64,000 nucleotides of DNA from Hyphobacterium sp. CCMP332 (lineage in GTDB: Bacteria > Bacteroidota > Bacteroidia > Cytophagales > CCMP332): NCBI GenBank assembly GCA_014323545.1, contig CP058647.1, positions 62,001-126,000 of the forward strand, given 5' to 3'. The notes below the pieces were generated by a model, which made no database searches, had not been told where the DNA came from, and saw only the letters and a list, made by a program, of their open reading frames with translations. Positions 1 through 64,000 of the stretch are shown one piece after another (within the stretch, counting starts at the first letter, position 1; every line of letters begins with the position of its first letter). Both the position numbers and the translations under genes were made by a program.

Positions 1-299
1 CTTTGTGAATCTCTACTGGTTTTTTTCTTCAGATTCTTTTCAAATGCCTTGCCAAGATCAATATTAGTTTGATTGGCCAGACAAATTAAGACCCAAAGCA
101 CATCGGCCATTTCATCTTCAAGACTGTATTTCTCATCGCTTTTTTTGAAGGATTGATCGCCATACGTTCTGGCAATTATTCTGGCTAATTCACCTACTTC
201 TTCGGTTAAAATCGCCATATTGGTCAATTCACTGAAATAACGAATCCCGTACTTCTTAATCCATTGATCAACCTGATTTTGTGCTTCTGAAATTTCCAT
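1..299 (-). CDS. MazG-like nucleotide pyrophosphohydrolase (3' end beyond window)
   Basis: I translated this from the ATG at 299; the gene runs off the left edge, so about 99 residues are visible. The protein starts MEISEAQNQVDQWI and carries the all-alpha NTP pyrophosphatase signature: an LTEEVGELAR helix followed by LEDEMADVLWVLICLAN. The acidic pairs (EE, E and E..D) are the usual Mg2+ ligands. The family hydrolyses non-canonical or surplus NTPs to NMP plus PPi in the cytoplasm. The gene starts 2 bases after the czcB stop, so it is probably the last or a late cistron of the metal-efflux transcription unit, though a functional link is not evident. Substrate cannot be told from sequence. Confidence 0.8.
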   Translation of the reverse strand, partial: MEISEAQNQVDQWIKKYGIRYFSELTNMAILTEEVGELARIIARTYGDQSFKKSDEKYSLEDEMADVLWVLICLANQTNIDLGKAFEKNLKKKTSRDSQ

Positions 300-301
300 A
301 A

Positions 302-1486
302 TTAATGTTCGTGTCCGTGCCCGGCTTCATCCTTTTTCCATTCGGACAATAAATAATAAGCCTGATTATAAGCAAATTTTGTCCCGGGCTCAATGTCTGC
401 TAAAAGTTTAACTTCTACCCAATTTTCAGATTCTATACCTGTTATTACCTCGACAGCGGAAAATTCCCATTCCAGTTCATGCATTTCAGCGGAAAAAATG
501 TATTTCTTATCTCCATCCATCACAATTGCATCCATGGGCAGGGCATTTTTAATTTGCTCTCCGGTGATTATTCTACCTCTGCAATACATACCAGAAATCA
601 AAAGACCTTCTTCATTTTCAATTTCAGCGTGAATTTCCACAGCCTTGGGGTTGGATTCAAAAACTTTACCAACGGAAAAAATTACAGCTTCGTATTCCTT
701 GTCTTCGAGCGAAGCCACCTTAAACCTTACCTTTTGACCAACCTTAACTTTTTGAATATCCATTTCATAAACTAAAAAATGAGCATGAATATGATCATTA
801 TTCACTATTTCGAAAAGGTTTTCCTGGGCTTGAACGTATTTACCTCTTCTTACATTGACAGATCTTATATAACCGCTTATTGGAGATTTTATGGCAAGTT
901 CTGTGTATATTTTCCCATTTCTTATTTGCTCGGGATTGGCATTCAGAAGTTTTAAAGTGTATTCCGTGGTTTTGATTTCGGCCTTTAAAGAAAGATAATC
1001 CGATTTCACTTTTTGAAACTCTCTTCCCGAATTAATTTTTTCGCTATAAAGTTTTTTCTGTCTTTGATATTCGAGTTCCAAATAATCTAATTCACTTGTT
1101 TTCTTGATGAAATCGGACTGAAGCTTTAAAAGATCAGGGTGAGAGATATAAGCAAGGACCTGCCCTTTATTTATTCGATCTCCTTCAATTACTTTAATTT
1201 GAGTAATGTTTGCACCAATGACAGCGCTTACGCTGGCTTCACTTTGAGGTGGCAAAGTTAGCTGTCCGTTTGTTTCCACAAATGCATTCAGGTTTCTTTT
1301 ATCCATTTTATCTACCCTTATACCAAGCGCATCAAATTGCTTTTTGCTCAAATGAATTAGGCCTTCATCATGATTGTGATCTTCAACATTAGTATTTTCT
1401 TTTGCCTGATTCTGGCAGGCTATAAAAAACATTAATGAAAAAATATATATTACTGATTTTCTGATATTTATACTATACTGATTCAT
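302..1486 (-). CDS. czcB: RND efflux periplasmic adaptor (CzcB/CusB type), lipoprotein
   Basis: 394 aa. The N terminus is a lipoprotein signal (hydrophobic stretch ending FFIAC), so the adaptor should be tethered to the periplasmic face of the inner membrane. It has the membrane-fusion order: a barrel-sandwich half (residues about 80-110, VSAVIGANITQIKVIEGDRI), an alpha-helical hairpin (about 115-185), the second lipoyl half (IKSPISGYIRSVNVRRG) and a beta-barrel. Short His-rich stretches lie near both ends (DHNHDEG after the lipid site, GHGHEH at the C terminus), which suits binding of a soft divalent metal. Its ATG abuts the stop of the upstream pump gene (TAAATG), so translation is probably coupled. 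The partner is the fused pump/outer-membrane factor. Confidence 0.88.
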   Translation of the reverse strand: MNQYSINIRKSVIYIFSLMFFIACQNQAKENTNVEDHNHDEGLIHLSKKQFDALGIRVDKMDKRNLNAFVETNGQLTLPPQSEASVSAVIGANITQIKVIEGDRINKGQVLAYISHPDLLKLQSDFIKKTSELDYLELEYQRQKKLYSEKINSGREFQKVKSDYLSLKAEIKTTEYTLKLLNANPEQIRNGKIYTELAIKSPISGYIRSVNVRRGKYVQAQENLFEIVNNDHIHAHFLVYEMDIQKVKVGQKVRFKVASLEDKEYEAVIFSVGKVFESNPKAVEIHAEIENEEGLLISGMYCRGRIITGEQIKNALPMDAIVMDGDKKYIFSAEMHELEWEFSAVEVITGIESENWVEVKLLADIEPGTKFAYNQAYYLLSEWKKDEAGHGHEH

Positions 1487-4400
1487 TTATTTACCGTAAA
1501 TATATTCAAGGCGGATAACGGCCTGATTGTAATAATTCAAATTTTCCAAATACTCATATTTGAGTTGCAATGCCCTGTCAACATTTTGGAAGTACTCCAA
1601 ATAACCGATGGCATCCAGATCATAACTTTTTTGCGCTGTTTTAATGATCAGACGCGCCTGTGGCAATGCTTTTTCCTGATAATAATTTAAACTGTTTTCA
1701 AATTTTCTAATCTCTTGTAATTGTTGATTAAAGTGATTGTCTAATGTATGAGAATAATATTCAGCTTTTATTTCTGCAATTTTTTGATCCAATTTAGCTT
1801 TGCGAACATCTGACCTTATATTATTGTAAAATACTGGAATTAAAATCCCCGCCTGAAATCCGTCAAATCGCTGTGATGAATTCGCCAATTCTCCATTTGA
1901 AAGTGTAACACCCTTAAGCGAATTGTTAAAATAGCCTATCCTGAATTCTGGTAAATATGTGCTCGATTTAGCTTTTCGATTTATCGCGGCTTTCTGAATT
2001 TCCCAATTGCGCAATAATAATCCCGGGTTTTGATCATCGGGCTTTGAATCAAGTAAATATTGATAGTCCCTTTTTTCTTCAATTGAGATTGCCACATCCT
2101 TATGAGTGCTGCTGTTTAATAAAATAAGTAAGCGCGCCTTTTCAATTTCAATGTCCGATTGCAACATAAACACTCTGTTAGATATTTCCATCACCTGAGT
2201 TTCAGCTGTCATTTTTTCTAATAAAGAGGATGCCTCAGTCTTATACCTGCTTTCACTTGCGCGTTGAAAATCCTGACTAAGAGAGTCTTGAAAAAGTAAA
2301 ATGTTCAATTTTTCATTGAGATAAGAAAGTCTGTACCAAGAGGATCGGACCTTGAATTTCAATTCATTCAAATCCATGTCATAGCTCAATTTTTTACTTT
2401 CAATTTCGGAAATAGCCAACTGCCGCTGCCTGCTGTAAACCGTTGGAAAGGCAAAAGTTTGATTCAGCTGCCAAGCCAGTTCATCATCAGCACTATTGTA
2501 TTGTCCGTATTGAACTCCAAAGTCAGTTTTAGGTAAACTGATTGCCCCTTTCCTGGCTTCTTCCGCTATCAATATGCGATTTTCTGATGCCTGAAGATCC
2601 CCATTATTACTTACTGCAATTTCAATTGCCTGTTCAAGGCTCAAAACCTTATCCGCAGAATTTTGGGAAATCGCCGGTAAGGAAATAATTAAAAACAGCG
2701 CCATCAATATTGGCCTGGCCGTAAAATTCATTTTCTTTTTCTCTTCAATCCATTTATATAATAAAGGTAACACGATCAAAGTCAATAAGGTAGCAGATAT
2801 CATCCCACCTATAACAACAGTAGCCAGGGGTCTTTGAACTTCTGCTCCTGCCGATGTTGACAATGCCATGGGTAAAAAACCCAAGATATCAGTAGATGCC
2901 GTCAACAAGATAGGCCGAATTCGTCTTCTTGCACCATTTATAATTCTTTCATTTAAATCTGAAATACCTTCTTCTTTTAATTCATTCCAGGCCGAGATCA
3001 GAACCAGGCCATTTAATACAGCTATTCCAAATAATACAATAAAGCCAATTCCCGCAGAGATACTAAAGGGCATATCCCTCAGCCACAATGAGAAAACACC
3101 TCCAATTGCTGCCAGAGGAATTGCTATATAAATCATTGCGGACTGTTTAAGAGAGCCTAAGGCGAAAAATATCAATATAAAAATAAGCGCCAGCGATATG
3201 GGAACCACTATTTTAAGTCGCTGCGTAGCTTTTTGAAGATTCTCAAAAGTTCCGCCATAACGAATAAAATAACCGGCAGGTAAATCGAGTGAACGATCCA
3301 ACTTACGGCTGATTTCATCAACAAGTGATTGTATATCCCTTCCCCGAACATTAACGCCAACATAAGTTCTGCGATTGGTATCATCTCTGCTGATTTGCAT
3401 CGGTCCGCTTTTATAATTTATATCTGCAATAATTCTCAATGGAATTTGCTGACCTTCCGGAAGATTGACAAATAGGTTTCTTATATCTTCTATATCCTTT
3501 CGATTTTCCTCATGAAAGCGAATTACTAAATCAAAACGCCTTTCACCTTCGTAAATAGTGCCGCTTTTAAGCCCGGCTACGCTGCTTTCAACAATTCTGT
3601 TTACCTCTGAAATATTTAGACCGTATTGGGCCAATTTAGATCGGTTGTACTTGATTGTAATTTGTGGAAGACCACTGATCGGTTCCACTTTAACATCGCC
3701 AACACCGTTTATATTTGAAATTAAGGCAGAGATTTCTTCCGCTTTGGCAGCGAGAATATCCATGTCTTCACCGTAAAGTTTTATGGCCAAATCCTCTCTT
3801 ACGCCGGTCATCAATTCATTAAAACGCATTTCTATAGGTTGGGTAAATTCGTAATTAACCCCAGGAACAGTCAGTAGTTTTGCTTTGATCTTTTCAATCA
3901 GCTCTTCCTTGCTTTCTGCGCTTGTCCACTCCTTTTTAGGTTTTAATATTATAAAACAGTCGGCCGCATCCATTGGCATAAGATCAATTGGTACGTCAGA
4001 AACACCAATTCTACTTAATACCTGTTCTGCTTCAGGGAAATTATCTAAAATAAGTTTTTCAACTTTTGTAGTGACTTCAATGCCTTCAGTCAATGAACTA
4101 CCAGGCCTCAGTAGATCGTGAAAGGCAATATCACCTTCATCGAGTTTTGGAATAAATTCTCCTCCAATCCTATTAAATAAAAATACCGATGCAGCCAATA
4201 AAATTAAAGCTGAAATGATTACCATAGAACGCCATCGCATGGCTCTGTTCAAAGTAGATTCGTATTTGTCCTCTAGCCAATTAATAAACCTATCGCCATA
4301 TCCTCGTTTGGGGTTTTTTGAGACTTTTACAAAATAGGAACTCATCATAGGAACATAAGTCAGACAGAGAAGCATCACGCCCATCATAGCAAAAATAAAG

Positions 4401-5839
4401 GTCAGAGCCATTGGCTTGAACATTTTACCTTCTATTCCCTCCAGGGCTAGGATTGGGAGAAAAACAATGAGAATAATCAACTGGCCAAAGAATGCAGCAT
4501 TCATCATTTTTGTCGATGAATTTATCGTTAAGTCATCTTTATCGGAATTGCTCAGGTTTTGACCTTTTAAGACTCTTGTCTGAAACATAAATACGCTTCC
4601 TTCCACGATGATTACGGCCCCATCCACAATTATTCCAAAATCAATGGCTCCTAGGCTCATAAGATTGGCCCACACATCGAAAGCATTCATCAGTATAAAA
4701 GCAAAAAGCAATGACAATGGAATGACCGAAGCTACGATTATACCTCCTCTCCAATTGCCAAGAAGAAAGACCAAAACAAAAATGACTATGAGAGCACCTT
4801 CTGATAAATTGGTGGCTACGGTTTTTGTGGTGTTCTGTATAAGTTTGGTTCTATCGAGAAAGGGCTTAATACTGATGCCTTCAGGTAAGGATTTTTCAAT
4901 TTTAGCCATCCTTTCCTTTACATTTTTGATCACCTGATTCGAGTTTTCACCTTTCATCATGAGTATTATTCCTCCTACGGCTTCTCCCTGACCATTTTTG
5001 GTAAAAGCGCCATAGCGAATGCCATGACCTATTCGAACTTCTGCTATGTCTTTAATTAAAATGGGAATATTGGCATGATTATAGACCAAAATATTCTCAA
5101 TATCATCAACAGTCCTCAAAAGCCCCTCTCCTCTTATATAATTGGCCATATGATCCTTTTCGATATAGGCAGAACCGGTATTTTGATTGTTTTGCTCTAA
5201 AGCCCTAAAAATATCACTTAGCGATATGCCCATTGCATTGAGTTCATTGGGATCAATTGCGATTTCATATTGTTTGACATATCCTCCAAAAGCATTTACT
5301 TCGATAACTCCCGGACACATCGCCATTTGTCTTCTAATTAGCCAATCCTGAATACTTCTGAGTTCGGTTAAACTGTATTGATTTCTATAATTGGAATCGA
5401 CTTCCAACGTGTATTGATAAATTTCTCCTAAACCTGTGGTAATTGGCCCAATTGAGGGTTTTCCAAAGCCTTCCGGAATATCATCTTTGATTTCAGATAA
5501 TTTTTCGGCCACCAATTGTCTTGGCAGGTAAATTCCCATATCATCTTCAAAAACTACAGTTACCACAGAGAGGCCAAATCTTGAAATGGATCGAATTTCT
5601 GTGATGCCAGGTAAATTTGCCACGGCCAATTCAACCGGATAGGTGATAAACTGTTCTATGTCTTCTGTTGAAAGATTGGGTGCCTGAGAGATGATCTGTA
5701 CCTGATTGTTGGTAATATCGGGAACAGCATCGATAGGTACCTGCAATGCACTCCAAATCCCCATAATGATCAAAGCCAGGGTCATTAATGCGATTATCAG
5801 CTTATTCCTTATGGAAAAAGAGATGATTTGTTTAATCAT
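1487..5839 (-). CDS. czcA: CzcA-type heavy-metal RND pump fused to a CzcC/TolC-like outer-membrane factor
   Basis: 1450 aa, about 400 longer than a normal CzcA. Residues 1 to about 1030 are a full HME-RND permease. It has the proton-relay helix motif DFGIIVDGAVIIVEG and the periplasmic stretch NYEFTQPIEMRFNEL; the DFG...DGA form is that of Zn/Co/Cd/Ni pumps, not of the Cu/Ag CusA subgroup. After LLPLLYKWIEEKKK the frame continues through Met1037 (ATG at 2731) into a signal-peptide-like segment, MALFLIISLPAISQ, and then a TolC-family protein (LEQAIEIAVSNNGDLQASENR, long coiled hairpins, ending EYIYGK). One polypeptide would therefore supply inner pump and outer-membrane channel; alternatively Met1037 is an internal start giving a separate secreted CzcC. 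Similar long proteins are, from memory, annotated in other Bacteroidota. The TonB receptor gene lies 104 nt upstream. Confidence 0.92.
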   Translation of the reverse strand: MIKQIISFSIRNKLIIALMTLALIIMGIWSALQVPIDAVPDITNNQVQIISQAPNLSTEDIEQFITYPVELAVANLPGITEIRSISRFGLSVVTVVFEDDMGIYLPRQLVAEKLSEIKDDIPEGFGKPSIGPITTGLGEIYQYTLEVDSNYRNQYSLTELRSIQDWLIRRQMAMCPGVIEVNAFGGYVKQYEIAIDPNELNAMGISLSDIFRALEQNNQNTGSAYIEKDHMANYIRGEGLLRTVDDIENILVYNHANIPILIKDIAEVRIGHGIRYGAFTKNGQGEAVGGIILMMKGENSNQVIKNVKERMAKIEKSLPEGISIKPFLDRTKLIQNTTKTVATNLSEGALIVIFVLVFLLGNWRGGIIVASVIPLSLLFAFILMNAFDVWANLMSLGAIDFGIIVDGAVIIVEGSVFMFQTRVLKGQNLSNSDKDDLTINSSTKMMNAAFFGQLIILIVFLPILALEGIEGKMFKPMALTFIFAMMGVMLLCLTYVPMMSSYFVKVSKNPKRGYGDRFINWLEDKYESTLNRAMRWRSMVIISALILLAASVFLFNRIGGEFIPKLDEGDIAFHDLLRPGSSLTEGIEVTTKVEKLILDNFPEAEQVLSRIGVSDVPIDLMPMDAADCFIILKPKKEWTSAESKEELIEKIKAKLLTVPGVNYEFTQPIEMRFNELMTGVREDLAIKLYGEDMDILAAKAEEISALISNINGVGDVKVEPISGLPQITIKYNRSKLAQYGLNISEVNRIVESSVAGLKSGTIYEGERRFDLVIRFHEENRKDIEDIRNLFVNLPEGQQIPLRIIADINYKSGPMQISRDDTNRRTYVGVNVRGRDIQSLVDEISRKLDRSLDLPAGYFIRYGGTFENLQKATQRLKIVVPISLALIFILIFFALGSLKQSAMIYIAIPLAAIGGVFSLWLRDMPFSISAGIGFIVLFGIAVLNGLVLISAWNELKEEGISDLNERIINGARRRIRPILLTASTDILGFLPMALSTSAGAEVQRPLATVVIGGMISATLLTLIVLPLLYKWIEEKKKMNFTARPILMALFLIISLPAISQNSADKVLSLEQAIEIAVSNNGDLQASENRILIAEEARKGAISLPKTDFGVQYGQYNSADDELAWQLNQTFAFPTVYSRQRQLAISEIESKKLSYDMDLNELKFKVRSSWYRLSYLNEKLNILLFQDSLSQDFQRASESRYKTEASSLLEKMTAETQVMEISNRVFMLQSDIEIEKARLLILLNSSTHKDVAISIEEKRDYQYLLDSKPDDQNPGLLLRNWEIQKAAINRKAKSSTYLPEFRIGYFNNSLKGVTLSNGELANSSQRFDGFQAGILIPVFYNNIRSDVRKAKLDQKIAEIKAEYYSHTLDNHFNQQLQEIRKFENSLNYYQEKALPQARLIIKTAQKSYDLDAIGYLEYFQNVDRALQLKYEYLENLNYYNQAVIRLEYIYGK

Positions 5840-5943
5840 GACCGCAAATTAATTGAAATTTTTAGCTGTCATATTCATTTCCAATAATTAATAAAGTTAG
5901 TTTGGATTCAAGACCTTATTTGTAACCTATGTCACATTGAATT

Positions 5944-8313
5944 CTAATGATAATTGCCGAGGTTTATCCCAATGAAATAGGTTCTTGGTCGTGCAGGTCC
6001 ATAGATATAATCCGAATCCCTTTGAGGGCCTCTGGAAAAATCTTCCTGATAAGAATTAAAAATATTTTGAACACCTATAGCCAATTCGAGTCTTAGGTCA
6101 TTTTTAAGATCAAAATGATAGCTAAATTTTATATTAGAGTCAATAAAGGGATTGCTTTTTATCAAGTCAATTTTGCCTTCAGGGCTAACAACTTTTGGAA
6201 TGATCATTTCACCCGTATAGTTACTGCTAATATCTGTCGAAAAATTTTCCACTGGTTTCCAATTAATAGATGAATAACCGTATAAATTTGGGTTACGCAG
6301 AAACCGATCGGTACTTACTTTTGCATCGGAAGAACTATTATTCGGTTCATAAATAATCTGACTGCTGCGATAGGAAGATTCCTGGATTGTAAAACCATTT
6401 TCAAAACGGAATTCCCGATGAGGACTAAAATTTAGTTCCAGATTAACGCCTCTAACAATGGCATCATTACCATTGCTCAGCTCCTCCACGATTGATCCGT
6501 TTGGCAATCTTTGCCCGCTGTTTATAATTGTAAATGGCTTTCTCAAAATAGTATAAAAACCTTCGACAAGAAATTGACTTTGAATTCTTGAATCTTTACT
6601 GTTAAAGTTCAATGAAGCGGTATACGCATCAGAAAGCTCCTTTTCCAGATTATCGCTCAAAATGACAAAACGCGCTTCTCCGGCAACAGAGGATATGTGT
6701 AAATCTTCGTTAAAAGCCTGTGGAGCCCTAAAACCTCTTGCATATCCGGCCCGAAATTGCAACTGGTTTAATAAATTGTAGAACAGAGTAATTCTCGGAC
6801 TTAGAATACCCAGGTCTACTTCTGAACTCCTCTCAATGGATTGTAATTTGTACTGACCCTCCACTTTGCTCAGATCGTACCTCAATCCTGAAAGAATTTT
6901 CAAATTTGCACTGGCCTGAAACTCAAATTGAGAATAAAAACCACTTGTATTTACTTTTTGATCCACCAATCTATTATAGCCGGGGATTATATCTTTCACT
7001 TCATTGTATTGATATTCTGATCCAAAGACTAATGTATTTTTATTTGCAAATCCGATCTTATACATAATGCCTGTCACCAATGCGGCGTCTTTTGTATTTC
7101 CATAGGCGTTTAATGCCAGAATACTATCCTCACTTGTCCTTCCACCACCAAGCCCACCATAATAACTGTCTCGTTTTGTTAATTGACCGGAAACATAGCT
7201 GCTCAATTTCTGTCTCTTTTTTTTGTCGAGAAAATGATCATAGCTCAGTCCGTAAAAAGCAGTATTGTGTTGGAGTTTTTCAGTGATGTCGGTTAAATGT
7301 GGTTCTAAATCAAGACGATCACCTCCCCTCCTTTTTTCATTGATTAGACTAAAATCAACGCTCAATTTTGAGTTTTCATGAGGTTTATAAAAAGCTTTGG
7401 AACCAAAGACATTGGTAGAAAGATTTGTTATTTCAGAAAAACCATCATGATTGGCATCAAAAGCCTCACGCATTCTTTTCATCCCGTAAATTGTTATACC
7501 GGATTTCAATTCATCATTTACCAATGAAGCATTAAAATTTGTTGTATTGTCTAATTTTGTACCATCAATGAATGCAGTGTTATTGGCAATTCTCCAGGCA
7601 TTGAATAGAGGTTCTCTTGTTATAACATTGATTGTCCCCGCAATAGCATTGGATCCGTATAGTGCTGACCCGCCACTTCTAACAATTTCCACGCGTTCCA
7701 CGATATTGCTGGGAATTTGATCCAGCCCATAAACACCATTAAGGGCGCTGTAAACCGAACGATTGTTAATCAAAATTTGTGAATAAGCCCCATCCAGCCC
7801 ATTGAGCCTTACTTGAGTAAATCCGCAATTCTGGCAATTGGTTTCTACCCTAACACCCGGTTGATAATTGAGCCCTTCGGAAATGGCCATGGATTGCGTT
7901 GCCTCTAATGTTCTCGGTTTTAAAACATTGACTATTACAGGTGATTCCCTTTTGTCCAACTCATATCTTGTACCGCTTATGACCACCTCATTGAGTTGCA
8001 GGCGATCTTCAGTCATTTCAATATTCATCATTTCATTCTCATCTAAAATGAGCGGCATTTCTACGTCTTTAAATCCCAGAGCTTTGAATCGAATTGTGTA
8101 TGAACCCGGATCGATAGAATCTATCCTGAATTGACCGCTTGAATCGCTCAACGCAAAATGATTAGTATTTAGAATTTGAATGGCTACAAATTCAAGCCCT
8201 TTTTGAGCGGATGTGATTTTTCCGGACACTGAGGTTCTTTGTGCCATAGCTCCCTGCCAATTTAAGGTCAGGGCAATTGAAAATAAAATAATTATTTTGA
8301 TCTTGCTAATCAT
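5944..8313 (-). CDS. TonB-dependent outer-membrane receptor, probably metal-related
   Basis: 789 aa from the ATG at 8313. A TTG four codons upstream is also in frame, but the signal peptide (MISKIKIII...GAMAQ) fits the ATG. After the signal come a carboxypeptidase regulatory-like beta-sandwich (about 26-105), the plug domain with the TonB-box-like LNEVVISGTR, and a 22-strand-type barrel. The plug contains ETNCQNCGFTQVRLNGLDG, where a CXXC (residues 160-163) sits at the apical loop, a possible metal-contact site. The plug ends in the usual RVEIVRSGGSALYGSNAIAGTINV. The barrel ends with an aromatic-containing strand (TYFIGINLGNYH). Lying between a MarR regulator and a CzcA pump, it probably imports or senses a metal or metal chelate; the ligand is inferred from context only. 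Confidence 0.88.
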   Translation of the reverse strand: MISKIKIIILFSIALTLNWQGAMAQRTSVSGKITSAQKGLEFVAIQILNTNHFALSDSSGQFRIDSIDPGSYTIRFKALGFKDVEMPLILDENEMMNIEMTEDRLQLNEVVISGTRYELDKRESPVIVNVLKPRTLEATQSMAISEGLNYQPGVRVETNCQNCGFTQVRLNGLDGAYSQILINNRSVYSALNGVYGLDQIPSNIVERVEIVRSGGSALYGSNAIAGTINVITREPLFNAWRIANNTAFIDGTKLDNTTNFNASLVNDELKSGITIYGMKRMREAFDANHDGFSEITNLSTNVFGSKAFYKPHENSKLSVDFSLINEKRRGGDRLDLEPHLTDITEKLQHNTAFYGLSYDHFLDKKKRQKLSSYVSGQLTKRDSYYGGLGGGRTSEDSILALNAYGNTKDAALVTGIMYKIGFANKNTLVFGSEYQYNEVKDIIPGYNRLVDQKVNTSGFYSQFEFQASANLKILSGLRYDLSKVEGQYKLQSIERSSEVDLGILSPRITLFYNLLNQLQFRAGYARGFRAPQAFNEDLHISSVAGEARFVILSDNLEKELSDAYTASLNFNSKDSRIQSQFLVEGFYTILRKPFTIINSGQRLPNGSIVEELSNGNDAIVRGVNLELNFSPHREFRFENGFTIQESSYRSSQIIYEPNNSSSDAKVSTDRFLRNPNLYGYSSINWKPVENFSTDISSNYTGEMIIPKVVSPEGKIDLIKSNPFIDSNIKFSYHFDLKNDLRLELAIGVQNIFNSYQEDFSRGPQRDSDYIYGPARPRTYFIGINLGNYH

Positions 8314-8344
8314 AAATTTAGACAAATCTAAATATTATTTTTAG

Positions 8345-8374
8345 CAAATCTATATTGGATTAAATAAATTTCAA
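8345..8374 (-). promoter_or_regulatory. Candidate Bacteroidota promoter for the TonB receptor
   Basis: On the minus strand there is TTG (8374-8372), a 19-nt spacer and TAGATTTG (8352-8345), which matches the TAnnTTTG -7 element. The same octamer, TAGATTTG, recurs 22 bases downstream (8330-8323), two helical turns away, and may be part of a regulator site. Transcription would start about 30 nt upstream of the ATG at 8313, giving the receptor its own promoter apart from the MarR gene. Confidence 0.45.
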
Positions 8375-8385
8375 TATTTTGTGAA

Positions 8386-8814
8386 TCAATCTTTTAAGTC
8401 GGTTTTAATTTGCCGGCAATAAGCATTTAAAATATTCAATTGGTCAAAATCAAACTGCTTCAACCCTCTCTTATTGACCTCTTGTACAACCTTGCTGAGT
8501 TTTGAATAGATTTGTCTGCCTTCACGGCTCAATATTATCTGGTACTTTCTTCGATCTTCTTTTGTTGGAATCCTTGCAATTAAATCTTTTTCTGTCATGG
8601 AATCCAGCATTCTCATAACCGCTGCGGGTTCTTTAGCTGTAATATCCGCAATCTCCTTTTGACTTATTCCCTCATCTTTACCAATGGCATTTAAAACCAG
8701 CCATTGATCAATAGAAATCTTTATCCCCTCATTTGCAAAGGCATTTTTTAAGGTGGCACGATAGGCTTTCAATAGCAGATCGATTTCAGAATAAAATTTT
8801 TGATATTGATTCAT
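8386..8814 (-). CDS. MarR-family transcriptional regulator
   Basis: 142 aa from the ATG at 8814; a TTG three codons earlier is possible but less likely. This is a winged-helix MarR protein: dimerisation helices (YSEIDLLLKAYRATLK), a helix-turn-helix (ISQKEIADITAKEPAAVMRMLDSM) and the wing with the conserved DRR in PTKEDRRKYQIILS. Length fits the family (about 140-150 aa). It lies 72 nt upstream of the TonB receptor on the same strand and 39 nt after dtd. I infer that it controls the receptor/efflux genes, possibly through the repeated TAGATTTG boxes between the genes. An 8-bp palindrome, GATATATC (8829-8836), lies just upstream of its own start and could be an autoregulatory site. The effector is unknown. 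Confidence 0.88.
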   Translation of the reverse strand: MNQYQKFYSEIDLLLKAYRATLKNAFANEGIKISIDQWLVLNAIGKDEGISQKEIADITAKEPAAVMRMLDSMTEKDLIARIPTKEDRRKYQIILSREGRQIYSKLSKVVQEVNKRGLKQFDFDQLNILNAYCRQIKTDLKD

Positions 8815-8853
8815 ATTTATCAATAGTTGATATATCTACGAAATATATGAATT

Positions 8854-9303
8854 TTAGATTTTATTCTGAGAATCTATAATTATTGTCACCGGCCCATCAT
8901 TGATTAAAGAAATCTTCATGTCTGCTCCAAATTCACCGCTCAGGGTTTTTAAGCCCAGGGAATTTAACTGAATAATCATTTTTTCATAAAGCGAGATTGC
9001 TTTTTCGGGTTTGGCAGCTTTGATAAATGAAGGTCTGTTACCTTTTTTGGTACTGGCATGTAAAGTAAATTGTGAAATTAAAAGGCATTCACCATTCACA
9101 TCGGGACAAGAAAGATTCATTTTGTCTTCTTCATCAGAAAAGATTCTCATATTGACGATCTTATTAGACAGCCATTTTACATCTTCTTCGCTATCTCTCT
9201 CCTCAATTCCAATAAAAACCAATAATCCCTTGTTGATTCTTGAAAATACTTTGGAATCTATACGGCATTCTGCTTCAAGTACTCTCTGAATAAGAGCTAT
9301 CAC
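8854..9303 (-). CDS. dtd: D-aminoacyl-tRNA deacylase
   Basis: 149 aa, the normal DTD length. It removes D-amino acids (and mischarged glycine) from tRNA in the cytoplasm, a chiral proofreading step. Hallmarks visible: N-terminal ALIQRVLEAEC, the SQFTLHASTKKGNRPSF active-site segment and the C-terminal NDGPVTIIID carrying the Gly-Pro motif. The start codon is GTG (9303-9301) and overlaps the stop of the upstream lipoprotein gene as GTGA, so translation is coupled to that gene. No upstream ATG exists in frame without crossing into the neighbour. It forms the last gene of a three-gene overlapping set with the beta-propeller and lipoprotein genes; no functional tie is evident. Confidence 0.95.
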   Translation of the reverse strand: MIALIQRVLEAECRIDSKVFSRINKGLLVFIGIEERDSEEDVKWLSNKIVNMRIFSDEEDKMNLSCPDVNGECLLISQFTLHASTKKGNRPSFIKAAKPEKAISLYEKMIIQLNSLGLKTLSGEFGADMKISLINDGPVTIIIDSQNKI

Positions 9304-9731
9304 AGAAACAGTTCATAGTTTTCGGCAAATTTACCCTGAGCTCTTAAAAACTCGTGTTCCTCATCTGCCAGCACCTGACGCCATTGATCGAGCTGACTTG
9401 AAATATTCTCAGGTTCAGTATCCAGTCCTTCATGGGCCATTCTTTTATAGAATTCAAACAATTGTTTAGCCGCTTTAAAAAGTTGATCATCTCCTCTGAA
9501 GGCCCCCACTTCCATTATTTTTTGATAGGATTCCGTACTTTGTACTTTTAATTCCTCCACGATTTCCTTTTGCCGTGAATAGTCGTTGGTTTTTGCGAGC
9601 AGGTTTATTTTTTCCTTGATTTTCATTTGCTCCCTGTAAAAGGCATCATTGTAATCTGATGGACTGGCCTGTTCGAGTGCACAAGAACTTAGTGCGAATC
9701 CTAAAACGAGTAAAAAAATTAAGTTTTTCAT
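9300..9731 (-). CDS. Small helical lipoprotein of unknown function
   Basis: 143 aa. The first 17 residues (MKNLIFLLVLGFALSSC) are a lipoprotein signal with lipobox LSSC and Cys17 as acylation site. The mature part is charged and almost entirely helical by composition (REQMKIKEKINLLAKTND, repeated Lys/Glu/Gln), with no catalytic motif I recognise. Its ATG overlaps the stop of the upstream beta-propeller gene (ATGA) and its stop overlaps the GTG of dtd, so the three are surely co-transcribed. Its location in the envelope and the tight link to a periplasmic propeller protein suggest the two products act together, but that is inference. I do not recognise the family. Confidence 0.8.
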   Translation of the reverse strand: MKNLIFLLVLGFALSSCALEQASPSDYNDAFYREQMKIKEKINLLAKTNDYSRQKEIVEELKVQSTESYQKIMEVGAFRGDDQLFKAAKQLFEFYKRMAHEGLDTEPENISSQLDQWRQVLADEEHEFLRAQGKFAENYELFL

Positions 9732-10621
9732 TGTTTTTTATTTACGACGAATGCTAAACGTTTATATTTTGGCTGAATTGCGATTCTTTCTATTGAACCA
9801 ATTATATCATCATTCAAATTTAAGACCGAAATCCATTCCTTTTTATTATCAGTAATATCAAGTATATAGAAAGCTTTTCCCTTACCTGAAATTATCAAAT
9901 TGAAATTCAACCAACAATAATCATCAGATGAATTAAGTGCTTTCGCTATCAATTCAGGACTCTCAGCGGAAGGACTGTATAAGTTCAAAACCCAATTAGA
10001 CGAATCTTTTTTTGATACATAAAGCAGTTCATTGCTTTCGGGTCTTACAGCAAAACCACGTCCGATGTGAGAATCGACCTTTTTTACCTCCTTATTTGCA
10101 ACTTTGATGTGCATCAATTCATGAGATTGCTCATCAGGTGAAACAATAAAAAGTGCCAGATTATCGTCATCCATCCATGCCGAATAGCCCACTCTTTCAA
10201 TTTCCGGAAATAAAACTTCAGGCATTTCAGGATTTAAGATGTCAAATGACCAGAGTCGTTGTTTTTGATTGAATTCCACTCTCACTGTGCTAAAAGAGTT
10301 TCTTCCCGGTATAAGCTGCGGAGAAAATTCGTCTTCATAGCTTTGAGTCACCTTGTAGGTTTTCTGATTCTCCCATTCAAATCTGTAAACTTCACTCTGT
10401 CCATCGTTTCTGATTGAAGAATAATAAAGCCATTTATTTTCAGGGTGAAAAAAAGGTTGATTGTCATAACCAACCCTATTGGTAAAATTATAAAGGCCAT
10501 TGAGTTCAAAATTACCATTGTCAAAACTGTATTCTGCAATATATATATCTGTGTTTGGATTTTGAGAAAAAACCTTTGTACTATATATAAGTAGCAGATT
10601 CAACAATAAGATTATTCTCAT
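9728..10621 (-). CDS. Exported TolB/WD40-like beta-propeller protein
   Basis: 297 aa. A signal peptide (MRIILLLNLLLIYSTKVFSQ) precedes a repetitive beta-rich domain. It contains motifs of PD40/TolB-type blades: NQPFFHPENKWLYYSSIR, EVYRFEWENQKTYKVT and FSPQLIPG, with an aromatic/Ser-rich strand pattern recurring every 40-45 residues, enough for about six blades. No enzyme motif is seen. Such proteins are common in Bacteroidota periplasm as interaction platforms. The gene follows the acyl-CoA ligase by 19 nt and overlaps the lipoprotein gene by ATGA. It is probably a partner of that lipoprotein; the exact role is unknown. Confidence 0.75.
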   Translation of the reverse strand: MRIILLLNLLLIYSTKVFSQNPNTDIYIAEYSFDNGNFELNGLYNFTNRVGYDNQPFFHPENKWLYYSSIRNDGQSEVYRFEWENQKTYKVTQSYEDEFSPQLIPGRNSFSTVRVEFNQKQRLWSFDILNPEMPEVLFPEIERVGYSAWMDDDNLALFIVSPDEQSHELMHIKVANKEVKKVDSHIGRGFAVRPESNELLYVSKKDSSNWVLNLYSPSAESPELIAKALNSSDDYCWLNFNLIISGKGKAFYILDITDNKKEWISVLNLNDDIIGSIERIAIQPKYKRLAFVVNKKQ

Positions 10622-10640
10622 AACGATGCTTCAATGCTTA

Positions 10641-12392
10641 TTACTTTGAATAGATGTTTTCAATGAGATCTTTATGTTTCTCCTTAATAATTCTTCGCTT
10701 TAGTTTTAGCGTAGGCGTTAATTCACCACTTTCAATACTCCAAAGAGTCTTTGTAAGTCGAAAAGCCTTAATTTTCTCCCATTGACCAAGTCCCTTGTTC
10801 GCTTTTTCCAACTCGATCTGATATTTCTCCAATACGTTTTCGTTTTCGAGAAGGTCTAAGGAATCGGAATATTTCATATTGTGTCTTTTAGCCCATTTCT
10901 CTAATTCTTCAAAATTGGGCACAAGCAAAGTCGCCGGAAATTTTTCATTTTCCCCGATTACCATGGCATTATCAATTAGCAATGAATTTTTAAGTTGATT
11001 TTCAATGGGTTGAGGTGCTATGTATTTGCCTCCTGAGGTTTTAAATATTTCTTTTTTCCGATCGGTAATTTTTAAAAATTTTCCTTCGACCAGTTCTCCA
11101 ACATCACCTGTATGTAACCAGCCATCGACAATCGTTTCGGCTGTCTTTTCAGGTTCTTTGTAATAGCCCATCATCACATTTGGACCTTTGCAGAGAATTT
11201 CCCCATCTTCGGCTATTTTAACTTCTACACCTTCAATTGCAGGCCCGACACAACCTATTCTAATATCTTCTTTAGTATCCAGTGACACTGTTATTCCCGG
11301 AGAGGATTCTGTAAGTCCATAGGCCTCAATCACCTTTATTTTTGCGGCCCAAAATATTCTTGCCAATTTGGGTTGTAAGGCCGCAGCTCCTGAACCTATA
11401 ATTTTGACATTTCCCCCAAGAGCTTCCCGCCATTTTGAAAAAATGAGTTTATTGGCCAAAGCCAATTGCATATTGTACCACCAACCCTGATTCCTATTGG
11501 GCTCATATTTGAGTCCCAGACCAATGGCCCAATAAAATAACATCTTTTTAATTCCGCTTAAGTCTCGGCCCTTGGCTTCAATCTTTTCATAAACTTTTTC
11601 AAGCAATCTCGGAACGGTTACAAAAAAATGTGGTTTTACCTCTCTAAGGTTATCGCCAATGGTATCAATATTTTCAGCATAGTAAATCGATATACCGGCG
11701 GATAAATAGAAAAATGAAGCTGTACGTTCAAAAATATGACAAAGCGGTAAAAAGCTAAGTATTCTTGAATTCCCTCTTTCGATATTAATTCTTTTCCCAA
11801 CAGATAATGTATTGCTGACTACATTATTATGTGAAAGCATGACACCTTTTGACTGCCCGGTGGTTCCCGAAGTATAAATTATTGTAAATAAATCCTCTGG
11901 CTTTACTTCTGCTCTCGACTTTTCAAGGATTGAATCATCACCATCTTCAAGCACATTTTCCCAATGTAGGAAGGAGCCTGATTTATCAAATGAAAATGAA
12001 TGAACTTCAATTTTGTCACCTAATGCATTTTCTACTTTTCTTCCTATTTCAGTTGTTGAAAAGAAAACCAGTTTTACACCTGCATGGTTAAATGCGTATT
12101 CATAATCGTTGGCTACTGCATTAGGATATAGCGGGACAGAAACAGCACCTATTTGCTGAATGGCATGATCAACAAATAACCATTCCGGCCTGTTTTCGGA
12201 AATGATTGCTATTTTATCTCCCTTTTTAATTCCCCGTGACAGCAGTCCATGACTTAAGCGATTTGAAATTGAAATTACATCTGCAGTACTGTACTTTTTC
12301 CATTTCCCCTGCATTTTAAATGACATGCAATCTTTGAGGGGAAATTGGTCCATCTGCTCATGGAGAAAGTCAAAACATCTTGAAGTTGTCAT
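10641..12392 (-). CDS. Long-chain fatty acid-CoA ligase (AMP-forming)
   Basis: 583 aa, of the FAA1/COG1022 type. It activates fatty acids to acyl-CoA through an acyl-AMP intermediate. Motifs: P-loop-like YTSGTTGQSKGV (173-184), AYGLTESSPG (357-366), GWLHTGDVGE and the C-terminal DRKKEIFKTSGGKYIAP hinge. No signal or membrane segment is obvious, so it is cytoplasmic or peripheral. The start ATG at 12392 is preceded by a -7-like TATATTTG (12408-12401 on this strand) without a clear -33 box, so the leader would be only a few nucleotides. It begins the minus-strand run toward dtd. I leave the symbol blank because several paralogues normally exist and the chain-length preference cannot be read. 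Confidence 0.93.
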   Translation of the reverse strand: MTTSRCFDFLHEQMDQFPLKDCMSFKMQGKWKKYSTADVISISNRLSHGLLSRGIKKGDKIAIISENRPEWLFVDHAIQQIGAVSVPLYPNAVANDYEYAFNHAGVKLVFFSTTEIGRKVENALGDKIEVHSFSFDKSGSFLHWENVLEDGDDSILEKSRAEVKPEDLFTIIYTSGTTGQSKGVMLSHNNVVSNTLSVGKRINIERGNSRILSFLPLCHIFERTASFFYLSAGISIYYAENIDTIGDNLREVKPHFFVTVPRLLEKVYEKIEAKGRDLSGIKKMLFYWAIGLGLKYEPNRNQGWWYNMQLALANKLIFSKWREALGGNVKIIGSGAAALQPKLARIFWAAKIKVIEAYGLTESSPGITVSLDTKEDIRIGCVGPAIEGVEVKIAEDGEILCKGPNVMMGYYKEPEKTAETIVDGWLHTGDVGELVEGKFLKITDRKKEIFKTSGGKYIAPQPIENQLKNSLLIDNAMVIGENEKFPATLLVPNFEELEKWAKRHNMKYSDSLDLLENENVLEKYQIELEKANKGLGQWEKIKAFRLTKTLWSIESGELTPTLKLKRRIIKEKHKDLIENIYSK

Positions 12393-12469
12393 ATAGTTTT
12401 CAAATATATGTGCAGACTAATATACATATTATGCGCTTTAAACAAATTCCAATAAGAATTGAAAAAGGC

Positions 12470-12498
12470 AAAAAAAAACCACGATACTTCGTGGTTTT
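12470..12498 (-). terminator. Intrinsic terminator after the 12518-13084 lipoprotein gene
   Basis: The 7-bp stem ACCACGA/TCGTGGT (12478-12484 with 12489-12495) has a 4-nt loop and, on the minus strand, is followed by a run of nine or more T. It isolates the lipoprotein gene from the acyl-CoA ligase gene downstream. Confidence 0.85.
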
Positions 12499-12517
12499 CA
12501 TAATTTTACTTTTGATT

Positions 12518-13084
12518 TTATACCTCTAATTCGGAGGTTAGATACCAGCGATCTTTTATTTTTATAGCCGTGTAGATCAATAACACATCATATTCGTGAG
12601 GAACTACGATCACCACTTCTTTCAAAGTCAAAGGCGCGTATTCATTGTGATGATAATCTATAACTTCAACTTCATCGTAATTAATGCTGTCGAGGCTAAC
12701 ATTTCGGTCATTTAAATAAGTCACAAGATTTGCAAATTCTTCTTTTTCTCTTTCCAGGCTAAATCCAAATTCACCCAAAAAGAAATCTCGCTTCTCTTCA
12801 TTTTTAATTTCATTAACAACCGTTTTTTCCATCTCTTCGGTCATCACATGATTAAGATAATCTTCATAGTCATTGGCTTTTAGTGAGGCCACAAGCTCTT
12901 TGCTTAGCTCATTTAGATCTGTATAACCTGTAACATTTGCTGCTTTCGCTTCTTCGGCCACTTTGTCTTCAATTTCTTCATTGCTCATTTCTTCTTTTGA
13001 GCTAGTTTCTTCTTTTTTTTCGGGACTGCAATTTGCCAGGAATAAAAACGAAGCAATTGCAAGGAAAGGAATTAGTTTTTTCAT
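12518..13084 (-). CDS. Acidic lipoprotein of unknown function
   Basis: 188 aa. Lipoprotein signal MKKLIPFLAIASFLFLANC (lipobox LANC, Cys19) is followed by a very acidic, low-complexity linker (residues 20-50, Glu/Lys/Ser) and then a compact domain of about 135 residues with alternating helices and strands, ending in VVIVPHEYDVLLIYTAIKIKDRW. That pattern resembles NTF2/cystatin-like lipoproteins found in marine Bacteroidota, but I cannot name the family. It is transcribed alone: its own terminator lies just downstream, and it diverges from rpoD across a 273-nt region. A TAAGTTTG (13112-13105, minus strand) is a possible -7 element, without a convincing -33. Confidence 0.75.
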   Translation of the reverse strand: MKKLIPFLAIASFLFLANCSPEKKEETSSKEEMSNEEIEDKVAEEAKAANVTGYTDLNELSKELVASLKANDYEDYLNHVMTEEMEKTVVNEIKNEEKRDFFLGEFGFSLEREKEEFANLVTYLNDRNVSLDSINYDEVEVIDYHHNEYAPLTLKEVVIVVPHEYDVLLIYTAIKIKDRWYLTSELEV

Positions 13085-13277
13085 GTTTTTTATTTTCTTT
13101 CATCCAAACTTAACAAGGAATATGCTACGATACTAAGAATTAATTGTTCAAAAAATGAATTTTTACGAACCTTTTTTCTTTATTAGGAGTTTAATGCTTG
13201 TGTTTGGATATAAGCCAAATCGTAACTCTTGTCAGATCGTTCGCCAATTTTTAAGTTAAATTATTATAAAACAGGTG

Positions 13278-13297
13278 TTTGACAATTATTTGTCAAA
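13278..13297. promoter_or_regulatory. Perfect inverted repeat over the rpoD -33 element (candidate operator)
   Basis: TTTGACA (13278-13284) and TGTCAAA (13291-13297) are exact reverse complements separated by 6 nt. The left arm is the -33 box itself, so a dimeric regulator bound here would block or modulate sigma contact. No binding protein can be named from the window. Confidence 0.45.
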
Positions 13298-13311
13298 AAA
13301 GAGTATTTTTG
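13278..13311 (+). promoter_or_regulatory. rpoD promoter
   Basis: TTTG (13278-13281) and TATTTTTG (13304-13311) are separated by 22 nt, a full match to the Bacteroidota -33/-7 pair TTTG...TAnnTTTG. Transcription should start near 13315, giving a leader of about 43 nt before the rpoD ATG. Confidence 0.7.
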
Positions 13312-13357
13312 CGGCCATATTTTCAAAACGCGTGATTTACTTAAAACAATTTACTGA

Positions 13358-14227
13358 ATGCGTCAACTAAAAATTTCAAAAACTATTACTAACCGGGAGT
13401 CACAATCTCTCGAAAAATATTTTCAGGAAATTAATAAGGTGGATCTGATAACACCTGAAGAAGAAGTAGAGCTGGCAAGAAGAATCAAAGCAGGAGATCA
13501 AATTGCTCTTGAAAAATTAACCAAAGCCAATCTTCGATTCGTAGTTTCTGTGGCGAAACAATATCAGAATAATAATATATCATTAAATGATCTCATTAAT
13601 GAAGGAAATCTTGGGCTGGTAAAAGCCGCTCAAAGATTTGATGAGACGAGGGGATTTAAATTTATCTCTTACGCAGTTTGGTGGATTCGACAATCAATTA
13701 TACAGGCTTTAGCAGAGCAAAGTCGTCTGGTCAGATTACCATTAAATAAAATTTCATCGCTTTCAAAAATTAATAAAGGGATATCTCAAATGGAGCAGGA
13801 GTTCGAAAGGGAACCAACTCCGGAAGAACTATCAGAAATACTGGAGTTAACCACTGATGAGGTTAAATCTACTCTGAAGGCAGCTTCTAGATCTGTTTCT
13901 GTTGATGCCCCCTTTCAGGAAGGTGAAAGCAATTCCCTTTTGGATGTATTGGAAAACGCAGATGCGGAAAAAACAGACGAGGAACTTGAATACAGAGACT
14001 CATTGCGTATAGAAACCGAAAGAGCGCTTCAAACGCTGGATGAAAGGGAAAGAGAAGTTATAAAATTATTCTTTGGCATCGGAATGGAAAGAAACATGTC
14101 TCTTTTGGAAATTGGAGAAAACCTTGGATTAACCCGAGAAAGAGTGAGGCAGATTAAAGAAAAGGCCTTGCGGAAATTGAGATCTACCTCGAGAAGCAAA
14201 TCGCTCATCCCCTATTTGGGAAGATAA
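13358..14227 (+). CDS. rpoD: Primary RNA polymerase sigma factor, short Bacteroidota form
   Basis: 289 aa. This is a sigma-70 protein lacking the long acidic region 1.1, typical of the Bacteroidota housekeeping sigma. Region 1.2 starts near residue 18 ([19 protein letters not shown]); region 2 has the core-binding [13 protein letters not shown] and the 2.3/2.4 segment [17 protein letters not shown]; region 3 is [13 protein letters not shown]; region 4.2 has [19 protein letters not shown] for -35/-33 recognition. It directs transcription from the TTTG/TAnnTTTG promoters seen across this window, including its own. A clear promoter lies upstream and an intrinsic terminator 8 nt after the stop, so it is monocistronic. 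Confidence 0.96.
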
Positions 14228-14234
14228 AAAATTC

Positions 14235-14266
14235 AAACCCTGTGGCAGAAGCTTCAGGGTTTTTTT
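14235..14266 (+). terminator. Intrinsic terminator of rpoD
   Basis: The 8-bp stem AAACCCTG/CAGGGTTT (14235-14242 with 14255-14262) has a 12-nt loop and is followed by a T run. It ends the rpoD message before the histidine kinase gene. Confidence 0.85.
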
Positions 14267-14290
14267 ATTTTCAAAGCTTAAATCATTTTG

Positions 14291-15682
14291 ATGGCTTACC
14301 CTATTAGAGAAAAACTACTTGAAATTCCTATAATGCAAAAGGAATCAAAAGAAGTAATTGACTGGCTGCTTGCCCATAGTGTATATCGCAATGTAAAAGA
14401 AGGAGATTATTTTTTTAAGAAAGGCGACCTTGTTGAAGAAATGATAATAATTCTCGAAGGTGAAATGAATTTCATGATTGAGGCCGGTGGGAATTTTTTA
14501 AAAACAGGATCGGCAAAAAGTGGTGATATTACGGGTGTCCTGCCATTTTCACGAATGAAGGAAGCCGGAGGTACGTCACAAGTAGTAATTGATACACATT
14601 GTCTTGCTGTGCATAAAAAACACTTTTCAGAAATGGAAAGAGTTAGCCAGAGCCTTGTACAAAATCTTGTAGGACTGATGTCAGACCGTGTGAGAAGCTT
14701 TACCATGCTTCAACAACAGAGAGAGAAAATGGAGGCTTTGGGCAAAATGTCTGCCGGAATAGCACATGAAATAAACAATCCTGCTTCGGCCATTAGAAGT
14801 ACAAGTCGTGAATTGGACAAGAATTGGAAAAAGCTACAGAACTTGAGTTTTAATTTGATGAGCTCAGGACTTGAAATGAATGCAATTGAAAATATTAAAA
14901 AAATTCTTGACTTGGATTCCGAAGCAAAACCCAAACAAATTTCAATGATCGACAAAAGTAATCTTGAAGATGAAATGATAGATTATCTCGATGAGCTTGG
15001 ACTTGAAGATGGCATGGAACTCGCAGAGGATCTGATTGATCAGGGAATATATAAAGAAAAGGTAGAGGAAATTGAAAAACAGATAGGTGAAAAGAAGCTT
15101 GAAAGCTTTCTCAATTGGTTGGTTTTGAATTCCAGCGTTCATGAAATGCTTAAAGATGTAAATGAGGCATCAGAAAGAATAAGTAAACTCGTATCCTCGA
15201 TAAAATCACACTCCCATATGGATCGCGCTCCTGAGCTGGCTGAAGTGGATATAAATGATGGAATTGAAAGCACGCTTGTGATTTTCCAACATAAGATTAA
15301 AGAAAAGAACATCAATTTGATTCTTGACTTTGAAAATGATCTGCCAAAAATTCAAGGCATGGAGGGCGAACTCAACCAGGTTTGGACAAACATAATTGAT
15401 AATGCCCTTGATGCCATAGATTCTGAAGGGCAGTTAAAAATTTCGGCCGTATCTGATAAAAATTTTCTAAGTGTCAAATTTGAAGATAATGGTCCTGGAA
15501 TACCGGAAAATATTGTTAATCAAATCTTCGAACCCTTTTTTACAACAAAGGATTTGGGCAAAGGCACGGGTTTGGGGCTGGATATATCGTCCAGAATTAT
15601 TAAAGAGCACAATGGCAATATAACTGTCAACTCAAAACCCGGCCAAACTATATTTGAAATTTCACTACCAATAAATCAATGA
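14291..15682 (+). CDS. Sensor histidine kinase with N-terminal cyclic-nucleotide-binding-like domain
   Basis: 463 aa from the ATG at 14291 (a TTG immediately before is in frame). Residues about 10-130 form a cNMP-binding/Crp-like beta-roll (KEGDYFFKKGDLVEEMIIILEGEM), then a DHp helix with the H-box GKMSAGIAHEINNPASA (phospho-acceptor His159). A roughly 150-residue charged helical insert sits between the H-box helix and the rest of the kinase core. The ATPase has the N-box WTNIIDNALDAI, the G1 box DNGPGIPE and the lid/G2 FFTTKDLGKGTGLGLDI. There is no transmembrane segment, so it is a cytosolic sensor. Its stop overlaps the next gene's ATG (ATGA), and that product starts with a receiver domain, so they are an evident kinase/receiver pair. 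Ligand unknown. Confidence 0.93.
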   Translation: MAYPIREKLLEIPIMQKESKEVIDWLLAHSVYRNVKEGDYFFKKGDLVEEMIIILEGEMNFMIEAGGNFLKTGSAKSGDITGVLPFSRMKEAGGTSQVVIDTHCLAVHKKHFSEMERVSQSLVQNLVGLMSDRVRSFTMLQQQREKMEALGKMSAGIAHEINNPASAIRSTSRELDKNWKKLQNLSFNLMSSGLEMNAIENIKKILDLDSEAKPKQISMIDKSNLEDEMIDYLDELGLEDGMELAEDLIDQGIYKEKVEEIEKQIGEKKLESFLNWLVLNSSVHEMLKDVNEASERISKLVSSIKSHSHMDRAPELAEVDINDGIESTLVIFQHKIKEKNINLILDFENDLPKIQGMEGELNQVWTNIIDNALDAIDSEGQLKISAVSDKNFLSVKFEDNGPGIPENIVNQIFEPFFTTKDLGKGTGLGLDISSRIIKEHNGNITVNSKPGQTIFEISLPINQ

Positions 15683-17340
15683 GCAAAGCAATAATATTCG
15701 CAATTGATGATGACCCTCAGGTTTTAAAAGCAATAGTTAGAGATTTAAGAGGCGAATTCAGAAAGGATTACAAAATTCTTTCAACCAGTTCGGTTGAAGA
15801 AGCCCTTGAAAATATTTCCGAATTAAAAAAAAGAGGTGAGAACATAGCCCTATTCATTTCGGATCAGAAGATGCCCGAAATGCAGGGTGTAGATTTTTTG
15901 GAAAAGGCCAAATTGTCATATCCTGATGCCAAAAGGGTGCTATTAACAGCTTATTCAGATATTGAAGCAGCCATTAAAGCCATTAATGATGTGCAATTGG
16001 ATTATTATCTAATGAAACCCTGGGATCCACCGGAAGAGAAAATGTTTCCCATATTACAGGATCTTCTCGATGAATGGAATTCAAGTATAATTCCACTTTA
16101 CTCAGGTATCAAGGTCATCGGTAAACAATGGAGCTCAAAATCTCATAGTATTAAAGATTTTCTGAGTGGAAATCTTATTCCATACCAATGGCTGCCAATT
16201 GAAGATAATTCATTGGCCCTGGAATTAATGGAAGCCAATAACCTGAATTCTGAAAATTTACCGGCTGTAATAATGGAAGATGGTGAACTTCTGGTAGATC
16301 CGGACCTGAGATCCATAGCATCAAAAACCGGTAGAAATATTCAGGCCAGAGAAGAACTTTACGATGTTGTCATTATCGGAGCCGGGCCGGGTGGTCTGGC
16401 CGCCGGAGTTTACGGCGGATCAGAAGGTTTAAAGACCTTGCTTATCGAAAAACATGCTCCCGGAGGACAGGCTGGCACAAGTTCGAGAATCGAAAATTAT
16501 CTTGGATTTCCAAAAGGATTAAGTGGTGCAGAGCTGTCGCGGAGGGCAGTTGCACAGGCCACAAGGTTTGGAATTGAATTTTTATCACCTCTTGAGGTAA
16601 AGGAGATCAGAATTGAAGGGCAGTACAAATTTTTAAAACTTAATGATGATAAAGAAATTAAGTCAAAATCCGTAATAATTGCAACGGGAGTATCGTATAA
16701 AAAATTACAGGTGGAGGGGCTTGATGAATTAACCGGTCTAGGTGTGTATTACGGAGCAGCGACAACAGAAGCCAATGCCTGCAAAGACCAGCAGGTTTAT
16801 ATTGTCGGCGGTGGCAACTCGGCCGGCCAGGGTGCTATGTATCTAAGCAAGTATGCCGCAAAGGTTCATATACTTATTCGTAAGCCGGATCTCAGTTCAA
16901 GTATGTCCTCCTATTTGATCGATCAGATCAATGAAACGCCCAATATTGAGGTAATAGCCAATTCACAAATTAGCAAAGCCATTGGCAGTGAGAATTTAGA
17001 ACAATTGGAAATTGAGAATCTCAAGGATAAAAGCAAAAAATTACATCCGGCAGCCTCACTTTTTATTTTTATAGGTGCCAAGCCCATCACCGATTGGCTC
17101 GATGATAAAATTATAACCAATGATAAAGGTTTTATTGAAACGGGAAGGGATTTAACAAAACACAAAGACTATAAAAAGTTTTGGAAGAAAGATCGCGAAC
17201 CCTATCTTCTTGAAACCTGTATTCCCGGAATTTTTGCTGCAGGGGATGTTAGAGCGGGTGCAATGAACAGAGTGGCATCTGCCGTTGGTGAAGGCGCATT
17301 GGCGATCAAATTAGTTCATGAATATTTGGAAGAGATCTGA
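15679..17340 (+). CDS. Receiver / glutaredoxin-like / thioredoxin-reductase-like flavoprotein lacking redox cysteines
   Basis: 553 aa with three domains. Residues 1-135 are a response-regulator receiver (acid pocket D10-D12, phospho-acceptor D62 in SDQKMPEMQG, T90, K113). Residues about 140-218 look like a glutaredoxin/thioredoxin fold, but the CXXC position reads WSSKSH. Residues 228-553 are a thioredoxin-reductase-type flavoprotein: FAD site GAGPGGLAAG (234-243), NAD(P)H site GGGNSA (377-382) and FAAGDVRAGAMNRVASAVGEGA. The usual CATC active site is GAAT (359-362), and the only cysteines are Cys368 and one near residue 514. Fused regulator/TrxR proteins are known, but this one cannot do dithiol exchange at the usual site. 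It probably passes a kinase signal to an NAD(P)H-flavin activity; its substrate is unknown. Confidence 0.9.
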   Translation: MSKAIIFAIDDDPQVLKAIVRDLRGEFRKDYKILSTSSVEEALENISELKKRGENIALFISDQKMPEMQGVDFLEKAKLSYPDAKRVLLTAYSDIEAAIKAINDVQLDYYLMKPWDPPEEKMFPILQDLLDEWNSSIIPLYSGIKVIGKQWSSKSHSIKDFLSGNLIPYQWLPIEDNSLALELMEANNLNSENLPAVIMEDGELLVDPDLRSIASKTGRNIQAREELYDVVIIGAGPGGLAAGVYGGSEGLKTLLIEKHAPGGQAGTSSRIENYLGFPKGLSGAELSRRAVAQATRFGIEFLSPLEVKEIRIEGQYKFLKLNDDKEIKSKSVIIATGVSYKKLQVEGLDELTGLGVYYGAATTEANACKDQQVYIVGGGNSAGQGAMYLSKYAAKVHILIRKPDLSSSMSSYLIDQINETPNIEVIANSQISKAIGSENLEQLEIENLKDKSKKLHPAASLFIFIGAKPITDWLDDKIITNDKGFIETGRDLTKHKDYKKFWKKDREPYLLETCIPGIFAAGDVRAGAMNRVASAVGEGALAIKLVHEYLEEI

Positions 17341-17544
17341 TTAAAAAAAACAGAATTTGCTTTGACTATTTATTTTCTAATAGTAGGTATGCATTGTCTT
17401 TTGACTCAAAATCTGAATAATTAGGACAGAGTTCTTCTTAATTTCGGAGAAGGGCAAAGCGGTTTTATGATTATCACGACGAGCATTTCCCGACTAAAAA
17501 ATTTGGCTTAGTAAAATAGGGAAATTCAAATTCGTTCAAAAGTG

Positions 17545-17579
17545 AATAAAAAAAAGGCCTCTCGGATTGAGAGGCCTTT
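17545..17579 (-). terminator. Intrinsic terminator after the T9SS PKD-domain gene
   Basis: The perfect 11-bp stem AAAGGCCTCTC/GAGAGGCCTTT (17553-17563 with 17569-17579) has a 5-nt loop and a long T run on the minus strand. The rest of the gap from 17341 holds nothing I recognise, and no separate terminator is seen for the flavoprotein gene. Confidence 0.9.
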
Positions 17580-17595
17580 GGTTTAAATTGGTTTT

Positions 17596-19611
17596 CTATT
17601 CTAAAATAATTCGTCTTATAGAATTTTTGTCACCTACTCGAATATCGATGAAGTAAATTCCTTTGGATAAGTTTTGCATATCAATGCTCTTCTTAACCAA
17701 TCCCGAAGATTGACTTAGTTCTTCTTCGTAAACTTTTCTTCCGAATACATCGGTGATTAATAAAACAGCCGCACTGGAATATTGATTTTCAAATTCAATG
17801 CTGACAATGCCATTGGATGGATTTGGATATAATTTTAATCCTGCAATTACATTTTGTTTAATTCCTGAAAGAATTGAAACAGTATCGCAAAATGTATCTG
17901 ATCCTGCTGAATTAGACACGGTCAGGCAAGCATTATAATTACCAGCACTGGCATAAGTATGCGTTGGGTTTTGCATCATTGATGTATTACCATCGCCAAA
18001 GTCCCAGGCAAAAGTATCGATTGTTCCCGTAGAAGCATCTGTAAAATCGACCGTATTTCCACTGCTATTAACGTAGGTAAATCCGGCAGTTGGAGCACTA
18101 ACGGAAGTTGATATAATTGAAACGTCATCAAAAGCAAATCCGTTGGCAACAACACTTCCATCTGATACAAATCTGAATCTGAGTCTTACATTTGGCAGAC
18201 CACCAAGACCGCTTAACGCTTGTGTAGCATTTACATATCCTCCAGAACCCGGATCTCCGGACCATCCTTCAGGAACAACCAAAGTTGCAGCATTATTATT
18301 ATACCAGTTTACTCCTGATCCAAGTGATCCAACTACATTCCAGGTTTGTCCGTCATCGATAGAAGATTCCAATAAGGCTGCGTCCCAGTCAGTTTCAATA
18401 TTCCACCAGATCTGTGCCTGTATTTCCGGACTGGTATTAGAACTTAAATCAAAACATGGAGAATTTACCCATGAATCCTGTGATACAGCATAGTCGCCTG
18501 CTGCATTGGTCACCCAGGCATTTGCACCTGAAGAGGCCGAATTTATTACTGAACCCGAAGGTGTAGCTAGCTCCCAGTCATTTGGACCACTGATAGCATC
18601 AGATGACCAACCCTGACTTGCACCATCAAAATCTTCCAAATAAGGAAATGAACTAACCACATCCAATTTAGCTACTTTAACATTGCTCAAAGTATCATTA
18701 AGAGGAATAGCATCATTTGGTTGTGTTAGATAGGCTGTGAAGAAATATTCACCGCTATTTGTCAATGTTTCATTTCGACTGATTAAGAGTGTATCACCCG
18801 GATTCAAAGTACTTACAGCAAAGGTATCATCACTTAACGACGTAGATGGACCTGTAATATCATAGTGATAAAAAATTGTGTCGACTGAAGAAGCACCTGC
18901 ATTTATAACCTGAAAATCAAAATTCGCTCCTGTACCTCCACATGGCGAACCTGAAGTGCCCGGATTTGAAACTCCTAAATCAATGGCAGCAGTTTGATAA
19001 GCCAAACGAAGCTGAACACGCCATTGAGCTGTTGACCCAAGTGCATCAGAATGAGCTGTAGAATTTTGGTTTCTCACCATACCCGGATTAAATGCTGTAT
19101 TGGCAGAATAAGTTGGCTCAGCACCTGCTAAAGTTCCTGAGGTGGTCCATTGATAAGCCAAATAAATTCCGTCACCGGTGTATTCAACAGCATTTTGAAA
19201 CACAATATCATAGAATCCAGCTACGGATGGAACTGTCATTGGACCATCATATACGGTATCCATATTTGCAATTGCCGCAGACCAACTTGATCCTTTTTGA
19301 TAGTCAAGATCACTGGTATTTGAAATTAGAATAATCATATTTCCACTTACGGCCGTTGTTTGTGGTGTTAAAATATTGAAGCTCATGGCCCTCAAGGAAT
19401 CTCCACTAGGTAAAAGTCCGGAAATTTCAGAACCCGGGTAAATTCCTACATAGCGTTGAAAACCACAAGATGCGCATGGGCCCCGAAAGTTTGCAGATGA
19501 ACTTCCGCCCGGTGTCGGTACGTAGGTCAATTGAGCAAATGATACAGAGCTAAAAAGCATTCCGATCATTAAAATTGAAAGATATTTGAAATAAGTATAG
19601 TTTGTTTTCAT
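17596..19611 (-). CDS. Secreted T9SS cargo with PKD domain
   Basis: 671 aa from the ATG at 19611. Frame-open sequence extends 33 codons further, but those residues are basic and would hide the signal peptide MKTNYTYFKYLSILMIGMLF. The mature protein is Gly/Ser/Thr/Asp-rich and beta-structured. It includes a jelly-roll-like segment around FPYLEDFDGASQGWSSD, a PKD domain (GFTYVNSSGNTVDFTDAS, then WDFGDGNTSMMQNPTHTY) and the type A T9SS sorting domain (LKLYPNPSNGIVSIEFEN to the end). It would be exported by Sec, then moved across the outer membrane by T9SS and anchored or released. No catalytic residues are recognised; adhesion or matrix binding is a guess. It is monocistronic with its own terminator. 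Confidence 0.88.
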   Translation of the reverse strand: MKTNYTYFKYLSILMIGMLFSSVSFAQLTYVPTPGGSSSANFRGPCASCGFQRYVGIYPGSEISGLLPSGDSLRAMSFNILTPQTTAVSGNMIILISNTSDLDYQKGSSWSAAIANMDTVYDGPMTVPSVAGFYDIVFQNAVEYTGDGIYLAYQWTTSGTLAGAEPTYSANTAFNPGMVRNQNSTAHSDALGSTAQWRVQLRLAYQTAAIDLGVSNPGTSGSPCGGTGANFDFQVINAGASSVDTIFYHYDITGPSTSLSDDTFAVSTLNPGDTLLISRNETLTNSGEYFFTAYLTQPNDAIPLNDTLSNVKVAKLDVVSSFPYLEDFDGASQGWSSDAISGPNDWELATPSGSVINSASSGANAWVTNAAGDYAVSQDSWVNSPCFDLSSNTSPEIQAQIWWNIETDWDAALLESSIDDGQTWNVVGSLGSGVNWYNNNAATLVVPEGWSGDPGSGGYVNATQALSGLGGLPNVRLRFRFVSDGSVVANGFAFDDVSIISTSVSAPTAGFTYVNSSGNTVDFTDASTGTIDTFAWDFGDGNTSMMQNPTHTYASAGNYNACLTVSNSAGSDTFCDTVSILSGIKQNVIAGLKLYPNPSNGIVSIEFENQYSSAAVLLITDVFGRKVYEEELSQSSGLVKKSIDMQNLSKGIYFIDIRVGDKNSIRRIILE

Positions 19612-19899
19612 TTCTAATAGTTTAATTTTATGTATCTGAAAGTTAGAGAGAAAGAATGAGTAAATTCTAATTCTGTAAAAAGATTTTATAAAAATAATTT
19701 TAGCGCTCATATAAGTAATTAATTGGTTTTCTGGAAGGATAAATTAAATGATAACATATTAATTTGAATTGAAGATAGAATATTTGTAAATAAGCGTTTA
19801 TACTTTGTTGTTAATTCCAGATAATAGAAATGACCGATTAGATATATAAAATTTCCATAATGCCGCTGTAAAAAAATGCAACCAAAAACTTAATGCGAA

Positions 19900-20358
19900 A
19901 TGAACCCGGAACAATTATTCAAAAAGCTGAATTACAAGGATCAGTCTAAAGCGATAATTTTATTTGCTCCGGAGAATATTAAATCCTTTCTCACTAAATC
20001 AGATTTCGGAAATTTAATTAAGCCAAAATTCAATGCAGATTCGGAATGGTCATTCCTACTGTGTTTTGCCCAAAATCGCAAAGAATTGGAAAATCATATT
20101 GAAACCATTCTTCCAAGCATAAATGGTGATGTTGTTTTGTGGTTTGCTTACCCAAAAAAATCTTCAAAGAATTACTATTCAGATATCAACAGGGATAATG
20201 GCTGGGAGGCCCTAGGTAAGTATAATTTTGAACCAGTAAGACAAGTATCCATTGATGATGACTGGTCTGCTTTGCGATTCAGACATATCAGTTATATCAA
20301 GCAATTGAAACGAAATCCAAAGATGCTTTTATCAGTAAAGAACCAAAAAGCAAATTAA
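19900..20358 (+). CDS. Hypothetical cytoplasmic protein, possibly DUF3052-like
   Basis: 152 aa, no signal peptide or membrane segment. It opens MNPEQLFKKLNYKDQSKAI and has a central VVLWFAYPKKSSK followed by INRDNGWEALGKYNFEPVRQ and VSIDDDWSALRFR. The WFAYPK...GWEALG...DDWSALRFR arrangement is what I remember from a widespread uncharacterised family (DUF3052-like), but I cannot confirm the name. It stands alone, convergent with the EF-hand gene across a shared terminator. A TA-N3-TTTG sequence about 90 nt upstream is a poor promoter candidate. Confidence 0.7.
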   Translation: MNPEQLFKKLNYKDQSKAIILFAPENIKSFLTKSDFGNLIKPKFNADSEWSFLLCFAQNRKELENHIETILPSINGDVVLWFAYPKKSSKNYYSDINRDNGWEALGKYNFEPVRQVSIDDDWSALRFRHISYIKQLKRNPKMLLSVKNQKAN

Positions 20359-20380
20359 GGTTTGGATTTAAGCTCCAAAA

Positions 20381-20410
20381 AAAAAGATCGCATTTCCTGC
20401 GATCTTATTT
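20381..20410. terminator. Bidirectional terminator between 19900-20358 and the EF-hand gene
   Basis: A 9-bp stem, AAGATCGCA/TGCGATCTT (20384-20392 with 20398-20406), has an A run on one flank and a T-rich stretch on the other, so it can stop transcription from both convergent genes. The minus-strand T run is the stronger. Confidence 0.8.
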
Positions 20411-20426
20411 TCATTTTGACAATTAA

Positions 20427-20972
20427 TTATACATCAAGGTAGTACCAATCGAAGCGACTGTATTCAGAAGTGCTCAATGTACCGCTGTTATTTAAATCCC
20501 AATTGTTAAAGACGTATTCTGCCAATTCGTATTCACTGATATAATTGTCTTCATCATTGTCTATATCTGAGAAGTACTTTGTGTCATATACAACACTGTA
20601 ATATTCATTGTAATCTATTTTTCCATCTGCATTGGCATCTACAACATATGTTTCAGAATCAAATACATAATCTTGATAAAAGTAATTATAGCCTATGATC
20701 CATTCTTCATCTGATAAGTAATTATCATTATCTGAATCCAAACCAGCATACGATTCTTTAAAAAAATCTTCTTTTAACATTCCTGTAGAATTGTCCGAAC
20801 CCCATACATGATAAAATTTATCAACAAAGGTTTCAACGAATTCATGTTTTTCTATCAGGCCATCGGCATCTTTATCCCAGGTGCTAAATGTAGTATTCTC
20901 TTTCTCTTGAGCCATCAGAAATGTAAACGTCAATATAGAAATGAGTGTTATTGTTATTCTTTTGAGTTTCAT
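20427..20972 (-). CDS. Exported EF-hand calcium-binding protein
   Basis: 181 aa. A signal peptide (MKLKRITITLISILTFTFLMAQ) is followed by five EF-hand loops: DKDADGLIEKHE (33-44), DSDNDNYLSDEE (79-90), DANADGKIDYNE (112-123), DNDEDNYISEYE (138-149) and DLNNSGTLSTSE (159-170). All five have acidic residues at positions 1, 3, 5 or nearby and Glu at 12. The protein is short, acidic and rich in Tyr/Trp, with no other domain, so it is probably a periplasmic Ca2+ buffer or sensor. It has its own terminator and a 229-nt upstream gap. An odd number of EF-hands is unusual, since they normally pair; the fourth loop is the least regular in spacing. Confidence 0.88.
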   Translation of the reverse strand: MKLKRITITLISILTFTFLMAQEKENTTFSTWDKDADGLIEKHEFVETFVDKFYHVWGSDNSTGMLKEDFFKESYAGLDSDNDNYLSDEEWIIGYNYFYQDYVFDSETYVVDANADGKIDYNEYYSVVYDTKYFSDIDNDEDNYISEYELAEYVFNNWDLNNSGTLSTSEYSRFDWYYLDV

Positions 20973-21164
20973 TGTATATCCTTTCTGTAAGTATTAGTTA
21001 AAAATTAGTTTACGAATAATTCTTCAAGATGCATTCCAATCCAATATTTTGATTATTTGCCTAAAAGAAAAAAAACTGTGGAGATAATTACACAGGTGTG
21101 TGCATGGAGGTTTACAAATAATTTATAATTAAACTGAATTAAACTCCTTTAATAACATTTAATC

Positions 21165-21187
21165 GAAATGTATTTTATTTACATTTC
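21165..21187. promoter_or_regulatory. Inverted repeat directly upstream of ppk2
   Basis: GAAATGTA (21165-21172) and TACATTTC (21180-21187) are exact reverse complements with a 7-nt AT spacer, ending 14 nt before the ppk2 start. This could be an operator or an RNA hairpin in the leader. No T run follows it, so it is not a terminator. Confidence 0.4.
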
Positions 21188-21201
21188 AATGTATTTAATA
21201 T

Positions 21202-22047
21202 ATGGCCAGGTTAAATAAATCCGATTTTCAAAGTTTAAATTCCCGGGGAGAGCTGATTCAAATTGCAGAGCAAAAAGGAATAAATCTTGATAAAATTTAC
21301 GAAAATGAGGCCTATGAAAAATCTTTGCTTTCCTTACAGGTTGAACTTGTAAATCTTCAGCATTGGATTGAAAAAACAAATGCCAGGGTAGCAATTTTAT
21401 TTGAAGGAAGAGACACTGCCGGAAAAGGAGGTGCAATAAAGAGATTTACCCAACATCTCAATCCCAGATCTATGCGTGTTGTAGCATTAAATAAACCCAC
21501 CGAAATTGAACGAGGGCAATGGTATTTCAGAAGATATATTAAAGAAATGCCCAATCCGGGCGAAATCGTTTTTTTTGACAGAAGCTGGTACAACAGAGCT
21601 GTAGTGGAACCAATAATGGAATTCTGTAAAAAAGAGGAATACCAAAGGTTTATGGATCATGTGAATGAGTTTGAGCACATGCTTTACGAAGACGGAGTAG
21701 TATTGATTAAGTTTTGGCTGGATATAAGTAAATCGGAGCAAATGAAGCGAATAAAATCAAGACAGAAAAATCCACTAAAACAGTGGAAAGTAAGTCCTGT
21801 TGATTTAAAAGCGCATAAGTTGTGGAATAAATTCACCTTTTACAAAGAGCAGATGTTTTCCAGAACACATTCTTCATTTAGTCCCTGGATAATTATTAAT
21901 TCTGATGAAAAAAAAGTGGCCAGATTGGAGTGTATTCGCTATGTGCTTTCCAAATTTGATTATGAATTAAAAAGTAAAGACGATTCCAACCTGCTGATAG
22001 ACCCCAATGTACTTTATCGATATTATCGAAGAATAGAAAAAAGATGA
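21202..22047 (+). CDS. ppk2: Polyphosphate kinase 2 family protein (first of tandem pair)
   Basis: 281 aa, single-domain class I-like PPK2. It transfers phosphate between polyphosphate and nucleoside di- or monophosphates. Walker A GRDTAGKGG (69-77), Walker B EIVFFDRSWYNR (121-132), lid region NPRSMRVVALNKPT and WKVSPVDLKAH are all present, so it should be active. Cytoplasmic, no signal. The neighbouring downstream gene is a second PPK2 whose ATG overlaps this stop (ATGA). A palindrome lies 14 nt upstream of the start. This paralogue has the usual GKGGAIKRFT form after Walker A, unlike the second copy. NDP or NMP preference cannot be settled by eye. Confidence 0.94.
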   Translation: MARLNKSDFQSLNSRGELIQIAEQKGINLDKIYENEAYEKSLLSLQVELVNLQHWIEKTNARVAILFEGRDTAGKGGAIKRFTQHLNPRSMRVVALNKPTEIERGQWYFRRYIKEMPNPGEIVFFDRSWYNRAVVEPIMEFCKKEEYQRFMDHVNEFEHMLYEDGVVLIKFWLDISKSEQMKRIKSRQKNPLKQWKVSPVDLKAHKLWNKFTFYKEQMFSRTHSSFSPWIIINSDEKKVARLECIRYVLSKFDYELKSKDDSNLLIDPNVLYRYYRRIEKR

Positions 22048-22838
22048 ACCAAAAGAAACATAAAGTAAGACTCGATAAGAACGATTTAAAACTTCTCAAT
22101 TCCGGACAGGGACTTAAATCATTATTTTCAAATGAAGAAATTGATCTTGAGTCAAGCCTTCAAATACTTAAAGAACTAAAACAGATTGAATCGCTAAGAA
22201 TTGAACTTGTAAAAGTTCAGGATTGGATCAGAAAAAACAATAAGAAAGTTATAGTCATTTTCGAAGGACGCGATGCCGCTGGCAAAGGCAGTGTAATCAA
22301 TGGGCTTACAGCATTTATTAACCCCAGACATTATAAAACTGTTGCTCTGCCCAAACCCAGTAAAGACCAACAGGGCGAATGGTATTTTAAACGCTATGTA
22401 GAGCAAATACCCAGGCCTGGAGAAATAGTTTTTTTTGACAGAAGCTGGTACAATCGTGCAGTGGTTGAACCTGTTCATGGCTTTTGCAGCCAGGAAGAAT
22501 ACGATATATTTATGGGCCAGGTCAATGAATTTGAAAGAATGCTATTTGAATCCGAAAATATTATATTCAAAGTATTTTTGAAAATCAGCAAGGAAGAGCA
22601 AGCCAGACGGTTAATGGAAATTAATTCTAATCCTTTAAAAAAATGGCGCATGACTCCGGTAGATTCAAAAGCACAGGATTTATGGAATGAATATTCCAAA
22701 TATGAAAATGCGATGTTCGAAAGAACGGATACAAAAATAGCCCCCTGGACTATACTAGATGGTGAAAACAGAAACCAGGCACTAATTGCTTCACTTGAGC
22801 ACATAGTCAATAAAATTCCGTATAAGAATGAGCCCTGA
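22044..22838 (+). CDS. Polyphosphate kinase 2 family protein (second of tandem pair)
   Basis: 264 aa, homologous throughout to the gene before it and translationally coupled by ATGA. Walker A reads GRDAAGKGS and continues VINGLTAFINPRHYKTV, where the first copy has GAIKRFTQHLNPRSMRVV; Walker B EIVFFDRSWYNRAVVEP is identical. The core is therefore intact, but residues next to the P-loop differ, so the two copies may differ in nucleotide or direction, or form a hetero-oligomer. The N-terminal helix region (first 55 residues) is quite different. The moderate similarity points to an old duplication rather than a recent one. The 3' end overlaps the ATG of a dead lipoprotein gene. Confidence 0.92.
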   Translation: MNQKKHKVRLDKNDLKLLNSGQGLKSLFSNEEIDLESSLQILKELKQIESLRIELVKVQDWIRKNNKKVIVIFEGRDAAGKGSVINGLTAFINPRHYKTVALPKPSKDQQGEWYFKRYVEQIPRPGEIVFFDRSWYNRAVVEPVHGFCSQEEYDIFMGQVNEFERMLFESENIIFKVFLKISKEEQARRLMEINSNPLKKWRMTPVDSKAQDLWNEYSKYENAMFERTDTKIAPWTILDGENRNQALIASLEHIVNKIPYKNEP

Positions 22839-23223
22839 TAGTCAATTTTTAATTTATGCAGTTTTGCTTGTATTTGTCACCGAGTGCAATGCACATGATT
22901 AATCGGAAAGCAGGGAGTCCGACCGCCAGAAACTTGAACAACAATTCAATGAATTAGTAACATTGGCACAGAGCGCTCAATGTTTAGACTCATAGGATTG
23001 GTCTTATGTTGCTTACGGGGCAAAAGCGCGGGGTGGCCCACAAGGGTTTCTGGCTTTTAATTTAAAAACTGATACTTTATTGCTGTTTGCACAATTAAAC
23101 AGCCATGAATCCACAGAGCGTACTTATAACCAACATTTGAATATAATTCCGGATTGTAGCAAACCACAAATTCCAAAAGGTGTGACTTGTGCCAGGAACG
23201 AAGCAATTTTAGTCTATGAATAA
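22828..23223 (+). pseudogene. Nonsense-disabled lipoprotein gene
   Basis: A single frame runs from the ATG at 22828 (inside the end of the second PPK2 gene) to TAA at 23221-23223: 132 codons with two internal stops, TAA at 22900-22902 and TAG at 22993-22995, and no frameshift. Reading through, the N terminus is a signal-like MSPDSQFLIYAVLLVFVTEC, then a helical stretch, then DWSYVAYGAKARGGPQGF and a C-terminal PKGVTCARNEAILVYE. That second half matches a family of small Bacteroidota lipoproteins I remember with WxYVAYGAKACGGPxGY and paired cysteines; here the first of those cysteines is Arg. The remaining cysteines, including one in PDCSKP, are kept. Decay looks recent because the frame is intact. 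Confidence 0.75.
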
Positions 23224-23324
23224 AAATTCAAATTTTAAATCCTTTTTTGCAGCATAAATTATTTATAAAATTGCGTGCTATTTACTGAGCCTTTTTTCAA
23301 AGGAACTAATCTAACATTCAAAAC

Positions 23325-24296
23325 ATGAAAAAATTACTATTTATTTTCATATTCTTTTCGATCAGCTATGCAGGGCTTGCTCAAGATTATATTGTTACTG
23401 TCAAAGGCGATACTTTTGAATGCAAAATTACTAAGATTACAGAACGCTTTATTCATTTTGATTATGCGGTCCGCGATGAAATTCGTTCAACTGTAATTCT
23501 TCTTGATCAGGTTCAATCCTATAATCGCGGTATCAAAAAATCAAATACTATTGTTAATCAGTCTGGTACTAAATCAGATGCAAACCCAACTCAGGATCAA
23601 AGTGTTAGCCCATACAATACCTATAATGATCAATACAATGCAAATAAAGACAAATATGATAAAAGTACTGGTGAAGAATCGAAAGCGGGACTATTAAGAC
23701 TAAGCATTATGGGGGCATATAGCTACCTCACAGCCAAAGGCGCCTCGGGATTGAGTGCAGACCTCAAAGCATACGAGGATGAATTGCGAAGTGGGTATCA
23801 ATTTGGAGCAAGTTTTCACTATTTTCCTTACAAAAGCCAGACTGGTTATGGACTTAGAGTGAGCAGAACAGGTACTTCGAATTCCGGAACATTCAGTTTT
23901 TTTGATCCTGATCTACAGGAATCTTTTACGATCAATGTTGAAGACAATATAAGTATGGTTTATTTCGGCCCTCATTTCTGCGGTAGGTATCCCACCGGTC
24001 TGGATCAGAGCGCATTAATCCTTGGTACCTCAATTGGTTACTTTTCTTACGTGAATAATGCCTTTGCCGGACAGTCCGTTAATTTCAGAGGTGAAGGTTT
24101 AGGATTAATGTTAGATCTGGGATTTGATATTCAGGTAGCTGAAGGTGTTTTACTTCATTTATTCGGATCTTATATTATAAATTCACTGAGTAAAATAACG
24201 GTTAATGGCAGTACTGTGACATTTCCGGATGATACAAGACAAGATAATTCACATGTAAATTTTGGTGGCGGTCTGACATTTTTAATTCCCGGATAA
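23325..24296 (+). CDS. Exported protein with C-terminal beta-barrel-like domain, unknown function
   Basis: 323 aa. Signal peptide MKKLLFIFIFFSISYAGLAQ. Residues about 21-70 form a small beta domain (YIVTVKGDTFECKITKITE), often seen in Bacteroidota as a hypothetical N-terminal module. A Gln/Asn/Tyr-rich linker follows (about 80-118, with SPYNTYNDQYNANKDKY), then a roughly 200-residue region of amphipathic strands with Gly/aromatic endings (SIMGAYSYLTAKGASG, GYQFGASFHYFPYK, MVYFGPHFCGRYPTG), typical of an eight-stranded outer-membrane barrel. The last residues, VNFGGGLTFLIPG, look like a closing strand. No homologue with a known role is recalled. It has no close neighbour on either side. Confidence 0.75.
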   Translation: MKKLLFIFIFFSISYAGLAQDYIVTVKGDTFECKITKITERFIHFDYAVRDEIRSTVILLDQVQSYNRGIKKSNTIVNQSGTKSDANPTQDQSVSPYNTYNDQYNANKDKYDKSTGEESKAGLLRLSIMGAYSYLTAKGASGLSADLKAYEDELRSGYQFGASFHYFPYKSQTGYGLRVSRTGTSNSGTFSFFDPDLQESFTINVEDNISMVYFGPHFCGRYPTGLDQSALILGTSIGYFSYVNNAFAGQSVNFRGEGLGLMLDLGFDIQVAEGVLLHLFGSYIINSLSKITVNGSTVTFPDDTRQDNSHVNFGGGLTFLIPG

Positions 24297-24374
24297 AAGA
24301 AAAAATCTAAACAATAGAAAATTTAGGTCTGAATTTATTTCCATGAATATTAAACATTTTTATTAGTTTTCAAT

Positions 24375-24845
24375 GTGGATAATCTAATTCGCGATTTCTA
24401 TAATAATTTTAAAAACCTCAATGCCGAGGGAATGATTAAACATTATCATCCTGATGTGGAATTTGAGGATCCGGCATTTGGCTTACTAAAAGGTGAGCAA
24501 GTCTGCAATATGTGGCGAATGCTTTGTGAATCTCAACAAGACAAAAATTTTATTCTGGATTATTTTGATGTTCATGCCAATACTGAAAAAGGAAGTGCTA
24601 AATGGGAAGCAGAATATACATTTAGTAAAACTAACAGACGAGTCAAAAACGTAATAAAAGCCAATTTTGAGTTTAAAGATGGTAAAATATACAGACACTA
24701 TGACGATTTCAATCTTTACAATTGGGCAATACAGGCATTGGGTTTTAAAGGTCTTTTATTTGGATGGACACTATTTTTTAAAAGATCTCTTCAAAAAAGC
24801 ACCGCCAAAATGCTCAGGAAGTTTACCAATGAAAATGGAAGTTAA
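24375..24845 (+). CDS. NTF2-like / SnoaL-like family protein
   Basis: 156 aa with a GTG start; the ATG two bases upstream is out of frame. The N terminus (DNLIRDFYNNFKNLNAEGMIKHYHPD) and VEFEDPAFG are the standard opening of the NTF2-like cone fold. The pattern continues with AKWEAEYTFSKT and NVIKANFEFKDGKIYRHYDDF, in which Asp/His/Tyr residues line the pocket. The C-terminal 40 residues (LYNWAIQALGFKGLLFGWTLFFKRSLQKS) are amphipathic and could lie on a membrane. Families with this fold include isomerases and hydrolases, so a specific activity cannot be given. The stop is 3 nt from the stop of the convergent thioesterase gene. Confidence 0.8.
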   Translation: MDNLIRDFYNNFKNLNAEGMIKHYHPDVEFEDPAFGLLKGEQVCNMWRMLCESQQDKNFILDYFDVHANTEKGSAKWEAEYTFSKTNRRVKNVIKANFEFKDGKIYRHYDDFNLYNWAIQALGFKGLLFGWTLFFKRSLQKSTAKMLRKFTNENGS

Positions 24846-24848
24846 TCT

Positions 24849-25244
24849 TTAGGGATCCTTCATGTAGGACTTTAATTCATCATCAATTGGGATCGCTTTC
24901 CCGCTTTTCATGTCCAGTATTACAAATACAACTGTAGCATCAATTACCAGAGTTTGAGTACCATCAAGAAAAATCTTTTGTTTGAAAGTAATGCTCTTTT
25001 CACCAATTCGTTCTACGTCGGTATGAATTTCAAGCACATCATGAAGACGTGCCGGATATCTGTAATTAATGTTGTTGTTAACCACTACAAGGCCCAGGCC
25101 CCTGCTATGAATTTGATCCCGGTCAACGCGTTTTTCATAAAAAGACCACCTTCCCTCCTCAAGAAATTCAAGATATCTCGCATTATTGACATGCCCGTAC
25201 AAATCTAGGTGGTATCCCCTAACCTTTGCTTTTGTTACATCCAT
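24849..25244 (-). CDS. Acyl-CoA thioesterase, 4-hydroxybenzoyl-CoA thioesterase type
   Basis: 131 aa hot-dog fold protein. It has the YbgC/FcbJ signature DLYGHVNNARYLEFLEEGRW, with the catalytic Asp near residue 14. Conserved strand segments LVVVNNNINYRYPARLHD and VIDATVVFVILD follow. The family hydrolyses short-chain or aromatic acyl-CoA and is often tied to envelope or lipid housekeeping. Cytoplasmic. Convergent with the NTF2-like gene, 3 nt apart, so neither has room for its own intergenic terminator. Substrate not determined. Confidence 0.88.
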   Translation of the reverse strand: MDVTKAKVRGYHLDLYGHVNNARYLEFLEEGRWSFYEKRVDRDQIHSRGLGLVVVNNNINYRYPARLHDVLEIHTDVERIGEKSITFKQKIFLDGTQTLVIDATVVFVILDMKSGKAIPIDDELKSYMKDP

Positions 25245-25337
25245 TCTAATTTATTTCTTTAATGATAAAATTTTCAACTATAATTTAAGTACAAACTATT
25301 GAGATTTTGACCTGAAAAATTTCTAAAATTGCAAGCT

Positions 25338-25970
25338 ATGAATAGCACCGAAATTATCAAATTTATCATTGCATTGATTGTCATAACAAATGCATTTAGT
25401 GCCATTCCAATATTTTTAAGTCTGACATCTACAAATACTACTTTTGAAAGAAAGCGCATTGCTTTAAAAACCGGTTTATCGGTAGCAATTATATTTACTG
25501 TGGTCATATTAATCGGAAGTTTTGTTCTTTCAGTTTTCGGAATTTCTGTAAGTGCGTTTAGAGTGGCTGGTGGAGTTATCATTTTTCTTCTTGGCATTTC
25601 AATGATCAATTCCAGACAAAGCGGAATAAAACATACCAAGCAAGAGCAAAAACACGCTGAGGAAAAAGACGATGTAGCCATTGTTCCTTTGGCCCTGCCT
25701 ATTATTGCCGGACCGGGTACAATTAGCACATTGATTATTTATTCAAATCAATATTCCAGATTCCTTGATAAATTTCTCATGGTTGGTATTTCACTGCTGG
25801 TGGCTTTGTTTATTACAGTTCTCCTATTATTTGCTTCCAGAATTGGGAAATATTTAGGGGTTTCGGGGATTAAAATCGCAACAAGAGTAATGGGCATGCT
25901 TCTGGCAGCTCTTGCCATAGAAATGATGGCCAATGGTGTACTTGAATTACTGCCCGGTTTATCCAACTAA
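25338..25970 (+). CDS. MarC-family integral membrane protein
   Basis: 210 aa from the ATG at 25338 (a TTG three codons earlier is in frame but unlikely). Six hydrophobic segments in two inverted triplets fit the MarC topology. Conserved motifs are ITNAFSAIPIFL in TM1 and PLALPIIAGPGTISTLI at the start of the second half. A charged cytoplasmic loop (KHTKQEQKHAEEKDD) splits the halves. MarC proteins were once linked to multidrug resistance, but that link was withdrawn; their substrate is unknown. A TTG-N22-TAAAATTG upstream (one mismatch to TAnnTTTG) is a possible promoter. Confidence 0.9.
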   Translation: MNSTEIIKFIIALIVITNAFSAIPIFLSLTSTNTTFERKRIALKTGLSVAIIFTVVILIGSFVLSVFGISVSAFRVAGGVIIFLLGISMINSRQSGIKHTKQEQKHAEEKDDVAIVPLALPIIAGPGTISTLIIYSNQYSRFLDKFLMVGISLLVALFITVLLLFASRIGKYLGVSGIKIATRVMGMLLAALAIEMMANGVLELLPGLSN

Positions 25971-26056
25971 ACTTTTCAGGGTTTTTTCTGAACAGGAATT
26001 AATTCTAAAAAATTTCCATAAAAGGAATTTAATAGTATTTTTAAGGAAAAAGTCTT

Positions 26057-26467
26057 ATGAATTGGAAAGTATTTCTCGGTCTGGTGTTGATAGTCATAAT
26101 TGGGCTTTTTGTTGTTTACAAAATTTACAATAAACCCCATAAGGATATCGCTTCTGCTCAGGTAGATTATGAAACACATCTTTCTGCCCTAATTGATGAA
26201 TTTGAGCAAAAACCGGACGAATCCAATTCTAAATATACCGACAAAGTTTTAATGATAGAAGCCACAATGAGTGATATTCAGGATGGAGAACATGTCCATT
26301 TATTTTTATCTGATGGTGGCATGGGAATCGCAAATTGTGAAATGCTGGAAAAGTCAAAAGATTTTTTTAAGAAAGATGAAACTGTCAAAATTAAAGGACT
26401 TTTTGTTGGCTATGATGACCTCATTGAACCTACAATTACATTAAAAAAGTGTTCTGTCCTTAATTGA
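26057..26467 (+). CDS. Membrane-anchored OB-fold (tRNA_anti-like) protein
   Basis: 136 aa. One N-terminal membrane helix (residues 4-22, VFLGLVLIVIIGLFVVYKI) is followed by a periplasmic domain of about 110 residues. The pattern KVLMIEATMSDIQDGEHVHLFL, then KKDETVKIKGLFVGYDDLIEPTITLKKC, is the small OB-fold called tRNA_anti-like in Bacteroidota. The central Cys in GIANCEML and the C-terminal Cys could form a disulfide. It is the first gene of a tight five-gene unit of exported proteins: its stop lies 2 nt before the next ATG. Its role within that unit is unknown; a scaffold or ligand-binding function is a guess. Confidence 0.8.
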   Translation: MNWKVFLGLVLIVIIGLFVVYKIYNKPHKDIASAQVDYETHLSALIDEFEQKPDESNSKYTDKVLMIEATMSDIQDGEHVHLFLSDGGMGIANCEMLEKSKDFFKKDETVKIKGLFVGYDDLIEPTITLKKCSVLN

Positions 26468-26469
26468 AA

Positions 26470-27192
26470 ATGAAGTTTTCATACCTCTTTTATATCGCTG
26501 TCATTTTAATGCTGGCCATTACCTGTACACACGATCCGGTGATCCCGGAGGATACACCCGGTAATAATCCCATGGATACCACATCGAATCCGGTAGATAC
26601 AACAGGAAATAACTGTGATACAAGTATTGTCTATTTTGAAAATGATATACTACCCATTTTTCAATCGAACTGCGCCTTTTCTCCCTGCCATGATGCAGGC
26701 ACACAACAGAGCAACCTGGACCTTTCCAATTACAATGGTATTATGACTGAAATCACCCCCTCTAATCTACAGGAAAGTGATATTTATGAGAGAATAACAG
26801 AAGATGATCCAGATAAATTAATGCCAAGGATCGTAGGACAAACTGTTGGCCAAATGCTGGATGATGAAAAGATTCGCTTGATAGAAAAATGGATTCTTCA
26901 GGGTGCCAATAACAATCGCTGTGATGAGTGCGATACAAGTTCTATTTCATTTGCAAATGACGTTCTTCCGATATTCGTCAGCAGCTGTAATACGAATTCG
27001 ACTTGCCACGGATCAGGTTCGGTTCGTCCTATATGGGAAAATCACCAGATCATAGTCAATAATTTAAATAAAATACAGGTAAGAGCTATAGAAAGAACGC
27101 ATTCCAGTCCTATGCCTCCTTCCGGCCCCTTACCCGATTGCGATATAAGCAAACTAAAAGCTTGGATAAACGATGGTGCACAGGATAATTAA
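26470..27192 (+). CDS. Lipoprotein with two non-canonical c-haem-like motifs
   Basis: 240 aa from the ATG at 26470 (a TTG two codons upstream is in frame). The lipobox is LAITC. A low-complexity Asp/Pro/Thr linker (residues 22-48) precedes two homologous modules. Module 1 has NDILPIFQSNC, then C-AFSP-CH (Cys68, Cys73, His74), and closes with LMPRI and a WI..GA end. Module 2 has NDVLPIFVSSC, C-NTNST-CH (Cys173, Cys179, His180) and closes with SPMPPSG and LKAWINDGAQ. This is the layout of small cytochrome c-like domains in Bacteroidota and Planctomycetes, but spacing is CX4CH and CX5CH instead of CXXCH. The Met in MP/MPP could be the distal ligand. It probably carries electrons; haem binding is not proven. 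It overlaps the next gene by 20 nt. Confidence 0.82.
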   Translation: MKFSYLFYIAVILMLAITCTHDPVIPEDTPGNNPMDTTSNPVDTTGNNCDTSIVYFENDILPIFQSNCAFSPCHDAGTQQSNLDLSNYNGIMTEITPSNLQESDIYERITEDDPDKLMPRIVGQTVGQMLDDEKIRLIEKWILQGANNNRCDECDTSSISFANDVLPIFVSSCNTNSTCHGSGSVRPIWENHQIIVNNLNKIQVRAIERTHSSPMPPSGPLPDCDISKLKAWINDGAQDN

Positions 27193-27535
27193 ATTAGTTC
27201 TAATATTATTTGTATTCACTGCAGTGATTTCATCCTGCTATTACGACAATGAAGAAGAATTGTATCCAGGAGAAATAGTCTGCAATACAGATAGTCTCAG
27301 CTATGATGCCAATATTGCTACTATAATTAATACTAAATGTGCGCTTCCCGCCTGTCACGGTGGCCCACAAAATCCGAATTTTTCAGATTTTAATTCTGTA
27401 AGTCAAAATACAGATCGAATAAAAGTAAGGGCGGTAGATCAAATGACCATGCCTCCTTCAAGTGTTACACCTCTAAGCGAATGTGAAATTAAACAATTGG
27501 AAAGCTGGATTAATGCCGGCGCTCCGCAAAACTAA
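27173..27535 (+). CDS. Small lipoprotein with one CX4CH haem-like motif
   Basis: 120 aa. Lipobox VISSC with Cys22 as acylation site. A single module like those in the gene upstream: NIATIINTKC with C-ALPA-CH (Cys56, Cys61, His62), then MTMPPSSVTPL and CEIKQLESWINAGAPQN. It starts inside the upstream gene (20-nt overlap), so the two are co-translated. Together with the two-module gene they make three such domains on two lipoproteins facing the periplasm or the surface, a possible short electron relay. If haem is not bound, the cysteines may simply form disulfides. Confidence 0.82.
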   Translation: MVHRIIKLVLILFVFTAVISSCYYDNEEELYPGEIVCNTDSLSYDANIATIINTKCALPACHGGPQNPNFSDFNSVSQNTDRIKVRAVDQMTMPPSSVTPLSECEIKQLESWINAGAPQN

Positions 27536-27539
27536 TATT

Positions 27540-28091
27540 ATGAGAACTATATTATTTCTATCACTTCTTATGGTTTCAATCTCTGTTTTTGCACAGGAAA
27601 AGTACATTACCAGAACAGGTCATGTTTCCTTCTTTTCCGAAGCACCAATGGAAAATATTGAAGCCCATAACCACCAGGTGACCAGCATATTAAATGTTAC
27701 AAATGGCGACATGGTATTTTCAATGCTTATGAAAGGTTTTGAATTTGAAAAGGCCTTGATGCAGGAACATTTCAACGAGAGTTATGTGGAATCGGAAAAA
27801 TTCCCCAAATCCAGCTTTAAAGGTGTGATTCAGAATTTTGAAGCTATTAACTTGAGTAAAAATGGAGAATATGATGTTGTAGTAAAAGGACAGCTCGAAA
27901 TTCATGGCGTATCCAAAGAATACAGCATTAATGGAAAATTAATACGCGACGGAAATAAAATTCAAGGCAAGTCGAAATTTAATGTAAAAGTTGCTGAACA
28001 CGGAATTAAAATACCAGCAGGCAAGGTGAATAACATTGCTGAAGTGGTGGAAGTGACAGTGGACATAAGCTACGAGCCTTATGGTAAATAA
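27540..28091 (+). CDS. YceI-family exported protein
   Basis: 183 aa from the ATG at 27540, which starts 4 nt after the stop of the haem-motif lipoprotein gene; a longer frame overlapping that gene lacks a signal sequence at its start. Signal peptide MRTILFLSLLMVSISVFAQ. The YceI lipocalin-like fold is recognisable from KYITRTGHVSFFSEAP, FPKSSFKGVI, GQLEIHGVSKEYSING and the closing strand VVEVTVDISYE. YceI proteins bind long isoprenoids or lipids such as quinones in the periplasm, which suits a redox-type operon. The 3' end overlaps the DUF5777-like gene by 11 nt. A second YceI protein, a lipoprotein, is encoded at 44944. Confidence 0.88.
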   Translation: MRTILFLSLLMVSISVFAQEKYITRTGHVSFFSEAPMENIEAHNHQVTSILNVTNGDMVFSMLMKGFEFEKALMQEHFNESYVESEKFPKSSFKGVIQNFEAINLSKNGEYDVVVKGQLEIHGVSKEYSINGKLIRDGNKIQGKSKFNVKVAEHGIKIPAGKVNNIAEVVEVTVDISYEPYGK

Positions 28092-28965
28092 ACTACTATT
28101 GGCGATCTCGATGGTCGCACTATCCTTTACATTTTCTTATTCTCAGGATGACCTTATGGACCTGCTTGAATCCGAAACAGATGTAGAAACAACCGAGTAC
28201 ACCTATGCGACTTTTAAAACTACCCGAATAATCAATGGGCAATCCATTGAAAACCCGGCGCATGGTGTTCTGCAATTTGTAATTGGACACAGATTTGGAA
28301 AACTCAGTGATGGCGCCTACGATTTGTTTGGACTTGACAATGCCACGGTAAGACTCGGATTTGAATATGGAATCAATGAAAGACTGGCCATAGGAATAGG
28401 CAGAAGTTCTGTTGGTAAGACAGTAGATGGAATGCTTAAATTCAAATTGCTTCGTCAATCCAGCGGATTAAAAAATATGCCATTTACACTTGTGTATTAT
28501 GGAAATATGGCAGTAAACGGTTTAAAATATTTAGATGAGGAAAGAGAAAATTACTTTTCTTCAAGATACTTTTTCAACCATCAATTGCTGATTGCCAGAA
28601 AGATCAGCAATTCATATTCGGTACAATTAACTCCAGGGCTTGTTCACAGGAATTTGGTGGCAACTACGGAAGATCCCAATGATATTTATTCAATAGGATT
28701 TGGTCAGAGAATTAAATTAAGTCGAATGGTAACCTTAAATACTGAGTATTTTTATCAAATCAATCAAAACAGATCTGATAAATACGATGCGATAGCATTA
28801 GGTGTAGATATAGAAACAGGTGGCCATATTTTCTCTCTTCACATTACGAATTCGCGTTCTATGATTGCAGCTTATTCCATCCCCGATACCGATGGTAATA
28901 TTCTGGACGGTGATATTTATTTTGGATTCAATGTAAACCGCGTTTTCACGATCGTCAATAAATAA
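28081..28965 (+). CDS. DUF5777-type outer-membrane beta-barrel protein
   Basis: 294 aa, last gene of the operon beginning at 26057, overlapping YceI by 11 nt. Signal peptide MVNKLLLAISMVALSFTFSYSQ. The mature protein alternates short amphipathic strands (VLQFVIGHRFGKL, DNATVRLGFEYGIN, ERLAIGIGRSSVG, YSVQLTPGLVHRN, TGGHIFSLHITNS) and ends GDIYFGFNVNRVFTI, as barrels of 10-12 strands do. I recall such barrels (DUF5777) beside YceI and small cytochromes in other Bacteroidota. It may be the outer-membrane part of the system, for example holding the haem lipoproteins. The stop abuts the stop of the convergent TPR gene with no gap. Confidence 0.82.
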   Translation: MVNKLLLAISMVALSFTFSYSQDDLMDLLESETDVETTEYTYATFKTTRIINGQSIENPAHGVLQFVIGHRFGKLSDGAYDLFGLDNATVRLGFEYGINERLAIGIGRSSVGKTVDGMLKFKLLRQSSGLKNMPFTLVYYGNMAVNGLKYLDEERENYFSSRYFFNHQLLIARKISNSYSVQLTPGLVHRNLVATTEDPNDIYSIGFGQRIKLSRMVTLNTEYFYQINQNRSDKYDAIALGVDIETGGHIFSLHITNSRSMIAAYSIPDTDGNILDGDIYFGFNVNRVFTIVNK

Positions 28966-30681
28966 TTAATTCAGCGGTTGACATTGGGTAATCTTCATTT
29001 TTGAGTCGTATTTAAGAATTCGATTAGAAGAACTGATAAAATCTTTGGAGCTTAATTGTTCATTATTTTTAATAAATGTCAAAGCCTCACTTTGATTTTT
29101 ATCATCACTGGCATTGGAATAATTTTCTGCGAATTTTTCATATTGGTATTTAGCCGAAGCAAAGTCTCCATTCACCCGATAAGCCCGTGCCAGTCCTAAA
29201 CGGCTCATGCTTCTATTTGGTGTTCGCATGAGGCTGGTTTTGAATAAGTCAATGGATTTTTCAATTTTCCCTTCTTTTAAGCAGATTTCAGCATATAATT
29301 CGTGAATGGGTTTGATAATATCCGGTGGACCTGTTGGAGGGTTTAAGGATTCCTCCAATAAAATAGCCTTTTCAAAATAAGATTCAGCATTGTCAAAACC
29401 AGAGTTCTCAAAGAAATACAACCCTTTAAGTGAATTCAGATATATTTCAATGATTTTTTGATCAAATGATTCTGTTGAATCCATTTGATTTAAATATTCA
29501 GAGATATTTTGGATGGAAGCAAGACAATTATCCCTCTCCCCTTTTTCAAGGCTTCTCCATCCATATGCAAACTGATATTTGGCAAGAGACATTTCGGACA
29601 CGCTATTAACGCCCTCAATCTCGAAACTGTAATCTCCAAGATCGGATGAGTTTTCAACCCAGATTCGCGTAAGAATATCAATCTCATAATGCTTCTCTCG
29701 TCTGGTAAAGGTATCCTTATTATTTATTTGAATCTTTTCCAGTTGAACTAAGGCACTATCGAACAAACCGGCCTGTGTATATGCATATGCCAACCATGAT
29801 AAACTGTGATTGTCGAGATATGTACGGTTTAGTTTTTCTTTCTTAACCCAGTTTTCAGAAGCGTTCCTCGCATTAATGTTGGAAGAAATTACATTTTCCC
29901 ACATTCCCAGTTGAACAAAAATGTGCGAAGGCATATGCAATGCATGATTGCTTTCCGGTGCTACTTTTGCATATTTATAAGCGGCATCTAAGGCAAGTAT
30001 GGCATGCAAGGGATCATCCAAAGCATGGATTTTATAATGGAGTGCACCCGGATGATTGGGGTTTTTGTCTAAAACTTGTTGTGAAATAGCCGCACATTTC
30101 ATTCGAATATCCTCATTTCCCTGGTTGTCTCTCAGCAAACCCAATAATGAAAGGGCATAAAAGGCTCTTACTTCTAAATTGTCAGGATACTTGTTCAACA
30201 TGTTTTCCATAAACACAGCATAATCCTGATCTCTTTCTAGTTTGTTATCCTTTTCTGAATACAATACATCCAATGACCTTATAAAATCCTTTTCCACTTC
30301 TAATTCCGCCATTTTTAACCTCATTTCTTTTGAATTTCCCAATTGACTGAGGATTTCCCTGGCTTTTTTGCGATCCTGAATCTGCCAAAGCGTTTTATTC
30401 TTGCTCATGGCTTCGCCCCAATAAGCCATTGCAAAACCTGAATCCATTTGAATGGCTTCGCGAAATGAAGCTTCAGCCACCGGGTACCAAAAATTATGCA
30501 AGGCTAACACACCTTGATAAAATGCATTTTGAGCATTTTCAGCTCCGCTATTTTCAAATTCTATTGTGCCTAGTTTTCTTACTTCTTCATTCTGACTTGA
30601 TTTTTTATCACAAGAACTGATAATAGAAATCAATAAGAGGAATAGAATTAGTGTGAAATGATTCGAACGACAATATTTCAT
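28966..30681 (-). CDS. TPR-repeat lipoprotein
   Basis: 571 aa. Lipoprotein signal with lipobox IISSC near residue 24. Many degenerate TPR helices are seen: ALHNFWYPVAEASFREAIQ, MAYWGEAMSKN, AFYALSLLGLL, LGLARAYRVNGDFASAKYQYEKF. The motif HALHMPSHIFVQLGMWENV is diagnostic of a family of secreted TPR proteins in Bacteroidota and Proteobacteria whose function I do not know. It should sit in the periplasm or on the surface and mediate protein contacts. It is divergent from the M28 peptidase gene (50 nt between starts) and convergent, stop to stop, with the DUF5777-like gene. Confidence 0.85.
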   Translation of the reverse strand: MKYCRSNHFTLILFLLLISIISSCDKKSSQNEEVRKLGTIEFENSGAENAQNAFYQGVLALHNFWYPVAEASFREAIQMDSGFAMAYWGEAMSKNKTLWQIQDRKKAREILSQLGNSKEMRLKMAELEVEKDFIRSLDVLYSEKDNKLERDQDYAVFMENMLNKYPDNLEVRAFYALSLLGLLRDNQGNEDIRMKCAAISQQVLDKNPNHPGALHYKIHALDDPLHAILALDAAYKYAKVAPESNHALHMPSHIFVQLGMWENVISSNINARNASENWVKKEKLNRTYLDNHSLSWLAYAYTQAGLFDSALVQLEKIQINNKDTFTRREKHYEIDILTRIWVENSSDLGDYSFEIEGVNSVSEMSLAKYQFAYGWRSLEKGERDNCLASIQNISEYLNQMDSTESFDQKIIEIYLNSLKGLYFFENSGFDNAESYFEKAILLEESLNPPTGPPDIIKPIHELYAEICLKEGKIEKSIDLFKTSLMRTPNRSMSRLGLARAYRVNGDFASAKYQYEKFAENYSNASDDKNQSEALTFIKNNEQLSSKDFISSSNRILKYDSKMKITQCQPLN

Positions 30682-30731
30682 AACATAAAATTATGTCTTT
30701 AAATTTAATCTAAGTATTATCTTTATATGCT

Positions 30732-32471
30732 ATGAAACAAATTTTAGCCTTTCTTTTAATTATTGTTCTTAGTGCTTCTTTGGCTTTTTCGCAAACAAAT
30801 ATAAGATTGAGCAACCCTGAGGCAGACTCTGTTTTAAAAGGATTATACAACCCTCTGAATTATTTACCACCTCAAATTATAGATAATCCTCAAACTATTA
30901 TTCAAGGTTTAAATAATGAAATCAGTACAGATTCCTTAAAATCCTACTTAATCAAACTTAGTGAATTTGGCACACGAAATTCAGGATCAGATACCAGCTC
31001 AAGTACGATCGGAATTGGTGCTGCAAGGAGATGGGCTCTGGCTAAATTTCAGGAATTCAGCAATCAAAATCACGGTAGGCTCTTGGCTAGCTATCTGGAT
31101 TTTGATTTAAGTATTTGTGGTGTGGATAAACACAAAAATATCCTGGCAGTCCTACCCGGAACTGATACTGTATTTGATAAAATAATTCTTATTGAGGCTC
31201 ATTTAGATTCACGATGTGATGTATTATGCGACACCGCCTGTATTGCCGAGGGTGTAGAAGATAATGCCAGTGGTTCAGCTCTTGTATTGGAACTTGCGCG
31301 AATAATGAGCAAGTACACTTTTGAAGCAACAATGCTTTTCATGTTGACTACAGCTGAAGAACAAGGACTTTTGGGTGCGGATGCAATGGCTGATTATGCC
31401 AGTGCAAATAACCTTCCAATTAAAGCGGTTCTCAATAATGATATTGTGGGTGGTATTATATGTGGGCAAACCAGTTCGGCTCCTAGTTGTCCGGGTTTAA
31501 ATCACATTGATTCAACTCAGGTCAGACTTTTTTCCGGAGGTGGCCTGAACTCAAAACACAAAGCTTTGAGCAGGCATATCAAAATCACTTATGAAGATGA
31601 ACTGCTTCCTATAGTTTCTGTTCCAATGCAAATTACCATAATGTCTCAAGAGGATCGTTCGGGACGCGGAGGAGATCATATACCATTCCGGCAGCAAGGG
31701 TTTACAGCTATGCGTTTTACCTCAGCCAATGAACATGGAAATGCTTCTGCAGGCCCCGGTTATACCGACAGGCAACACACAAGCAATGACATATTGGGGG
31801 TTGATACAAATAATGATAATATCATTGATAGCTTTTTTATTGACTTTAATTATCTGGCAAGAAATGCAATCATTAATGCTGCAGAAGCTACTGCGCTAAG
31901 TTCTTCGCCTCGAAAAGTGAGTATTCTAAGCAGCCTTGCAACTGACAATTATTTGAAAGTTGAAATTAATGATCCCGACTCTACCGGTCTTTATAAAGTC
32001 GGAATAAGAACTACCGGAAATGATTTTGATACAATTCATTTAAGCAATAGTAGCATAGATTCTTTTCCCAGTTATGGTCCTGGTTTTTATTTTTTAAGTG
32101 CCTGTGCGGTTGACCAAAATGGAATAGAAGGTCTTTTCTCAAATGAAGAATTTTTAACTGTGGCAGCCACAGGGCTTGATAAATTAAAAGGCCCCTATTC
32201 TGGCATTACTCTTTTACAAAATAAACCCAATCCATTTGATGAGGCCACATTAATTGCATTTCATGCAGAGGTAGTTCCAAAATATTCGGAGGCTTTTATA
32301 CAACTTAGAGAACTTGACGGCCGGGAAATTACCAGAATTCCCGTTGAGGTTCACCAAGGAATGAATGAAGTAATATACAATCACGGCTATAATAAAAGCG
32401 GTACATTTATTTACACCCTTGTGATCGATAATGTAAAAGTGGATAGCAAAAGAATGGTATTCGCCTTTTGA
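30732..32471 (+). CDS. Secreted M28-family metallopeptidase with T9SS sorting domain
   Basis: 579 aa. Signal peptide MKQILAFLLIIVLSASLAFS. The M28 zinc aminopeptidase core has ligands His157 (EAHLDSR), Asp177 (GVEDNASG), Glu209/Glu210 (TTAEEQGLLG, base and ligand), Asp237 (NNDIVGG) and a His in GRGGDHIPFRQQG. A cluster of cysteines (RCDVLCDTAC) near the first ligand is extra and may form disulfides. A short beta domain and a type A T9SS sorting domain (LLQNKPNPFDEATLIAFHAE to the end, KRMVFAF) follow. It should be exported by T9SS and act outside the cell on peptides. It is divergent from the TPR gene and convergent with lrp (stops adjacent). Confidence 0.92.
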   Translation: MKQILAFLLIIVLSASLAFSQTNIRLSNPEADSVLKGLYNPLNYLPPQIIDNPQTIIQGLNNEISTDSLKSYLIKLSEFGTRNSGSDTSSSTIGIGAARRWALAKFQEFSNQNHGRLLASYLDFDLSICGVDKHKNILAVLPGTDTVFDKIILIEAHLDSRCDVLCDTACIAEGVEDNASGSALVLELARIMSKYTFEATMLFMLTTAEEQGLLGADAMADYASANNLPIKAVLNNDIVGGIICGQTSSAPSCPGLNHIDSTQVRLFSGGGLNSKHKALSRHIKITYEDELLPIVSVPMQITIMSQEDRSGRGGDHIPFRQQGFTAMRFTSANEHGNASAGPGYTDRQHTSNDILGVDTNNDNIIDSFFIDFNYLARNAIINAAEATALSSSPRKVSILSSLATDNYLKVEINDPDSTGLYKVGIRTTGNDFDTIHLSNSSIDSFPSYGPGFYFLSACAVDQNGIEGLFSNEEFLTVAATGLDKLKGPYSGITLLQNKPNPFDEATLIAFHAEVVPKYSEAFIQLRELDGREITRIPVEVHQGMNEVIYNHGYNKSGTFIYTLVIDNVKVDSKRMVFAF

Positions 32472-32957
32472 TCACATTTGATCGAATATTGAACTGATTA
32501 GTCTTTGTTTGCTATTAAAACTTTCTTCCAATGCAATCATAGATTCTGTTCGTCTGATTCCTTTAATTCCTAATATTTTGTCAATCACCTTTTTTGCGTG
32601 CTGAGTATCCCTGCATCTTATTTTTGTAAAAATTGAAAATTGTCCGGAGGTCACGTTTGCAATGGTTACTTCGGGAATTTTGTACAATTCTTTAATTACG
32701 TCATCAGATCTGTATGTTTCTCTTAAGAAGATACCCACATAAGCAATAAATCGATAACCCAAGCGAACATAATCTATGGTCAATGTTGCACCTTTAATAA
32801 TCCCGGCATCTTCAAGCTTTTTTACTCTTCCATGCACCGTGCCAACTGATACCCCAATAATTTTGGCAATTTCAGTATAGGGCATTCTCGCATCATTTGA
32901 TAAAAAGTTGATTATCTGCTTATCCACCTTGTCAATTTTATAATAGTTGAGCATCAT
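32472..32957 (-). CDS. Lrp/AsnC-family transcriptional regulator
   Basis: 161 aa with the usual two domains. The HTH is DKQIINFLSNDARMPYTEIAKIIGVSVGTVHGRVKKLEDAGII. The RAM effector/oligomerisation domain follows (YRFIAYVGIFLRETYRSDDVIKELYKI, IANVTSGQFSIFTKIRCRD). It is a DNA-binding regulator of amino-acid-related genes or a global regulator; target and effector unknown. Two ATGs are adjacent at the start, and either may serve. The gene is divergent from the predicted small RNA across about 80 nt of AT-rich DNA, so it may regulate that unit, although this is only suggested by position. Its stop is adjacent to the M28 peptidase stop. Confidence 0.92.
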   Translation of the reverse strand: MMLNYYKIDKVDKQIINFLSNDARMPYTEIAKIIGVSVGTVHGRVKKLEDAGIIKGATLTIDYVRLGYRFIAYVGIFLRETYRSDDVIKELYKIPEVTIANVTSGQFSIFTKIRCRDTQHAKKVIDKILGIKGIRRTESMIALEESFNSKQRLISSIFDQM

Positions 32958-33039
32958 TTTAATAATAAACTGAAAGAATAATAATTAAATTGCTAATAAA
33001 TTAAATTATTTGTAATTATCCTTAATAATTTATAAAATA

Positions 33040-33072
33040 TTGACAGATATAAATAAGGCTGTGTTAGTTTTG
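33040..33072 (+). promoter_or_regulatory. Strong-consensus orphan promoter
   Basis: TTG (33040-33042) and TAGTTTTG (33065-33072) are separated by 22 nt, the same spacing as in the rpoD promoter. No protein-coding gene lies downstream on the plus strand; an intrinsic terminator follows within about 70 nt. Confidence 0.6.
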
Positions 33073-33076
33073 AATC

Positions 33077-33141
33077 GTTAATCGTATTGAAGTTAGGTCT
33101 GAACACAATCGTGGGTTTCCTGCGGTTGTGTTGTTTTTTTT
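33077..33141 (+). ncRNA. Predicted small RNA of about 65 nt
   Basis: This is the interval between the orphan promoter at 33040-33072 and a terminator ending at 33141. The transcript would hold a short single-stranded 5' part (about 33077-33100) and a 10-bp hairpin plus U tail. It has no ATG with a useful reading frame. Neighbours are lrp (divergent) and the 3' end of the YihY gene (convergent), so it cannot be a leader of either. A trans-acting sRNA or an antisense regulator of the YihY 3' end are both possible. I do not recognise an Rfam family. Predicted ends are plus or minus a few nucleotides. Confidence 0.55.
33102..33141 (+). terminator. Intrinsic terminator of the predicted small RNA
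   Basis: AACACAATCG (33102-33111) pairs with CGGTTGTGTT (33123-33132), 10 bp with one G-U pair and an 11-nt loop, followed by G and eight T. On the minus strand the same hairpin has no T run, so it does not serve the YihY gene. Confidence 0.8.
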
Positions 33142-33177
33142 ATTCCTGGCGGATTTAATTATCAGAAAAGTTTGAGT

Positions 33178-34536
33178 CTAGCTAAGTTTAATGTCTTTAA
33201 GTAAGAGCGAAGCCGAAGAAAGGCTGGTTTCTTTGTTCATAATATCAATCTGACTTCTAATTTGTTCAAAGTCAAAATCTTTTTCATCCCAAATTGAATT
33301 TTTTCCCTTTGTATTCATTTTTTCCATAATAAATGCAAAAGATATATAATTCGGATCAGTGGCCGGTTGATATGCGCTTAGGTCTCCATCTGTATCTTCC
33401 GTTCTTGTGAGAATTTCAGCTTCAACCAGTTCTTCGAGAATAGAATGCGTTATTTTTACCGGAAGCTTTAATTCCTGAGCTATAGTTTCAAAACTCGGTG
33501 CATGTTCTCTACCCACAAACTTATTAATAACATATGTGGCGATCACAAAAATTGCTTCCATCCTTGCTTGTCGGCTCATTTCACTTTCAGCAACATCCCT
33601 TTCAAAATTGCTAATATTCTGATGTGAAAAGGCCAATTCCGCACCAAATAAAAATATTAACCAGCTTAGCTGTAACCAGAACAAGAACAAAGGAAGCGCG
33701 GCAAAACTTCCATAAATGGCATTGTAGCGCGACACACCAACTTGAAAATTGATTAGTCCCCACTGAGTTAATTGATAAGCAGAACCTGCTATTATGGCTG
33801 CTATTAATGCCGATTTAAATTTGACCTTTGTATTCGGCATAATCATATACATCAATAGAAATAAGGTCCATATGACTGTATAAGGAAGTATTCTTAGTAA
33901 TGGCAAAAGCAATGAGTCCATAATGCCCAAAAACTCAATTTCATTGGTTATTTCAGTAATGATGTTAGTAATCTGTATGGTCAAACTGCTGGCAGCTATT
34001 AGAAATACAGGCGCCAATAATACAATTGCAAGGTAATCGCTTAATTTTCTTACAATCGACCTTTCTTTTTTTACATTCCAAATGGTATTAAAACTTTGTT
34101 CTATGTTGGAGAAAAGCCGAAGTACTGAATAAACCAATACTACAAATCCAATTCCCGCTATTAATCCACCCTCTGTATTTTCTAAAAGATTTTGTGCAAA
34201 TGAAATACTCTGGTCAATTACTTCAGCCTGTCCGCTGAAATTTTCTATTAGTTCTACATGTAGTTGTTTTTCCAGGTCAAAGCCCTTTGCAACCCCAAAG
34301 GCCATCGCAAGAAGTGGTACAATGCTCAATAGAGAAAAGAAAGTCAATGCACTACTCCTGATTTGAACATTGTCCTTAATGAAACCCTCAAAAGACAGGA
34401 TAAGTACCCTTATAATGCTTAAGGTATAATATTTAAGAAATTCCTTTTTGGGATCCGCTTTTATTTCCCAAATATCGTGATCAATGAAATTCTTAATTCC
34501 GGATATCGAAATTGATGTTCGCTTGTTAGAATTCAT
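33178..34536 (-). CDS. YihY/virulence factor BrkB family membrane protein
   Basis: 452 aa. Six transmembrane helices in residues about 45-305, with the family segments RSSALTFFSLLSIVPLLAMAFG, GLIAGIGFVVLVYSVL, NIEQSFNTIWNV, AYQLTQWGLINFQVG and YGSFAALPLFLFWLQLSWL. The C-terminal 140 residues are cytoplasmic, with a winged-helix-like EHAPSFETIAQELKLPVKITHSILEELVEAEILTRTE. The family is often called ribonuclease BN by mistake; its role (perhaps envelope stress or transport) is unresolved. It is the last gene of a three-gene minus-strand unit from 35596; the spacing to the lipoprotein gene upstream is 3 nt. Length matches Bacteroidota members. Confidence 0.9.
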   Translation of the reverse strand: MNSNKRTSISISGIKNFIDHDIWEIKADPKKEFLKYYTLSIIRVLILSFEGFIKDNVQIRSSALTFFSLLSIVPLLAMAFGVAKGFDLEKQLHVELIENFSGQAEVIDQSISFAQNLLENTEGGLIAGIGFVVLVYSVLRLFSNIEQSFNTIWNVKKERSIVRKLSDYLAIVLLAPVFLIAASSLTIQITNIITEITNEIEFLGIMDSLLLPLLRILPYTVIWTLFLLMYMIMPNTKVKFKSALIAAIIAGSAYQLTQWGLINFQVGVSRYNAIYGSFAALPLFLFWLQLSWLIFLFGAELAFSHQNISNFERDVAESEMSRQARMEAIFVIATYVINKFVGREHAPSFETIAQELKLPVKITHSILEELVEAEILTRTEDTDGDLSAYQPATDPNYISFAFIMEKMNTKGKNSIWDEKDFDFEQIRSQIDIMNKETSLSSASLLLKDIKLS

Positions 34537-34539
34537 GTT

Positions 34540-35217
34540 TTAATCACAAAAAGCAGCTAAAGGCGCCCAGGCTTTGTAGGCATCTTTCATGATTCCATCA
34601 CCTATAGTTTTGCTGACTTCCGTTTCTTCTTTTTCAACTGCTGCATTTGCACTAATAACTGCATATGTATTGTTTTCATTCATCTTGCCCAGACACATGG
34701 TTTGCTCTGAATCCTTAAGTTCTGTCAAAAGTTTATTCTTCTTCTTTTCGATTTTTTCTCTCATGGCGGGATCCTTTGGAGCTGAAAAACTAATAAAGGT
34801 AACATTTACGTTTCCAAGCTTACTGTTTTTATCTGTTTGACAAATATTTCCTTTTTCAGGAATCCAGGTAAGATAGGTAAGAGTAAATAAATTATTCTGA
34901 ATAGCGGGGTCTTGTTTCATCCAGCTTTTAATACTATCGGTATTGCTTTTAAAAAACATTAAGCCACCACCTCCTTGAAAGGAAATTGAAGCCAACATTC
35001 TTTTCTCGCTGTGAATTTTGCTCAAATAGTCCATATGTTGCCTCATGATCTTCGCATGATCTTTGGGATTGCTGGAATCTGATTCAATTTTCGCCTTTTC
35101 AATCAATACCCAAACAACAGCACTGCTGTCAGACATAGCCTGGGAATTAGTACAACTAAGAACAAGCAATATAAAAAGAGCTAAAACTGTGCCTCTACTC
35201 CAATATTTCAACATCAT
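34540..35217 (-). CDS. Lipoprotein with YciI-like domain
   Basis: 225 aa from the ATG at 35217; ATGs at 35214 and 35223 are also possible. The frame continues upstream, but those residues lack a signal. Lipoprotein signal ...LALFILLVLSC. The region VWVLIEKAKIESDSSNPKDHAKIMRQ to GGGGLMFFKSNTDSIKSWMK and DPAIQNNLFTLTYLTWIP has the YciI order (ferredoxin-like fold, His in the middle, DPA.....LF motif). YciI domains are usually cytosolic, so an outer or periplasmic lipid-anchored copy is unusual. A Lys-rich helical C-terminal part (EKIEKKKNKLLTELKD) is extra. It overlaps the 3' end of the upstream gene by 23 nt and is followed by YihY after 3 nt. Confidence 0.72.
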   Translation of the reverse strand: MMLKYWSRGTVLALFILLVLSCTNSQAMSDSSAVVWVLIEKAKIESDSSNPKDHAKIMRQHMDYLSKIHSEKRMLASISFQGGGGLMFFKSNTDSIKSWMKQDPAIQNNLFTLTYLTWIPEKGNICQTDKNSKLGNVNVTFISFSAPKDPAMREKIEKKKNKLLTELKDSEQTMCLGKMNENNTYAVISANAAVEKEETEVSKTIGDGIMKDAYKAWAPLAAFCD

Positions 35218-35596
35218 ATACATAGTATTTTGTATCCCCGGACCAGGATGATTTCCAATATTTTTCCTTGTAATAAAACTTGGCTCTTTTATTTTCTTCA
35301 ATTGCCTTTTCAATGGATTCAAGAACTTCTTTTTCAATATTTTTTTTGACACTAAAAGCCCATTTACCCGATTCCAGACCTTCCAGCTCTGCCAAATCTG
35401 ATCCGGATACTTTTATTTCGCCTTCATAGGTTTTAAATATTATGCCTTTTTTACTAAATGAAGTGGCTTTGCCTATGATAAACCCTTCACTGTAGGTCAT
35501 CGAGCTTAAAAAAACAATAACACAAATAAATACAATTGCCGCCACAACAATCAGGCGAAATGTCCATTTTTTTAGCTTGTTGAGAAATTCTTTCAT
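35195..35596 (-). CDS. Small membrane-anchored hypothetical protein
   Basis: 133 aa. One N-terminal membrane segment (FRLIVVAAIVFICVIVFLSSM, residues 13-33) is followed by a small beta-rich domain: SEGFIIGKATSFSKKGIIFKTYEGEI, KWAFSVKKN and a C-terminal KYYVYDVEILE. I recall homologues in Bacteroidota annotated, surely wrongly, as 6-phosphogluconate dehydrogenase; there is no nucleotide-binding motif here. It begins the three-gene unit with the YciI-like lipoprotein and YihY. The domain resembles a short OB- or SH3-like fold, but the function is unknown. Confidence 0.78.
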   Translation of the reverse strand: MKEFLNKLKKWTFRLIVVAAIVFICVIVFLSSMTYSEGFIIGKATSFSKKGIIFKTYEGEIKVSGSDLAELEGLESGKWAFSVKKNIEKEVLESIEKAIEENKRAKFYYKEKYWKSSWSGDTKYYVYDVEILE

Positions 35597-35727
35597 AAAA
35601 TTCTTAAATAGTAAACTTCACAATAAATGATTTTATATCCAATTTTTTAGATTTTAAAGCAGCACATTTTCAATGAATTAACATTTTCTTAAGCAATATT
35701 TAATTTCTGTGGTTTATATTTATGTGA

Positions 35728-36210
35728 ATGCTTGACAATTCTACTGTAATGGATGAAATAGTATATAACAAAATGGGCTGTGGCACAAAGGTTCAGGTTG
35801 ATGATTATGTACCCGGATTGCTTAATCAAAATCCTAATGTAGAATTGCATATTGGAACGGACAGTCAAAATTATTCTAAACACACCGTCTATGTTACTAC
35901 CGTAGTGTTCCGTTTTGTTCAACAGGGAGCGCATGTAATTTATAAAAAGGATCGCGTCCCAAAGATCACCGATATCTGGACGAGGTTATGGTCAGAACTC
36001 GAGCGTTCAACCAATCTGGCATTGTATTTAAAAAATGATTGTGGCATAGATGTGCACCAAATTGATCTGGATTACAACGACAACCCGCGATATGCCTCCT
36101 ATAAACTTAAGAAAGCTGCAGTTGGCTATGTAGAGTCTTTAGGATTTAGCGCCAAAACCAAACCCAATCTTTTAATGGCTACTGGAGCAGCAAATGTGCT
36201 CTGTCACTGA
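35728..36210 (+). CDS. YkuK-like RNase H-fold protein (DUF458)
   Basis: 160 aa, cytoplasmic. It contains HIGTDSQNYSKHTVYVTTVVF, an RNase H-like first strand with the acidic residue of the DDE-type core (D46 in GTDSQ), then KKDRVPKITDIWTRLWSELERS, IDLDYNDNPRYASYKLKK and LMATGAANVLCH. This matches the DUF458/YkuK family, which was proposed to be ribonuclease H-like; activity is untested. The ATG lies at 35728, with an in-frame ATG seven codons later. It stands alone before cysS, separated by 67 nt. A second or third catalytic Asp is expected in IDLDYND. Confidence 0.85.
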   Translation: MLDNSTVMDEIVYNKMGCGTKVQVDDYVPGLLNQNPNVELHIGTDSQNYSKHTVYVTTVVFRFVQQGAHVIYKKDRVPKITDIWTRLWSELERSTNLALYLKNDCGIDVHQIDLDYNDNPRYASYKLKKAAVGYVESLGFSAKTKPNLLMATGAANVLCH

Positions 36211-36277
36211 TAAAAAGGCGATTATATTTAATAATCCGGCTTTAATCATATTTCTTTGCAATTAATCAGAGCATTTC

Positions 36278-37780
36278 ATGAAGTACAAAACATATCCAGT
36301 CAGTCTAGTTAATTCGATAAGCAGAAAAAAAGAAGATTTTAAGCCCGCGGTGGAGGGCTATGTTGGAATGTATGTTTGCGGCCCTACGGTTTATTCAGAC
36401 GTCCATCTGGGCAATGTACGAACCTTTACAAGTTTTGATCTTATCTATCGATATTTCTTGTTTTTAGGCTATAAAGTGAGGTATGTTCGCAACATTACTG
36501 ATGTCGGACATTTACTCAACGACGAGGATAGTGGTGAAGACAAAATTGCAAAAAAAGCAAAATTGGAAAATCTGGAACCCATGGAAATTGTACAAAAATA
36601 CACCAATGGTTTCCATCAGGTAATGCAACTTTTCAATACCCTTCCTCCGAGTATAGAACCCACCGCTACGGCTCATATAATCGAACAAATAGAAATGGTT
36701 CAAAAGATTCTAAAAGAGGGATTTGCTTATGAGTCAAAGGGATCGGTCTATTTTGATGTAGAGAAATACAATAAGAGTTACAAATACGGAAGTCTCACCG
36801 GCCGGAATATAGAAGATATGATTTCCAATACGCGTGATTTGGACGGACAGGATGAAAAAAGAAATCCACTTGATTTTGCCATATGGAAAAAGGCAGAAGA
36901 CAATCATATAATGCGCTGGAACTCTCCCTGGGGATTGGGTTTTCCCGGTTGGCATTTGGAGTGCTCTGTCATGAGCAATAAATATCTGGGTGAACAATTC
37001 GACATCCACGGTGGGGGTATGGATTTGAAATTTCCCCATCATGAATGTGAAATAGCACAGAATAGAATTTCTTATGATAAGGATCCAATAAAATACTGGA
37101 TACATACCAATATGCTTACTGTCAATGGAAAGAAAATGAGTAAGTCGGAGGGTAATGGTTTTACACCCTCGGAACTAATGACCGGCAACCATCCATTGCT
37201 TGATCAGGGTTTTTCTCCTATGACTATTCGTTTTTTTATGTTGCAGGCGCATTATGCAAGTACTTTGGATTTTTCAAATGATGCCTTGCGCGCTGCGGAA
37301 AAAGGCTATAAAAAATTGATGAAAAGTTTACAAAACCTTCAAAGCCTTAATTACGAAAAAGCCGGGAAAATAAATGAAGCCCTTGACATGGAAATAAAAG
37401 CTACTTGCGAGCAATGTTATCAAAATATGTCGGATGATTTTAATTCTGCTAAAACGCTGGCTAATCTATTTGATTTGTCCACCAAAATCAACGCAATTAA
37501 GGATGGAGCTATTCCCTTAAGTAACATATCCAAAGACACTTTTAATTTCCTAGAAAAAACCTACCGTGGATTTATAGAAACTGTTTTAGGACTCATTCCG
37601 GAAGAAGAAAATCAAAGTTCTCATTTGGATGCTGCTATGGAAATTTTGATGGGTTTAAGGGCGGATGCAAAACGCAAAAAGGATTATGCGCTCACTGATA
37701 AAATCAGAGATGAATTGCAAAAGGCAGGTATTAAAATAATGGATGGAAAAGAAGGAAAATCCTCCTACATAATTGAATGA
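36278..37780 (+). CDS. cysS: Cysteine-tRNA ligase
   Basis: 500 aa, a class I synthetase. The HIGH motif is present as HLGN within [16 protein letters not shown] (31-46), and KMSKS at 286-290. The zinc site that selects cysteine is Cys34, Cys229, His254 and Glu258, with the same spacing as in E. coli CysRS. The C-terminal anticodon-binding helix bundle (about 330-500) includes [27 protein letters not shown]. It charges tRNA-Cys in the cytoplasm. Its stop overlaps the yidD ATG (ATGA), coupling the two. The N-terminal 25 residues are slightly longer than in E. coli. No upstream T-box or riboswitch is seen in the 67-nt leader. Confidence 0.97.
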
Positions 37781-38022
37781 GCAAAGTATTCTCATACATT
37801 TTGATAGTCCCTATCCGTATTTATCAATGGACCTTGTCTCCTATACTCGGTCAGAATTGCAGACATGTACCTACTTGCTCTCAATACGCTGTTGAGGCCA
37901 TTCAAATTTGGGGGCCAATTAAAGGTTTGAAATTGGCCTTGAATCGAATTAGAAAATGCCATCCCTGGGGAAGTAGCGGTTATGACCCTGTGCCAAAAAA
38001 GAAAGATTCAGAAAAAAGTTAA
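37777..38022 (+). CDS. yidD: Membrane protein insertion efficiency factor
   Basis: 81 aa, the normal size. It has the YidD motif set: [17 protein letters not shown] amphipathic helix, [21 protein letters not shown] with two conserved cysteines (Cys28 and Cys34), and [15 protein letters not shown]. It sits at the cytoplasmic face of the inner membrane and aids YidC-dependent insertion. YidD usually lies next to rnpA/yidC; here it is coupled to cysS by ATGA, an arrangement I believe is common in Bacteroidota. Confidence 0.95.
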
Positions 38023-38339
38023 TTTCAGGGGCCTGATTATTTTCTTTTAGTTATCTATTGATTAAAACATAGGTCACGCCGGTATAGGCGTCTTTGAGGA
38101 ATTACAGCGAATCATTATTTGGACTTAATCAGATAACATCTAAAAATCTTTAAAAGACTATTTGACCAGTTAAAAACAATCAAGGCTATTAGGTTTATTT
38201 TTAATTATCGTATTATTGCAATATATTGTTTAATCAAAAGCAGAACCTGGAAAAACAGTTTGAGAAATAAGCTGGAAATCAACTAATATTAAGCGATTAC
38301 ACAATTTAAATAAGGTATAAGCAGATAAAATTTATAAAA
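38023..38339. other. Intergenic region before the arsenic locus, with an ArsR-operator-like palindrome
   Basis: 317 nt without a gene. No intact arsR is present, and no recognisable ArsR remnant in any frame. At 38207-38223 the sequence ATCGTAT-TATTGCAATA contains a 10-bp palindrome, TATTGCAATA (38214-38223), preceded by ATCG, which resembles ArsR/SmtB operators of the ATCGxAATATTGCGAT kind as I remember them. This could be a leftover operator. No clear promoter or terminator was found; a short inverted repeat CGCC/GGCG (38077-38090) has no T run. Confidence 0.35.
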
Positions 38340-38960
38340 GTGGCAAATAGCAATTTATACAGGGGAATAGAGAAATTCATCTCAGAATTAGATACGAATT
38401 CAATCCCAAAAGAACGAAAGAACTTACTGGATAAACTAATAGCATATATCCAAAGCAAAAGAGCTAAGGGACTAAGAATAAATCTGAATTTTATTTGTAC
38501 TCATAACTCCAGAAGGAGCCATTTGGCTCAGGTTTGGGCGCAGACTATGGCCTTTCATTTTAACATTGATAAAATTAGCTGCTATTCCGGCGGTACTGAA
38601 TCTACATCTGTTTATCCAAGAGTAATTGAGACTTTAAAAAATACAGGCTATGAAATTAAAAAACTGTCGGATGGCCAAAATCCCGTTTACAGTATAAAGT
38701 TTTCTGAAAATGAGCACCCCGTAATTGCTTATTCTAAAAAATTCGAAGATGTTTTTAATCCTAAATCTCATTTTGCTGCCGTAATGACCTGCTCACAGGC
38801 CGATGACGGTTGTCCTTTTGTTGCAGGTTCAGAATTTAGAATTCCCATTACCTATCATGATCCAAAAGAATTTGATAATAGCCCTGAAGAATATGAGAAA
38901 TATCTGGAAAGAAGTCTTCAAATTGCAAATGAGATGTACTTTCTATTCTCTAAAATTTAA
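38340..38960 (+). CDS. Low-molecular-weight protein-tyrosine-phosphatase / ArsC-type arsenate reductase
   Basis: 206 aa with a GTG start at 38340; no in-frame ATG lies nearby. It has the LMW-PTPase P-loop NFICTHNSRRSHLAQ, a CX5R loop with Cys53, and the later CSQADDGCPFVAGSEFRIPITYHDPKEFDN carrying the general-acid Asp. This longer form (about 200 aa) is, from memory, the one coded in Bacteroidota arsenic clusters between arsR and acr3. Its extra cysteines (Cys148 and Cys155) could act with Cys53 in arsenate reduction. The reading frame is intact, although the ACR3 gene 20 nt downstream is destroyed. Reduced arsenite would then need another exporter. It may instead act as a phosphatase. Confidence 0.85.
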   Translation: MANSNLYRGIEKFISELDTNSIPKERKNLLDKLIAYIQSKRAKGLRINLNFICTHNSRRSHLAQVWAQTMAFHFNIDKISCYSGGTESTSVYPRVIETLKNTGYEIKKLSDGQNPVYSIKFSENEHPVIAYSKKFEDVFNPKSHFAAVMTCSQADDGCPFVAGSEFRIPITYHDPKEFDNSPEEYEKYLERSLQIANEMYFLFSKI

Positions 38961-38980
38961 TCATCAGCGATAACAAAAAA

Positions 38981-39997
38981 ATGGGGTTTCTAGATAATAA
39001 TCTAACCTTGTGGATTTTTGTAGCCATGGTTTGCGGAGTTGGTATTGGTTATTTTTTTCCGACATTTCCGGAAATTATTAATTCCTTTAACAGCGGCACA
39101 ACTAACATAACCATTGCATTTGGATTGATTTTAATGATGTACTCGCCATTGGCCAAAGTCAATTACACGCTATTACCAAAGGTTTTTAGAAATTTAAAGC
39201 TATTGTCAATTTCCCTATTTCTCAATTGAATTTTAGGCCCGTTACTGATGTTAATATTGGCAATCATCTTTCTCAGTGATAATCCGGAGTATATGGTGGG
39301 TTTGGTTCTTATTGGTTTGGCATGATGCATTGCCATGGTACTGGTCTGGAATGATCTCGCCGAAGGAAGCAGCGAATAAGGTGCAGGCCTTGTTGCACTA
39401 AATAGTATCTTTCAGGTATTTGCTTATAGTTTTTATGCATGGATTTTTATTACGATTCTTCCACCCTATTTTGGATTCGATGGTGCCATAGTAGATATTT
39501 CAATAATTACAATTGCTGAAAGTGTAACCATTTTTTTGGAGATTCCATTTTTGATGGGAATTTAAGCAGACACATATTTGATAAGGTTAAAAAGAGAAGA
39601 TAGGTATACAGGAAAATTTATACTGGCTATTTCTCCATTAACATTGATTGCTTTTCTTTTTACAATCATCATAATGTTTACCCTGAAAGGCGAACTGATT
39701 GTTGAAATTCCATATGATGTAGTTTTAATAGCGATTCCTTTGTTGATCTATTTTACTTTGATGTTTATCATTGGTTTTTTTATTACAAAAGCTAGCGGAA
39801 TTGAATACAATAAAACCGCTTCTGTGGCTTTTACATCTGCTGGAAATAATTTCGAATTGGCCATAGCGGTAGCCATTGAAGTATTTGGTTTAAATTCCAG
39901 GCAGGCATTCGCTGTTGTCATTGGGCCACTTGTTGAAGTGCCAACACTAATTCTATTGGTTCGAGTTTCGTTTTGGTTGAGGATAAAGTTTTACTAA
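38981..39997 (+). pseudogene. ACR3-type arsenite efflux permease, disabled by four in-frame stops
   Basis: One frame of 339 codons from the ATG at 38981 to the stop at 39997, broken only by nonsense codons: TGA 39227-39229 (expected Trp in SLFLNxILGP), TGA 39323-39325 (expected Arg before CIAMVLVWN), TAA 39377-39379 (expected Tyr in GSSExGAGL) and TAA 39563-39565 (expected Leu in LMGIxADTY). No frameshift was needed to read the whole of ACR3, and ten hydrophobic segments, the conserved Cys in CIAMVLVWN and [14 protein letters not shown] remain. Two stops fit G-to-A or C-to-T transitions, two fit transversions. A translated fragment from 39578 onward is only the 3' half. It follows the ArsC-like gene by 20 nt. 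Confidence 0.9.
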
Positions 39998-40037
39998 AAA
40001 ATAAGTCTGCGAATACTTAAATTTATTGTTAAAAAAA

Positions 40038-40562
40038 ATGGAATTCTCTTTAAAGAAATCAATAGAAATCCTTCAAAACACACCACAAACACTAAAATCC
40101 TATCTCTCCGGTTTGTCTGAAGATTGGATTAGAAATAATGAAGGTCCGGACACCTGGAGTCCTTATGATATCCTCGGGCATTTGATTCACGGTGAGAAAA
40201 CAGATTGGATGGACAGAGTAAAAATCATCTTAAAGGATTCCGGGAACAAAAAATTTACTCCTTTTGACCGATTTGCTCAATTCAAGGAAAACCAAAACAG
40301 AACCCTATCTGAATTACTTTCTGAATTCAAGCATTTGAGGGAAAATAATATTAAGGAATTGAAATCATTAAATATTACAGAATTTCAACTCAAAATAAAG
40401 GGCATCCACCCGGATTTTGGATCAGTTACACTTGCAGAACTCATCGCCACATGGGTGGCTCATGACCTTGGGCATATTGCACAAATCTCCAGAGTCATGG
40501 CCAAGCAATACAAAAATGAAGTAGGTCCCTGGGTCAAATATTTAAGAATTCTAAATGCTTGA
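40038..40562 (+). CDS. DinB-superfamily protein
   Basis: 174 aa from the ATG at 40038 (a TTG four codons upstream is in frame). It is a four-helix bundle of the DinB/YfiT type. The metal-binding histidines are visible in GHLIHGEKTDW and WVAHDLGHIAQISRVM (AH...GH), with the WSPYDILGHLIHGE helix 2 motif and a C-terminal WVKYLRIL. These proteins bind a divalent metal and include thiol S-transferases; the substrate here is unknown. It is the first of three small plus-strand genes between the ACR3 pseudogene and the amidohydrolase, each with gaps of 90-140 nt, so probably not one operon. Confidence 0.88.
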   Translation: MEFSLKKSIEILQNTPQTLKSYLSGLSEDWIRNNEGPDTWSPYDILGHLIHGEKTDWMDRVKIILKDSGNKKFTPFDRFAQFKENQNRTLSELLSEFKHLRENNIKELKSLNITEFQLKIKGIHPDFGSVTLAELIATWVAHDLGHIAQISRVMAKQYKNEVGPWVKYLRILNA

Positions 40563-40652
40563 AATAAAGGATATTCCTTGGCAGTATTTTAAATTATTAG
40601 ATAAAATAAATAGGATGAAATTCGTTTTAAAAACATCCTGAATTATAAATTT

Positions 40653-40976
40653 ATGTGGGAAGAACAATTAAAAATTTATGAGAAGATAATTGCAAAATGT
40701 CCTCGTTTTGAGCGAAAGGGCAAAAACAGCCCATACACTTCCGCAAACGGACATATGTTTTCCCAACTCAACAAAGAAGGTGAAATCGGAATTCGATTTT
40801 CAAAAGATGTTCAAAAAAAATATATACATGAGTGGAGCAGTAGCCATTTTAGATCCTATAATTCAATTATGCAGGGTTATGTACTAGTCCCCCAGGAAAT
40901 GTTAAAGGACATTAGCAGAGTGGCCGAATACCTAAATGAAAGCTATGATTATGTAATGAGCCTGGATCCAAAATAA
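40653..40976 (+). CDS. TfoX/Sxy N-terminal-like small protein
   Basis: 107 aa, cytoplasmic. It begins MWEEQLKIYEKIIAKCPRFERKGKNSPYTSANGHMFSQL and then EGEIGIRFSKDVQKKYIHEW, YVLVPQEMLKDISRVAEYL and SYDYVMSLDPK. The TSANGHMFS and YVxVPxEML patterns belong to a small Bacteroidota family related to the N-terminal domain of TfoX (competence-linked) proteins, but I do not know its function. The fold is alpha-beta with no catalytic motif. It often sits near DinB and DUF1801 genes, as here. Confidence 0.72.
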   Translation: MWEEQLKIYEKIIAKCPRFERKGKNSPYTSANGHMFSQLNKEGEIGIRFSKDVQKKYIHEWSSSHFRSYNSIMQGYVLVPQEMLKDISRVAEYLNESYDYVMSLDPK

Positions 40977-41114
40977 AATTGAGAATTAAAACATTGAAAA
41001 TTAGAAAAAAAACAAGCCTTTTATGGTTTGAACATCACTGGCGATACTGGTGCATTTAATTATTCCCTTTATGATAATTTAGTATTAAATTCTAATGATT
41101 TGAATACCTGAAAA

Positions 41115-41528
41115 ATGAATGAAAAACCAAAATTGCTAAGCGGTGGAAATCCCCAAATTCCAAAGGGCGATGGAGATCAACCCGTTCAGGATTACATTGC
41201 CGCAATGCCGGATTGGAAAAGTAAGATAGGTCATTATCTTGATCAGTTGATTGAGAAGGTGGTCCCAAAAGTTAAAAAAGCCGTGCGATGGAATACCCCT
41301 TTTTATGGAATTGAGGGTAAGGGTTGGTTCATTGCCTACAATTGTACTAATAAATATGTTTCTGTAACCTTTTTTAAAGGGACAGAGTTGAAACCAATTC
41401 CACCTATTGCTTCAAAAGTGGATTACGTCAGATATTTTCGGATTTATGAAAATGATAATTTAGATGAACAGCAATTAAAAAAATGGATTAAGCTGGCTTC
41501 TGAATTACCAGGGGAAAAAGTTTTTTAA
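41115..41528 (+). CDS. DUF1801 (YdhG-like) protein
   Basis: 137 aa. DUF1801 is recognised from PVQDYIAAMPDWKSKIGHYLDQLIEKVVPKVKKAVRWNTPFYG and the small-molecule-pocket-like KGWFIAYNCTNKYVSVTFFKG. The start is the ATG at 41115. These cytosolic proteins have a profilin-like fold related to a YdhG iron chaperone in Bacillus; activity is not established. It is the third of three small accessory-type genes; the flanking gaps (138 nt and 129 nt) hold no evident RNA, hairpin or promoter. Confidence 0.85.
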   Translation: MNEKPKLLSGGNPQIPKGDGDQPVQDYIAAMPDWKSKIGHYLDQLIEKVVPKVKKAVRWNTPFYGIEGKGWFIAYNCTNKYVSVTFFKGTELKPIPPIASKVDYVRYFRIYENDNLDEQQLKKWIKLASELPGEKVF

Positions 41529-41657
41529 CAGGGCCTCAAGTAGCGGTATTTCTTATTAAAGCTTATTTTCTGTTAAATTGATTTTGAACAATCATTTTTA
41601 ATTCAATAAAATATCCTTATTTCTAATATTTATTAGCTTAGCGATAAAGCTCGACCT

Positions 41658-42668
41658 ATGCTCAAGATTGACATGCACAGCCATATTTTTCCAAAACAGC
41701 TACCTGATTTTAAAGGAAAATTTGGTTATGGAAATTTTATCACCCTTGATCATCACAAAAAAGGTTTTGCCAGAATGATGTCCGGCACAAAGTTTTTTAG
41801 AGAAATAAAGGAAAATTGCTGGGACCCTGAAATACGAATAGAAGAATACGCACAGTTCAATACACAGGTACAAGTGGTTTGTACAATCCCTGTCATGTTT
41901 TCCTATTGGGCCAAACCAAAAGACGGATTGGAAGTCTCAAAATTTTTAAATGATGATATCGCGAAAGTACAGGCTAAATATCCCAAAAATTATATTGGCT
42001 TAGGTACAATTCCTATGCAGGACACGGAATTGGCCATTCAGGAATTGGAAAGATGTAAAAATGAATGTGAGTTTCCAGGTGTACAGATTGGCTCCAACAT
42101 TAATAATACAAACCTATCCGAAGAAGAACTTTTCCCAATTTTCGAAGCTGCACAAGATCTAGGCATGGCTATTCTGGTTCACCCCTGGGATATGATGGGT
42201 AAAGATGATATGGAAGAATATTGGTTGCCCTGGCTCGTCGGAATGCCTGCTGAAACTTCAAGAGCCATATGTTCTATGATTTTTAGTGGGATTTTTGAGA
42301 AACTGCCCAAATTGAGAGTGTGTTTTGCACATGCAGGAGGCTCATTCCTGCCTACAATTGGCAGAATAGAACATGGATTTAATTGTCGACCGGATCTGGT
42401 AGCTTTAGATAATCCTGTAAATCCAAGAGAGTATATTGGAAAGTTTTGGGTTGATTGTATTACACATGATCCAAAAATGCTCAACTATGTTCTCGATATG
42501 CAAGGTTCTGAAAAAGTTTGCCTTGGCTCCGATTACCCTTTTCCATTGGGTGATTTGGAAATAGGTAAATTCGTCGAGGATATGGATCTAGATATTAAAA
42601 TTGTTGAAGATATATTTAATAAATCCATTTTATCCTGGCTTAATATCCCTGCAAAACGGTTTGAATGA
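41658..42668 (+). CDS. Amidohydrolase-family decarboxylase, ACMSD-like
   Basis: 336 aa. A metal-dependent TIM barrel of amidohydrolase 2 (PF04909) type. The HXH site is His7/His9 (DMHSHIF), a later His lies in ILVHPWD, another in CFAHAGGS and the catalytic Asp in CLGSDYPFP. These match 2-amino-3-carboxymuconate-6-semialdehyde decarboxylase, a kynurenine-branch enzyme that diverts the intermediate from quinolinate. No other kynurenine gene is nearby, so the assignment within the superfamily is likely but unproven. The start ATG lies at 41658; the gene ends 28 nt before map. Cytoplasmic. Confidence 0.87.
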   Translation: MLKIDMHSHIFPKQLPDFKGKFGYGNFITLDHHKKGFARMMSGTKFFREIKENCWDPEIRIEEYAQFNTQVQVVCTIPVMFSYWAKPKDGLEVSKFLNDDIAKVQAKYPKNYIGLGTIPMQDTELAIQELERCKNECEFPGVQIGSNINNTNLSEEELFPIFEAAQDLGMAILVHPWDMMGKDDMEEYWLPWLVGMPAETSRAICSMIFSGIFEKLPKLRVCFAHAGGSFLPTIGRIEHGFNCRPDLVALDNPVNPREYIGKFWVDCITHDPKMLNYVLDMQGSEKVCLGSDYPFPLGDLEIGKFVEDMDLDIKIVEDIFNKSILSWLNIPAKRFE

Positions 42669-42692
42669 ATTGCTGCGAAATTCTTAATTTTG
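42660..42692 (+). promoter_or_regulatory. map promoter (leaderless)
   Basis: TTTG (42660-42663) and TAATTTTG (42685-42692) are 21 nt apart, a full match. The A of the map ATG is at 42697, about the expected start point (4-5 nt after the -7 element), so the transcript should have little or no 5' leader. The -33 box overlaps the last codons of the ACMSD-like gene. Confidence 0.65.
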
Positions 42693-42696
42693 CGCG

Positions 42697-43485
42697 ATGC
42701 TTTCAATCCCCATAAAAACTTCCGAAGAAATAGAACTTATGCGAATGAGTGCAAGATTGGTTTCCAAAACATTGGGCCTTATTGCCGAAAAAATTCGCCC
42801 CGGGATTTCTCCTTTAGAGCTGGATGCCATGGCTGAAGAATTTATTAGAGATCATGGAGGGAAACCGGCATTTCTGGGTTTGTATGATTTTCCCAATACC
42901 CTTTGTATGTCGAGCAATGAGCAGGTTGTTCATGGGATTCCCACTAAAAAGCCACTTGAAGACGGGGATATTATTTCAGTGGATTGTGGTGTATTAATGA
43001 ATGGTTTTTATGGTGATCATGCATTTACTTTCGAAGTAGGTGAAGTTGATGAAGCCACAAAAAAATTACTAAGAGTAACCAGAGATTCACTTGACAAGGG
43101 AATTGAGCAGTGCAAAGCCGGTAATAGAATTGGAGACATTAGTTTTGCAATCCAGCATTATGCCGAGAGTCATGGCTATGGTGTCGTTCGTGAATTGGTT
43201 GGGCATGGTTTGGGGCGTCAATTGCATGAAAAACCTGAAGTGCCTAATTATGGAAAACGCGGAAAAGGACCTAAATTAAAAAATGGAATGGTGCTCGCCA
43301 TCGAACCTATGATAAATATGGGCACAAAAAACATAGTTCAACATTCAGATGGCTGGACGATCACCACAGCTGATAAAATGCCATCAGCCCATTTTGAACA
43401 TGATGTAGCTATTGTCAACGGACATCCAGAAGTTTTATCAACCTTTGAATATGTGGATCAGGCTTTAACGAAAATTCTTTCTTAA
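42697..43485 (+). CDS. map: Methionine aminopeptidase, type I
   Basis: 262 aa. It removes initiator Met from nascent proteins. Metal ligands are seen in order: Asp in ISVDCGV, Asp in YGDHAFTF, His in ELVGHGLGRQLHE, Glu in LAIEPMINMG and Glu in AHFEHDVAIV. Length and lack of an insert fit the type Ia enzyme. It has its own promoter with a probable leaderless mRNA. The stop TAA shares the tetramer TTAA with the stop of the convergent glycosyltransferase gene. Confidence 0.97.
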   Translation: MLSIPIKTSEEIELMRMSARLVSKTLGLIAEKIRPGISPLELDAMAEEFIRDHGGKPAFLGLYDFPNTLCMSSNEQVVHGIPTKKPLEDGDIISVDCGVLMNGFYGDHAFTFEVGEVDEATKKLLRVTRDSLDKGIEQCKAGNRIGDISFAIQHYAESHGYGVVRELVGHGLGRQLHEKPEVPNYGKRGKGPKLKNGMVLAIEPMINMGTKNIVQHSDGWTITTADKMPSAHFEHDVAIVNGHPEVLSTFEYVDQALTKILS

Positions 43486-44579
43486 TTTTTATTGCTCAGT
43501 TCCTCATACAATTTCCTGTATTTGGAAATGGTCGTATTAATGTTCAATAATCCTTCGATTCTCTCCTTTGACTTCTTCCCCATTAGTTTGGTTGCAACCC
43601 TGTCAGATTCCATTTTTTGAATGCATTCAGAAAGTTTATTGGAATTCCTTGAGGGAAAAATTAATCCGTTTTCATTTTGAACCACCAACTCTCTATTGCC
43701 GGCAATATCACTTATAATAGGTGCCAGGCCTAGTGACATTGCCTCCAGCACTGCCTTGGTAATCGATTCCCCTTTGGTGGAAGCCATAATGAAAGCATCA
43801 CAAGCAGCCACAATTCTTAAAGCATCCTTTCTGAAACCCATAAAATGAACTTTGCACTCATTGGGGTGTCCCTTAATTATATTTTTGAACTGAGTATCGT
43901 CCAATCCTTTGCCAATTAGAAATAAATCGATATCAATTTCAGCAGGCAATTTGGTGATGGCCTCCATTATGTATTTAACCCCCTTCATTGGCCTGTTATT
44001 GGCCACACAGGCGATAGCCAAACTCGAATCCGCAATACCCAGGTCATTTCTTGAAAATGCCTTAACATCCTTATACCAATCTAAATTATGACCTTTATTA
44101 ATTGTAATCGCCTTGTCAGAATTAAAAAAAAGCTGACGATTAAAAATTTCCTCGACACCAATAGAATTACAAATTATTTTATCTGCACGTGGATGTAAAA
44201 ACTTGGTATAAGCCGATGGATCCCACCAATGAATATGACCTGAAAATCCTCTGTAAAGCACTACTGACACATCAAGATTTTTAGCGGCCTGAATGCCATT
44301 GACAATGGCTGCTCCATTGAAGAGTTGAAGGACATCGTGTTTTCCTTCTTTTAAAATTTCTTTTATAAAATTGATTTCCTCCTTATCGTATTTCTTAGAT
44401 ATGAGCCTATCATATACTTTGATGCCATTTTGCAGGAATTTCTTGCCATAATCAGTATCGCCCTTGCTTATAACCTCAATTTCAAGACCTTCTTTCTTTA
44501 AGCCTATAAATATCTCAGCTTCCGGTCGGGTGACAACCGGATCATTGTAATTGCTAATTACTAAAACTTTTGGAGGCAT
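43482..44579 (-). CDS. Glycosyltransferase family 4
   Basis: 365 aa, GT-B fold. The second half has CVANNRPMKGVKYIMEAI, LIGKGLDDTQFKNIIKGH and the E-x7-E-like donor motif ASTKGESITKAVLEAMSLGLAPI; the N-terminal half has EAEIFIGLKKEGLEIEVISKGD and the HWWDPSAYTKFLHPRADKIIC region. It should transfer a nucleotide-activated sugar to an acceptor, for example in exopolysaccharide or glycolipid synthesis. A single gene, so the pathway is not clear. A -7-like TAACTTTG is present just upstream (44598-44591) without a good -33, which would leave a leader of about 8 nt. The stop overlaps the map stop. Confidence 0.9.
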   Translation of the reverse strand: MPPKVLVISNYNDPVVTRPEAEIFIGLKKEGLEIEVISKGDTDYGKKFLQNGIKVYDRLISKKYDKEEINFIKEILKEGKHDVLQLFNGAAIVNGIQAAKNLDVSVVLYRGFSGHIHWWDPSAYTKFLHPRADKIICNSIGVEEIFNRQLFFNSDKAITINKGHNLDWYKDVKAFSRNDLGIADSSLAIACVANNRPMKGVKYIMEAITKLPAEIDIDLFLIGKGLDDTQFKNIIKGHPNECKVHFMGFRKDALRIVAACDAFIMASTKGESITKAVLEAMSLGLAPIISDIAGNRELVVQNENGLIFPSRNSNKLSECIQKMESDRVATKLMGKKSKERIEGLLNINTTISKYRKLYEELSNKN

Positions 44580-44943
44580 GCCTTTTTAGGCAAAGTTATA
44601 AGGATAGTTCAGATATAAAGAATCTTTGTTTCAGGACCACTTCTTATTTTAAAATATTCAACACAACTCCAATTTGGTTTTTGAAAACATCGATTTTTAC
44701 CTCTTGATAAAATAAAGTATTCAGAAGGGATTTACTCTGACTAGATTTTTATAAATTTTCTATCAAATCGATGAATTTTATTACATCAGCTCTTGTTTTT
44801 TAATCTTAGAATAGACCAAATTTTGTCTTTAAGAAAACAGAATACTATTTTGAATGTTAAACTTTTGTTATTTATTGAAATATCTTTTTATATCAATGAG
44901 TAATTCTAAATATTGAAACGAATTAAAACCAAATGCACCAAAT
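44580..44943. other. AT-rich intergenic region between two divergent genes
   Basis: 364 nt between the divergent glycosyltransferase and YceI lipoprotein genes. It must hold both promoters. The only -7 matches are TAACTTTG for the minus-strand gene and an imperfect TATTTTG (44855-44861) for the YceI gene. I see no RNA gene, no inverted repeat of note and no gene remnant. Confidence 0.5.
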
Positions 44944-45594
44944 ATGAAAACTAACAAATTCTTAACAGCTATTTTATTTACAGCTACCCTATTTATGGTA
45001 GCTTGCTCAGGAAGTCAGGAAAGCTCTGAAGCTGAAACATCAACTGAAGAAAACATGGAGACAGAAGCTGATAATGCTTCAATCGACGACTTTGTAGTAT
45101 CCGCGGAAGACAGTAAAGTTAGGTGGAGAGGTGAAATGTTGGGAATATATGCCCACGAAGGAACAGTTAATGTAAGTGAAGCCACTTTGATGATGGAAAA
45201 TGGGCAAATATCAGGAGGAAGTTTTGTGGTGGATTTAACAAGCATCACTCCTACTGATGAAAACTTTAATCCAGAGGAAGGCCAAACTCAGGAAAAACTG
45301 GTTGGTCATTTATCATCTCCTGATTTCTTTGCTGTCGACTCATTCCCAACAGCGAGCTTTACGATAGAGAGTGTAGAAGGAAATACTGCAATCGGCACGC
45401 TTACAATTCGAGGTAAAAGCAATTCCGAAACGGTTGAAAACATTACTTTTAGCGAAGAAGAAGGAAGAAGAGTGGTAAGAGGTACCATGTCATTCAACAG
45501 GATGAATTATGATGTATCATTTGAAATGCCCGTTGCCGACAAAGTGCTCTCCGAAGATATCCAATTGGACATTAAATTGATAGCATCGAATTAA
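44944..45594 (+). CDS. YceI-family lipoprotein
   Basis: 216 aa. Lipoprotein signal MKTNKFLTAILFTATLFMVAC (Cys21). An acidic low-complexity linker (residues 22-46, many Ser/Glu) precedes the YceI barrel: DSKVRWRGEMLGIYAHEGTVN, GGSFVVDLTSITPTDEN, HLSSPDFFAVDSFPTASFTIE and GTLTIRGKSNSETVENI, ending VLSEDIQLDIKLIASN. YceI proteins bind isoprenoid lipids. This one is membrane-anchored, unlike the soluble YceI at 27540, and shares little with it beyond the fold. It is monocistronic with a strong terminator. Confidence 0.92.
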   Translation: MKTNKFLTAILFTATLFMVACSGSQESSEAETSTEENMETEADNASIDDFVVSAEDSKVRWRGEMLGIYAHEGTVNVSEATLMMENGQISGGSFVVDLTSITPTDENFNPEEGQTQEKLVGHLSSPDFFAVDSFPTASFTIESVEGNTAIGTLTIRGKSNSETVENITFSEEEGRRVVRGTMSFNRMNYDVSFEMPVADKVLSEDIQLDIKLIASN

Positions 45595-45612
45595 TCTCAA
45601 AATATTTTTTTT

Positions 45613-45643
45613 AAAAGGCGAACTATTTAGTTCGCCTTTTTTT
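45613..45643 (+). terminator. Intrinsic terminator of the YceI lipoprotein gene
   Basis: A perfect 12-bp stem AAAAGGCGAACT/AGTTCGCCTTTT (45613-45624 with 45629-45640) has a 4-nt loop and a T run of seven at the 3' side. Confidence 0.92.
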
Positions 45644-45694
45644 ATATCTATACCTAATAATTATAAGTTATATTTTGACATTGATTTGGGCCTT

Positions 45695-47152
45695 ATGAAA
45701 ATCGCAGTTATAGGATCAGGCGTAGCCGGTTTGGCTTCCGGCGCAAGATTGGCTGCAAAAGGTCATGAGGTTCATATCTACGATTCAAATAGTTATCCAG
45801 GTGGAAAGCTTAGTGCCTTTGAACAGGGGAAATTCAGATTTGATGCGGGTCCCTCCCTTTTTACCTTACCCGAACACCTGGATGCTGTTTTTTACGATGC
45901 GGGAAAAAATCCCAGAGATTATTACAACTTTAAGAAAATAGAAAAAAGCTGTCATTATTTCTTTGATGATAAAACCAGATTGATCGCGTACAGTGATCAA
46001 AATAGATTTGCCAAAGAGGTTCAGGAAAAAACAGGTACGGATGCTAAAAGTGTGATTGATCATTTAAATAAGAGTGCCTTCTTATATGAAAAAACACATG
46101 CGTTATTTATGGAGAGATCACTTCATAAATTGAGAAACTATTTCACCAAAGATGTTTTAGAAGCCTTACTGAACGTTTTTAGGCTCCATTTGAATGTGAG
46201 CATGCATGAAGTAAACAGCAATCGATTTAAAGATCCAAGACTAGTGCAATTATTCGATCGCTTTGCAACATATAATGGTTCCAACCCTTACAAGGCCCCG
46301 GGAGTATTAAATATCATTCCACACCTGGAACACAACATAGGCACCTATTTTCCTGTTGGCGGAATGCATCAAATCACGTTGGCATTGGTAAAACTTTCAA
46401 AGGATCTAGGAGTAAACTTTCATTTCAACACTGAAGTGGAGACTATTTTAGTGGATAAGAACAAAGTACAAGGCATAAAAATTAATGGAAAAGAAGAGTC
46501 ATTTGACTATGTTGTTTCAAATGCAGATATATATCCTACTTACAAGAAGCTTTTAAAAGGTCAAAAAGATCCAGAGAAAATATTAAAACAAGAACGCTCT
46601 AGTTCTGCACTGATATTCTATTGGGGCGTAAAAAAGGAATTTCCTGAATTGGACCTCCACAATATATTGTTTTCCGGAAACTACAAAAAGGAATTTGATT
46701 ACCTGTTTGGAAAAAAAGAGCTATATACTGACCCCACCGTTTATATAAATATCAGCTCAAAATACAACCCAAATGATGCACCTAAAGGATCAGAAAATTG
46801 GTTTGTCATGATCAATGCCCCTGCGAACACCGGACAGAATTGGGATCAAATGATTGAAAAGTCAAGAAGAAACATTCTTGATAAATTAAATAATATTCTG
46901 AATACAAAAATAGAAGAGTACATCGTGAATGAATCCCTCCTGGACCCAAGGAGCATCGAATCAAAAACCTCTTCTTATCAAGGCTCATTGTATGGGACTA
47001 GTTCAAATACTAAATTCTCTGCATTTTTAAGACACCCCAATTTCAGTCAAAAAATAAAAGGTCTCTATTTTTGTGGAGGAAGTGTTCATCCTGGAGGAGG
47101 AATACCATTATGTTTACTTTCCGGGAAAATTGTATCCGAATTGATTAAATGA
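45695..47152 (+). CDS. Carotenoid desaturase of the phytoene desaturase family, CrtD-like
   Basis: 485 aa from the ATG at 45695 (a TTG three codons earlier is in frame). FAD-binding N terminus KIAVIGSGVAGLASGARLAAKGHEV and the carotenoid signature RFDAGPSLFTLPE are present, and the C terminus has GLYFCGGSVHPGGGIPLCLLSGKI. Because the next gene encodes a CruF-like hydratase, coupled by ATGA, I favour the 1-hydroxycarotenoid 3,4-desaturase CrtD over phytoene desaturase CrtI. The pair would build 1-hydroxy-3,4-didehydro end groups, as in saproxanthin, myxol or flexixanthin. The reaction is oxidation of the carotenoid C3-C4 bond at the membrane. The desaturation step cannot be fixed without homology search. 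Confidence 0.88.
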   Translation: MKIAVIGSGVAGLASGARLAAKGHEVHIYDSNSYPGGKLSAFEQGKFRFDAGPSLFTLPEHLDAVFYDAGKNPRDYYNFKKIEKSCHYFFDDKTRLIAYSDQNRFAKEVQEKTGTDAKSVIDHLNKSAFLYEKTHALFMERSLHKLRNYFTKDVLEALLNVFRLHLNVSMHEVNSNRFKDPRLVQLFDRFATYNGSNPYKAPGVLNIIPHLEHNIGTYFPVGGMHQITLALVKLSKDLGVNFHFNTEVETILVDKNKVQGIKINGKEESFDYVVSNADIYPTYKKLLKGQKDPEKILKQERSSSALIFYWGVKKEFPELDLHNILFSGNYKKEFDYLFGKKELYTDPTVYINISSKYNPNDAPKGSENWFVMINAPANTGQNWDQMIEKSRRNILDKLNNILNTKIEEYIVNESLLDPRSIESKTSSYQGSLYGTSSNTKFSAFLRHPNFSQKIKGLYFCGGSVHPGGGIPLCLLSGKIVSELIK

Positions 47153-47781
47153 AAAACTCTACCGCAAAATATTCAATAGGGATTATTATTATTCTCCACC
47201 TTGTAGCTCTTGCCACTTTTTTTCTTGGATATTCAAGATATATCCTTCCACTTACACCTGTCAATCTTTTAATAACGGCATATCTGATCTTTTTAAATCA
47301 ACAGGAGAAAAACAATTCATTTATTATCAACTCCATTTTAATTGTTTTGGTCGCCTATATCGTTGAAGTGATTGGTGTGAATACAGGTTTATTTTTTGGA
47401 AATTATCAATACATGGACAGTCTAGGTCCAAAAATTTGGGAGACTCCGCCCATAATAGGGATCAATTGGTGGATATTAACTATTGCTTCTGCTTCATTTT
47501 TTAGAAAATCTCAAATTCCTTTAATCCTCAAAGCTTTATTATCTACCGTACTAATGCTTTTCATTGATCTTTGGATTGAGCCTATATCAGACTTGCTTAA
47601 ATTTTGGCAATGGGAAAACAATATTATCCCTCTTAAAAATTATTTGGGTTGGTTCATTACGGGATTTGCCCTACAGATAATTTACTGGCAAGGGACTTAC
47701 AATAAGAAAAACAAGATTGGCATTCCTGTTTATATCATTTTTATAAGCTTCTTTTTGATTCTAAATCTTTTTCTTAGATAA
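47149..47781 (+). CDS. Carotenoid biosynthesis membrane protein, CruF-like hydratase
   Basis: 210 aa with six or seven hydrophobic segments. It has the DUF422/CruF motifs VEVIGVNTGLFFGNYQY and PPIIGINWWILTIAS, plus DLWIEPI in the middle. CruF adds water to the C1',2' double bond of gamma-carotene or lycopene in the membrane, giving the hydroxy end group that CrtD then desaturates. The start ATG overlaps the desaturase stop (ATGA). The last 21 nt overlap the end of the convergent SDR gene, so its transcript must run into that gene. The other carotenoid genes (crtB, crtI, crtY) are not in this window. Confidence 0.88.
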   Translation: MKNSTAKYSIGIIIILHLVALATFFLGYSRYILPLTPVNLLITAYLIFLNQQEKNNSFIINSILIVLVAYIVEVIGVNTGLFFGNYQYMDSLGPKIWETPPIIGINWWILTIASASFFRKSQIPLILKALLSTVLMLFIDLWIEPISDLLKFWQWENNIIPLKNYLGWFITGFALQIIYWQGTYNKKNKIGIPVYIIFISFFLILNLFLR

Positions 47782-48540
47782 GAAAATGGAAATAACCCAA
47801 TGAACTACTTTCCTTGGGAAGAATCGTATTAAAAGTAAAATCACATTATTGCGAAATCCGGGGACATAAATTGACTTGTTGGACGCGGCAAAGTTGAACA
47901 TCTTTTTGGCCATTTCCGCTGCATCCGGAAGGCCTCTTCGTTTAAAAAAAATATTGTCTTGCATTTTCGATCGCTTTTCAAAATTTGAATGAAAAGCTCC
48001 GGGACAGGCTATTTGAATTTTGGGATATTTAGTTTCGAATTGAATAGCTTCGCTCAATAAAAGTAAAAAAGATTTGGCTGCGAAATATACGGCCATATAT
48101 GGACCGGCCTGAAAAGCAGCTGTTGAAGAGATTTGCACTATTTTCCCTTCAGATTTTTTCTGCATTTCATGTCCGAACAATCTGGTTAATAATGCTGTGT
48201 TAAGCACCATTAAATAAAGCATCTCGCTTATATTCTCTATCTCCTCTTTTAAAAACTCACCCCGGTATGCAAAACCTGCATTATTGATCAAGAGATCAAT
48301 TTGAAAATTTGATTTCTGGCAATATTTGAAAAGCTCATAGGCGGAATCACTTTTGCCAAGATCCATCACTATAAAGGCCACTTTCACATTATACCTTTTG
48401 CCAATGTCCATTGAAATTTTTTCCAGCTTCTTTTTGCTTCGGGCAACCAATAATAGACTCCTGTTTTTTTGAGCATATAAAAGAGCCAACTCCTTGCCCA
48501 GACCTGAACTTGCACCGGTTATCAATACCCTTTTGTCCAT
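47761..48540 (-). CDS. Short-chain dehydrogenase/reductase
   Basis: 259 aa from the ATG at 48540. The frame runs further upstream and includes ATGs at 48576 and 48582, but those would add residues before the conserved start. NAD(P) site TGASSGLGKE; NNAG in LLINNAGFAYRGE; catalytic Ser in IVQISSTAAF and the YxxxK as YFAAK. The Arg after the glycine loop (LVARSKKKLE) suggests NADPH. A C-terminal hydrophobic tail (GFRNNVILLLIRFF, VVHWVISIFLSKKK) suggests membrane association, as in some lipid or sterol-type SDRs. It is divergent from the alpha/beta hydrolase by 60 nt and overlaps cruF by 21 nt. Confidence 0.88.
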   Translation of the reverse strand: MDKRVLITGASSGLGKELALLYAQKNRSLLLVARSKKKLEKISMDIGKRYNVKVAFIVMDLGKSDSAYELFKYCQKSNFQIDLLINNAGFAYRGEFLKEEIENISEMLYLMVLNTALLTRLFGHEMQKKSEGKIVQISSTAAFQAGPYMAVYFAAKSFLLLLSEAIQFETKYPKIQIACPGAFHSNFEKRSKMQDNIFFKRRGLPDAAEMAKKMFNFAASNKSIYVPGFRNNVILLLIRFFPRKVVHWVISIFLSKKKI

Positions 48541-48599
48541 TTCTAAACTCTTGCTGTCATTATTTGTTAAAGTCATTGTCATAACAATTTTATTAATAC

Positions 48600-49376
48600 T
48601 TGTTATATTCAGAAACACATCTCTTAGACCCAAATAAACAATGGATTGTTTTTATTCATGGTGCCGGTGGAAACATCTCTACATGGAAATTTCAAATTCC
48701 CTTCTTTCAAAACCACTTCAATCTGCTTTTGATTGATTTAAAAGGTCATGGCAATTCAAAAAGTCAGGAAATTGAAAAAGCTTATACTTTTAAAAGCATA
48801 GCCGAAGATATTAATGAATTAATGATACATCATAACATTGAAAGGGCACATTTTATTGGTCTTTCTATTGGTTCGCTTATCATTCACAGTTATTGCGATT
48901 TGTACCCGCACAAAGTGAGTTCTTTAATCGGTACCGGAGGAATCTACAAGATCAATTGGCAAATACATTATTTTAGTAAATCGGCCTATCTACTCGCAAA
49001 AATCTTTCCTTATCCTTTTCTTTATAAAGTCTTCGCCTATATCGTAATGCCAAGGAAGAATCATAATCTTTCGAGAAAGATATTCATTAAGGCCTCTCAA
49101 AAATTGGTCCGGAGAGAATATTTAAGATGGTTAAATTTATACGCTAAATTTCGCGAAACTGTGTCACAACTTGATTTTAGTAAGCAGAATAAAGCAGTTC
49201 TTGTAGTTATGGGGGAAGAAGATCATTTGTTTTTAAAACCAGCACGTGACTTTTGCAGTTTATATAGTGGTTCTCAATTAAAAGTAATGCCAAAAAGTGG
49301 ACATATTTGCAATATTGAAAATCCACAACAATACAATCAGATTGTTTTTGAGTTTATAATGAATAGCATCCAATAG
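48600..49376 (+). CDS. Alpha/beta hydrolase
   Basis: 258 aa with a TTG start: the in-frame stop at 48594-48596 is two codons upstream, and no ATG occurs before the conserved core. Oxyanion strand WIVFIHGAGGNISTW, nucleophile elbow FIGLSIGS (Ser in GLSIG), acid Asp in GEEDHLFL and the catalytic His in KSGHICNIE are all present, so it should be active. Families with this shape include esterases, lipases and epoxide-type hydrolases. The acyl target is unknown. A 2-nt gap separates it from the small gene at 49379, so both are likely in one transcript, started divergently from the SDR gene. Confidence 0.86.
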   Translation: MLYSETHLLDPNKQWIVFIHGAGGNISTWKFQIPFFQNHFNLLLIDLKGHGNSKSQEIEKAYTFKSIAEDINELMIHHNIERAHFIGLSIGSLIIHSYCDLYPHKVSSLIGTGGIYKINWQIHYFSKSAYLLAKIFPYPFLYKVFAYIVMPRKNHNLSRKIFIKASQKLVRREYLRWLNLYAKFRETVSQLDFSKQNKAVLVVMGEEDHLFLKPARDFCSLYSGSQLKVMPKSGHICNIENPQQYNQIVFEFIMNSIQ

Positions 49377-49378
49377 CA

Positions 49379-49714
49379 GTGAAAAAGGAAGAACAATTTT
49401 TAAAGGTTGAAATCAAACTCGCAGATAAAATTCTTGAACAATTTAAGGAAGAGGCCTTTTTTGTTATTCATTGTGAAAACGAATTCCTAGATAAAATTCT
49501 TCACCTGTTAAATTTGGAATATGTTGAAAAAAGCCCAAATCACAAATACATGATTATACCCGGTGAGGGTATTTGGCCATATCAGGAATCAAGTTGTCCA
49601 TGCTTTTATGCCGACGAGCAATTTGATCCTATTCCCTTGATCATTGGCCTGGATAAAATCAGAAACTTTTTAGAGGAATGGAACCCCGATCAGGATTTTG
49701 ATTTTAAGGCATAA
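49379..49714 (+). CDS. Small hypothetical protein
   Basis: 111 aa with a GTG start, 2 nt after the hydrolase stop. No signal, membrane segment or motif. The first half is helical (KVEIKLADKILEQFKEE); the middle is a beta segment with HKYMIIPGEGIWPYQES followed by SCPCFYADEQFD, where a CPC stands out; and the end is LIIGLDKIRNFLEEWNPD. The composition is biased to Glu/Lys/Phe. It is likely an accessory to the hydrolase by position. The last 25 nt overlap the end of the convergent glycogen synthase gene. I cannot place the family; the coding call rests on the long frame and the tight spacing. Confidence 0.65.
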   Translation: MKKEEQFLKVEIKLADKILEQFKEEAFFVIHCENEFLDKILHLLNLEYVEKSPNHKYMIIPGEGIWPYQESSCPCFYADEQFDPIPLIIGLDKIRNFLEEWNPDQDFDFKA

Positions 49715-51510
49715 GAATAAGACTTTTCATATTCGGAACGCAGAGCTTTCCAATCAAAATTTTCTGAAAAATCCTCGGATTTATTTCTTTGAATCATTCT
49801 ATACCTTCTGGTAGATTTAACAAAATGCAACATGAATTTTGCAAGATCCTGCACCGCTCTTTCGTATGTTTTCTTGTAGCGTTTTAAAACAAAAATCCCT
49901 TTGTCTTCATGTTCTTTGTCGAGAGTACTTACATAATCACCAAAACCTGAAAGGTCTGAGGTAACCGCAGGAACTCCTCGTGCAATACATTCTAATGGTG
50001 TATAACCCCAGGGTTCATAATAACTTGGAAATATCCCTAAATGACATCCTCTTACAAAATCACCGTAATCTATGCCAAAAAGTGGATTGGTAGAACTAAT
50101 AAAGTCGGGATGATAAACCATTTTAACCCTGTCCAATGGACTGTTGACCAACTGATTTTGTCTCAAATAATTTAAAATCTCATCATCCAGATCATTGACG
50201 AGGTTATGGGTAACAATGATTGGCCATTTATCGGTCTTCCATGATTGAATGGTCCTTCTATATCTCAGCTTCCAGTAATCGTCAATAAGGTTATTTAAAT
50301 CGGGTAATTTATGCTCATTTTTGGATTTAGCGGCGGCATAAAAAAGCCTTTGCCCCAATTGACGCTGGATGGCCTCACAATTATTGCGAATCTCCTCCAT
50401 GACACCCCTGCTTTGCAAGACATCCGGATTGATAGACCAGGTAGGTTGTTTTGTAATAAAAAACATCACAACGCTTGTTTTAATCTTTTCTTTGAGCATC
50501 ATGCTATTGAGTAAATTCAATGCATCCAGCGTAAGATCAAAACCTTTATTTTTGTATTCATATCTTCCCGAAGTGAAAAAATAGAGGGTGTCTTCCAAAT
50601 CAAAATCATAAGAATGGAAAAAATGCCCTATCACAAACTGATGTATTTCTTCCTTGAATTTCTGATGAAGATTTTGCACCTCATGATAGGCGGCAAATCG
50701 CTTAATATTTAGACCATTGGGCGTAATGGTATCCGGTTTCTTTCCCAATAGAGAAACGCATTCAATGGCGGTCAATTGACTTACAGTTGTAAAGGAATCC
50801 GCTTTATCAGCCGCCGCTCTTTCAATTTGCACCATGGGTAAGATATTGTAATGCTTGGCCTCTTTTTCCCAATTGTATTTAGGCAATTTCTCATAGAAAT
50901 TTGCATCATTCATGGCCAGATATCTACCGAGCATTGTCGCATGGGTTGTAAACACCGTTCTGCATTTCAGGCCTTTTGCTTTGATATCTAATATTGGAAG
51001 ACAAGACATCCACTCGTGAAAATGAGCAATAAGGTCTGATTTGCCTTTCAGGATATCCTTGCATAGTACTGTAATGAAAGTTCTGTTTAGGTCGTACCAC
51101 ATGATCATTTTTTCCAAAAGATCATGTTCTACTATTACATCAAGCTTAAAATCTTCATGCAAATGTTTTTGAAGAGTTTCGAGTCTGTTGAAAACATTTT
51201 CGGGATTCAGGAGAACAACTTTTGGCCTACCGGTAACCAACCACCTTCCGTACCATACATCATAACCCATATTTCTCATTTTTTCAACAGCTTTGCCTAT
51301 CGGGTCACTTAAATCAGAAATAGGGTCAAATTCTGCACTTATATTAGAATTTTCCAATGGACCCAACAAGCAATAATTGTCGCCCCATTTTTCGATCATT
51401 GCCGGAACTTTAGAACGGATCACCGTATATATTCCTCCTACCTGGTTACATACTTCCCATGCGCATTCAATAAGAATGGAATCTTCGAGTTTTGTATTCT
51501 TCTTTGCCAT
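49690..51510 (-). CDS. Glycogen synthase, GT3 (eukaryotic-like) type
   Basis: 606 aa. It has the GT3 layout: N-terminal LIECAWEVCNQVGGIYTVIRSK (sugar-nucleotide loop) and the long C-terminal half with FFTSGRYEYKNKGFDLTLDAL and IFPSYYEPWGYTPLECIARGVPAV (E-x7-E). It resembles yeast/animal glycogen synthase rather than bacterial GlgA; GT3 enzymes are also found in Bacteroidota. It transfers glucose from UDP-glucose to the glycogen chain. No GlgB or GlgC gene is in the window. The ATG at 51510 is followed upstream by a 224-nt gap to the divergent deacylase gene. Confidence 0.93.
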   Translation of the reverse strand: MAKKNTKLEDSILIECAWEVCNQVGGIYTVIRSKVPAMIEKWGDNYCLLGPLENSNISAEFDPISDLSDPIGKAVEKMRNMGYDVWYGRWLVTGRPKVVLLNPENVFNRLETLQKHLHEDFKLDVIVEHDLLEKMIMWYDLNRTFITVLCKDILKGKSDLIAHFHEWMSCLPILDIKAKGLKCRTVFTTHATMLGRYLAMNDANFYEKLPKYNWEKEAKHYNILPMVQIERAAADKADSFTTVSQLTAIECVSLLGKKPDTITPNGLNIKRFAAYHEVQNLHQKFKEEIHQFVIGHFFHSYDFDLEDTLYFFTSGRYEYKNKGFDLTLDALNLLNSMMLKEKIKTSVVMFFITKQPTWSINPDVLQSRGVMEEIRNNCEAIQRQLGQRLFYAAAKSKNEHKLPDLNNLIDDYWKLRYRRTIQSWKTDKWPIIVTHNLVNDLDDEILNYLRQNQLVNSPLDRVKMVYHPDFISSTNPLFGIDYGDFVRGCHLGIFPSYYEPWGYTPLECIARGVPAVTSDLSGFGDYVSTLDKEHEDKGIFVLKRYKKTYERAVQDLAKFMLHFVKSTRRYRMIQRNKSEDFSENFDWKALRSEYEKSYSYALKSKS

Positions 51511-51734
51511 ATCATTAATTGATCAATCGAAAGATAATATATTAGGCTTAAAAAGGCTTTGGAAATAATGAAATTTATAATTTCTCAGGAAAAAAATGTT
51601 CCAAAGTCATTATGCTGTCTAATAATTACTGAAAAAATAGAAATAGCACTTAATAAATTATGAGCAAAATCATAAAAGAGTTTTAGTTCATATCTCAAAT
51701 TTGCAAGCACACTACTTTTTACGATTTTTACACA

Positions 51735-52955
51735 ATGCAAAACCTAGAGGAGTCCGTTAAGTTGGAGAACATTCAGATACAAAGAAGAATTGGCTCCTTT
51801 TATGGTTCCGATGGCCCGACTATAATGATACTTGGAGGTTTACATGGCAATGAACCCGCAGGAATTACTGCATTTCAGCGAGTACTAAAAGTTCTTGAAA
51901 CAAGAAATCTTCAATTTAAAGGTCAGATTCACGGATTCAGGGGAAATTTAAAAGCCATAAGCAGCAGTGAGCGATTTCTCGAAGAAGACATGAACAGAAA
52001 CTGGTATAGATATATGCGCAGAAAAGCCTCTGATTCTACAATCGAAACTGCTGAAGATTCAGAGAGAGATGCACTTTTGAATACCATACTTGAAACTATG
52101 CAAGACGCTTCGGAGCCTTGCATTTTTTTTGACCTTCACAGCACCTCTGCCCCCAGCCTTCCCTTTGCAGCCATTAACGATTCCATATATAATCGAAGTA
52201 TTGTTAAGGGCTTGCCTGTTCCAATCATATTGGGTTTGCAGGAACAAATTGAAGGAACACTCAATGGAATATTAAATGATATGGGTTTGCCGGCAGTTTT
52301 ATTTGAGGCGGGGCAACACGATGAAAAAGAAACCATTGATTATCACGAATCCTTTATCTGGTATATGTTATATAAACTTGGCTGTATTCAGCGAAATGCA
52401 GTTAAGTCATTGCAAAAACACAGAGATATTTTAAAGAATGCTTCAAAAGGAAAAGAGGGTTTTTATGAGGTTACATTCAGATACCCTGTCGAAATTGGAG
52501 ATCAATTTGAAATGTATCCCGGATTTCAAAGCTTTCAGCCAATTGAAAACAATCAGAAAATAGCCAAAAATAACAGAGGTGATATTTTCGCTCCTCACAA
52601 GGACATAATGTTTATGCCGCTCTATCAGAATAAAGGTCAGGATGGCTATTTCTTAATTAGAAAAATCAAACCAATTTGGATGAAAATATCAAAATGGCTG
52701 CGACACAGAAATATTGATAATTATATCCATTATTTGCCCGGAGTCAACGAGTATGATCACGATGAACAACATTTTAAAGTAGATAAAAGCATTGCTTTTG
52801 CTTTTGCATTACAACTATTCCACTTATTGGGTTATCGCAAAGAGAGAGTAATTGACGATCAACTCTACGTTAGCAGAATTAAATACGATGATAATCCACC
52901 CTCAAAAGAGGAATTCTTTATGAATGTAGCATCATTTAAAGCAGGCGAACATTAA
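51735..52955 (+). CDS. Succinylglutamate desuccinylase/aspartoacylase-like zinc deacylase
   Basis: 406 aa, M14-type zinc carboxypeptidase fold. The zinc ligands are HGNE in ILGGLHGNEPAG and His in FFDLHSTSAPS, and the usual Glu is in VLFEAGQHDEKE. About 150 extra residues at the C terminus include the repeated HFKVDKSIAFAFALQL region, so the protein is longer than aspartoacylase (about 310). It would hydrolyse an N-acyl amide; the substrate is unknown. It is divergent from the glycogen synthase gene and ends at an inverted repeat. No signal is present. Possible -7 element TACTTTTT (about 51713-51720) is imperfect. Confidence 0.87.
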   Translation: MQNLEESVKLENIQIQRRIGSFYGSDGPTIMILGGLHGNEPAGITAFQRVLKVLETRNLQFKGQIHGFRGNLKAISSSERFLEEDMNRNWYRYMRRKASDSTIETAEDSERDALLNTILETMQDASEPCIFFDLHSTSAPSLPFAAINDSIYNRSIVKGLPVPIILGLQEQIEGTLNGILNDMGLPAVLFEAGQHDEKETIDYHESFIWYMLYKLGCIQRNAVKSLQKHRDILKNASKGKEGFYEVTFRYPVEIGDQFEMYPGFQSFQPIENNQKIAKNNRGDIFAPHKDIMFMPLYQNKGQDGYFLIRKIKPIWMKISKWLRHRNIDNYIHYLPGVNEYDHDEQHFKVDKSIAFAFALQLFHLLGYRKERVIDDQLYVSRIKYDDNPPSKEEFFMNVASFKAGEH

Positions 52956-53020
52956 AAAAGCCCTTGCCTAAATCCCTGTTGAAAATGGTTCCGGCAAGCG
53001 CACTATTAAACAGCTTTTTT
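52954..53020. terminator. Bidirectional terminator-like nested hairpin
   Basis: Outer arms AAAAAAGC (52954-52961) and GCTTTTTT (53013-53020) are exact complements, and within them CTTGCC (52963-52968) pairs with GGCAAG (52993-52998). Each strand would end in a T or U tract, which suits the two convergent genes here. The loops are large, so the structure is weaker than the other terminators in the window. Confidence 0.5.
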
Positions 53021-53023
53021 CAA

Positions 53024-54349
53024 TTACTGCAAAGTCATTTGTATGTAACTTAAATCCTTTCTGTTGCGATCGTCTCTAATAACCATGTATTTTTTATCCC
53101 AAATCTCAGATTCAAGGTAGGTGCTTTGAAAGCCCTCATCAAGTACAAATTCTGAACTATTTATTCTGATTTTAATTTTATCCGGATCATTATTAAGGTT
53201 AACCCAGTCATTGAATATTGCCGGATCTTTATCTGTAAATATTATATCATAATCGCTGGCATTAAAACCCGAGAACAATTGAAAATCCACCGAGTCATTT
53301 CTTATATCCTTTCTTACAATAACACTGCCGTTTCTCGACTCTCCTGTCAATACAACTCTCAAAATATCTGTTTTAATTTCAAAACTATCGGGATTAAAAA
53401 ACAAACCAGGTTCATATGTGAAAATTATATTGTCTTCTGCTTCAGATCTTGCTGTTGACATGGTTACATTTACTTCTTCTGATCCTTCCTTGTCAGATTC
53501 ATAATTGAAGACATAAAAACTGCTTTCGAGCAAATCTATCTGAGCTCCAATTTCACTTATTTTGGCATCAAATTCCGCAGGATCAAGTGCAACGAAACCT
53601 CTTCTATTTACAATATCCTGTAAAGATGAATCCGCAGCTGTACCCAGGGATAAAGAATATAATCGAATATTTTCACTAATTTCATTGATATCTTCTACGC
53701 TGGAACGTCCTTCAGTATCTGCATTGGCTGCTATGGCAATCACAAAGCCTGGAGCAAGTCGGTTTGCTCCAAAAGTCAGTGAATCCTTTAATGCATTCAT
53801 TCCAAATTCAACAGCTTCCAATAAGTTTGAGCCTTCATCTCCCAATTCAATATTGTCTAAATTCGCTGCCACTGCAGCCAGGTCCGTGTCAAACCCGGAA
53901 TAACCGGAGACATCCACTGAATAGGTGTACACCTGCACACTGGAACCTGCAGGAAGCTCTCCAATAACTGCTTTTCCAGCTTCAATTAAATCCGTTAAAA
54001 TGGTTTCATTATCGAGATTAACATCTATTAAAAGCGTAACATAAGGTGAAAATTCATAATCAAATTCTGAAGCCATGCTAAAATTATATTCTTCAGAATT
54101 CAAAGATTCACCATCCTCCATTACCATGACATCCTGAGGAAGAAGCCCTGGCAAGGGTACTGAGCCATCATCGCTTAATTGAAAAATAACATTAACTTTA
54201 TTAGGTGGCGTAAGTTCGTGATTGTAATAGCTCGGTTTATGTACGGATGGGTTTTCAGGTGGGCCCGGATCTTCGGTATCATTTCCCCCGCAAGAGATTA
54301 GAAATAATGCTATAACAACTGTAATGATTAAGTTATAAAGGTATTTCAT
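53024..54349 (-). CDS. Lipoprotein with VWA-like domain
   Basis: 441 aa. Lipobox LISC (Cys20). Residues about 45-90 are a small beta domain (KVNVIFQLSDDGSVPLPGLLPQ). A von Willebrand A-like domain spans about 100-255: VTLLIDVNLDNETIL (MIDAS position DXSXS, here DVNLD), FVIAIAANAD and later IRLYSLSLGTAAD. The MIDAS motif is degenerate (Ser replaced by Asn and Asp), so metal binding may be altered. The C-terminal 150 residues are beta-rich, as in surface adhesins. It may bind a partner on the cell surface. Monocistronic, 86 nt divergent from the thioesterase gene. Confidence 0.83.
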   Translation of the reverse strand: MKYLYNLIITVVIALFLISCGGNDTEDPGPPENPSVHKPSYYNHELTPPNKVNVIFQLSDDGSVPLPGLLPQDVMVMEDGESLNSEEYNFSMASEFDYEFSPYVTLLIDVNLDNETILTDLIEAGKAVIGELPAGSSVQVYTYSVDVSGYSGFDTDLAAVAANLDNIELGDEGSNLLEAVEFGMNALKDSLTFGANRLAPGFVIAIAANADTEGRSSVEDINEISENIRLYSLSLGTAADSSLQDIVNRRGFVALDPAEFDAKISEIGAQIDLLESSFYVFNYESDKEGSEEVNVTMSTARSEAEDNIIFTYEPGLFFNPDSFEIKTDILRVVLTGESRNGSVIVRKDIRNDSVDFQLFSGFNASDYDIIFTDKDPAIFNDWVNLNNDPDKIKIRINSSEFVLDEGFQSTYLESEIWDKKYMVIRDDRNRKDLSYIQMTLQ

Positions 54350-54434
54350 TGCTTGTTAGATTAATTTGAGCACAAAATAAGCGAATTCACTTTTAAAAAT
54401 TGAATTTCTTAATAAATGTAACGTATTTAAAAGT

Positions 54435-54920
54435 ATGAAATCAGAGATCACTTTTCGTTTTTTATCAGAACCGTCTGATGTGAATTTTGGTGGCAAAGTC
54501 CATGGAGGTACGGTTATGAAATGGATTGATCAGGCGGCCTATGCCTGTGCATCCAATTGGTGCTCAGGTTATTGCGTAACGGTATATGTAGGGGGTATTC
54601 GTTTTATTCAACCCATTCGAATAGGAGAAATTGTCCAGGTGGATGCGCGGATAATTTTGACAGGTACTTCGAGCATGCACATCGCCGTCGATGTATTTTC
54701 CAAACCAATTGACGCTTCGAAATTTATCAAAACCACACATTGTATAATTGTCTTTGTTGCTGTAAACGACAAAGGACAACCTGTACCCGTACCAAAATGG
54801 GAGCCCAAAACAGAAGATGAAAAAGCTCATGAACACCATGCGGTAAAACTCATGGAGCTCAGAAAAAATATCGACGAAGAGATGCAGCCTTTTATTTATA
54901 AAAATGAATTAATGGATTAA
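54435..54920 (+). CDS. Acyl-CoA thioesterase, YciA/ACOT-like hot-dog protein
   Basis: 161 aa. Motifs NFGGKVHGGTVMKWIDQAAYACA (Asp in the hot-dog helix), VGGIRFIQPIRIGEIVQVDARI and TTHCIIVFVAVNDKGQPVPVP are those of the YciA/acyl-CoA hydrolase family. It is a cytoplasmic hexamer-type enzyme that cleaves fatty acyl-CoA. The gene is followed after 2 nt by the DUF6265-like gene, so they share a message. Three separate acyl-CoA enzymes lie in this window (54435, 24849 and the ligase at 10641) without being clustered. The C-terminal tail (KLMELRKNIDEEMQPFIY) is helical. Confidence 0.9.
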   Translation: MKSEITFRFLSEPSDVNFGGKVHGGTVMKWIDQAAYACASNWCSGYCVTVYVGGIRFIQPIRIGEIVQVDARIILTGTSSMHIAVDVFSKPIDASKFIKTTHCIIVFVAVNDKGQPVPVPKWEPKTEDEKAHEHHAVKLMELRKNIDEEMQPFIYKNELMD

Positions 54921-54922
54921 TT

Positions 54923-55414
54923 ATGAAGTCAATTTTAGTGCTTTTCGGTATCGCCATTGCATCTTTAGCATCAGCGCAGGAAATAAAATTTTTAGAAAGT
55001 TCAAAACCTGGCTCTGCCAAAATTGAACAAATGAAATGGCTATGTGGCCATTGGATTGGTGCTATTGGCAAATCTGACATTGAAGAGATATGGGCTGATC
55101 CAAAAGGAAATCAAATGATGGGAATGTATCGAATGAGCAATGAAGAAATAGATCTTTATGAATTCATGACCATTTCTGAAATAGATGGAAGCCTTTCCTT
55201 AAAAATTAAGCATTTCGACAGAAACCTGATTGGAAGAGAAGAAAAAACTGAATACAAAGAATTTAAATTAGTCGGTATTGAAGAAAATTCAGCTTATTTC
55301 GATGCATTTACAATTGAAGTAAACAATGACACCCTAAGCATTCATCTTATTCTTGACATGGAAGGAGAAAGAAAGAGCAAAGGCCTTTTTAAATATGTCA
55401 GAAAAAGCAATTAA
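54923..55414 (+). CDS. Exported DUF6265-like lipocalin-type protein
   Basis: 163 aa. Signal peptide MKSILVLFGIAIASLASAQ. The mature part has IEQMKWLCGHWIGAIGKSDIEEIWADPKGNQMMGMYRM, where the W.CG.W......EE.W.....G.M.G...M pattern is typical of DUF6265 proteins. These are small beta-barrels with an unknown ligand. The C terminus (KGLFKYVRK) closes the barrel. It starts 2 nt after the thioesterase gene and ends 2 nt before the stop of the convergent hypothetical gene. Its function with the thioesterase, if any, is not evident. Confidence 0.82.
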   Translation: MKSILVLFGIAIASLASAQEIKFLESSKPGSAKIEQMKWLCGHWIGAIGKSDIEEIWADPKGNQMMGMYRMSNEEIDLYEFMTISEIDGSLSLKIKHFDRNLIGREEKTEYKEFKLVGIEENSAYFDAFTIEVNNDTLSIHLILDMEGERKSKGLFKYVRKSN

Positions 55415-55416
55415 TG

Positions 55417-55911
55417 TTATTCAATTTCTATATGATCATGAAAACAGGATTCGATAAACTGATGCAATCTGAATGTTTGTTCCGCCCCTAATTTTTGGCC
55501 AAATTGGGCTATAAGGTAGACTATGATTGCTATAATACCCAATACCGGCATGGCCCAAAGTATTTTGACATCCTGACCCAGCATCCAATAAGAAAGTCCA
55601 AGAAACAAGGCAAACAAAGATAATACACCAATTGCGAGATAGCTTAATAGAAATATTGTCCAGACATTTGGGGCCGGTCCATATAAACCTCTTATCAATG
55701 TTTTACCATTGTTCTCTTCGAAACTCAAGCTCAACTGAGGCGACCAAAAATGCCGGTCTTCGGGCTTAATTCGAATTGTGAAATGTCCGCTATCCAGACT
55801 CGCAGTAAATATTCCTCTAGAATTTAATTCCTTTTTAATGATCTCTTCTACCTTTTCGACTTTAAGATTAAACTGCTTTTTAAAACGCGGACGAATTCGA
55901 ATACTGGTCAT
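55417..55911 (-). CDS. Two-helix membrane protein of unknown function
   Basis: 164 aa. Two hydrophobic segments are seen: VWTIFLLSYLAIGVLSLFALFL (about 83-104) and ILWAMPVLGIIAIIVYLI (about 117-134), joined by a short loop. The N-terminal half (SIRIRPRFKKQFNLKVEKVEEII) is a basic alpha-beta domain and the C-terminal helix (EQTFRLHQFIESCFHD) is cytoplasmic. I do not recognise the family beyond a general resemblance to hypothetical Bacteroidota proteins. Monocistronic; its stop is 2 nt from the DUF6265-like gene. An inverted repeat (CTCTTTT/AAAAGAG, 55921-55965) lies just upstream but has no T run on either side. Confidence 0.75.
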   Translation of the reverse strand: MTSIRIRPRFKKQFNLKVEKVEEIIKKELNSRGIFTASLDSGHFTIRIKPEDRHFWSPQLSLSFEENNGKTLIRGLYGPAPNVWTIFLLSYLAIGVLSLFALFLGLSYWMLGQDVKILWAMPVLGIIAIIVYLIAQFGQKLGAEQTFRLHQFIESCFHDHIEIE

Positions 55912-55999
55912 GGAAAAAAATCTCTTTTAAAAATAACAAAGCATGAGATAATTTAGTCAAAAGAGAATAACTTAAATAAAGAATCTGGCTAAAAAATGA

Positions 56000-57229
56000 T
56001 TATCGCCTATTCTTTTTTCTATTTGCAAAGAATTCATTTTTTCTTCTTTGTTTTTCTTTGTTGAATTCAGCTTTTTCGGCCTTTGTCATAGGCTTATCTG
56101 TTTGAGGAAAGGGGTTTTTATCAATAATGATAATAGATTTATCAATAAGTTTTTCGATATCCCTTACATAGTCGTTTTCTTCCGGTTCGGAAAAAGATAT
56201 GGCCACCCCGGACTCTCCTGCTCTGCCCGATCTTCCAATTCTATGTACATAGGTTTCAGCCTGATCTGGTATGTCGTAATTTATCACATATCTGAGTTTG
56301 TCTATATCAATTCCCCTCGCTGCAATGTCTGTAGCTACTAAAACTCTGATATTGCCTTTCTTGAATTCAGAAAGTACCTTTTGTCGATTGTTCTGTGCCT
56401 TATCGCCATGGATTGCTGCAGCCCTAATATTTTTATTGTTTAGATTTCTGGCAATCTTATCCGCACCGTGTTTTGTTCTTGAAAATAATAGAACCTGATC
56501 CATCGAAGCATCTGTGAGTACATATAATAAAAGATCTTTCTTTGAACTCTTATTGGTATAAAATATATATTGCTTTATAGTTTCAGCAGCTGAAGAAACC
56601 GGACTTACTTCAATCTTCCTCGGATTTCTCAATATATCTTTTGATAATCGCACGATATTTTCGGGCATCGTAGCCGAAAAGAATAAGGACTGTCTTTTTT
56701 CGGGTAATAAACGGATGATTTTTTTGATGTCATTGATAAATCCCATATCCAACATTCTGTCTGCTTCATCCAAAACAAATAGTTTAATGGTATCCAATTT
56801 TATATATCCCTGATTGATTAAATCCAATAATCTACCAGGTGTTGCAATTAAAATGTCCACCCCTCTTTTTAGCGCATTCGTTTGAGTATTTTGATTAACA
56901 CCTCCAAATACGACGGTATGACGAATATCTGTATGTTTTGAATAATTGGCCACATTCTCTCCAATCTGTATGGCCAGCTCACGCGTTGGCGTAATGATTA
57001 ATGACCTTAAGACTTTTTTACCATCTCTATCCATTCCATCGATTAACTGTATGATTGGCAAGGCAAATGCAGCTGTTTTTCCTGTACCCGTTTGGGCGCT
57101 TCCTAAAATATCTGCTTTTTGTAAAATTAGTGGGATTGCCTTTTGTTGGATCTCAGTAGGGATATGGTATTTCTTTTCTTTAAGAGCCTTTAAAATTGGA
57201 GGGCTCAGGCCTAGTACATTAAAATTCAT
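56000..57229 (-). CDS. DEAD-box ATP-dependent RNA helicase, RhlE type
   Basis: 409 aa. All core motifs are present: Q motif YHIPTEIQQKAIP, motif I AQTGTGKT, Ia PTRELA, II DEAD, III SAT, IV LLFSRTKHGADK, V ATDIAARGIDI and VI HRIGRSGRAG. The basic C-terminal tail is short (KAEKAEFNKEKQRRKNEFFANRKKNRR), as in RhlE. It unwinds RNA duplexes, probably in ribosome assembly, cold adaptation or mRNA turnover. It stands alone, with 88 nt to the hypothetical membrane protein gene downstream. Confidence 0.95.
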   Translation of the reverse strand: MNFNVLGLSPPILKALKEKKYHIPTEIQQKAIPLILQKADILGSAQTGTGKTAAFALPIIQLIDGMDRDGKKVLRSLIITPTRELAIQIGENVANYSKHTDIRHTVVFGGVNQNTQTNALKRGVDILIATPGRLLDLINQGYIKLDTIKLFVLDEADRMLDMGFINDIKKIIRLLPEKRQSLFFSATMPENIVRLSKDILRNPRKIEVSPVSSAAETIKQYIFYTNKSSKKDLLLYVLTDASMDQVLLFSRTKHGADKIARNLNNKNIRAAAIHGDKAQNNRQKVLSEFKKGNIRVLVATDIAARGIDIDKLRYVINYDIPDQAETYVHRIGRSGRAGESGVAISFSEPEENDYVRDIEKLIDKSIIIIDKNPFPQTDKPMTKAEKAEFNKEKQRRKNEFFANRKKNRR

Positions 57230-57335
57230 ATGTGATTTATATTAGGGAGGGCTTATTTCGGAATGCAAAGTACGTCTATTGAAATCTAGAAAAATAATTT
57301 ATCTGATTATTAAACATTTCGTAACACAACCCAGA

Positions 57336-57366
57336 GCAAAAAAAGGGGAGCCAATTCCGGATCCCC
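57336..57366 (-). terminator. Intrinsic terminator after the tricorn-like protease gene
   Basis: GGGGA (57345-57349) and TCCCC (57362-57366) form a short stem that ends, on the minus strand, in eight T. It separates the protease gene from rhlE. Confidence 0.72.
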
Positions 57367-57389
57367 TAATATGAATTAAACATTTTGAC

Positions 57390-60300
57390 TTATTCTTCCA
57401 GCAATACTTCAACCGCCTTGATGAGTTGTTGATCAAGGCCTTTTGCTGTCATTTCAGGTGTATTATCAACTTTAATATCTGGTTCTAACTGACTGTTTTC
57501 CAAAAATTGGCCATCCATGCCTTTCATACCCACCTGGGGAATTCCAAAGATGGTTTTACCATCGATCATCATTTCCCACCATACGGCAGTACCCGTTCCC
57601 GGTACGGGCATTCCAATTAGTTTTCCTATTCCCAATGCCTTATAGGTATAAGGAAACATGTGCGCATCGGAGTAATTGCTTTCACTAATCAATACAATGG
57701 AAGGCTTATACCATTTTCCCAGTGGTTCACCACCCATATTAGTCTGGCCTCTGGGTTCAAATTTCATGTACTGTTTGCCACTTAAAAAAGTAGCCAGGTC
57801 ATCGTGCAACCAGCCGCCACCATTAAATCTGGTATCGACAATAAGCGCTTCTTTTGTGTGATGCTTGCCAAGGGCTTTTTCATAAACTTCTCTAAAACTG
57901 CTGGAATTCATTCCGGCTACATGCACATATCCCAGACGCCCATTTGAAAGTGAATCCACAGCCTCTTCTCTGGTTTTAATCCATCGTTCGTATCTGAGTT
58001 GATACTCTTTATTTAAACTAATAGGAGTAATTACCTCTTCCCATCGCTTTTTGGTGTTTGGGTTGTAAAAGGAGATTAAGGTCTTTTTATTTTCTATTCT
58101 GTTGAAATGTATGTGGTAATTCTCACCGGGTTTAATTAACTCACCATTGATTTTTTCGATAATTACCCCTTTTTTAATCAAGCCCTTCTCAGTAATGAGT
58201 GGACTTTTATCCATAATCTCGATTATTTTTAAGCCCTTCCCTTTAAAATCGGAATCATAAAAAGCGCCTAAACTCGCTGTTTTGTCTCCAGTGGGTTTGT
58301 TATCAAAATGACGGCCTCCGGTATGTGATGCATTTACTTCCCCCAGCATCTCGCTAAGTATATCGGCGAAATCAATGGAGTTGTTAATGTGTGGTAAAAA
58401 CTTGGAGTATTCTTTCTTGTACATGTCCCAATCCACTCCGTGCAAATCTTTTAGATAGAATTTTTCTCTGAATTGTCGCCAGGCGTGTTCAAACATATAT
58501 GCTCTTTCGGCATCTTTGTTTAAATTCATTTCACTGCTAAAGGAAATACCGCTTTTCTTTCCATCTGAAACAGATATCTTACTCAGTTTTCCTTTCTCAT
58601 TTAAAAAGATGTTTTTTTCATCATTATCAAAAACCAGGGCTGAATATCCGGCCTGCATTTTTGTTAATAGCTTTGTTTCATTTTCCTTGAAGTCTGTTTT
58701 CCATAAATCATATCCTTTTTCAAATCGCGTGAGATAATAAAGGTTTTCTCCATTTTGATCGACCAAAAAATCGGACAGGAAGGATGAATGGATGGTCAGT
58801 TTCTTTTTTCGATCATAAAGACCGTCCATATCGATTGTCAGTTTGTTTACAGAAGATTCATCACTTTTTCCTTTATCCTTTTTCTTTTTATCATCCTTAT
58901 CATCCTCTTTTTTGTCTTCTTTCTCTTCCTTCCACAATTCATAGTCCGCTTTGCTGAGGTTAAATTTTTGCCATGCATCTTCGGTTAAAAATATTCCGTA
59001 AACATCACTTTCCGAACCCCAACTGCCATGCGAACGGTAACCGTTTTTATCAGTTTCCCAATAGACCATTTCTCCTTTCATACCAAATTTTGCGCGTCCG
59101 TTATTATAACCGGATCTTGTTAAATTTATTGGGGCTTCCTTACCGCTGCTTTTAATTAAGCCAATGTCGTAATTCCATCTGTTGCTACTTAAATATTCGA
59201 TCAGTAGCCATTCGCTGTCGGGCGACCATGCGAAATACTGATCACCATCTGAATAAGAATATCTGTGAATTCCGCCATGCACCAATCGGCTCTCTTTTGA
59301 TTCTAAATTGTATACTTTAATGGCAGTGCGATCTTCGAGATAGGCAATTTCCTTCCCATTTGGTGAAAAGACCGGTTGAAAAGTCTCTTTATTGGTTTTT
59401 ATCAAAACCTTTTCGTTGATAATTGTGGCATTGTAAAAGTATTTCTCCTCTTTGCGATCCAGACTGGCCTCGTAGATGTTCCAGCTTCCATCTCTTTCTC
59501 CTGCGTATACCAATTTGCTTCCGTCTTCATTAAAATCAGGGCTTCGTTCCTGTTCAGGTGTATTGGTAATTCTTTTCGTATTGCCATAATCCACAGAGGT
59601 TACAAATAGCTCTCCCCTCACAATAAAGGCTATTTCTTTTCCATTGGGAGAAACGGCAAAATCCTTAGCTCCGCCCTTAATCAATTTTACAATGCTTTCA
59701 TTGTAACGCTCATCCTGTTTGACCTCAACTTTTATTCTTTTAGGTTCTTCTCCTTCTTTTTGGGTATAGAGTGCGCCGTCAAAGGTATAGCAAAGTGTTC
59801 CCTCATCGCTTGAGCTTAGATACCTTAGAGGATGCATTTCAAATCGACTTATTTGGCTACTGTTATTCTCTGAACCCGATGAAATGTTACTTTTCCAAAC
59901 ATTAAACGATCCACTTCTCTCACTTAAAAAATAAATTTCTTCATTGTTTTTCCATATTGGATTTCTGTCCTCGCCCATCCAGTCTACCACTTTTTGATAT
60001 TTTTTCGCTTCCAGATCATATATTAAAATGTCGCGGGTAACGGATGAGGTATGGTGTTTTCTAAAGCTATTTTCATAGCCTTTTCTATCGTGGTAAATAA
60101 TCTTTTTGCCATCGGGACTAAACTGAATATCTTCAGCTGGTGTTGTGATTACCTGTTCTACTCTGCCTCCGCTGTCAGCAACCATATAGGCCTCTGACAA
60201 AACACCTGAGGGATGTAAAACGGAGCTTTGAGCATCCAGTCTCGCGGAAGTAAAAATGATTTTTGAATTGTCTTTGCTGAAATCACCGGGATAATCATTG

Positions 60301-60620
60301 GAAGAATGATAAGTTAATCTTGTCGTTTTTCCACCGTCAGAAGACATTATATAAATATCATAATTCCCAAATCTTTTAGAGGCAAATGCGATCTTCTGCG
60401 CATCATTGCTCCAAATCGGATAAGCATCATATGCTTCATGCACGGTTAATTGTTTTGCTTCCCCGCCCGAACTACTGACCTTGTATATATCGCCTTTATA
60501 AGAGAAAGCAATTTGCTTGCCGTCCGGAGAAATACTGGCGTATCTAAGCCAAAGAGCTTCATCGGCAAAAGAATAGGAAAACAGTAAAAGTGTTATTAAT
60601 GAGGTTATTAGACTTTTCAT
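57390..60620 (-). CDS. Tricorn-like S41-family peptidase
   Basis: 1076 aa. Signal peptide MKSLITSLITLLLFSYSFA. The first 560 residues contain WD40/PD40 propeller blades (WLRYASISPDGKQIAFSYKGD, AYPIWSNDAQKIAFASKR, IQFSPDGKKIIYHDRKG). A charged linker at about 565-595 (EKEDKKEDDKDDKKKKDKG) is typical of this family. A PDZ-like segment is near 790-830 (GLKIIEIMDKSPLI). The S41 serine protease core has GRLGYVHVAGMNSSSF, LIVDTRFNGGG and the catalytic Ser in SNYSDAHMFPYTYKALG, with the acidic end region (GMDGQFLENSQLEPDI). It should degrade peptides in the periplasm. A terminator lies downstream. Length fits the tricorn class of Bacteroidota. Confidence 0.93.
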   Translation of the reverse strand: MKSLITSLITLLLFSYSFADEALWLRYASISPDGKQIAFSYKGDIYKVSSSGGEAKQLTVHEAYDAYPIWSNDAQKIAFASKRFGNYDIYIMSSDGGKTTRLTYHSSNDYPGDFSKDNSKIIFTSARLDAQSSVLHPSGVLSEAYMVADSGGRVEQVITTPAEDIQFSPDGKKIIYHDRKGYENSFRKHHTSSVTRDILIYDLEAKKYQKVVDWMGEDRNPIWKNNEEIYFLSERSGSFNVWKSNISSGSENNSSQISRFEMHPLRYLSSSDEGTLCYTFDGALYTQKEGEEPKRIKVEVKQDERYNESIVKLIKGGAKDFAVSPNGKEIAFIVRGELFVTSVDYGNTKRITNTPEQERSPDFNEDGSKLVYAGERDGSWNIYEASLDRKEEKYFYNATIINEKVLIKTNKETFQPVFSPNGKEIAYLEDRTAIKVYNLESKESRLVHGGIHRYSYSDGDQYFAWSPDSEWLLIEYLSSNRWNYDIGLIKSSGKEAPINLTRSGYNNGRAKFGMKGEMVYWETDKNGYRSHGSWGSESDVYGIFLTEDAWQKFNLSKADYELWKEEKEDKKEDDKDDKKKKDKGKSDESSVNKLTIDMDGLYDRKKKLTIHSSFLSDFLVDQNGENLYYLTRFEKGYDLWKTDFKENETKLLTKMQAGYSALVFDNDEKNIFLNEKGKLSKISVSDGKKSGISFSSEMNLNKDAERAYMFEHAWRQFREKFYLKDLHGVDWDMYKKEYSKFLPHINNSIDFADILSEMLGEVNASHTGGRHFDNKPTGDKTASLGAFYDSDFKGKGLKIIEIMDKSPLITEKGLIKKGVIIEKINGELIKPGENYHIHFNRIENKKTLISFYNPNTKKRWEEVITPISLNKEYQLRYERWIKTREEAVDSLSNGRLGYVHVAGMNSSSFREVYEKALGKHHTKEALIVDTRFNGGGWLHDDLATFLSGKQYMKFEPRGQTNMGGEPLGKWYKPSIVLISESNYSDAHMFPYTYKALGIGKLIGMPVPGTGTAVWWEMMIDGKTIFGIPQVGMKGMDGQFLENSQLEPDIKVDNTPEMTAKGLDQQLIKAVEVLLEE

Positions 60621-60742
60621 AAATGAATCAATTAATCAAATTATTATTAGGTTCGGGGACTAAAAAATCTAGAATCAAAGTTATTATATTAATAATAAGA
60701 CAGGCAGTCTTAATATAATTCAAAGCAATTAAAGATACGGAT

Positions 60743-61846
60743 TTACGTAAATACCGAATCTCCATCTCCATCCTGAATGTGAATGTCGGCTTGAATTTTA
60801 TTTGTTTCAAATGCTTTTGCAATGATGTATCTATTGGTTATTTTTTTTTGATAAAGACTTAAAAGCCCAAGGTTTCCAAGAATTTCAATGACGGAAGAGT
60901 TATAGGTGCTTAGAGTACTGACCTTCCATTTTTTTATGTGCAGTAAAATAATATTTCGGATTGGTTCACTTCGACAATCTGTGTTTTGATAGAAGTAAGG
61001 AATTTTTAAATGAGTATTTCTCAAGGTGAATATTATAAATGCACACAACTGTCCCTTTACGTTTCTAATTTTTAAAGCTTTAATTTCGAATTTTTTGTCT
61101 ACGGAAGAGAAGTAATATTTTTTATGCATTTTGTCTTTCACCTTAGCCGAAAGGATCCAGGGATTATTTAAAATCCAATTAAAGTCTCTTGAGGATCTCT
61201 TAAATAATTCCTTATTCTGATTTTCACGAATAAATTCATTCAATTCCTCATTTACTTTTTCAATATATTCAAATTGATATCCTTCAATGGAATCCTTGAT
61301 TAACCAATATCTCCAATCCAGAAAAAAGTTGAAAAAAAGATCTTTTAGTTTAAGAATGCCCTTTAGTTTATTAAATAAAGGATGTTTGGGTGCTAATATA
61401 AAATGAAGATCAGAACGCAAATAATATCTTCTACCCTGTTTTTGACAGAGATAATTGAAACGGCCTGTTTTGTCATAAAGTTTCTTAGCCGGATCAGTAA
61501 AGCGTGTGGCAAGCAAACGATTATCCCAAAGTTCTAATCCTTTCTCTACTAGTTTGAATGCAATATTTTTACCTCTGAACGTAGGATTTATCCAAATACA
61601 AGACATCCAGGCGCATTTTTCAAAATGATCTTCATAATAAAGAAAATCGGGCAGTGTTCCCAGATAGCCGCATAGCTGGTCCTCTTCAAAACAAAGAATT
61701 AATAAAACGTCATTATCATCCAATCGTGGATTAGCCATTTGCGATATAGCCCTGTGTCTACTAATAGGCAAATTATCCATTTTGCTGTATTCTACTGAAT
61801 CAATAAAGTCCGAGAGCTGTTTTTTATTAAGCGTTTTGAATTCCAT
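60743..61846 (-). CDS. GNAT-family N-acetyltransferase-like protein
   Basis: 367 aa from the ATG at 61846, which overlaps the stop of the deacetylase gene (TAATG); a TTG four codons upstream would overlap more. GNAT core in the first 150 residues: DNDVLLILCFEEDQLCGYLGTLPDFLYYEDH, then CAWMSCIWINPTFRGKNIAFKLVEKGLELW (acetyl-CoA loop region RGKNIA). A second, less clear GNAT-like domain makes up the rest, with FKRSSRDFNWILNNPWIL and HLKIPYFYQNTD. Double-GNAT proteins next to polysaccharide deacetylases are often in polysaccharide or peptidoglycan modification. The acceptor is not known. A 122-nt gap follows to the tricorn-like gene, with no structure recognised. Confidence 0.8.
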   Translation of the reverse strand: MEFKTLNKKQLSDFIDSVEYSKMDNLPISRHRAISQMANPRLDDNDVLLILCFEEDQLCGYLGTLPDFLYYEDHFEKCAWMSCIWINPTFRGKNIAFKLVEKGLELWDNRLLATRFTDPAKKLYDKTGRFNYLCQKQGRRYYLRSDLHFILAPKHPLFNKLKGILKLKDLFFNFFLDWRYWLIKDSIEGYQFEYIEKVNEELNEFIRENQNKELFKRSSRDFNWILNNPWILSAKVKDKMHKKYYFSSVDKKFEIKALKIRNVKGQLCAFIIFTLRNTHLKIPYFYQNTDCRSEPIRNIILLHIKKWKVSTLSTYNSSVIEILGNLGLLSLYQKKITNRYIIAKAFETNKIQADIHIQDGDGDSVFT

Positions 61847-62856
61847 TATTTTCGCCAAATTTTATTTTTACCAAAAGGCCATTTCAATAAATAATAAAGC
61901 ATTTCCCCTTTTAAAATTTCATCGCCCCTTAAATCAGACGTTTCAAAAGAAATTCTCTGGAAATGAGAGTCAATATTTTCTGTTTTTAATCCTGCTCCTC
62001 CAAAGGTTTTAATCGAAGGATACTTCAAATTTATTTTTTTGAAAAAATCGTAGTTCACTCCAAAATCACTGAATGGAAAAGAAAACAATTTGTAGTTCAA
62101 ATTAAAATTGCTCTCCAGATATTGAAGGGATTTTTGAGTTTGAGAAAGCTGCTCATCAGAATTTAAATCAGAATACAAAGGGTGGTCATGGCTATGTGCA
62201 CCAAAATAAAAGCCGCGGTCTATTAAAGATTTTATTTGAGTTGAATCCAAATAAGGTTTTTCTTTTTTCAGAAAAATATTGAAATTCAAATCTATCTTTT
62301 CAGCGATATCATCCAATCGTTTTGATTCTAGGTATTTAATAGTCAAAATATCTTGAATCACAAATTCTAAATTTTGATTTGCAAAGCCTAACAATTTCAG
62401 TCTTTGCGGATCTTTTATTATTTGATTAACAATTAAACTGGCTTTATATCTATAAAAAAGAGCTTTATTATCGACAAATGCTGAATTTAAAAAGCAAATT
62501 GCACTAAGGCCTTTCTCCTCAAGAATGGGCGCGATTACATGATAAAATTCACTCAGACCGTCATCGAAACTTAATACAAATGGGATTTTACCTTTTCGAT
62601 TTAATTCAAGGCCATTTAATAGCTCACCCGGATTCAGAGGATAATAGAACTTTAACAAATAGTCCAGATCATATCTGAATTCTCTGACCGACTTATGTCT
62701 ATAGAGAAATTTTAGGTGCGATTTAGGCTCGTCTGAAATACAATGATAATAGGGTAAAATACATGGAGGTTTGACCAATCCTGTCAAAAGATTTGTGGGT
62801 ATAAGCTTTGTTGCATAGCGAAGACGATTTAAAACTTGTTTTCTATAACCTGCCAA
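61846..62856 (-). CDS. Polysaccharide deacetylase family protein (CE4/NodB-like)
   Basis: 336 aa. The start codon is TTG at 62856: a stop lies seven codons upstream and no ATG precedes the conserved region. The NodB signature is present: FVLSFDDGLSEFYHVIAPIL, with the metal-binding SFDDG, and the HXXXH in FGAHSHDHPLYSD. ILPYYHCISDE at residues about 33-43 is typical of this subgroup. It would remove N-acetyl groups from a sugar polymer, outside or at the membrane, although no signal peptide is evident. It is coupled to the GNAT-like gene by TAATG. A middle insertion (residues about 135-205) separates motif 1 and motif 2. Confidence 0.87.
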   Translation of the reverse strand: MAGYRKQVLNRLRYATKLIPTNLLTGLVKPPCILPYYHCISDEPKSHLKFLYRHKSVREFRYDLDYLLKFYYPLNPGELLNGLELNRKGKIPFVLSFDDGLSEFYHVIAPILEEKGLSAICFLNSAFVDNKALFYRYKASLIVNQIIKDPQRLKLLGFANQNLEFVIQDILTIKYLESKRLDDIAEKIDLNFNIFLKKEKPYLDSTQIKSLIDRGFYFGAHSHDHPLYSDLNSDEQLSQTQKSLQYLESNFNLNYKLFSFPFSDFGVNYDFFKKINLKYPSIKTFGGAGLKTENIDSHFQRISFETSDLRGDEILKGEMLYYLLKWPFGKNKIWRK

Positions 62857-62989
62857 AACCTTATGCTTGTATTTTTACAATTTAGAATTAAGCCATTTAA
62901 AAGTTCAGAAAAGTAAATATTGTGTATTAATACTGATTCGAATAAGCAACATTTTTTTAAATTGAATGTTAAGATCAAAACACCAAAAT

Positions 62990-63841
62990 ATGAAGACTAC
63001 TTACTTATTGTTTATTGCAATGTTTTCTCTTATCGCTTATGGCTCGGCCGAAAATCAATCTACCGGCTCTGAGTCAAGTGATTCAACCATTATTGAGACT
63101 GAGGTCAAAGAATCAAAAATCGTATCCGAAGAAATTGTTTATAGCGCTGATTCTGTTGAGATGAAAGGTTTCTTGGTTTTCGATGCCAATAACTCTGAAC
63201 CAAAACCCGGAATTCTTGTAGTTCACGAATGGTGGGGTCATAATGAGCATTCAAGAAATCAGGCCAGGAAACTTGCGGAAATGGGTTATGTAGCTTTGGC
63301 TGTTGATATGTATGGAGATGGCAAACAAGCTAAGCATCCTCAGGACGCCGGAAAATTCGCAGGAATGGTCATGAGCAATCTCGAAGGAGCAAAAGCACGA
63401 TTTGATGCTGCGTATAAGGTCCTGGCCTCCAATGAAAATACTGATCCGGAAAAAATTGGCGCCATAGGCTTTTGCTTCGGTGGCAGCGTGGTACTTACCA
63501 TGGCCAATTCGGGAAAGGATCTCGATGCCGTAGCGGCTTTTCATTCCGGGGTTCAATTGCCGGTAATGCCCAATGAAAATCTTAAAGCCAAAGTATTGGT
63601 CTGCAATGGCGAAGATGATCCAATGGTGCCCGCGGAACAAGTTATGGCCTTTAAGGATGCTATGGATGCCGCGGGTGCGGATTACAAATACATAAGCTAT
63701 CCCGGAGTTGTCCATGCTTTTACCAATCCCGGAGCCGACTCCCTCGGTGCTAAATTTGACCTGCCTTTGGCTTATGACGAAAATGCAGATCGTGCAAGTT
63801 GGGAGGAAATGGAACTTCTATTCAGCTCCACTTTTAAATGA
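62990..63841 (+). CDS. Exported dienelactone hydrolase-family protein
   Basis: 283 aa from the ATG at 62990, which directly precedes the signal peptide MKTTYLLFIAMFSLIAYGSA; an in-frame ATG at 62966 is less likely. A Ser/Glu-rich linker leads to the alpha/beta hydrolase: VVHEWWGHNEHSRNQARKLAEMG, nucleophile Cys in GAIGFCFGGSVV, acid Asp in CNGEDDPMV and His in GVVHAFTNPGA. The Cys-Asp-His triad is that of dienelactone hydrolase. A periplasmic location is unusual for the catabolic enzyme but common for the wider family in Bacteroidota. The stop overlaps the next ATG (ATGA). Substrate unknown. Confidence 0.9.
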   Translation: MKTTYLLFIAMFSLIAYGSAENQSTGSESSDSTIIETEVKESKIVSEEIVYSADSVEMKGFLVFDANNSEPKPGILVVHEWWGHNEHSRNQARKLAEMGYVALAVDMYGDGKQAKHPQDAGKFAGMVMSNLEGAKARFDAAYKVLASNENTDPEKIGAIGFCFGGSVVLTMANSGKDLDAVAAFHSGVQLPVMPNENLKAKVLVCNGEDDPMVPAEQVMAFKDAMDAAGADYKYISYPGVVHAFTNPGADSLGAKFDLPLAYDENADRASWEEMELLFSSTFK

Positions 63842-64000
63842 GTTTAAAGCAAAGAGATCGAGATAGAATTATTGAAATGGCCTGGGAAGACAGAACGCCT
63901 TTCGAGGCCATTGAATTTCAATTCAATGTGACTGAAAAAGAGGTTATAGATCTTATGCGCCGAGAGTTAAAACTCAAAAGTTTTAAGCGCTGGAGAAAAC
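63838..64000 (+). CDS. TIGR03643/DUF2805-like small protein (cut by window end)
   Basis: I translated this from the ATG at 63838, which overlaps the stop of the hydrolase gene as ATGA. 54 residues are visible. The segment DRIIEMAWEDRTPFEAIEFQF and the later EKEVIDLMRRELKLKSFKRWRK are diagnostic of TIGR03643, a short (about 70-80 aa) helix-turn-helix-like protein of unknown role often near photolyase or hydrolase genes. The gene runs off the right edge. The pattern of a helix with conserved Trp and Asp followed by a basic helix suggests nucleic-acid binding, but this is inference. Confidence 0.88.
   Translation, partial: MSLKQRDRDRIIEMAWEDRTPFEAIEFQFNVTEKEVIDLMRRELKLKSFKRWRK

Follow-up and report, generated by a model that had tools for sequence, protein, structure and literature searches.

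A histidine kinase paired with a CXXC-less receiver/thioredoxin reductase-like protein in Hyphobacterium sp. CCMP332: a candidate phosphorylation-gated flavin output unit

The window analysed here is a stretch of 64,000 nucleotides from the genome of Hyphobacterium sp. CCMP332 (contig CP058647.1, positions 62,001 to 126,000). It contains a two-gene unit that encodes a histidine kinase and a receiver-containing flavoprotein (Table 1). Re-reading of the open reading frames upheld both genes as delineated in the first-pass annotation, as well as their coupling through an ATGA overlap. The kinase gene begins with an ATG codon, and a TTG one codon upstream, at 14288, is where the ORF caller starts. 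Three genes downstream of the pair, on the minus strand (20427-20972), lies a gene for a 181-amino-acid protein with EF-hand-like DxDxDG repeats.

Table 1 Features of the kinase–flavoprotein pair, in window positions.
Feature	Position	Strand	Residues	Description
Cytosolic histidine kinase	14291..15682	+	463 aa	N-terminal cNMP-fold domain, HisKA with H159, helical insert, HATPase_c (359-462)
Kinase cNMP-fold sensor domain	14387..14650	+	~33-120	Pfam match
Kinase helical insert	14864..15088	+	~192-266	Between DHp helices 1 and 2, from the predicted model
Receiver/glutaredoxin-like/thioredoxin reductase-like protein	15679..17340	+	553 aa	Lacks CXXC
Receiver domain	15679..16044	+		
Glutaredoxin-like domain	16111..16338	+	~145-220	S152xxS155-H156 in place of CxxC; P195 retained at the cis-Pro position
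TrxR-like FAD/NAD(P)H module	16360..17340	+	228-553	CxxC-D replaced by A360-A-T-T363-E364; family motif YYGAAxTEA

The kinase had been described as a cytosolic protein with a cNMP-like sensor domain, and Pfam matches to cNMP_binding (29.0 bits, against a cut-off of 27.5), HisKA and HATPase_c agree with this. The canonical phosphate-binding cassette of cNMP domains, FGE...RxA, is replaced in this kinase by a sequence of the type GDITGxLPFSRM. In the predicted model of the kinase (mean pLDDT 88) the two DHp helices are separated by a helical insert of ~75 residues, and the HisKA match ends after helix 1. This insert is present across the kinase family, and is placed at an unusual site for an extra domain. 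The residues predicted to carry out phosphotransfer, H159 in the kinase and D62 in the receiver, are present and conserved.

In the flavoprotein, matches to Response_reg (55.1 bits, residues 6-118) and Pyr_redox_2 (130.9 bits) are found in the same open reading frame, and the TrxR-like part is matched over residues 228-550. Five receiver residues (D10, D11, D62, T90 and K113) are invariant in all 82 full-length homologues, and the full receiver with D62, T90 and K113 noted at first pass is present. The middle domain gives no glutaredoxin match in Pfam when the window sequence is used; a profile built from 12 sequences of this domain does match the glutaredoxin Rv3198.1 (2lqo) at E 7e-9. This profile match, together with the replaced cysteine positions, supports the earlier view of a glutaredoxin-like domain that has lost its CXXC. 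The nucleophile position is Ser152 in 81 of the 82 full-length proteins. The second cysteine position of the motif (S155) is Cys in four of 98 relatives, and the cis-Pro position is occupied by Pro in all 98. The only cysteines left in the window protein are, as the first-pass annotation had counted them, Cys368 and one other, which is Cys514. The flavoprotein was modelled with a mean pLDDT of 86.8, from input rows without plasmid sequences. No solved chain that matches the entire flavoprotein by sequence was found.

The TrxR-like module lacks a CxxC next to the FAD. The first-pass annotation was correct in stating that the motif is lost, but placed its columns one position early, at GAAT; the aligned columns are A360 and T363. 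The following residue, E364, aligns with the Asp that comes after the CxxC of thioredoxin reductases (the acid position), and is Glu in all 82 full-length members. The FAD motifs are conserved (GxGxxG as GAGPGG, and the C-terminal GD as GDVR), and the nucleotide motif GGGNSA is kept. To this extent the earlier statement that the FAD and NAD(P)H motifs are intact holds, but it fails for the arginines of the (H)RRxxxRA motif, which in thioredoxin reductases hold the 2'-phosphate of NADPH. Of these, the first alone is well conserved (R401, 79 of 82); K, R, G or A is found at the second position, and the third arginine is lost. Because two of the three are lost or replaced, the cofactor may perhaps be NADH. 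The full-length match to the NCBIfam thioredoxin reductase model TIGR01292 scores 245.3 bits, below the cut-off of 343.45.

The predicted TrxR part superposes at ~2 Å on the structures 5mh4, 1f6m and 3r9u, and at ~7 Å on 5mjk and 1tde. Of these, 5mh4 is the Lactococcus lactis thioredoxin reductase labelled FR, and 5mjk is its FO counterpart. NADPH meets the flavin in the FR state, while in the FO state it is the CxxC that does so. The FR-like pose would fit a protein that needs only the NADPH-to-flavin half-cycle, as judged from a prediction that stands without a control model of a canonical thioredoxin reductase.

Relatives drawn from genomes, plasmids and fetched stretches gave 98 distinct sequences from five phyla (82 full length with a receiver, and 16 without one). 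None of the 98 has Cys at TrxR positions 360 or 363, or at glutaredoxin position 152, whereas the CxxC is kept in 15 of 15 canonical thioredoxin reductase controls. This is the opposite of the near-universal CXXC retention that the first-pass annotation had named as evidence against its proposal. Among 395 Bacteroidota genomes there are 48 full-length homologues with the same motifs, so the motif set does not arise by chance. In the tree, the Cys-less family forms one clade (98/99) with the receiver-fused proteins as a subclade (97/94), and the thioredoxin reductases that have CXXC form a separate clade (99/88); three FNR-like rows sit on long branches and are placed uncertainly. Phage matches covered only the TrxR part, in unannotated records, and are uninformative for the Cys-less family. 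Loss of the cysteines is thus confirmed as a hallmark of the family.

The pairing with a dedicated kinase, also proposed at first pass, holds across the family. A homologous kinase lies nearby in 63 of the 68 full-length loci where the flavoprotein ORF was recognised, and in four more where it is hidden by overlapping ORFs, giving 67 of 72 usable loci. No kinase of the family was found in the fetched flanks of L007, L008, L118 and L125, and at L126 a PAS hybrid kinase stands upstream in its place. The kinase comes first in most Bacteroidota loci and the flavoprotein comes first in most others. In two loci from Cyanobacteria-type genomes (L127 and L129), two family kinases stand in tandem behind a single receiver-flavoprotein gene. 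Among sister proteins, some have a cNMP domain fused where the receiver would be, and others (~425 aa) have neither. The input side is therefore modular; in the window pair, the cNMP-fold domain sits on the kinase.

Several other genes recur around the family. In RefSeq annotation, a small ‘UBP-type zinc finger’ gene directly follows the kinase in Streptomyces and Tsukamurella loci, and another directly precedes a cNMP-fused form. Small zf-UBP proteins recur as partners of the Cys-less family (L085, L088, L091 and Bacteroidota loci). In the 395 Bacteroidota genomes, zf-UBP is found above the Pfam cut-off in 35, the flavoprotein family in 53, and both in 32 (Fisher p 1e-29, over ten family-level groups and uncorrected for relatedness). 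Fifteen genomes were inspected singly: ten have exactly one zf-UBP, which in eight lies within ~3 kb of the flavoprotein gene. In the three zf-UBP genomes with no match to the flavoprotein, the zinc finger is fused to or adjoins a Na_H_Exchanger-TrkA_N antiporter, such that this rare domain occurs in the sample only in genomes with the flavoprotein family or with an adjoining or fused antiporter. Fusions of Na_H_Exchanger, TrkA_N and zf-UBP were also seen at L144:2467-4515 (by Pfam scan) and at L152:7668-9701 and L153:975-3002 (by BLAST match). At L143:3616-5994, the antiporter has a glutaredoxin domain (motif CPLT) at its end instead of zf-UBP. In the Cyanobacteria sample, zf-UBP adjoins one receiver-fused locus only (L130).

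A Na_H_Exchanger-TrkA_N antiporter gene is present at 14 of the 68 full-length loci, and a Bestrophin_2 gene likewise at 14; some Bacteroidota families account for most of these neighbourhood counts, which are therefore not independent. Six loci carry genes that we take to be EgtB-like (DinB_2 plus FGE-sulfatase) and EgtD-like (Methyltransf_33). At five loci, Bestrophin_2 and then the EgtB-like and EgtD-like genes lie downstream of the flavoprotein (for instance L001:4147-7014 and L012:5692-8841), an arrangement that suggests a link with ergothioneine-type thiol-histidine synthesis. The window's own genome differs from this pattern. Piecewise searches of it found neither a zf-UBP, which means that this partner is not universal, nor a close homologue of the antiporter, and the flavoprotein gene does not stand beside a CPA2 antiporter with TrkA_N. 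A bestrophin homologue (59% identity) is encoded elsewhere in the genome, and no ergothioneine-type genes are among the three of its neighbours that were scanned (GNAT, M48 peptidase and YjeF-type).

We propose that the dedicated cytosolic kinase, with its cNMP-fold sensor, would phosphorylate D62 of the partner receiver, and that the flavoprotein, with a predicted FAD, would still take hydride from NAD(P)H. With the cysteine pairs of both the TrxR-like and the glutaredoxin-like domains gone, electrons should be unable to pass to a disulfide. Phosphorylation might instead set the state of the flavin, how readily the flavoprotein reacts with a partner protein or a non-disulfide acceptor, or both. 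Fusion of a cNMP domain in place of the receiver in sister proteins fits a cNMP-fold input. The pair would then be a phosphorylation-gated, non-thiol NAD(P)H-flavin output unit under the control of the kinase, to which, arguing from sequence, we give a probability of about 0.6. The first-pass annotation had proposed a phosphorelay ending in an NAD(P)H-flavin unit, and to this can be added that the flavoprotein appears unable to perform dithiol-disulfide exchange, a point that its sequence supports well. The architecture, the invariant residues, the cysteine loss, the kinase pairing, the zf-UBP co-occurrence and the antiporter neighbourhood are direct observations, from which we infer phosphotransfer, the use of FAD and NAD(P)H, and the direction of control.

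The main rival to an output unit is a true electron-transfer enzyme with another acceptor, passing electrons from NAD(P)H via FAD to a protein, a quinone or O2, with phosphorylation switching only its rate. TrxR-like FNRs, which also lack CXXC, are nonetheless active reductases (PMC10294844), and the window protein keeps its FAD site, part of its NAD(P)H site, and a Glu at the acid position of thioredoxin reductases. It does not, however, have the C-terminal extension of the FNR type: it ends with the TrxR profile, beyond which 92 of the 98 rows extend by no more than two residues, and a ferredoxin or flavodoxin gene was not found among the scanned neighbours. We regard such an enzyme as possible, if improbable. 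Membership of the ferredoxin/flavodoxin reductases themselves was rejected, as the extension that carries the FAD-stacking residue is absent. Less probable again is that the flavoprotein acts as an input, the state of FAD/NAD(P)H tuning uptake or retention of the phosphoryl group by the receiver, so that the protein works as a redox-sensing phosphatase or sink for the kinase. The lack of a DNA-binding domain, the almost always closed pairing of kinase and regulator, and the loss of all disulfide chemistry from a protein that keeps its cofactor sites would suit this arrangement, but sister proteins in which the receiver is missing (the ~425 aa forms) or replaced by a cNMP domain are more simply accounted for with the flavin part as output.

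Retention of thiol reductase activity, through Cys368 or Cys514 and an external thiol, seems very unlikely. Cys368, five residues beyond the missing pair, is found in 57 of the 82 full-length homologues, but it is absent from the other 25 (Phe in 18 of them), Cys514 is absent from 47 of the 82, and five homologues have a single Cys in the whole protein. Neither residue is conserved, making a replacement thiol at either position improbable. Decay of a fused thioredoxin reductase within this one lineage would account for the missing cysteines and for nothing more; it is refuted by the same residues being fixed in 98 relatives over several phyla, by full-length reading frames, and by the retained kinase partner, and we give it next to no weight.

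Returning to the output-unit reading, the gene neighbourhoods suggest what might be controlled. In the wider family, the flavoprotein would probably have the small UBP zinc-finger protein as its partner and act by way of it on a Kef-like CPA2 antiporter or possibly a bestrophin, as the ancillary flavoprotein KefF does on KefC. A role in the regulation of ion transport is a tentative proposal for the family, and is rated lower for the CCMP332 organism. More speculatively still, the family could form a widespread redox-signalling module, in which either phosphorylation or a fused cNMP domain would switch the thiol-free TrxR-like flavoprotein, and this in turn would gate a bestrophin channel or a Kef-like cation/proton antiporter via a small zf-UBP protein. 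If true, ion transport would here be under flavin control of a new kind. More immediately, the naming of the family in databases as thiol reductases is probably wrong: TrxB-class regulators, and the sister proteins fused to a cNMP domain, take their names from thioredoxin reductase, and the conserved residues of the members examined preclude such chemistry. In this family a redox fold seems to have been recruited as a signalling output, and the case is a clean one that can be tested. Its gene context names the candidate partners (kinase, UBP zinc finger, antiporter, bestrophin and ergothioneine-type genes), which we did not find tied together in the open-access literature. That literature also yielded no description of the cysteine loss, of a zf-UBP partner or an antiporter/channel context, of bacterial UBP zinc fingers, or of fused receiver/TrxR proteins.

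Comparison with known systems shows which features are shared and which are not. Low-Mr TrxB has the same fold and FAD motifs as the window protein, which differs in lacking CXXC, in having Glu for the acid Asp, and in not keeping two of the three arginines for the NADPH 2'-phosphate. AhpF likewise places a TrxR-like part after a thioredoxin-fold part at the N terminus. The window protein, in contrast, has a receiver and a single glutaredoxin-like domain rather than a double thioredoxin fold with CxxC, has CXXC in neither part, and scores 150 bits with TIGR03140 against a cut-off of 502.9. The TrxR-like FNRs are also CXXC-less TrxR-like flavoproteins, but occupy a separate position in the tree (on long branches, their exact place being unsure) and have a C-terminal extension that is lacking here. 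KefF and KefG resemble part of the family in that the flavoprotein gene lies close to one for a CPA2-type antiporter with a TrkA_N (KTN) domain, and in a possible regulatory role. KefF, a flavin quinone reductase needed for full activity of KefC (PMC10224563), is however a 20-kDa FMN protein of another fold without receiver or kinase, and it is linked to the family by gene neighbourhood alone. Closer to the window protein are the RefSeq proteins named ‘Cyclic nucleotide-binding domain-containing thioredoxin-disulfide reductase’, which share the glutaredoxin-like and TrxR-like core without CXXC and also adjoin zf-UBP (L091 and L157), but have a cNMP domain in place of the receiver and, in those examined, no family kinase beside them.

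The nearest described relatives are the ‘TrxB’ class response regulators catalogued in P2CS/P2RP, exemplified by SCO7298 of Streptomyces coelicolor with its kinase SCO7297 (PMC9739842); one case is reported from a thermophilic cyanobacterium (PMC9953108), and in P2CS thioredoxin-disulfide reductase appears among the two-component enzymes as a ‘probable’ one (PMC2716373). These regulators, like the window protein, fuse a receiver to an output of the pyridine nucleotide-disulfide oxidoreductase type and have a classic kinase partner (PMC9739842, PMC9953108). As the window protein has receiver and oxidoreductase-type output in one ORF, and its kinase partner joined through ATGA, it very likely belongs to this class. 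The first-pass view that such proteins are under-described is thus only partly right: the class is already catalogued, while its cysteine loss is the part that we did not find in the open-access literature. The name of the class implies thioredoxin reductase activity, but CXXC is missing from both redox domains in the members sampled here, a set without SCO7298, and the co-occurrence of zf-UBP with this Cys-less family is new here.
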